Virus record (IMG/VR): IMGVR_UViG_3300020054_000066 | Span: 1-23,312 of that record | DNA: 23,312 nucleotides | Reading direction: 5' to 3' (one strand) | Origin: a virus | Shown: piece by piece, positions 1-23,312 of the stretch | Position numbering within the stretch: the stretch's first letter is position 1 | Layout of the letters: every line of letters starts with the position of its first letter | Program-made: the position numbers and the translations under genes | The notes under the pieces: generated by a model | Seen by the model: only the letters and a program-made list of their open reading frames with translations | Told to the model about the DNA's origin: nothing | Databases searched by the model: none

Positions 1-2
1 GC

Positions 3-38
3 ATAAAAAAAGGACTTAGCCCTTCAGCTAAGTCCTTG
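3..38 (-). terminator. Intrinsic terminator downstream of the tRNA-Pro fragment
   Basis: A perfect 11-bp stem (10-20 with 27-37) has a 6-nt loop and is followed on the minus strand by a run of U (positions 5-10). This is a textbook Rho-independent terminator. It would end transcription coming from the nuclease gene and the tRNA fragment. On the plus strand the stem is not followed by a clean T run, so it acts mainly on minus-strand transcripts. It could be the host tRNA terminator (if position 1 is on the host side of an att junction) or a phage sequence. Confidence 0.85.
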
Positions 39-45
39 ATTTAAT

Positions 46-94
46 TGGTCGGGACGGCAGGATTTGAACCTGCGACCCCCACACCCCCAGTGTG
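46..94 (-). other. 3' portion of tRNA-Pro(GGG), candidate phage attachment site core
   Basis: Read on the minus strand, this holds an anticodon loop CTGGGGG (anticodon GGG), four of five anticodon-stem pairs, a variable region, a perfect T-arm (GCAGG TTCAAAT CCTGC), the 3' acceptor strand CGTCCCG, discriminator A and an encoded CCA. The 5' acceptor strand (CGGGACG) and D-arm expected just upstream are absent, so this is not a complete tRNA gene. A tRNA 3' half running from the anticodon loop to the CCA is the usual identity block of tyrosine-integrase phages. I therefore read it as attP or one prophage att junction. No integrase gene is visible in this window; it may lie beyond either edge. 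Confidence 0.7.
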
Positions 95-263
95 TTTGCG
101 TGTAGAACGGGAGTGCAACTAAATCAAGGCGTTAGCCTCACGCACCGCAGAAATCTGGCGATTTCTCAGCACACAAACAGGCTAATCGATGACCATCGAT
201 TTGCAAAGGGGTAAAAATTTTATGCGTGTAAAATGCGTGTGAGCCCCAAGAATGTGGAGGTCG
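95..263. promoter_or_regulatory. Non-coding att-flanking region with repeats and palindromes
   Basis: I see no gene here. The region contains three copies of TGCGTGTA/G (97-104, 223-230, 234-241; the last two are spaced 11 bp apart, one helical turn), a 7-bp inverted repeat (149-155/160-166) with a 4-nt loop, and an 18-bp palindrome AATCGATG-AC-CATCGATT (184-201). Short direct repeats beside a tRNA core are typical of integrase arm-type sites. The palindrome could bind an excisionase or a repressor. A 14-nt segment (116-129) is the near-perfect inverse of 34-47 on the other side of the tRNA fragment. Function is inferred from layout only. Confidence 0.45.
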
Positions 264-665
264 CTACCTGTTCCCGTTTGTCACCGCATAAGCCGCTTTG
301 AGCGTCGCACTTTCAAGGTCTCTCTCGTGCATCGTGGCGATCGGGAGCTTGAAGGTGACCTGCTCACACACGCGCGAGACAGGCGCGAAATACACGCGCC
401 GAATGTCGAGCCCGACAAACGCAACCACGTCACAGTCGGCAAGCGTTAGTGGCCGCTTGGGGCGCGACGCCGAACAGCTCCATTGATATTGGGTCGGCTT
501 ATACGGTTGCTTGGTCGCTTTGCTCTGCACACGCAGCGTCTCCCCTTGGCGCACAGCGATAATGTCGAAGCCGTCAGCGTTTATGATCGACGGCGACCAG
601 CCCTGCATGATGAGCGCTGCGGAGACGATATGCTCGCCAGCAGCACCCAGGCGCGTCGCGTTAAT
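264..665 (-). CDS. PD-(D/E)XK-fold nuclease with a non-canonical start
   Basis: The protein looks like a small PD-(D/E)XK nuclease (PDDEXK_5-like), a fold shared by Holliday junction resolvases, restriction-type enzymes and the homing nuclease I-Ssp6803I. Visible signatures are an N-terminal helix with NATRLGAAGEHIVSAAL (helix Glu), then GFDIIAV (Asp), then LRVQSKAT (the QxK motif), then a strand pair containing CDVVAFVGLDIRRVYFAPV. The first ATG is at 608, but the conserved GE helix is encoded upstream of it and no ATG, GTG or TTG occurs in that frame. The best candidate starts are ATT at 665, with GGAAGG 9 nt upstream and overlapping the lysozyme stop TAA, or CTG at 650. From 665 the product is 133 residues; from 608 it is 114 and would lack the helix Glu. 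It is the last gene of the operon, after lysis and next to the att region. The substrate is unknown. Confidence 0.7.
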   Translation of the reverse strand: MNATRLGAAGEHIVSAALIMQGWSPSIINADGFDIIAVRQGETLRVQSKATKQPYKPTQYQWSCSASRPKRPLTLADCDVVAFVGLDIRRVYFAPVSRVCEQVTFKLPIATMHERDLESATLKAAYAVTNGNR

Positions 666-1105
666 TACGCCAGCCCTTCCAGGCGGCGAGCGTGACGCTC
701 GGTGCGAGCAGTCGCCTGGCGATAGAGCCTGCTATTGCGAAGCTGTGCTGCCGCCTCCTTCCAGTCGCGCGCCTCGATAGCGGCATGGTGTTTCTCAAAC
801 AGTTGATACCTGGGCAGGCCCAACTGAAAGGCGAGCGAGATGATAGTGATCTGCGCGTCCTCGTGTAGTTCAGCGAGGTCAGGGTGCAGCCACATCGCAT
901 CGCTGATTGCGGTCTTTGTGTCGCGCTCAAACAGCTCGCTGACGCGCTCCTCGCTGACAGGTGCGCCGACCGGCCAGCCGTATTCCGCGTCGCCCTCAAC
1001 GATTAGATGGCCGATGCCGCATGTGGGTTTATCGAGGTGGTCTAGGTACACGGCGTGGACGCAGCCCTCGTCCTGCTCAAGCAGCTCGCGCAAGCGCTGC
1101 ATCAT
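665..1105 (-). CDS. Phage lysozyme (GH24 muramidase, T4-type endolysin)
   Basis: This endolysin hydrolyses the beta-1,4 bond between N-acetylmuramic acid and N-acetylglucosamine in peptidoglycan to release progeny. The catalytic triad of the T4 lysozyme family is visible as Glu13 (DEG), Asp22 (YLD) and Thr28 (within KPTCGIGH), with the same 9- and 6-residue spacing as T4 E11-D20-T26. At 146 residues it is close to a minimal single-domain member. There is no signal peptide or signal-anchor, so export should depend on the holin encoded just upstream. The start overlaps the holin stop (ATGATG; ATG at 1105 or 1102). The C-terminus has the usual RRLEGLA-like helix. Confidence 0.93.
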   Translation of the reverse strand: MMQRLRELLEQDEGCVHAVYLDHLDKPTCGIGHLIVEGDAEYGWPVGAPVSEERVSELFERDTKTAISDAMWLHPDLAELHEDAQITIISLAFQLGLPRYQLFEKHHAAIEARDWKEAAAQLRNSRLYRQATARTERHARRLEGLA

Positions 1106-1518
1106 TTCTTCACCTTGTCGGCGACCTTCTCAGCCGAGCGCCCGACGACGTAGCCGCCCACGCCAATCATCAGCAGGTTCCAGAGTTCATCCGGCAGCGG
1201 GATGGTCAGCGGGATCTGATCTCCGACGAACAGCCGAACCGCCAACTCCACCAGCGCGCCCAGCAGAAAATTCCACGCGACGATTGCTGTGATAGTGAGC
1301 ATGAGGATCGGTCGCCAGGTCGCCGTGATCCAATGCTCGCTTTTCGCTTCCGCAAGGATCACAGACGCAGCCGCCTGCTCTATCTGGGCGCTGTTGCTTA
1401 TCAGCGCCATGTTGATTTCGCGCTCGATCTCGGCGCGCTTGTCCTTATCTTCTGGAAGCACCCGCTTGACCACGTCGCCAAGCAGGGGACCGATTACTGG
1501 TAGCAGCGCGCCAATCAT
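1102..1518 (-). CDS. Holin, three-TM gene-transfer-agent type (GTA_holin_3TM-like)
   Basis: This 138-residue membrane protein has a hydrophobic N-terminal helix (about residues 1-15), a charged helical segment (DKDKRAEIEREIN), then two clear hydrophobic spans (ITATWRPILMLTITAIVAWN onward, and LWNLLMIGVGGYVVG), ending in a Lys-rich tail. This pattern matches the 3TM holin family (PF11351) named for its role in gene-transfer-agent release in alphaproteobacteria. It is expected to form inner-membrane lesions that let the signal-less lysozyme through. The start overlaps the upstream stop by 4 nt (ATGA), and its own stop overlaps the lysozyme start, so translation is coupled. Confidence 0.85.
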   Translation of the reverse strand: MIGALLPVIGPLLGDVVKRVLPEDKDKRAEIEREINMALISNSAQIEQAAASVILAEAKSEHWITATWRPILMLTITAIVAWNFLLGALVELAVRLFVGDQIPLTIPLPDELWNLLMIGVGGYVVGRSAEKVADKVKK

Positions 1519-1877
1519 GTGCCTGCCCTTTCCGACGGCACGGGAATATGCCGTCCGTTATGGATTGCTAGTTGGTGGTCCATCTCTTTGCGAAGCTGCT
1601 CGACCGTCGAGGTCAGCGTCGCCATCGCGATGTGGTCACGGCGCAGGTTCTCCGGTGAGTTCATCTTGGCAATAATATCGACCCTCTGCTTGATGACGCT
1701 CTCCGCGTTCTCCAGGTTGTCGATGCGCTTATCGTTGGCCTTTATGGTCGCGTGGATTTCAGCAATCGCTTCCTGCAAATCCTTAATTCGCATCTTCGCG
1801 ACAGCGGCACCCCCGAAGATACTGGCCGCAACGCCCAAGAGGGTGACGATCAACCTGATGTCTATCGCGCCGTCCAT
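1515..1877 (-). CDS. Membrane-anchored coiled-coil protein of the lysis cassette
   Basis: The protein has 120 residues. An N-terminal transmembrane segment (about residues 8-28, LIVTLLGVAASIFGGAAVA) is followed by a long charged helix of coiled-coil type (DLQEAIAEIHATIKANDKRI onward) and a short polar tail. Position between two small membrane proteins and the holin suggests a lysis role. The topology resembles an inner-membrane spanin subunit or a holin-associated regulator, but no diagnostic motif supports either. The start abuts the stop of the preceding gene (TAG then ATG). Function remains unassigned. Confidence 0.75.
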   Translation of the reverse strand: MDGAIDIRLIVTLLGVAASIFGGAAVAKMRIKDLQEAIAEIHATIKANDKRIDNLENAESVIKQRVDIIAKMNSPENLRRDHIAMATLTSTVEQLRKEMDHQLAIHNGRHIPVPSERAGT

Positions 1878-2015
1878 CTAGCGCCCCCTCAACCAGTCCC
1901 AGATGCGCATGCCGGTCCAGATGAGTGACGCCGCTGCGGCAAGCGGCGGCAACCACTCAGCCAGGGTGCCGAGAACAACGGCGAAGCTCGCTAGGTCGAT
2001 GAGGTTCTTATCCAT
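1878..2015 (-). CDS. 45-residue hydrophobic membrane protein, possible second holin or antiholin
   Basis: The product starts MDKNLIDLASF, is mostly hydrophobic with a Pro-Pro kink (LAEWLPPLAAAASLIWTGMR), and ends WDWLRGR with positive charge, suggesting one kinked or two short membrane spans with a cytoplasmic basic tail. The ATG at 2015 shares its A with the preceding gene's TAA (TAATG), which fixes the start against longer alternatives that run into the upstream gene. Short proteins of this type sit in lysis cassettes of many marine podoviruses. A pinholin or antiholin role is inferred from context only. Confidence 0.65.
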   Translation of the reverse strand: MDKNLIDLASFAVVLGTLAEWLPPLAAAASLIWTGMRIWDWLRGR

Positions 2016-2290
2016 TAAACGCGATTTCCGTAGCGAATTTTCCCGACCATGCTCGGCGCCGTACACCACTGGCCGTCGCGCTCGAAGAAAACGCTCCATG
2101 TAGTCGGGGAGATGTAGAAGCGCATACCGACGCCGCCGCTGGTCTCGCCCTGCCAGGCCAGCTCCTCACCGGCGTTGCGCGCCGCCTGGTCCGCAGCCGC
2201 CGTGTCAGGCACGCAGGAGATCTGCTGTCCGAAGGCGGGCATTAAAAAAGCCGCCCAGAGGGCGGCGGCTGCGGCGAGTGTGCGGAGCAT
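2015..2290 (-). CDS. Small secreted protein with signal peptide and two cysteines
   Basis: This 91-residue protein has a Sec-type signal peptide (MLRTLAAAAALWAAFLMPAFG, likely cleaved before QQIS). The mature part is soluble, with two cysteines (ISC and WC) that could form a periplasmic disulphide, and ends YISPTTWSVFFERDGQWC then a short tail. There is no lipobox, so it is not an outer-membrane lipoprotein spanin. It is the first gene of the probable lysis group. A strong intrinsic terminator lies inside its signal-peptide codons (2241-2266). The start ATG at 2290 overlaps the preceding stop. I do not recognise a function. Confidence 0.75.
   Translation of the reverse strand: MLRTLAAAAALWAAFLMPAFGQQISCVPDTAAADQAARNAGEELAWQGETSGGVGMRFYISPTTWSVFFERDGQWCTAPSMVGKIRYGNRV
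2241..2266 (-). terminator. Intrinsic terminator embedded in signal-peptide coding sequence
   Basis: On the minus strand GCCGCCC and GGGCGGC (7-bp GC stem, 2260-2266 with 2250-2256) are followed by TTTTTTAAT. The stem and U run encode residues of the signal peptide in the 2015-2290 gene. It would terminate a fraction of transcripts arriving from the fibre genes before they reach the holin and lysozyme genes. Confidence 0.65.
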
Positions 2291-2844
2291 CAGATCGGGT
2301 CAGGCCAGTTGTGGATCGGCGCGTTGCCGGTCTCCGGCACGACGAACAACGCTTTGAAGGCGTCTAGGGTCGCACACGCTGCGATCTGCCCTTCTATGAC
2401 CCCGGCCGCTAGCCTCACCGCAGTGCGGTACGTTTGGATGTCGTCAGGCACCGCGATCCCGGTGTCGGTCTTACGAATGTAAGCCCAGTCAGTCTCCGCA
2501 AGAAGCGAACCCTGCGTTGCCTTGGTCGCGGCGATATACTGCGACTTGAGACCTGGGGTCACGATCTGGTTGCCGTCTGCGTCCAGCAGCGGATCGCCGT
2601 TCTCGTCAACCTCGTTCACGTCTTCCAGCGCGCGCTCGACCGAGGTGTACGCGCCAGTCAGATCAGGGCCGGTCACCCAATAGAAGCGCTCATCGGGCTT
2701 CGCTGCGATCGCGACCTCGACCACGTTATTCGCGGCCTTGGTTGCGGCGTCCCAGATGTTCCAGTTGCCGGGATGCTGGACGCCGTTGATGTCCGTCCAG
2801 GCGCGACCTGGGCGGAGGAGTGTTGTGTTGTTATAGACAAACAT
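2290..2844 (-). CDS. Tail fibre assembly protein-like (XkdW-type C-terminus)
   Basis: The protein has 184 residues. The N-terminus (MFVYNNTTLLRPGRAWTDIN, then GVQHPGNW) resembles phage tail-associated proteins that handle an 'ingot-like' beta region, and the C-terminal segment LLAETDWAYIRKTDTGIAVP followed by TYRTAVR matches the conserved 'TDW..iR..e.g..iP..i..yR' pattern of tail fibre assembly chaperones. The position directly after the large receptor-binding-type protein fits a chaperone or adapter for that fibre. The start has a strong GGAGG Shine-Dalgarno 8 nt upstream. The exact role (chaperone or virion component) cannot be decided from sequence alone. Confidence 0.7.
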   Translation of the reverse strand: MFVYNNTTLLRPGRAWTDINGVQHPGNWNIWDAATKAANNVVEVAIAAKPDERFYWVTGPDLTGAYTSVERALEDVNEVDENGDPLLDADGNQIVTPGLKSQYIAATKATQGSLLAETDWAYIRKTDTGIAVPDDIQTYRTAVRLAAGVIEGQIAACATLDAFKALFVVPETGNAPIHNWPDPI

Positions 2845-2856
2845 GATGAGCGCCTC

Positions 2857-5262
2857 CTATCGCGCTGTTGCTGGTGCGACGTTTGAGCCGCCAAAGGGGT
2901 GTTCTGCAAATGCCATGAAGATGTACGTTCTACCAGAGCCGTTAATGTTGTTCTGGTTATCTCGTGGCTTAAAGCCGTTCGACAAAATATCAATTTCAAC
3001 AGTGGTCGAAGCAACTTCAGCCGCACTACTTTCAGCTAATATATATCTACCGTCTGGATTATATGTTTGACGGGCCGTGTCATACATTGTCCATGAGTTC
3101 GCTACGCTGGAGCATTTAATCATGACCCAAGCAGGTCTGAAACCGCACCAGACAAAGGGAAAATTTGTCGAGCCGGTGTAGATGCCGAATTTGCTAAAGC
3201 CTTCGACTTCTGCCCAGCAATAAGCAATGCAGGTATTTCCGCTGTTCATTACAGTACCCTGAGAAAACACAGATGATGTTGGGAAGGTACTGTTCCAGTA
3301 AGCGTTACTGGAGGTTTGCGCTTGTGTGCCTTCAAGAAACTGCGAATATGAACCGTCTGTATAGTTGATGTTTTGAACAAACCAGCTATCACCCGCAGAC
3401 CGCTCTTTCTTGATAATCATTGACGGTTGAACACCAAGTCCATGACCAATAGTGTCGCTGCCCGTTCCGGTGGCAGTCCATGAAACGATGCTGAATTTCG
3501 CCGTGTCATTTACACTAACCGTAGAGGATATGCTTCCATCTTCGTTCGACGCCGTGCCGTTCCCGGCCAACCATTGCCATGCTGCTACGTTAATCCCTGA
3601 CTGATTGATATTGTTCCAGACGGACCCATCGCCACTGACAGTAAAGCCGTCGGCATCAAGGCTGGTAATGCCGCCGGTTCCAACAACCTCTGCCGCTGCT
3701 TGGTTAGAATACAGAGTGTTTGGCGGAACTCGAACTGCGTCCACTAGGATGTGATTGTCGGTTTTGTTTCTTTGTTTTGCCCACACAAAGTCGGGCTGAA
3801 ACGTCGAATTTTCTGACTGGTTCACCTCTAAATCAACAGCACCCGTCCCGGTAAACAGCGTCGTCTGGAAATACGCCGAGCCGTCAGCGATTGCAGGTGT
3901 GGGCAAGTTCGCGGTGGACAGGGCTGAGAAGCCGGTTGGCGAGGGGTGGTCGAAGCCAAGTTGGCCGAAGTTAACGGTTACATCAGATGAATTTCGGCTG
4001 CGAACATATGGGGCAACAGCGCCGTCTGCCGCCCAAGATAATGTCTCTCCGGTTCCTGCGCCGGGATCACCGGAGTTATACCAAGTTCCGTTCTTTCCAA
4101 ACCAAATCTTTTTGGCGTCTACGTCAAACGCCATCATCACAACATCACTGGTCGTGTAGGTGAAAGCTGGGCTTAAAGTTCCTGTTGTTCCGTCGTAGTC
4201 GTAACCACCGTTTCGGTCGATATTGGCTTTTGGTGACGTTGGAAATCCGACACCTTGAATACCTGTAACCGGATTTGATGTTGAGCTATCCGCCGTGTTA
4301 ATTTGATATTCGACGTAATATTTTCCGCTGTTAACAAAAATTGTTGCCATTACGTCGGTAGCAGTACCTGTGGCATCGGCGTTAAGATTGCCGTCTTTTA
4401 GCGTAACGCCGCCGCTAGATGACATATTTAGCGGGTTCAGTGTCGCAAAGTTATTACTCGGCGTATCCGTAACCTGATCGTCGCTGGTCCACGAGCCAAC
4501 AAGCCGCATGTGGTTGTCGTTGCCAGAAGTATCAGCACCGATGTCCGACGCTGTAGCGCCAGACGTGCCGCTCTGCTTGAACTCCATAAAGCAGCCGTCC
4601 TCGCCAAACTGGGCAGTAGACAGGCTGTTTTCTTTTGGAACCCAGACACCGTCATTGTTGTATTCGCCAAACTGATCTGGGCCGTAAATGTCGGACGCGC
4701 CAAACGCGCTGTCGAGGATCAGGTAGTAGTCGGCAATGTACCAGTCGCCTATACCATTCGGCGTAGACTGATACTCGTGCGTGTTAATCCGATAGTCGTA
4801 GCTGTTCGCGATTAGATAGCGATAACTGCCGCCATGAGTGAAAGTCAGGACTACTTCATTGTTGGCGTAGTAGGTCAGGACACCGTTATCATTTTTTATA
4901 CACCAGTGGGTCCAAGCACTTGGATCGCGAAACACGGCTGATGATGTGTGAGCTGTAAACGCACTGGCGTTGGTGCCGTAGTAGTGTACGAGTTTGTCGG
5001 CACTAGCATTTATAACCGGATAGTCTGAATAATAGGTGCTGCCCCCGACACTGGACGAGTGCAAAACCATGTCGTTGGTGGATACGCCGCAGCGTTTTGC
5101 CCAGAAGCTGACCGTGTAGTAGTTACTGTTGCCAGTCCCCACGAAATCTGTGGTTGCTTTCAAGAAGCTGTGGTCAGTCCCGAGACGCGCCGCGTACTTA
5201 ATCTGATAGCCGCCACCGGCTGCACCAGATGCCCCGGCGAGCTGATTGTTAAAAATCGGCAT
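2857..5262 (-). CDS. Large LamG/SPRY receptor-binding-type tail protein
   Basis: This 801-residue protein is probably the host-recognition tail protein. Approximate domains are a short virion-anchoring N-terminus (MPIFNNQLAGASGAAGGGYQ), a concanavalin/LamG-type domain at residues 45-200 (YTVSFWAKR, WTHWCIKNDNGVLTYYANN), a SPRY domain at 290-435 (GKYYVEYQI, GYDYDGTTGT, VMMAFDVDAKKIWFGKNGTW, VTVNFGQLGFD), and a C-terminal region at 490-795 resembling the DUF7483-type domain of marine phage fibres (DFVWAKQRNKTDNHILVDAV, IVSWTATGTGSDTIGHGLG). It ends with the recurrent FAEHPFGGSNVAPATAR tail. Base composition is visibly more AT-rich than the flanking genes, suggesting recombination of the host-range module. 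It follows the short fibre gene and precedes its probable assembly partner. Confidence 0.85.
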   Translation of the reverse strand: MPIFNNQLAGASGAAGGGYQIKYAARLGTDHSFLKATTDFVGTGNSNYYTVSFWAKRCGVSTNDMVLHSSSVGGSTYYSDYPVINASADKLVHYYGTNASAFTAHTSSAVFRDPSAWTHWCIKNDNGVLTYYANNEVVLTFTHGGSYRYLIANSYDYRINTHEYQSTPNGIGDWYIADYYLILDSAFGASDIYGPDQFGEYNNDGVWVPKENSLSTAQFGEDGCFMEFKQSGTSGATASDIGADTSGNDNHMRLVGSWTSDDQVTDTPSNNFATLNPLNMSSSGGVTLKDGNLNADATGTATDVMATIFVNSGKYYVEYQINTADSSTSNPVTGIQGVGFPTSPKANIDRNGGYDYDGTTGTLSPAFTYTTSDVVMMAFDVDAKKIWFGKNGTWYNSGDPGAGTGETLSWAADGAVAPYVRSRNSSDVTVNFGQLGFDHPSPTGFSALSTANLPTPAIADGSAYFQTTLFTGTGAVDLEVNQSENSTFQPDFVWAKQRNKTDNHILVDAVRVPPNTLYSNQAAAEVVGTGGITSLDADGFTVSGDGSVWNNINQSGINVAAWQWLAGNGTASNEDGSISSTVSVNDTAKFSIVSWTATGTGSDTIGHGLGVQPSMIIKKERSAGDSWFVQNINYTDGSYSQFLEGTQAQTSSNAYWNSTFPTSSVFSQGTVMNSGNTCIAYCWAEVEGFSKFGIYTGSTNFPFVWCGFRPAWVMIKCSSVANSWTMYDTARQTYNPDGRYILAESSAAEVASTTVEIDILSNGFKPRDNQNNINGSGRTYIFMAFAEHPFGGSNVAPATAR

Positions 5263-5270
5263 GGTCGCCT

Positions 5271-5897
5271 CTAGCTATAATTCGCGGTGAACACGCAGTG
5301 GATCGAGGTCGTCGAGCGCACGACGTAGTCGATGCGATCGACGGCGCTGGCCGCAGTCGACAGCGTCGGAGCGGTGCCGCCCGCGAAGTCGTAATAGGTG
5401 CCGAATGACAGGGTCCGTGAGCCGGTGCCGTCCTGGATGATGAAGATGCTGCCAGACTGACCCGCCGTCAGATTAGACGGGTTCGCCATCGTCCGATTGC
5501 CGCCCAGCGTGACGACGAAGTTGTTGCTGTCGTCCATGTCGGGCGTGATGGTCGCGCCGTCAGTCAGCGTCGTGATCTCAGCTCGCTGGCCCGCGGTGAA
5601 AGTCTGCGCCGAAGCCGTGCCTGCGCCGCCGAGGTTCGTCAGAGCCGCTGAAGCGGTAGAAGCGCCGGTGCCGCCGTCGGCGATCGCCAGGTCGGTGATG
5701 CCGGTGATCGAGCCGCCGTCGATGTTGATAGACGACAGCGCGACCGTGCCAGCTACCACGTCAGCGGTGTGGGCCATGATCTCGCGGATCGCGTTGTTAA
5801 TTCCGCTGGGGGCGCAGCCCTCATCGATGTCGACGCTGTCGATGTCGGTGTTGCTGCCTGGGGTCGACGAGTAGTCGTTCCATGAAACCTTTGGCAT
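5271..5897 (-). CDS. Short tail fibre / fibre-anchor protein
   Basis: This 208-residue fibre-like protein has an N-terminal module with DEGCAPSGINNAIREIMA, the 'EGcaPsgiNnAiR..ma' signature seen at the start of podovirus tail fibres. A shaft repeat follows, ITDLAIADGGTGASTA then AALTNLG, typical of trimeric phage fibre collars. The C-terminal half is beta-rich (FVVTLGGNRTMANPSNLTAG, GSRTLSFGTYYDFAGGTAPT), as in many pelagic phage fibres. It probably links the tail to the larger LamG/SPRY protein encoded 8 nt downstream. A GGAG Shine-Dalgarno lies upstream of the ATG at 5897. Confidence 0.82.
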   Translation of the reverse strand: MPKVSWNDYSSTPGSNTDIDSVDIDEGCAPSGINNAIREIMAHTADVVAGTVALSSINIDGGSITGITDLAIADGGTGASTASAALTNLGGAGTASAQTFTAGQRAEITTLTDGATITPDMDDSNNFVVTLGGNRTMANPSNLTAGQSGSIFIIQDGTGSRTLSFGTYYDFAGGTAPTLSTAASAVDRIDYVVRSTTSIHCVFTANYS

Positions 5898-5911
5898 TTG
5901 TTTCTCCAGAT

Positions 5912-5940
5912 ATTAAAAAACCCGCCGAGGCGGGCGGGTT
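5912..5940 (-). terminator. Intrinsic terminator between ejection-type gene and fibre gene
   Basis: On the minus strand AACCCGCC pairs with GGCGGGTT (5933-5940 with 5919-5926) and is followed by a T run (5913-5920). The stem begins at the stop codon of the 684-residue gene. Only about 20 nt separate it from the next ATG and no promoter is apparent there, so it probably attenuates read-through into the fibre genes. Confidence 0.8.
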
Positions 5941-7993
5941 AGTTGAGCAGTCCAGCTAGACCTTGCTCGGTCGGCTTTGTTAGCGGCTGCGCTTGTTGCG
6001 CGGCCACAATCGGCGCAAGGGCTGAACTTTCTCTTGCGACTATGCGGGCCAGGCCGTTGATCTTCGCCTGCAACTTGGCAAGCTGGCTGTCGTCGCGCAG
6101 CGCGCGCATGACAGTCCCAGGGTCTTCGCTAATAAGGATTTCAGCGACACGCTGCTTGTCTGCGTCAGTCAATCCTGATTGCAGTGCTGATTTCGCGCGG
6201 AACAGCAATCGTCCCACCGCCAGAGGATTGGCGTTGAGTGCGCTAACGACGTCTTCTGCGACAGCGGTGCTTCCCATGTCCGCAATTCGCGATGTAGTCT
6301 CTGCTGTTGGCGAGCCACCTAAAACCCTGCCCGCCGTCTCACCAGTTTCGGTGGCAAGCTCCACCCTGTTGATGACCTCATCCAGCTCGTCCTCCGGTAC
6401 AACCATCCGAAGGATCATGCCGTCCTTAGACTCATCGTCAGCCAGGTGCTTTGCCAGCGACTTGCGGCTGCGGTCGGCGAACTTGGCCCGGTAGGACGAC
6501 ATCAGGCCAGTTCTAAAAGCGTTAACGACCTCCGGCCCCTCGGCCACCAGTTCCTCAAAATCGATCGCCACCTGGTCAGCAGATTTGCCGAGCGCTTTCT
6601 GCCCCTTCTCAAAAACTTCCTGCTGTCGCATGACCTGCGCCCACACGCTGCGCACTTGAGCCAACTCAGGTGAGGATGCGTCGATGGCTTCGCGCAGATT
6701 GCCCTCAAGGTTATTGTACGCCTTGCCGAGTGAACCCTTCCCGCGTTCGAAAGACTCCGCCGCCTTGTCGCTGATTGCGCGCCTGACGATTTCAGCTTGA
6801 TGCAATGTCACAGGTCCGGTGAACTCAATCGTGCCGTCTTCAAGAACCTCGAAGAAGTCATCGCCAGCCTTGTCAACCCGAGCAAGTTTTTTGACGTCAT
6901 CAGCAAGGTCGGCTTCGCGACCTAGCGCGTCACGCAGAACCTCAAGAATGTCGCCGTCGGCTTCAGCCCCTGTTTCCCATATCTTGTCGTATTCGTTACT
7001 CGCTGCTCTTCTTGTTGCCTCTGCGCCCTTGTTGAACAGACGCAAGATATTGCCCGATGTCTTGGTCAGGCTTTCCTGCATCCGGTCTCGTGCGAGGCCG
7101 CGCGCGTCTTTCGAGCGACGCTCAAGTGTTTGATTGATCGGATTAGCCGCGCCTGTTGCCGACGCCTTATATGCCCGCAGCGTCTCACGCAGGTCCGGGC
7201 TTATATCAGCCATGATCCTGCCGCCCTCTTGGGGTGTGCCAATCTTGCTGACGATGTCGTCGACGGCTTGGTCAAACGTCATCTGGTTACTTGCAGCATG
7301 GCGCTGCACAAGTTTCTGCAACTCAGCTTCGACGCGCTTGCCGCCTCGATTGCCGAGCCTGCGACGCACGAAGTCGAGGACAGCACCCCCTAACTTGCCT
7401 GCTTGGCGCAACGCTATATTCGTGCCTACTCCGCCAACTGCGCTTAGCGGAGCATCAATAGCTGCGCTGACTGCTCGGTTGCCCAAACCGCCTTCACCGG
7501 TTCCGAAGCCGTAGACCGCGCCCTCGCCAAGCCCGGTCAAAGCCGTCCGCGCTAATGTCGGTGCAACTCTTGCGGCTGTCCCCGCCACAATAGGCGCTGC
7601 GCCGGAGCCGCCAGCGGGCAATGTTGCAAGCGCCGCGGCGGCTGTCGGTAGAATTGCGCCGCCAAGTTCCAGCGTCGTGGCTGTTCCTGGGCGCATTTGT
7701 CTGAATGCATCAATGTTGGTGCGCGTGTCAGACAGGGCTTGGTCATACGAACGACGATCAAACGGATTAATGGCGGCGATGCCTGCCTCAATCTCGTCAC
7801 CGTATCCGAGCGTTAATCCCTGGCCGACAAGGCGCGCCTTATTAGACATGCTGCTGACCTGCTCTTCTAAATCCGCCAGGCGGTAAGAAGCTCCCTGCCG
7901 GGCAAACTCACGATCAATCATGTCGTCAGTAAAGCCGTCGGATCGCATCCGTGCGACGCTGTTTAATGCGGCGCGTATGGCATCAATGCTCAT
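5939..7993 (-). CDS. Putative internal virion / DNA-ejection protein
   Basis: This is a 684-residue protein. The N-terminus has a short helical region (MSIDAIRAALNSVARMRSDG) and a predicted coiled segment, then an Ala/Gly-rich amphipathic to hydrophobic stretch (about residues 100-205, for example ILPTAAAALATLPAGGSG), then a long, charged, mostly helical region to about residue 600. Large, late, helix-rich proteins with an Ala/Gly membrane-active stretch, encoded between tail-nozzle and fibre genes, are typical ejection or internal core proteins of podoviruses. No catalytic motif is apparent. The assignment rests on position, size and composition rather than recognised homology. Confidence 0.6.
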   Translation of the reverse strand: MSIDAIRAALNSVARMRSDGFTDDMIDREFARQGASYRLADLEEQVSSMSNKARLVGQGLTLGYGDEIEAGIAAINPFDRRSYDQALSDTRTNIDAFRQMRPGTATTLELGGAILPTAAAALATLPAGGSGAAPIVAGTAARVAPTLARTALTGLGEGAVYGFGTGEGGLGNRAVSAAIDAPLSAVGGVGTNIALRQAGKLGGAVLDFVRRRLGNRGGKRVEAELQKLVQRHAASNQMTFDQAVDDIVSKIGTPQEGGRIMADISPDLRETLRAYKASATGAANPINQTLERRSKDARGLARDRMQESLTKTSGNILRLFNKGAEATRRAASNEYDKIWETGAEADGDILEVLRDALGREADLADDVKKLARVDKAGDDFFEVLEDGTIEFTGPVTLHQAEIVRRAISDKAAESFERGKGSLGKAYNNLEGNLREAIDASSPELAQVRSVWAQVMRQQEVFEKGQKALGKSADQVAIDFEELVAEGPEVVNAFRTGLMSSYRAKFADRSRKSLAKHLADDESKDGMILRMVVPEDELDEVINRVELATETGETAGRVLGGSPTAETTSRIADMGSTAVAEDVVSALNANPLAVGRLLFRAKSALQSGLTDADKQRVAEILISEDPGTVMRALRDDSQLAKLQAKINGLARIVARESSALAPIVAAQQAQPLTKPTEQGLAGLLN

Positions 7994-7996
7994 GCG

Positions 7997-9124
7997 CTAG
8001 TCCCCTATCGTCGATGGAACATTGTAGGGATTGGTTGATTGAGCTGGCGGCGTGTTATTCCGCGTAAAGCCTGTGACTGGCCTCACAACAGAGCCTGGAC
8101 GCAGGGCAAGCTCGTCTTCTTGCTTTGTGTAGTATGTGATGTCTTTTTGAAGTCGCTGTTGCGCGGCATCACCCAGTTCCATAATGCGCGCGCGCAAATC
8201 TTTGCCGACATCACCCGGCAATAATTTACCCTGCTGAACTTGATCGACCTTCAATTTGAAGGTTTCGAGAATTGAGGAAATTTGTCTTGCCAGCGCGACT
8301 TCGCCTTCGCGTACCACGCTGTTTGGATCAAGAGCAGTGATGAAGCTGTAAAGCGTTTCTAGGTCTGAAACGCCAACCTTGCCTTGTCTTAATTCAAGCT
8401 GTTGAGCGCGTCTCGCGGCTCCCAGTATTTTAGCAAGACCCTCAGAGTTTTTATTGAACTCTCCGCGCAAATCTTTCTCATAAGCGCGCTTCTGCTTCGT
8501 AATATCAAACAATGCCTTACCAGCAGCCTCTGGACCGGCGTTGGAGGCTGTGGAGATGTAGGATCTTTCAGCGCCTGTAAATCGCTCACCAGTTCCCTCA
8601 AAGTTAAACGGCTCCATTGGTGGGTCGATATATTTGCCTGTGTTGGGATCGTAAACACGATTGCCGACGGCGAACGGTTTCTGCTGCATGCTCGCCATAA
8701 ACTGATAAGCCGCCAGCTTGTTCGCTAGGTTCGCGCTTTGCGCTTTCTGGTAGTCGTCCATGAAGCCCTGACCGCCAGCACCGATCGCCCCCATGAAGCC
8801 GCCCTTCGGCGTCAAGGATGGCGCGCCGTAGTTAAGCAAAGCGCGGCCCATACCCATTAAGCCAGCAGCCAGAGGATCTTGCTCGTTTGCCGTCAGAAGC
8901 CCGCGCAAACTTTCTTGGTCAGGCATGGATGCCGTGGGACGGGCAGCTACCGGCTGCGGCATAACGGGCTGCGGCATGCGCGGCGGAAACAGAGGCGGTG
9001 GCACCCTGGTTGGCGGTAGTGCGGCCTGGGGAATTGCGCGACCGGCAATTTGATAAGGATTGCCCTCAATGACGGTGTCGGGTCCGAGGGGGATGATGGG
9101 TCTTACTGTGATTGGAGCATTCAT
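7997..9124 (-). CDS. Hypothetical virion-associated protein (375 aa)
   Basis: I do not recognise a family. The first 70 residues are Pro-rich and low-complexity (RVPPPLFPPRMPQPVMPQPV). Residues of about 70-130 contain a Gly/Met-rich segment (AAGLMGMGRALLNYGAPSL, GGFMGAIGAGGQGFMDDYQK), then a mostly helical, charged region. Placement between two ejection-type genes suggests a minor virion protein ejected with DNA. The start overlaps the upstream stop (TAATG at 9124), and the next gene starts 3 nt after its stop. Base composition is somewhat more AT-rich than the head genes. Confidence 0.65.
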   Translation of the reverse strand: MNAPITVRPIIPLGPDTVIEGNPYQIAGRAIPQAALPPTRVPPPLFPPRMPQPVMPQPVAARPTASMPDQESLRGLLTANEQDPLAAGLMGMGRALLNYGAPSLTPKGGFMGAIGAGGQGFMDDYQKAQSANLANKLAAYQFMASMQQKPFAVGNRVYDPNTGKYIDPPMEPFNFEGTGERFTGAERSYISTASNAGPEAAGKALFDITKQKRAYEKDLRGEFNKNSEGLAKILGAARRAQQLELRQGKVGVSDLETLYSFITALDPNSVVREGEVALARQISSILETFKLKVDQVQQGKLLPGDVGKDLRARIMELGDAAQQRLQKDITYYTKQEDELALRPGSVVRPVTGFTRNNTPPAQSTNPYNVPSTIGD

Positions 9125-9924
9125 TAGAAAACCCCTCGTAGGAAGCCGCCGGTGCCAAACGCAGACTGTCCGATACCTGCCAGCGTCGACAGGGCGCCGA
9201 GCGTGTTAGCTGTCGGATTGCTGAATACTGGCTGCGTCGTGGTGCCGGTGGAGCCGACGGTGCCGCCTGCTACGTTCGCCATGTACTGACTGAGCTTCGC
9301 GGCTGGCAGGTTCTGCTCGAAGTTGAAGCGGTTGATCTGATCGTTGAGGATGTTCTGACCCATGCCCTCGCGAGCAGCGCCGACGTTCATAAGCTGACCG
9401 ATGTCGGCGTAGTCAGTTGCCGCCAAGCCTGGTGCAGCTCCGATCATCGACTGTTGCAGTGCGCGCTCACGACCGTAGTCGGCGTAGCCAATGTTGCCCG
9501 CGACTTCGGCGGCGCGCTTGGCGAGCGCGTCAGCAAATAGTCCCGAATTGAAACGACCGCCGCCTGAGAACGCTGACCCGACGCTGGAGATAACAGGCTC
9601 CATCGCGGACTGGATAGCCTGGTCGCGATACGGGTTGGCTGCGCCCAGGTAGTCGCCGCGCACGGTCGACATCGCCTGGCCCAGCGCTTCCTGCCGAAGC
9701 GGGCTTCCGGCCAGCGCGCGCGTCTCAGTCTGGCGCAGCGCCTGCTCGGTCTGGGGCGAGAAATCAACGTAGGTCTGGCCGGGGAAATACTGCGGCTGTT
9801 CCGACTGATAGATGTTCTTCGCTTCGCCCAGTCCAAACTCTAGGAACGGCTGCGCGTAGGCAGGCGCGCCGCTGGTCGACTGCGTCGTGACCGTCTGTGT
9901 CTTGCTACCACCGCCGAGGCTCAT
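9124..9924 (-). CDS. Hypothetical virion structural protein (266 aa)
   Basis: The real start is ATG at 9924 (MSLGGGSKTQTVTTQSTSG), with an AGGAG Shine-Dalgarno 8 nt upstream and a 4-nt ATGA overlap with the preceding gene. Upstream extension runs into that gene in another frame. The protein is Gly/Ala/Gln-rich with helical middle segments (FSPQTEQALRQTETRALAGS) and a Gly-rich stretch (SSVGSAFSGGGRFNSGLF). Proteins starting with this GGGS-K-T pattern are common among virion-associated proteins of alphaproteobacterial and marine podoviruses. It is probably part of the ejection apparatus or tail; no enzymatic motif is seen. Confidence 0.7.
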   Translation of the reverse strand: MSLGGGSKTQTVTTQSTSGAPAYAQPFLEFGLGEAKNIYQSEQPQYFPGQTYVDFSPQTEQALRQTETRALAGSPLRQEALGQAMSTVRGDYLGAANPYRDQAIQSAMEPVISSVGSAFSGGGRFNSGLFADALAKRAAEVAGNIGYADYGRERALQQSMIGAAPGLAATDYADIGQLMNVGAAREGMGQNILNDQINRFNFEQNLPAAKLSQYMANVAGGTVGSTGTTTQPVFSNPTANTLGALSTLAGIGQSAFGTGGFLRGVF

Positions 9925-10313
9925 AGCGTTCTCCTGTAAACTGTGGCCGCTTTTTTGAAGCCAGGCGCAGCCCGCTCCCAACCGTCGCGGCCTACAATCT
10001 CCGCATCGGTACAGCCCTGCTCGGTTGCCCAGGCGACGACCTGCTCGCCGAGTTGATGAATTTGTTTGAGGTTGCCGCCTGCGATCCAGACGCGGCACAC
10101 CTTGTTTTTCGGATACTTGATGATTTCCGTGATCATGCAGCTATCTTCGTAGGCGAAGAACTGCGCCTTGCCGGTCAGGATGCGGTCCAGCACCGTGCGA
10201 TCGCTGTGGCTGTCGGGCGCATATTTGAGGGCGGCTCGGACGTGCTTTTCAAGCCGCGCCCAGCTAGGCAAAAATTCCGACCCTAAAGGTTCGAGTGGTC
10301 GTATCGTTGGCAT
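9921..10313 (-). CDS. Conserved phage protein, possibly GNAT-like
   Basis: The product is 130 residues from ATG 10313 (MPTIRPLEPLGSEFL). This start overlaps the preceding gene by 50 nt and lacks a good Shine-Dalgarno. TTG at 10271 (residue 15) has AGGG 9 nt upstream and only an 8-nt overlap, and may be the true start. The C-terminal part, ITEIIKYPKNKVCRVWIAGG then EIVGRDGWERAAPGFKKAAT, follows the strand-helix-strand and 'G..GW....G' pattern of GNAT-like phage proteins, but I cannot confirm acetyl-CoA-binding residues. Its role in the virion operon is unknown. Confidence 0.6.
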   Translation of the reverse strand: MPTIRPLEPLGSEFLPSWARLEKHVRAALKYAPDSHSDRTVLDRILTGKAQFFAYEDSCMITEIIKYPKNKVCRVWIAGGNLKQIHQLGEQVVAWATEQGCTDAEIVGRDGWERAAPGFKKAATVYRRTL

Positions 10314-10581
10314 GTGTGATCGTGTAGGTCTGCTTTCCTTGACTGCTGACATACATGCCGCCAGCAGCAAGCTCGGTTGCCGCGTCCGCCGTAATTGGCA
10401 TGAACACGATGAGGCTCTCCGCGCCGACGCGAATGTCGGTCACGACAGTTGAGGTCGCGCTGTTGGTGAGCGTGACCTCGCCGGTCACGTTCATCTTTCC
10501 GTCGACGCAGTTGTTTACGATTTCCGCCGTATCGCGCAGGGACGCGCCAATCGGCGGGAGCTTGCGAAACGAGGTGGTCAT
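10264..10581 (-). CDS. Small conserved beta-rich phage protein (105 aa)
   Basis: This is a conserved 105-residue protein of podovirus structural operons. It starts MTTSFRKLPPIGASLRDTAE, overlapping the upstream tail gene by ATGA. The rest is beta-rich (VTGEVTLTNSATSTVVTD, GGMYVSSQGKQTYTITHAN) with no cysteine pair or catalytic motif. Its size, its position after the tail-nozzle gene and its composition suggest a small virion or tail-completion component. A specific function is not supported. Confidence 0.75.
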   Translation of the reverse strand: MTTSFRKLPPIGASLRDTAEIVNNCVDGKMNVTGEVTLTNSATSTVVTDIRVGAESLIVFMPITADAATELAAGGMYVSSQGKQTYTITHANDTTTRTFRVGIFA

Positions 10582-12035
10582 CGCAGCCCGAGGGAACTGG
10601 CCTCAATGTCGATGCCTTGGGCCTGCGTCCAGTCGCCGGTCAGGTTGAGGCGTACAGTGTGAAAGCGGCCTTCTGATCGCACTGGTATGTAGCCTTCCGC
10701 GTTCAGCGATGAGGCGCTGCCAAACGTGGCCGTGTCCTGCTGGCGCAGGCGCGTACCGATCTGAGCGGTGACGGTTGTCGCCCCCTCAGTGTACGGCACG
10801 ATCTTACGCAGCATCGCGCGCCGACCGGGGAACGCCTGGAACTCGCTGGTCTCCAGCGTGGCCGCGAGCGTCGCTCCACCGAATATGGCGAGCTTGGTGT
10901 CATCGATGCCGCCGAACAGGAACTGCCCGCCCTTCCAGGCCACGCTGTCGAGCGAGGCAGACAGCGCGTCAAGAGACGCCGACACGTTGTCAAGCTGCTC
11001 AAGCGTATAGCCCGCCGTCATAAAGCTGCCGACGCCATCGGTGTCGACCGCGGCATAGCTCCAGCGATCGAGGCTGTAGTTGTAGAACAGCAGGCGGTCA
11101 GGACGACCCGACACTGAGGACGACGACGGGTAGCTCACGACGATGAGCTGGTTGAGCGGATCGACCGAAGCCGAGATCCGATAGCCGTAGTCGGCGTTGA
11201 GGTCATCAAGGAAGAAGCGGTTGACGCGCTCCGCGCCGATCGCCTTCGACCCGCTGCCGTCGAACAGGTAGAAGCCGTCGTCCGAACAGTAGAATACGTT
11301 GCGCCCGATCGCGGCGACGCTGCCGGGGTACTTACAGCCGCGGCTGCTCTCCACCAGGTCGAACTGGTAGAACAGCGGCGGACCAACGAACTGGGCGCGC
11401 ATGATGCCGCGCTCGCAGAGGATGATGCCATATTCGCCGCCGACAACGCCGGTCACCGCGCCGATGTCGTTTAGGTCTTGAAAGTCAGAGCCGCTGGTAG
11501 CGCTGCTGCCCCAGGTCGTCTCGCTTCCGATACCGGACCAACGAACGCGGTACGGATAAACTGTCCCGCTCTCTTCGGTGTAGCCGGTGAATATCTGATC
11601 GCGCACGACCGCCATGTAGCGCGCCTTCGGCGGCGTACCAGACAAGTCAGCAAACGACCCGCCGCCGATCGTCTCGATCTGGATCGGGTCGTCAAAATTG
11701 GTCGCGATGACCTTGTTCGACCACTCGATGAAACGCCAGCGCTCGCGCGTGCTGGTGGAGTATCCGCCCACCTTGCTCGCGTCAGCAAAGGTCGTCGTCG
11801 TCGATCCGGCGAGCCGGTAGAGCTTGGAGGTGTCCCCGGCGTAGACGTTCGTGTTTTCGCTGGAATCCTTGACCGCAATGAAGCCTCGGATGCGCGTGTC
11901 TGTCGCCGAGGAGAAATCACTCAGCGCCTTCATCGAGCGATAGCCGCGAGCCGCCGGTATGACGTTCTTGGCGACCGTAGAGCCTGGGTTCTCGAACGCA
12001 GGCTGGTCAGGCAAGAACTCAGGAAAGTTAATCAT
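10578..12035 (-). CDS. Tail nozzle / tubular protein B-like structural protein
   Basis: The start is ATG at 12035 (MINFPEFLPDQPAFENPGS), overlapping the previous stop by 4 nt; longer in-frame extensions lie inside the neighbouring gene. The product is 485 residues. The sequence is beta-rich and reads like a propeller, with repeated strand-turn units such as GFIAVKDSSENTNVYAGDTS, RWRFIEWSNKVIATNFDD, GRNVFYCSDDGFYLFDGSGS and LIVVSYPSSSSVSGRPDRLL, which is the style of tail-nozzle and gp12-like proteins of short-tailed phages. Around residues 340-368 it carries a LEQLD...SLDS..W module also found twice in the preceding gene. Placement after the adaptor gene supports a nozzle role. Confidence 0.72.
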   Translation of the reverse strand: MINFPEFLPDQPAFENPGSTVAKNVIPAARGYRSMKALSDFSSATDTRIRGFIAVKDSSENTNVYAGDTSKLYRLAGSTTTTFADASKVGGYSTSTRERWRFIEWSNKVIATNFDDPIQIETIGGGSFADLSGTPPKARYMAVVRDQIFTGYTEESGTVYPYRVRWSGIGSETTWGSSATSGSDFQDLNDIGAVTGVVGGEYGIILCERGIMRAQFVGPPLFYQFDLVESSRGCKYPGSVAAIGRNVFYCSDDGFYLFDGSGSKAIGAERVNRFFLDDLNADYGYRISASVDPLNQLIVVSYPSSSSVSGRPDRLLFYNYSLDRWSYAAVDTDGVGSFMTAGYTLEQLDNVSASLDALSASLDSVAWKGGQFLFGGIDDTKLAIFGGATLAATLETSEFQAFPGRRAMLRKIVPYTEGATTVTAQIGTRLRQQDTATFGSASSLNAEGYIPVRSEGRFHTVRLNLTGDWTQAQGIDIEASSLGLR

Positions 12036-12709
12036 GCTGCGATGTCCCAGGTCTCGCTGCCGACGGTCACGTCGGTGAATGTCTCGCTGCCCACTGTCAC
12101 GATCGACCACGTCTCGCCGCCGACCGCAGCCTCATTAAAGTCTTCACCCAGTATCTTTCCTGCCGCAGACACGCTTGCCGCAGCAGCCGGAGAGGCAGCG
12201 CCCACAAAGGTGCCGACCGCCGTCGCGCTGACTGTGGCGCTACTGGATAGCGTTGCGTTGCCAACCGCTTCAAAGCCGCCGAGTGCAGTGACGCTGGCAG
12301 ATGTCGCAGCCGAGGCGCCGCTGCTCTGCACTCGAACGCCAGCAGACGATACGCTCGCCGACGTGGCGGCAGATGCGGTGCCGAGGCGGATGACAACGCC
12401 AGCCGCCGAGACGCTCGCGCTTGCCGCGGCTGATCCGCTGCCAAGCTGCACGCGGACGCCCGCCGACGAGACCGATGCAGATGTCGCTGCCGAGCCAGAT
12501 CCATATCGTAGGCTCGCGGTCGTCCAGATCGCGTTGTCGAGCGAATATGGGAGACTGTCGATCGTCCCCCAGTTGTCGAGCTGCTCTAACGTCGGGCCGG
12601 TGAAGTCAGCGTAAATCCAGTCTGCGCTGTCAAACGACGTGGTGATGCTGTCGACGGTGCCGTAAGCATCAAGCTGTTCTAAATTCGGCCCGGTGGTTGG
12701 CTTCGCCAT
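12032..12709 (-). CDS. Repeat-rich structural protein with LEQLD modules
   Basis: The protein has 225 residues. Two tandem modules at residues 7-31 and 38-62 share the pattern LEQLD..GT.DS...S.D.A.W. Then come about six imperfect 20-residue Ala/Ser-rich repeats (SAATSASVSSAGVRVQLGSG type), then a third repeat type at the C-terminus (VGSETFTDVTVGSETWDI). The composition suggests an extended beta-solenoid or fibrous virion protein. The start shares its A with the previous stop (TAATG) and the stop overlaps the tail-nozzle gene. I do not recognise a named family. Confidence 0.75.
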   Translation of the reverse strand: MAKPTTGPNLEQLDAYGTVDSITTSFDSADWIYADFTGPTLEQLDNWGTIDSLPYSLDNAIWTTASLRYGSGSAATSASVSSAGVRVQLGSGSAAASASVSAAGVVIRLGTASAATSASVSSAGVRVQSSGASAATSASVTALGGFEAVGNATLSSSATVSATAVGTFVGAASPAAAASVSAAGKILGEDFNEAAVGGETWSIVTVGSETFTDVTVGSETWDIAA

Positions 12710-13101
12710 TAAGCCGCCGTAATCGTCACGCCGCTGGTGTTGACCTTGAACACATCACCCGTGGCGATTGTCTTCGACGCATCCAGGGCGCCGTAGAACA
12801 GCAGGTTGCCCGCGCTGCTCGCGTCCCAAACGCCGATATGCGTAAGCGTCCCCCAGGACGAAGTCGCGGTGTCAAACTCGACCGCGCCGCTGTTGGCAGC
12901 GGAGCCGGAGGATGCGGCAGAGAACGCGATTGCCTTGCGAACATATCCGGTGCCGGAGGTTGAGACCTCTGCGCCGCTGGCGTCGTCAGCCGGGTTGGCA
13001 GTGTGAAGCGACAGGTAGACTGCTGCCGGTGCCGAGGTGCTGGCGGTTCCCAGGAAGTGATCGAGAAACTTGTTCTCCAGATAATCGCTCATCGCGCTCA
13101 T
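12709..13101 (-). CDS. Gp80-like phage structural protein
   Basis: This 130-residue protein resembles the Gp80-type 'phage tail fibre/minor structural' family: the N-terminal pattern SDYLENKFLDHFLGTAS, then AAVYLSLHTANPADDASG, and a C-terminal SSWGTLTHIGVWDASSAGN followed by LLFYGALDASKTI. The family is widespread next to head-tail connector genes and its exact role is unsettled. The start at 13101 has GGAG upstream and overlaps the adaptor stop by ATGA; a second in-frame Met (SDYL) lies three codons in. Confidence 0.78.
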   Translation of the reverse strand: MSAMSDYLENKFLDHFLGTASTSAPAAVYLSLHTANPADDASGAEVSTSGTGYVRKAIAFSAASSGSAANSGAVEFDTATSSWGTLTHIGVWDASSAGNLLFYGALDASKTIATGDVFKVNTSGVTITAA

Positions 13102-13727
13102 GTGAGTTCTCCGTAGTTGCTGCGCATAGTCGGTGCGCCACCGATGCGAGCGCGCTGTTCATCAAGTTTGATTTCCTCAATCGCGCGCTGCGCCAGCGCT
13201 TCAAAGCCAGCCGCGCGCTGGTCGTCGACCAGGTAGATCGAGGCGGCTGAAAGCGACGAGTAGAGATAAGCGTCCGGGTAGCGGGTCAGCACCCAGTTGT
13301 TCGTGTTGCTGTCGGACAGCGCGTCGAGGCCGTCGATGTAGGTCAGCTCAATCGTATACTCGGTCGTATCCGGCGTCGGAGCGATCTTCATCTCCTTGCC
13401 GACGACGGTGTAAACCGCAGGCTTGCCGGTGACGCTGCCGGTGTATTCGCGCTCGATCTGGTCGGGCGAAACGTAGCGAAGCGTCTGGCGCGGCGAGGTG
13501 TTGAGCTGCACATGGCGGATCTCGCGCAGGCCAGTCGGCAGCGCAATGTATTGATCGTTCGCGGTCGTCGTAACCGTCGCGCGCTTTTCCTGCTCGCGCG
13601 TCTCCAGCTCACGCGACAGGCGCGCTTCAGCCAGGTCGATAAACTCAGGGATGCGCGCCGTCAGATCGTCGCGCCCGAGCCAGTTGGCGACTGCTGTTTG
13701 CAGCTCGCTGTAGGTGCCGATCGCCAT
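13098..13727 (-). CDS. Head-tail adaptor protein (gp11 / phage adaptor-like)
   Basis: This 209-residue, mainly helical protein starts TYSELQTAVANWLGRDDLTA then RIPEFIDLAEARLSRELETR, the typical N-terminal helices of podovirus adaptor proteins (T7 gp11 and P22 gp4 functional class) that bind below the portal and start the tail. A middle beta region (QYIALPTGLREIRHVQLN, KPAVYTVVGKEMKIAPTPD) fits the same family. The C-terminal half has AGFEALAQRAIEEIKLDEQR. The start overlaps the preceding gene by TAATG. Gene order (capsid, small proteins, adaptor, nozzle) supports the call. Confidence 0.85.
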   Translation of the reverse strand: MAIGTYSELQTAVANWLGRDDLTARIPEFIDLAEARLSRELETREQEKRATVTTTANDQYIALPTGLREIRHVQLNTSPRQTLRYVSPDQIEREYTGSVTGKPAVYTVVGKEMKIAPTPDTTEYTIELTYIDGLDALSDSNTNNWVLTRYPDAYLYSSLSAASIYLVDDQRAAGFEALAQRAIEEIKLDEQRARIGGAPTMRSNYGELT

Positions 13728-14044
13728 TAGACGCGCCCGCCGGTGGTGCGCCAGGCGCGGTTCTCAGGATCGTTTAGCCAGCGCTTCCACGCCTTCAGAT
13801 TGTCGTGGCGTGGCTCGCCGAGTTTCTTGACGAGGTCGTAGTAAACGGTCGCCGGGATCTCCGCGACCTTCTGCTGATGCCGCTGGGTGTTGCCCAGCAT
13901 CGTGCCGTATTTCCAGTCGTTCGCGGCGCGCTTGTTCTGCTCGATGATGGGCGCAACCTCTTGCTCGGTGACGACGGTCTTATCGTCTCCCGAAAAGTGC
14001 ATGTAGGTCTTCTTGCCTGGGGCTTCGGTGAGGAGCTTCTTCAT
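13727..14044 (-). CDS. Conserved small phage head protein (105 aa)
   Basis: The 105-residue protein ends in a recurring motif, AWKRWLNDPENRAWRTTGGR, preceded by MLGNTQRHQQKVAEIPATVY. The same two motifs recur in small proteins between capsid and adaptor genes of many podoviruses, but no biochemical role is known to me. It is Lys-rich at the N-terminus and helical overall. The start shares an A with the stop of the 51-residue gene (TGATG), so the two are translationally coupled. Confidence 0.8.
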   Translation of the reverse strand: MKKLLTEAPGKKTYMHFSGDDKTVVTEQEVAPIIEQNKRAANDWKYGTMLGNTQRHQQKVAEIPATVYYDLVKKLGEPRHDNLKAWKRWLNDPENRAWRTTGGRV

Positions 14045-14199
14045 CAGTTTATCGCCACGTTTGTGAGAACATCTGCGTCGACCTGGTCGAACATGTCTTG
14101 CAGCTCTTCGCTCGCGTCTTCCTCCGTGTCGAAGGGGCCAAGCTGGACGAGAACGAAAAACTTCCCGTCGCGCTCCATCACGCTGAAAGTTCCGAGCAT
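14044..14199 (-). CDS. 51-residue acidic protein after the capsid terminator
   Basis: A short ORF reads MLGTFSVMERDGKFFVLVQ, then LGPFDTEEDASEELQD, ending NVAIN. It has a GGAG Shine-Dalgarno upstream (about 7 nt before ATG 14199) and couples to the next gene through TGATG. The beta-hairpin opening and acidic tail look like a small virion or assembly factor. No family is recognised. It begins only about 13 nt after the capsid terminator hairpin. Confidence 0.75.
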   Translation of the reverse strand: MLGTFSVMERDGKFFVLVQLGPFDTEEDASEELQDMFDQVDADVLTNVAIN

Positions 14200-14211
14200 C
14201 TAAATCTCCAA

Positions 14212-14240
14212 CGAAAAAGGGGAGGCCGAAGCCTCCCCTT
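14212..14240 (-). terminator. Intrinsic terminator after the major capsid gene
   Basis: A 10-bp stem AAGGGGAGGC/GCCTCCCCTT with a UUCG tetraloop (14217-14240) is followed on the minus strand by a TTTTTC run (14212-14218). It lies just downstream of the capsid stop codon and just before the next gene, so it would favour capsid transcripts over downstream head and tail genes. Confidence 0.88.
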
Positions 14241-14263
14241 CATCGCATCAATGTGACCTCAGA

Positions 14264-15462
14264 TTAGGAGGTCGAAAGGTCAACGACGGCGGCATGCGCC
14301 TTCGGTGCCTTCATAACGAGCGTCCACTCAGACACGATCGCGAACTTGGTCGCGTCGCCCGTCGGGGCAACGTCGGAGACCGAGAACATGCGACCGGGCA
14401 GGTGACCGATCGAGTAGAAGTCAGGATCAAGCAGGAAGATTTCCGTGTTCGCTGCCTGACGGTCGATGACCACGTTGAGCGTACCGAAGTCGGTCAGGTA
14501 CATGCTCACCGAGCCGATGATGACTGCATCGGTCGGCGCGTTGGCCGTCATGTGGAGCTGGTTGGTCACCGCGCTGCCCGAAGACAGATCGGAGAACGCA
14601 ACCTTGTTGGCCGGAGAGACAACCAGCATCGACGGGTTGCCGCCGTCCACATAGGCAGCTTCCATCGCGTCGTCGATCTTCGCCAGGGTCAGGGCCGCAT
14701 TGGCACCGGCCATGTCGGAGACGTCAGAACCATCGCCAGTCGGCGTGGTGGTTGCACCTTCGACCACCGTGTTGGTGATGTACGACAGCAGCTTGCCCGC
14801 CTTGCGGGGATCGCTGCCCGAGCGGGCTTCGTTCTTGAAGAGAGCCTTCTCGACGTCGCGGCGCTGCTCGATGCCCTTCAGCACCTTCACATACGCGGTT
14901 TCGCGATCGCGGCCAGCAGAATCGACGACGTCGAGGGTATTCGACACCGAAGCAGCCTGGACGCTGATCTGGTGGTAGTTGCCACATTACCTTCAGAGCA
15001 GATCGCTAATCTGCCCCCGCTCTTCCGAGCTGCTCTGTGTCGCCACAGAGATGAGACTATATCATCACCCCGAAGGGTGTCCCGCGCTTCCCTGCCGCTT
15101 GGCAGGTACTCCAAAAGGATAGTCGTTGAACCTTCCTCTTTCGAGGCTTGGCTGCTGATTGTCTCAGAGAGAGTTCCCAGCAATTCACGGGATTTGCATT
15201 ACGCCTTACGACGTAATGGCCCTAGCTAATTAAGGCGCGTCGTTGCCGACGGGTTGACGTAGGAGTAATCGGCGCCTTCGTTGACATAGTTGGTGTCAAC
15301 AGCGGCGGCGAGTTCCTGAACTTGCCACTCATGGAAAATACCCGAAGTGGTTACTTTCTCGGCGTTCGAGAACACCGGGGTTTCATCGGGGTCGATCCGA
15401 TAAATAACGTCGGCGAGATCTTCGCGCTCACCGATCGCTGTGCTGGACGTATAGGTCGCCAT
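14264..15462 (-). CDS. Major capsid protein (SU10/DUF5309-type), interrupted by a group I intron
   Basis: The coding sequence is a join of exon 1 (15233-15462) and exon 2 (14264-14984), 951 nt encoding 316 residues. Removing the 248-nt intron joins the frame across split Leu77: PSATTRL then GNYHQISVQAASVSNTLDV, and then AGRDRETAYVKVLKGIEQRR. This junction recreates the conserved R.GN..QI motif of DUF5309-type (SU10-like) HK97-fold capsid proteins. The C-terminal half includes YITNTVVEGATTTPTGDG, MLVVSPANKVAFSDL, TDFGTLNVVIDRQ and FLLDPDFYSIG. Without splicing, exon 1 ends after 78 residues at an in-frame TAG inside the intron. The start (ATG 15462) has AAGGAA upstream and follows the scaffold gene. 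It forms the head shell with the scaffold. Confidence 0.9.
14985..15232 (-). ncRNA. Group I self-splicing intron (td-like, probable subgroup IA) in the capsid gene
   Basis: The core elements are readable. P1 pairs exon GCCU (15233-15236) with GGGC (15219-15222) through a U-G pair at the splice site. P10 pairs the 3' exon UGGC (14981-14984) with GCUA (15223-15226). P2 is 15212-15218/15197-15203; P3 15186-15192/15080-15086; P4 15178-15183/15152-15157; P6a has a GAAA loop (15135-15146); P7 is GACUAU 15119-15124 with AUAGUC 15055-15060; P7.2 spans 15091-15106; P8 (15066-15079) has a UUCG loop; P9 (15033-15050) has a GCGA loop, with two more hairpins at 15019-15030 and 14998-15014. The intron starts TAATTAG and ends in AATG (omega G at 14985), like T4 td. 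It contains no ORF for a homing enzyme. Hairpins between P7 and P3' point to subgroup IA. Confidence 0.93.
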
Positions 15463-15479
15463 AGTAGCGGTTCCTTATC

Positions 15480-16487
15480 TTAGGAGGTTAGGAGATAGTC
15501 GACCGCGTCGTTCAGCTTTCCGGTCTTGGAAAGTTTCTTCATCGCGGCCTGCTTCCTGCGCACCTGGCCGTCCACTTTGCCCCTCGGCTGTCCCGATCGG
15601 GATACCTTGGGTGCAGGCTTTGCTTTCTTCTTCTTCACCGCCTTGTCTGTGACCAGTTGGTCATACAGCCACGCCTTGCGGAGCGTCTCGACGGCACGGG
15701 CATCGGTGATACCGGCGATTTCCTCGTCGGTGATGCCAGCGTCGTTTGCCCATGACTTGAGGGCATCGCGCTCCTTTGCAAACACATCCGGGTCCGACCA
15801 CGCGGGTATCCGGCGCACCATCTCCTCTCGCTGTTCAGCGAGATGCGTTTGGCGCTGCTGTGCCATTTCGGCTTGCTGTTGCTGGCTCAGTTGCTGGCGC
15901 TCAGAGATGACCTTTTGAAACGCTTCCTGCTGCGATCGGAACTGATCGCGGGCGCGGACGTATTCCAGCGGGTCGCTCTCGTAGAGCTTGTCCCAGTGTT
16001 CCTGGCCGGGGTCCTGCGGTTGGAAGAGCTGCTCCACCTGCTGCAATGCCGCGGCATACTGGTTTCGCAGTTGACGCGCCTGCGCAATCTCAGCCTCGTT
16101 CGCTTTACGCTGCTCGGCTAGTGCTTGCGACTTGCGCGTGTAATCGGCTTGACGCTGATACCCGTTCAAAAGCTCCTGCTCGGTGACGTCGACTTCCTGG
16201 CCGTCCACCTTAACGGTGTAGACCAGTTCAGTTTCGCCATCGTCCGCGTCCTCGGCCCCATCGGCCTCGTCAGCGTCAGCAGCCTCGATGGGTTCTTCAT
16301 CGTCGGCCTGGTCGTCGATTTCCTCTGGAGCGTCTGCCTCTACCGGCTCGGCTTCAACGGCTTCTTCGACGGGTTCAGATGATGCGGTCTCTTCGGCTTG
16401 CACCCCGAGGGTGTTCCGTTCGAGAAGCATCTGGACGGCAGCATTAGCCGTCAGCGGGCCGTCCCCGGCCTGCGTGGTATCGGTCAT
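15480..16487 (-). CDS. Head scaffolding protein
   Basis: This 335-residue protein sits between the portal block and the capsid, the usual scaffold position. It has a very acidic Glu/Asp/Ala-rich stretch at residues 30-88, then ELVYTVKVDGQEVDVTEQEL and YQRQADYTRKSQALAEQRK, a recurrent scaffold-protein motif, then a Gln-rich coiled coil (about 120-235, with QQQQAEMAQQRQ), and a Lys/Arg-rich C-terminus (KKKKAKPAPK, RRKQAAMKKL) that would contact the capsid. It directs procapsid assembly and is lost on maturation in known systems. AGAGG lies 7 nt before ATG 16487. Confidence 0.85.
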   Translation of the reverse strand: MTDTTQAGDGPLTANAAVQMLLERNTLGVQAEETASSEPVEEAVEAEPVEADAPEEIDDQADDEEPIEAADADEADGAEDADDGETELVYTVKVDGQEVDVTEQELLNGYQRQADYTRKSQALAEQRKANEAEIAQARQLRNQYAAALQQVEQLFQPQDPGQEHWDKLYESDPLEYVRARDQFRSQQEAFQKVISERQQLSQQQQAEMAQQRQTHLAEQREEMVRRIPAWSDPDVFAKERDALKSWANDAGITDEEIAGITDARAVETLRKAWLYDQLVTDKAVKKKKAKPAPKVSRSGQPRGKVDGQVRRKQAAMKKLSKTGKLNDAVDYLLTS

Positions 16488-16540
16488 ATTAACCTCTTGA
16501 ATAAGGGCCGCGGTGCGGAGGCGAACGCTTGTCCGCGCGG

Positions 16541-16807
16541 TTATCCTTTGATGCCGCGATCAAGCTCGCGACGTGCTAGGTCGCCGGTCATGGCGACACT
16601 TTCGAGATGCGCGCGGACGCCTTGCAGCGACTTCAGCATCAGGAAAATCTTCTCGCGCCGGTCGGACTGAGCTTCCTCAGTGTCCCGCCAGGCGGAGATG
16701 TATTGGGTCTCAAGCGTTTCAAACGCTTCGGTTAAAATCTCGTCTCGCAGAAGCGCCGCAGCGCGCGCGCCACGGTCGACTTCCTCTCGCCTCTTGCCTT
16801 CATCCAT
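16541..16807 (-). CDS. Small helical conserved phage protein (88 aa)
   Basis: An 88-residue, almost wholly helical, charged protein: a basic/acidic N-terminus (MDEGKRREEVDRGARA), a central amphipathic helix (DEILTEAFETLETQYISAWR) and a C-terminal helix (MLKSLQGVRAHLESVAM). Small helical proteins of this kind recur between portal and scaffold genes, where a role in head assembly or an early virion component is possible. There is no DNA-binding or catalytic motif. The start shares an A with the preceding stop (TGATG). Confidence 0.72.
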   Translation of the reverse strand: MDEGKRREEVDRGARAAALLRDEILTEAFETLETQYISAWRDTEEAQSDRREKIFLMLKSLQGVRAHLESVAMTGDLARRELDRGIKG

Positions 16808-17697
16808 CAGATGAGCAGGCTCGCCACTGGCTGGTAGCCGGTCGTGTCGAGCGGGCCGGAATAGAACTCAGGGCGCAGCGCGAAGCTCTCTTGGAAACGA
16901 CGCTCCTGCTGGGGATAGAGCAGGCCATAGTCGGCGGGCGCGTTTACCGGAACGACGTTGAGCGTCGAGGGGCGCTGCAACAGTGTCGGGTTAAGAAAAA
17001 TTGGCTCGGCGGCAATCGGAGCGGCCACGTTCTCGACCACTGCGGTTGGCGTCGCGGCTTGCGGGATATAACGGCGCTGCGCGGCCGGATCAGGGCTGCT
17101 GCCCATCTGGTCAGCCGCCTCCATCAAGTCCTGCATTTCGACGTGGCCCTTGACCTGCGCGAATACTGACGGAGGACTAAAGTAGTCTAAGGCGGCAACA
17201 CCTTTGGAGAAGATGCCGAACGGCGTTGGGTCTATAAAACCCATAACGGCTGATATTGCTTTTGCTGCGGGGTTGTCTGGGTCGACATTGACAGGGGTGC
17301 CGTAAGGCATTCCATTTTTGATCGCCTGGAAAGTGTATGGGTCAAGCTGCTCAAGCGTAATGTCGGCCCTGTCCGCGACGGCAGCGGCGGCTTGCCCGGC
17401 ATTGGTAAAGCCGATCGCGTCTTCCAGAGACATGTCTGGATTGTAGCTGTAGAAACTTTGCCCAAGCGCTTGGGCGTCATTAGCGCTTATGCCGGGGCCA
17501 AGCGAGGGGCCGGGACTAGGGTCTGGTGACTTTGTGCCATAGGCATCAACCGGGTCATCAAACGAACCCGGATTAGCGGTTGGCGAAGCTGTTCCATAGG
17601 AATCTACGTCGTCAAATGAACCTGGGTTTCCGAAAGCGGTATCTTCGCCATAATCAGCGCCATCACCGCCTCCGCCGTCTCCACCACCACCAGACAT
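16807..17697 (-). CDS. Hypothetical protein with Gly/Asp-rich repeat N-terminus (296 aa)
   Basis: No family is recognised. The first 65 residues are low-complexity, with a Gly/Asp run and two near-identical units NPGSFDD.VD.YGT (residues 24-37 and 42-55). Residues of about 75-175 contain a helical region (LGQSFYSYNPDMSLEDAIGF, NAGQAAAAVADRADITLEQL). The C-terminal third is Pro-rich and ends DTTGYQPVASLLI. It overlaps the portal stop (TAATG) and the next start. It may be a virion accessory or decoration-type protein; this is inferred from position only. Confidence 0.68.
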   Translation of the reverse strand: MSGGGGDGGGGDGADYGEDTAFGNPGSFDDVDSYGTASPTANPGSFDDPVDAYGTKSPDPSPGPSLGPGISANDAQALGQSFYSYNPDMSLEDAIGFTNAGQAAAAVADRADITLEQLDPYTFQAIKNGMPYGTPVNVDPDNPAAKAISAVMGFIDPTPFGIFSKGVAALDYFSPPSVFAQVKGHVEMQDLMEAADQMGSSPDPAAQRRYIPQAATPTAVVENVAAPIAAEPIFLNPTLLQRPSTLNVVPVNAPADYGLLYPQQERRFQESFALRPEFYSGPLDTTGYQPVASLLI

Positions 17698-19679
17698 TAC
17701 ACGACACTCCTGATATTTGGCTGGACCATTGGGTTCTTAGCGGCCAGCTCGACGCCCTTGAGCTGGGCTTCCATCGCCAGCTCCTGACGCTTCAATTCAA
17801 ATTCGGCGAGCATTTCCTCGCGCTTCAACTCCAGCTCGGCAACCATGCGCTCGCGCTTCAGCGCAATCTCGGCTTCGAGCTTCATCATCTCGGGATCAGC
17901 CTGCGGCTGCTGCGACATCTGCATCGGCGGCTGCATGGCCGGATCCAGGAAGAACTGACCGGCATCCTTGAAGCCGGAATGTTCCGCGATCTTCGCCAAG
18001 GTGTTGCGGTACTGCTCGATCGTCACCAGCGGGTTCTGCGGGCCGAGCTGCATGAGGATCTGCTCCTGCTTCGCAGCGATCTGAGCCAGCACGGCAATCT
18101 TCTCGTTCGTGTCGCCGGTGCCGAGACCGACGTTCACGCTCATGTCGAAGCCGTTGACCCAGGCGCGCGGGTCCATCGGGACGAACTGATTGCGCAGGCG
18201 AATGATGCGCGGCTGGTTCTGATGCTTGGTGACGAGGTGCAGGATGTTTTTGAAGAGCGTCTTCACGCCGGTCTCCGCGAATACGCGAGCGATCATCTCG
18301 ATCTTGCCCTGCGCAGCCGACACAGTCGCGGCCACGGCGGTTGCCGTCGTCGACTGGAGGGCGTCGGCATCAAGGCCCATCGAGGCGCGGCTCAAGCCAG
18401 TGCGCTGCTCGCGGACCTGGTCCAGATACTCAAGCATCGGGAACGTCTGCTGCCCGATCGGCGCCGGGGCCAGCGGCTGCACCATGCCAGGGGCGCGGGC
18501 GCGTACCACGCCGCCGGGGCGGTTGGTTAGCAGGTCGTCCAGGTTCACCTGGCCCTCGACTGCGACGACGCGGCTGTTGTTGGCCGCGTACAGGTTGTCG
18601 AGATACTGCCTCATCAGGGTCGACTTGATGACCTGAAGGTCTTCGACTAACTCGGCAACCGAGCGACCGACCAGGCGATGCGGCATCATAATGGGCGACA
18701 GTGTGGCGAACGGGATGTGGTCGAACAGCTCGTTCTCGACGATCTCGTAGGCGTCGCCCAGGCACACCACGCGGCGCAGCTCGGCGATGCCGTCGTCGTC
18801 ATAGTCGGCCTTGATGTAGACCTCGGTCACGAGGACGTTCTGCATGGCCGGGTCGGCGCGATCGAACTCGGCGTTGCTCTCCAGATCGTCGAAGCGCGAC
18901 TGGCGCTCTTCCAGCTCTTCCAGCTCGTTGTAGCCCGCATGCTTGACGACGTCGTCCTCGTCATAGCCGCGCGCGATCAGATCGCTGACGCTGGCGACAG
19001 TGCGGTGCGCGACGAACGGCGCGTCCTTGAGGTTCTTGGTGCGCTTGGCGAACAGGAACTCTTCCGGCGGCACGTTCTCGACAATGACCTTGCCGCTGGT
19101 CTCGACGCGGCGGACGCGGACGTCATAGGTGAGCGGCCGCAGGTCTTCCTCGCCTTCCGCAGGCTCGGGGCCGAACGGGATTTCGTCGCGCTCGATGATC
19201 TCGACGTCGGGATCAGCGAGGATCGCCGACAGCTCGATGTCGGACAGACCCTCGTAGAGTTCCTCGTCGACGTGTGCCTCCTCTTCCCACCAGGTCTTCA
19301 CGACGCCCAGCTTCTGGAGCAGGCCGTCCTTGAACCAGTTGTGCAGGGTCAGGAAGCCGTCGTTGTCGCTGCTGAAGATGAAGTTGCAGTAGTCAGTCGC
19401 CTGGGCCGCTGCCTCGACGTCTTCAGGACCACGCGGCACGAACTCGACGGTGCGGTCGGTCGAGGAGAAAATGCGCATCAGGGACGGCATCATCATCTCA
19501 ATCGTGTCGGCGACCTCGGTGCTGACAACCTGGGAACGGCCTTCCTGCTCGTTTCCGAGCGGCTCGCCCATGTAATAGTCATGCAGCCGGATGCGGTCGC
19601 GCGCATACTCGGTATCGTAGAAACCGAGTGCGTTTTGCACCTCGGAAACTACGATTGATTGAAATTCGATGTCGTCCAT
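17697..19679 (-). CDS. Portal protein (P22-type)
   Basis: This 660-residue protein resembles P22-like portals. The N-terminus (FYDTEYARDRIRLHDYYMGE, then GRSQVVSTEVADTIEMMMPS) and core features (FVPRGPEDVEAAAQATDYCN, FLFAKRTKNLKDAPFVAHRT, GRSVAELVEDLQVIKSTLMR, NRPGGVVRARAPGMVQPL) match the family. It forms the dodecameric ring at one vertex through which TerL pumps DNA. The C-terminus, about residues 606-649, carries four consecutive 11-residue repeats of the type .LKRE.M.AE., forming a predicted coiled coil or barrel-like helix projecting into the head. The start ATG at 19679 has only a weak Shine-Dalgarno, and the stop overlaps the next start (TAATG). Confidence 0.93.
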   Translation of the reverse strand: MDDIEFQSIVVSEVQNALGFYDTEYARDRIRLHDYYMGEPLGNEQEGRSQVVSTEVADTIEMMMPSLMRIFSSTDRTVEFVPRGPEDVEAAAQATDYCNFIFSSDNDGFLTLHNWFKDGLLQKLGVVKTWWEEEAHVDEELYEGLSDIELSAILADPDVEIIERDEIPFGPEPAEGEEDLRPLTYDVRVRRVETSGKVIVENVPPEEFLFAKRTKNLKDAPFVAHRTVASVSDLIARGYDEDDVVKHAGYNELEELEERQSRFDDLESNAEFDRADPAMQNVLVTEVYIKADYDDDGIAELRRVVCLGDAYEIVENELFDHIPFATLSPIMMPHRLVGRSVAELVEDLQVIKSTLMRQYLDNLYAANNSRVVAVEGQVNLDDLLTNRPGGVVRARAPGMVQPLAPAPIGQQTFPMLEYLDQVREQRTGLSRASMGLDADALQSTTATAVAATVSAAQGKIEMIARVFAETGVKTLFKNILHLVTKHQNQPRIIRLRNQFVPMDPRAWVNGFDMSVNVGLGTGDTNEKIAVLAQIAAKQEQILMQLGPQNPLVTIEQYRNTLAKIAEHSGFKDAGQFFLDPAMQPPMQMSQQPQADPEMMKLEAEIALKRERMVAELELKREEMLAEFELKRQELAMEAQLKGVELAAKNPMVQPNIRSVV

Positions 19680-19718
19680 GACGCTGGCTTTCTATTGGGT
19701 CAGCAGGAGGTGCTGTAC

Positions 19719-19904
19719 TTACCCGTCTTCTCGCTTGCGACGCGCTTTCCGCCCTTGCCCTTTTTCTTTCCGTAACCCTTCATCTGACGATCCCTTCGGT
19801 TGGAGTTTGCCGATAGCGGCGTAGGTGTCCGAGACGTAACTGTCGAACTTCTTGCCCGTCAGGCCGCGCATGCGCGCCGCCCGCCGGATCTTGCCTTCGA
19901 TCAT
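19719..19904 (-). CDS. Small basic protein between terminase and portal (61 aa)
   Basis: The true start is ATG 19904 (MIEGKIRRAARMRGLTGKK), which overlaps the stop of the preceding 40-residue gene by ATGA; the longer in-frame extension lies inside that gene. The product is 61 residues, strongly basic, with a highly charged Lys/Arg-rich tail (RKEKGQGRKARRKRE). Nucleic-acid binding is plausible from charge alone. I do not recognise it as a terminase small subunit, and no helix-turn-helix is visible. Confidence 0.65.
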   Translation of the reverse strand: MIEGKIRRAARMRGLTGKKFDSYVSDTYAAIGKLQPKGSSDEGLRKEKGQGRKARRKREDG

Positions 19905-20023
19905 TTGGTGAACCTCGATGTGAACGTCGGAGCCTTGCGCTTGACGTTCTTCTTGTGCCGACCCGGTCGGCGGATGCGCTTTTTGTATTTGTAGGCGCTG
20001 GCACCTATGACTGGGCGCGCCAT
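19901..20023 (-). CDS. 40-residue highly basic protein (RPGRHKK motif)
   Basis: A short gene encodes MARPVIGASAYKYKKRIR, then RPGRHKKNVKRKAP, ending FTSRFTK. The start shares an A with the terminase stop (TGATG at 20023), and its own stop overlaps the next gene by ATGA, so it is translated within the operon. Tiny basic proteins with a RPGRH motif occur next to terminase genes in other podoviruses; their function is not known to me. It is too short for common gene callers and could be missed. Confidence 0.7.
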   Translation of the reverse strand: MARPVIGASAYKYKKRIRRPGRHKKNVKRKAPTFTSRFTK

Positions 20024-21420
20024 CAGACGACCCAGCCGGTGTCGACCTCAATCGGTCGGCTCCACTGCCACGCCTGCATCTGCGACGGGCTTCCGCTGGA
20101 TGCGGCGAAAGTAAGGCAGAGCGCGTCAGCGATGTCCGGGCTTCCCTGCCCGCGCTTGCGCATCTCGTCCTTGCTCTCGATCTTGGTTTTGCCGGACGAT
20201 GTGAAGCTATATCGGGGCGTGGTGAGTTCGCTCTTGAGTTTATCGTTTTTCGGAAGTTTGCAGTCGCGATCTTCGAGCCACTCCCGACATAGCATCCACA
20301 ACTCGTCTCGCATGCGCATAGCCTCTGGCTTCATCGCGCTACTTTCGGAGACGTTAACCCCTCGCGCCGGAGCGCCCAGCTCTCTCAGTCGATCGACGAC
20401 GCCGGACCCCAGGCCAATGCTGTCGACGAGTATCTGATCCGGCTTTTCGTCGAAGCGGGCCGCAGCGATCTCAGCCATGACTGCGCCGCACAATTCCATC
20501 AGATCCAGGCCGCGCCAGGTGCGGATGTCGTGGACGACGTTGCCCTTACGCTTTACGAGCGCCGAAGCGTCTGTACCAAACCGCGCAACGTCGAGACCCC
20601 AGACCGACATGCTTCCCGAATACGGCTCCACATCGCGCTCAAACGCTTCTTCAACGAGGCCCATGGGGATGTAGCTTTCGTCGTCAACCGTCGGAAATTC
20701 TCCGAGAACGCGGACACGATACGCATTGCTTAACTCTCCATATCGCTGCGCCATGTCGCGCAAGAAGTCTTCGCTGACGAGCGGGCTGTCTACGCAGGAG
20801 ACGCGCATCGTCTTCCAGCTATCGGTCAGCGCAGTTTGCGTTTTGTAAAAGAAGCCGCTGGTCCTGACCGGGTTGCCCAGCAGTAGGGTGCAGGCGTTTT
20901 CGGTCGACATCGATCCGGCGGCGGACTCAAACACCTCTTCGGGTATGCCGCTGGCCTCGTCAGCGACCAGAAGCACATGCTCACTGTGAACACCGGCCAA
21001 ACTCTCGGGCCGCTCCTTGCTCGACGTCCTCGCTGAGATAAACGCCTCAGTCGGGCTGGCCTTGAGGACGACGCGGTCGCTGGTCGCGTCGATCAGCTCC
21101 TTCAGCGCGTCGGGCATATCCTTCATGCGGCGCTTCACCTCGGCGAACAGAGCGTCGAAGAGCTGGGCGCTGGTGGGCGCGGTAACCACGATCTTGACCG
21201 GGTATCTCGTCAGGAGAAACCAGAGCATGAGCGCGGCGGCTGCCGTTGACTTGCCGACGCCGTGGCCTGACCTGACACTGATCCGACGCTCGCCCGATGC
21301 GACCAGCTTCATCACCTCGGCCTGCCAGGGCAGCGGGTCGAAATCGAGAACCTCGACGCAGAAGTTCACAGGATCGTCGGCGTATTCCGCGAGGAACTCG
21401 ACGAAGGCGTTGTCGGTCAT
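20023..21420 (-). CDS. terL: Terminase large subunit
   Basis: This 465-residue packaging ATPase/nuclease has Walker A at residues 52-58 (GHGVGKS), Walker B at 149-155 (VLLVADE) with the catalytic Glu155, and motif III-like LLGNPVRTSGFFY at 180-192. The RNase H-type nuclease has acidic residues Asp277 (VWGLDVARFG), Asp333 (ILVDSIG) and Asp429/Asp432 (GSPDIADAL). It translocates phage DNA into the procapsid through the portal and cuts it at the end. The start ATG at 21420 abuts the preceding stop (TAG then ATG), and the stop overlaps the next gene (TGATG). No small subunit was seen in the window; it may be upstream of 23312. Confidence 0.95.
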   Translation of the reverse strand: MTDNAFVEFLAEYADDPVNFCVEVLDFDPLPWQAEVMKLVASGERRISVRSGHGVGKSTAAAALMLWFLLTRYPVKIVVTAPTSAQLFDALFAEVKRRMKDMPDALKELIDATSDRVVLKASPTEAFISARTSSKERPESLAGVHSEHVLLVADEASGIPEEVFESAAGSMSTENACTLLLGNPVRTSGFFYKTQTALTDSWKTMRVSCVDSPLVSEDFLRDMAQRYGELSNAYRVRVLGEFPTVDDESYIPMGLVEEAFERDVEPYSGSMSVWGLDVARFGTDASALVKRKGNVVHDIRTWRGLDLMELCGAVMAEIAAARFDEKPDQILVDSIGLGSGVVDRLRELGAPARGVNVSESSAMKPEAMRMRDELWMLCREWLEDRDCKLPKNDKLKSELTTPRYSFTSSGKTKIESKDEMRKRGQGSPDIADALCLTFAASSGSPSQMQAWQWSRPIEVDTGWVV

Positions 21421-23312
21421 CTATGCACCGTAAGGGTCGGCGAGCAGGCTCTGCATTTGCTGTTGCGTGATCGCCGGGTTGCCTATGAGCAGGCCGGGGA
21501 TGGCTGCGGAGGCGGGGTTGGACATAAGCCCCTTGTCTCTAATAAATCGCCGGATAACGTCTTCGCGCGTCATGCCTTCCTTCGCAGCGCGCTCGTCTGC
21601 GCGACGTCGGAACAGCTCCATAAACGTGCCTTGCGAGGTCGGGTCGACGCCGGTTCGATCGGCCGCTCCCATCCACAGAGCGGCTTGCGTCTGCGGGCCA
21701 GTCAGGCCCATCTCTTCGCCTACCTCGTACATAAACGCCTCAAAGGCGTCATATTCACTGTCGTTAGGCTTGTCGGCCCACATCTGCGGCACCTTGAGGT
21801 CCGCGACGTCTTCTGCCGACATCTTGCCGTCCTTGACCGCCTTCTTGGGGTTAAAGGTGATCTGGGTCTTGCCGTCGACATCGCGCTCGCTGAAGTAGGG
21901 CGCAATTTTTTTGCCGTATTTTTTGCGCAGAGACTGCGCAGTCGCGGAGCCGATCTCCGCCTGGGTCGACAGCCAGCGCGGGTCTCTTGAGGCCATAGCC
22001 ATGTAGCGCGTGAAGTGCAGATCCGCGGCGATATTGCGACCGCTGCCCTTTAAGCTCTGCGCAAAGCCCTTTGGCTTCGGGTTTTCTGTCCAGTTGCCCT
22101 GCGCGGGAGACACGCCGGTCTCAGGGTCTCCAGACCACGTTCCCTTTTGCTGACGCGATGCGATCAACTCTTGCAGACCCTGCGTCTTGTGACCGTAGCC
22201 TTTGGTGCGACCGCGAGCGACATCACGCGCGTCGTCCAGTTTTTCAATGCCCAGCAGACTGTCTCGATACTGCTCGCCCTCGGTCATGTTCGAGTTGCGC
22301 GGCATTTCTTGTGAGTACAACCGGCGGCGTATCTCTGAGGCGTTAGCGATGTTGGCGGGAACCTTGGAGCCTGGGGATGCGGCCCCCATCAGGTCCATGT
22401 ACTCGGCCCACTGACGATTGCCCTCAACCTCGCCAAGCTCTCCGATAAACCAGTCGCGCAGCTCCTCAGTGTTGTACCAATCAGCGCCGCCAAGCTCGAT
22501 GCCGCGCTTAATGTCGGCCTCCATCTGCTGGCGTGTGGCGTTGCCGGGGTCGCGCATCGCAGCCAGAGACGCCTCGACGCGGGGGGTGTTTTTCTTCGGA
22601 CGGTAGCGCAGGAATGTAAACTCAGAACGATCAGGAGCGGCGCCCAAGTATCGCGGGTCGGAGCCTGCTGGCAGGTCGTACATCGATTTTGCAGGCGAGC
22701 CTCCAGGCATGTCGGCCTGGCGCTGCGCGGCTGCGTTGAGCAGGCCACCTGCCGCGGCCGCTGGCTTGGCGTTGCTGAATAACCCTTCAGGCGTAATGCG
22801 AACGGAGACCATACGGTTGTAGCCGTAATTGGCTCCGTCAATGATTAGCTCTTTCTCGCTTTCACCACCAACGAGAACAACGTCTTTTGGGTCTACCTCA
22901 AAATTTTTCGTTTGCTGGGCAACGTCTGGGCCTCGGCCATATCCATCAACGCGCTTGACCGGGATGGACCCCTGCGGAAATAAGCGTTCGAGATTGGCCT
23001 GCATGACCTGCTTATAAGCCGGGTAATCCGCGCTTCGGACTGCGTCGACCAAGCCTTTCGGGTCTACGTCCATCACATAGCGGTCAATACCGCTAAAGAC
23101 CTCGGGGAACTCCATCCCCGCGCCATCTTCTCCCATGTTAAGAAAAAAATTATCGAGATCGGGGTAAAGCGCCTCGTCGTTGCGCTGAAGGATCCGGGTG
23201 CGGTCGAGGACGTCCTGGTCCCAGACTACGAAGTTGCGGGTGCCGCGGGCGCTGTCGGTGCCGCGCGATCCGGCGTCCTTGTAGCGCAGGCCGGGGACAC
23301 CGGCGCCGCGCA
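21421..23312 (-). CDS. Large phage polyvalent-type protein, C-terminal 629 residues (5' end cut)
   Basis: The frame stays open to the window edge, so the first visible ATG at 23136 is not the real start. The first visible residues (GVPGLRYKDAGSRG, then TRNFVVWDQDVLDRTRI) match the recurrent 'G.pG.rY.D..sRg...tRNyvvfd...idi' signature at the end of a domain in large polyvalent phage proteins. The remainder is mixed alpha/beta, with GADWYNTEELRDWFIGELGE, NASEIRRRLYS and FLRYRPKKNTPRVEASL, and ends IPGLLIGNPAITQQQ. Such proteins are often virion-delivered and multi-domain. The catalytic domains would lie upstream of this window. It sits immediately before the terminase gene. Confidence 0.8.
   Translation of the reverse strand, partial: RGAGVPGLRYKDAGSRGTDSARGTRNFVVWDQDVLDRTRILQRNDEALYPDLDNFFLNMGEDGAGMEFPEVFSGIDRYVMDVDPKGLVDAVRSADYPAYKQVMQANLERLFPQGSIPVKRVDGYGRGPDVAQQTKNFEVDPKDVVLVGGESEKELIIDGANYGYNRMVSVRITPEGLFSNAKPAAAAGGLLNAAAQRQADMPGGSPAKSMYDLPAGSDPRYLGAAPDRSEFTFLRYRPKKNTPRVEASLAAMRDPGNATRQQMEADIKRGIELGGADWYNTEELRDWFIGELGEVEGNRQWAEYMDLMGAASPGSKVPANIANASEIRRRLYSQEMPRNSNMTEGEQYRDSLLGIEKLDDARDVARGRTKGYGHKTQGLQELIASRQQKGTWSGDPETGVSPAQGNWTENPKPKGFAQSLKGSGRNIAADLHFTRYMAMASRDPRWLSTQAEIGSATAQSLRKKYGKKIAPYFSERDVDGKTQITFNPKKAVKDGKMSAEDVADLKVPQMWADKPNDSEYDAFEAFMYEVGEEMGLTGPQTQAALWMGAADRTGVDPTSQGTFMELFRRRADERAAKEGMTREDVIRRFIRDKGLMSNPASAAIPGLLIGNPAITQQQMQSLLADPYGA

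Follow-up and report, generated by a model that had tools for sequence, protein, structure and literature searches.

Papers from 2025 still describe group I introns of phages as preferring DNA metabolism genes, and their confinement to nucleotide and DNA metabolism genes has been called mysterious or a central question (PMC12350094, PMC11878797). The introns in td, nrdB and nrdD of T4 and those of the Bastillevirinae and SPO1 are located in such genes and often contain endonuclease ORFs; they share with the intron described here the ribozyme class and the apparent IA-type architecture. A capsid location is known from mycobacteriophage LittleE (Cluster J), where splicing of an intron in the major capsid gene was demonstrated by RT-PCR and N-terminal sequencing (PMC3706429); a passage of the same paper cites Tuc2009 as another phage of this kind. 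LittleE and our locus have in common that a group I type intron lies in the major capsid gene, that its removal restores the frame, and that exon 1 ends in U and the intron in G. However, the single LittleE intron is about 819 bp long, carries an ORF of the LAGLIDADG endonuclease type and interrupts an HK97-type capsid gene, whereas ours, known here from sequence, comprises 248 nt without an ORF, interrupts an SU10-type capsid gene and is part of a many-site set.

Three group I introns within one structural gene, two of them IA2, are reported for orf142 of Staphylococcus phage Twort, according to the passages of PMC10136302 and PMC11878797 that cite the original work (PNAS 1999). In these passages, the gene encodes the tail tube, has a short internal exon and shows exon skipping over this exon of 23 nt, whereas the three-intron genes considered here are capsid genes of the window's relatives. 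The introns of the Jug huge phages are likewise short (mean about 206 nt), numerous per genome and mostly devoid of an internal endonuclease, but occupy terL, nrdD, polymerase and other genes (PMC12363816); in the relatives analysed here (769 kb), introns were found in the capsid gene only. Our search of open-access papers yielded no description of a clade whose capsid genes are interrupted by introns at many sites. An intron in a capsid gene is by itself nothing new, but the many-site hotspot in this gene among relatives is unexpected. The initial annotation had set the capsid location against the DNA-metabolism genes known to carry phage introns. This location is real, but it has precedents in LittleE and, reportedly, Tuc2009, and it turned out to be frequent and multi-site among relatives. 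Altogether, we regard it as very probable that the locus contains a group I intron of subgroup IA type, which is spliced from the mRNA of an SU10-type capsid protein and belongs to introns that recurrently enter this gene.

A group I intron in the capsid gene of the window

The window, i.e. the whole stretch of 23.3 kb that was analysed, encodes on its minus strand the head module of a tailed phage: terminase large subunit, SU10-type portal, scaffold, capsid, and SU10 adaptor, the scaffold, portal and adaptor genes being located near the capsid gene. The initial annotation had assigned a group I intron to the latter and suggested a search with RF00028, whose failure would have refuted it; the search succeeded. 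When cmscan was applied to the whole window, RF00028 was the sole Rfam match; it covers positions 15242-15033 (minus strand) and the full model (1-253), and its score of 95.2 bits (E-value 1e-23) is well above the gathering score of 50 bits. Alignments with each of four intronless homologues (L002, L003, L006, L008) leave a gap of 248 nt at 15232..14985. Excising an interval shifted by one base (15231..14984) yields the identical spliced product; 15232..14985 was chosen because group I introns end in G.

Joining the flanks gives a single frame of 317 codons, which encodes a major capsid protein of 316 residues. This protein matches SU10_MCP (PF17236) with 240.5 bits over 309 residues (profile positions 3-291 of 292) and corresponds to phrog_1328, whereas its two halves separately score 158.1 and 52.3 bits. 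If the frame of exon 1 is read into the intron, it reaches a UAG after two intron-spanning codons; exon 2 lacks a start codon with an evident ribosome-binding site. The alignments and profile matches thereby establish the identity and boundaries of the intron and the restored frame. They bear out what had been claimed beforehand: two separate capsid ORFs whose frames are joined exactly by removal of the intron, an SU10/DUF5309-type protein with the GN..QI motif at the junction, and an interval that proved correct to the base, to which we add the minus strand for gene and intron. All features are compiled in Table 1. On the plus strand, positions 14294-15229 form an open frame of 311 residues, which is antisense to most of the capsid gene and the intron and is probably a by-product of codon usage.

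Table 1. Exons, intron and predicted RNA helices of the capsid locus (window coordinates)
Feature	Position	Strand	Remarks
Exon 1, major capsid gene	15233..15462	-	230 nt; codons 1-76 and part (two bases) of codon 77; ends with the U of the 5' splice site
Group I intron	14985..15232	-	248 nt, without endonuclease-type ORF; ends in G, omega-G at 14985; based on RF00028 and empty-site alignment
Exon 2, major capsid gene	14264..14984	-	721 nt; remainder of codon 77 to stop
In-frame UAG stop within intron	15226..15228	-	Terminates translation of the unspliced message
Splice junction	...CGACGCGCCT joined to TGGCAACTAC	-	Expected in spliced RNA
P1	15219..15238	-	Exon GCCU (15236-15233) with guide GGGC (15222-15219); U.G wobble at the splice site
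P10	15226-15223 with 14984-14981	-	Guide GCUA with exon 2 UGGC
P2 hairpin	15197..15218	-	7 bp
P3	15080..15192 (15192-15186 with 15086-15080)	-	Paired in all cells (100%) of the 24 introns; double-sided changes in 4 pairs
P4 enclosing P5	15153..15182 (P4 15182-15177 with 15158-15153; P5 15172-15162)	-	P4 100% paired, 3 covarying pairs; P5 88.5%
P6 and P6a, GAAA loop	15130..15152	-	P6a 100% paired
P7, guanosine-binding helix	15055..15124 (GACUA 15124-15120 with UAGUC 15059-15055)	-	100% paired in 24 introns
P7.1 (15119-15110) and P7.2 (15106-15091), between P7 and P3'	15091..15119	-	From sequence; mark of subgroup IA
P8, UUCG loop	15066..15079	-	From covariation alignment
P9 (15050-15033, GCGA tetraloop), P9.1 (15030-15019), P9.2 (15014-14998)	14998..15050	-	From RF00028 match, sequence and covariation

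The helices listed by the initial annotation (P1 with its U-G pair, P2, P3, P4, P6, P7, a hairpin between P7 and P3', P8, P9, and P10) are all present. Between P7 and P3', two hairpins can be formed at 15119-15091, namely P7.1 and P7.2 with the pairings UCC/GGA and CCUGCC/GGCAGG, which points to a subgroup IA architecture. Most likely, the intron RNA would fold after transcription and use an external guanosine to cut after the exon 1 uridine held in the U.G pair of P1; exon 1 would then be joined to exon 2 at omega-G, resulting in the mRNA for the 316-residue capsid protein. The unspliced message would specify a fragment of 78 residues only. Splicing in the cell is nearly certain in our judgement, and from the sequence it is fair to infer that virion assembly depends on it.

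Covariation, prevalence and insertion sites among relatives

The proposed structure was compared with homologous introns. In 24 aligned introns, 91.6% of the cells in the 47-pair structure are standard pairs, with P3, P4, P6a, and P7 being paired in every intron. The number of double-sided changes is 188, compared to 59 in shuffles and 11-38 when the alignment was slid; the covariation score is 0.413 versus 0.146. An independent consensus fold showed compensatory changes in 21 of its 34 predicted pairs. A P1 of at least 4 bp with U.G at the splice site exists in 26 of 28 distinct introns, where U and G were imposed in the boundary search for the relatives; the boundary of the window's intron came from empty sites.

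To rank relatives, only residues 115-232 of the capsid protein were compared; this stretch was chosen since most insertion sites fall outside it, and the ranking is independent of introns. Capsid introns were found in 28 of the 80 ranked relatives (26 by insertions of about 210-280 nt, and L214 and L229 by RF00028), while 52 have no detected intron. Four further contigs (L059-L062), themselves 99.4-100% identical to the window, contain the identical intron. A copy with 97.6% identity occupies the same site in L109/L205, whose capsid protein is 95% identical and whose gene contains two further introns; the copy in L109 keeps the structure and scores 95.5 bits with RF00028.

For 50 whole records of this set (769 kb), RF00028 gave 46 matches in 27 records, 45 exceeding the gathering score and one falling just short with 49.5 bits. 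Each of the 46 is located in the capsid gene, in coding orientation, and can be spliced out cleanly. They occupy nine sites, at nt 68, 143, 175, 230, 238, 303, 344, 707, and 726 of the coding sequence; the window's intron is inserted at nt 230. One intron is present in thirteen records, two in nine, and three in five. The capsid genes with three introns are those of L205, L219/221/222, and L230, the shortest internal exon comprising 41 nt (L205); the window has one intron. Less close relatives contributed four additional sites: 219 and 335 (L170), 322 (GenBank phage C72C1 and several contigs), and 719 (L172), which raises the total of mapped positions to 13. As boundaries in distant relatives are less reliable, these sites were kept only with clear scores or agreement of several loci. 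The 28 distinct introns are 208-285 nt long, and every intron contains an early in-frame stop; conceptual splicing of each of the 24 full-length genes with introns yields 316 residues and no internal stop. Thus, the occurrence of capsid introns at many sites is directly observed. The gene tree also contains a large intron-free clade comprising 25 distinct genes. A preference for conserved residues was not significant: the entropy near the nine sites was 0.37, compared to 0.45 at random positions (p = 0.15).

Several observations concern individual relatives. In the deposited complete genome of phage C72C1 (L201, GenBank OQ984150.1), a group I intron of 251 nt (RF00028, 81.8 bits) interrupts the capsid gene (12001-13202); the annotation shows this gene as two "major head protein" entries, between which three small hypothetical ORFs are placed on the opposite strand. 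Due to split genes annotated as two proteins, capsid-based surveys can miscount or miss phages. Contig PBOZ01000018.1 (L398, positions 4359-4580), which belongs to a Red Sea Rickettsiales MAG bin, encodes a close relative of the capsid gene with a group I intron (72 bits); it is possibly of phage origin and may indicate the host. Two long intron-bearing relatives, G024 (L275/L276) and G041 (L277/L278), encode integrases and repressor-like proteins, and the phage group is therefore probably temperate; in the window, itself a fragment, no phrog_1 integrase was matched.

Proposed intron movement and competing explanations

Some alternatives concern the locus itself. The window is a metagenomic contig, and an assembly artefact or a chimera was considered; its probability is negligible, as the RF00028 match spans the entire model and identical junctions recur in L059-L062 as well as in L109/L205, which rules out a local assembly artefact. 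Hardly more credible is a decayed intron that no longer splices and leaves two capsid fragments acting together: covariation supports the core helices, none of which is disrupted, the exons meet exactly, an evident translation initiation site of its own is missing from exon 2, and the nearly identical copy in L109 has retained the structure. Improbable, too, is the proposal that the intron is not selfish but kept as a regulator of capsid production, e.g. for GTP- or translation-dependent late synthesis. "Molecular switch" ideas have been put forward for the introns of T4 nrdB and the Bastillevirinae (PMC11878797), and owing to the early stop in each intron unspliced RNA gives no full capsid protein. 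On the other hand, insertion sites vary widely, and the intron-free majority of the ranked relatives as well as differences between very close pairs imply that no constant regulatory role is needed.

A further alternative concerns the spread of the introns. Vertical inheritance combined with ordinary homologous recombination and repeated loss, i.e. without homing driven by an endonuclease, would be compatible with free recombination among phages and with the identity values: introns at the same site are 71-100% identical (86% on average), those at different sites 65% on average, which inheritance in place also predicts. Moreover, an endonuclease ORF is absent from all 28 distinct capsid introns, and a search with five Pfam models (HNH_3, PF13392; GIY-YIG, PF01541; HNH, PF01844; LAGLIDADG_2, PF14528; LAGLIDADG_3, PF03161) found none in 26-27 records, most of which are fragments. 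Likewise, when 107 ORFs from two long records were compared with PHROG, no endonuclease was among the 25 families listed, a weak negative since families matched once are outside this list; Pfam gave none for ten further ORFs of the window. We nevertheless consider this explanation rather unlikely, because three findings argue against purely vertical spread. The distribution on the gene tree is patchy, requiring five changes for site 344, four for site 726, and 2-5 each for six of the nine sites, although this count does not separate gain from loss. The site-238 introns of L230 and L206 are 97.8% identical, whereas their exons are only 72% identical. Finally, L230 with three introns and L218 with none are near-identical phages (flanks of 98.9% identity over 1.7 kb and 99.1% over 1.6 kb) whose exons differ at the intron sites: 16 of 90 positions within 15 nt of the three sites are mismatched, compared to 26 of 858 elsewhere (Fisher p = 2.6e-7; one pair, three sites).

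This clustering, seen in one pair at three sites, is the pattern that co-conversion during homing would leave. In part it could be due to selection for pairing between exon and guide; against this, the mismatch tract at site 344 extends about 50 nt upstream. We therefore lean slightly towards double-strand-break homing in co-infected cells, by which related introns would repeatedly enter the capsid gene at many positions, with the endonuclease acting in trans. An enzyme in trans is proposed because none of the characterised introns encodes one; phages are known in which free-standing endonucleases share their target with endonuclease-less introns ("collaborative homing"; PMC3984707). Taken alone, the intron of the window bears no sign of recent transfer.

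Host genes beyond the close relatives

In a first scan, viral contigs were searched with the intron-core pattern alone, and for the resulting loci (at least 119) one flanking ORF each was submitted to a domain scan. Among the matches listed, whose family counts may overlap slightly, the capsid families were SU10_MCP (22), Phage_capsid_4 (10), Phage_capsid_2 (7), Phage_capsid (4), and Gp23 (1), while DNA_pol_B (6), RNR (2), and DNA_pol_A (1) represented other genes. The matches listed for the opposite flank included SU10_MCP (19) and Phage_capsid_2 (7); since both flanks match these two families, the introns do lie within the respective genes. Interruption of Phage_capsid_4 genes is backed on the second flank through PHROG 267 only (16 matches listed for one flank and 9 for the opposite one). 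A second core variant, for which one flank was scanned and the chosen ORF was in about 30 loci the endonuclease itself rather than the host gene, gave among the matches listed SU10_MCP (14), Phage_capsid_2 (8), Phage_capsid_4 (8), and Phage_capsid_3 (1), besides ribonucleotide reductase (7-8) and portals (5). A longer tail pattern in the core search was too strict and gave 5 loci.

Judged by the matches listed, major capsid genes are the most frequent host gene identified in both scans, containing or adjoining about 44 of 118 sampled introns in the first and at least 31 of 116 in the second. The loci are largely non-redundant (118 form 100 and 116 form 90 clusters at 80%). Note that both core patterns were derived from the window's intron family; the capsid preference is a strong lead and not a census. 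Capsid families other than SU10_MCP (the L082-L199 set, Phage_capsid_2, and the PHROG 267/3437 loci) are interrupted by the same intron type. With several families affected, a single gene lineage does not account for the preference.

The core scans and the clade with capsid-only introns suggest that the accepted preference for DNA metabolism genes is in part a consequence of the choice of phages brought into culture. Going further, we tentatively propose, as a possibility for which the odds are below even, that in uncultured tailed phages short group IA introns lacking an endonuclease reside chiefly in major capsid genes rather than in genes of DNA metabolism. With an endonuclease provided in trans, they would home between co-infecting phages and accumulate to as many as three in one gene; their presence may shield the carrier from endonucleases that target the capsid gene. 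The question has become testable, as close pairs with and without introns and with known empty sites exist. Further viral contigs (L113, L107, L183, L087, L117, L142, and L130) contain two to four RF00028 introns within a few kb.
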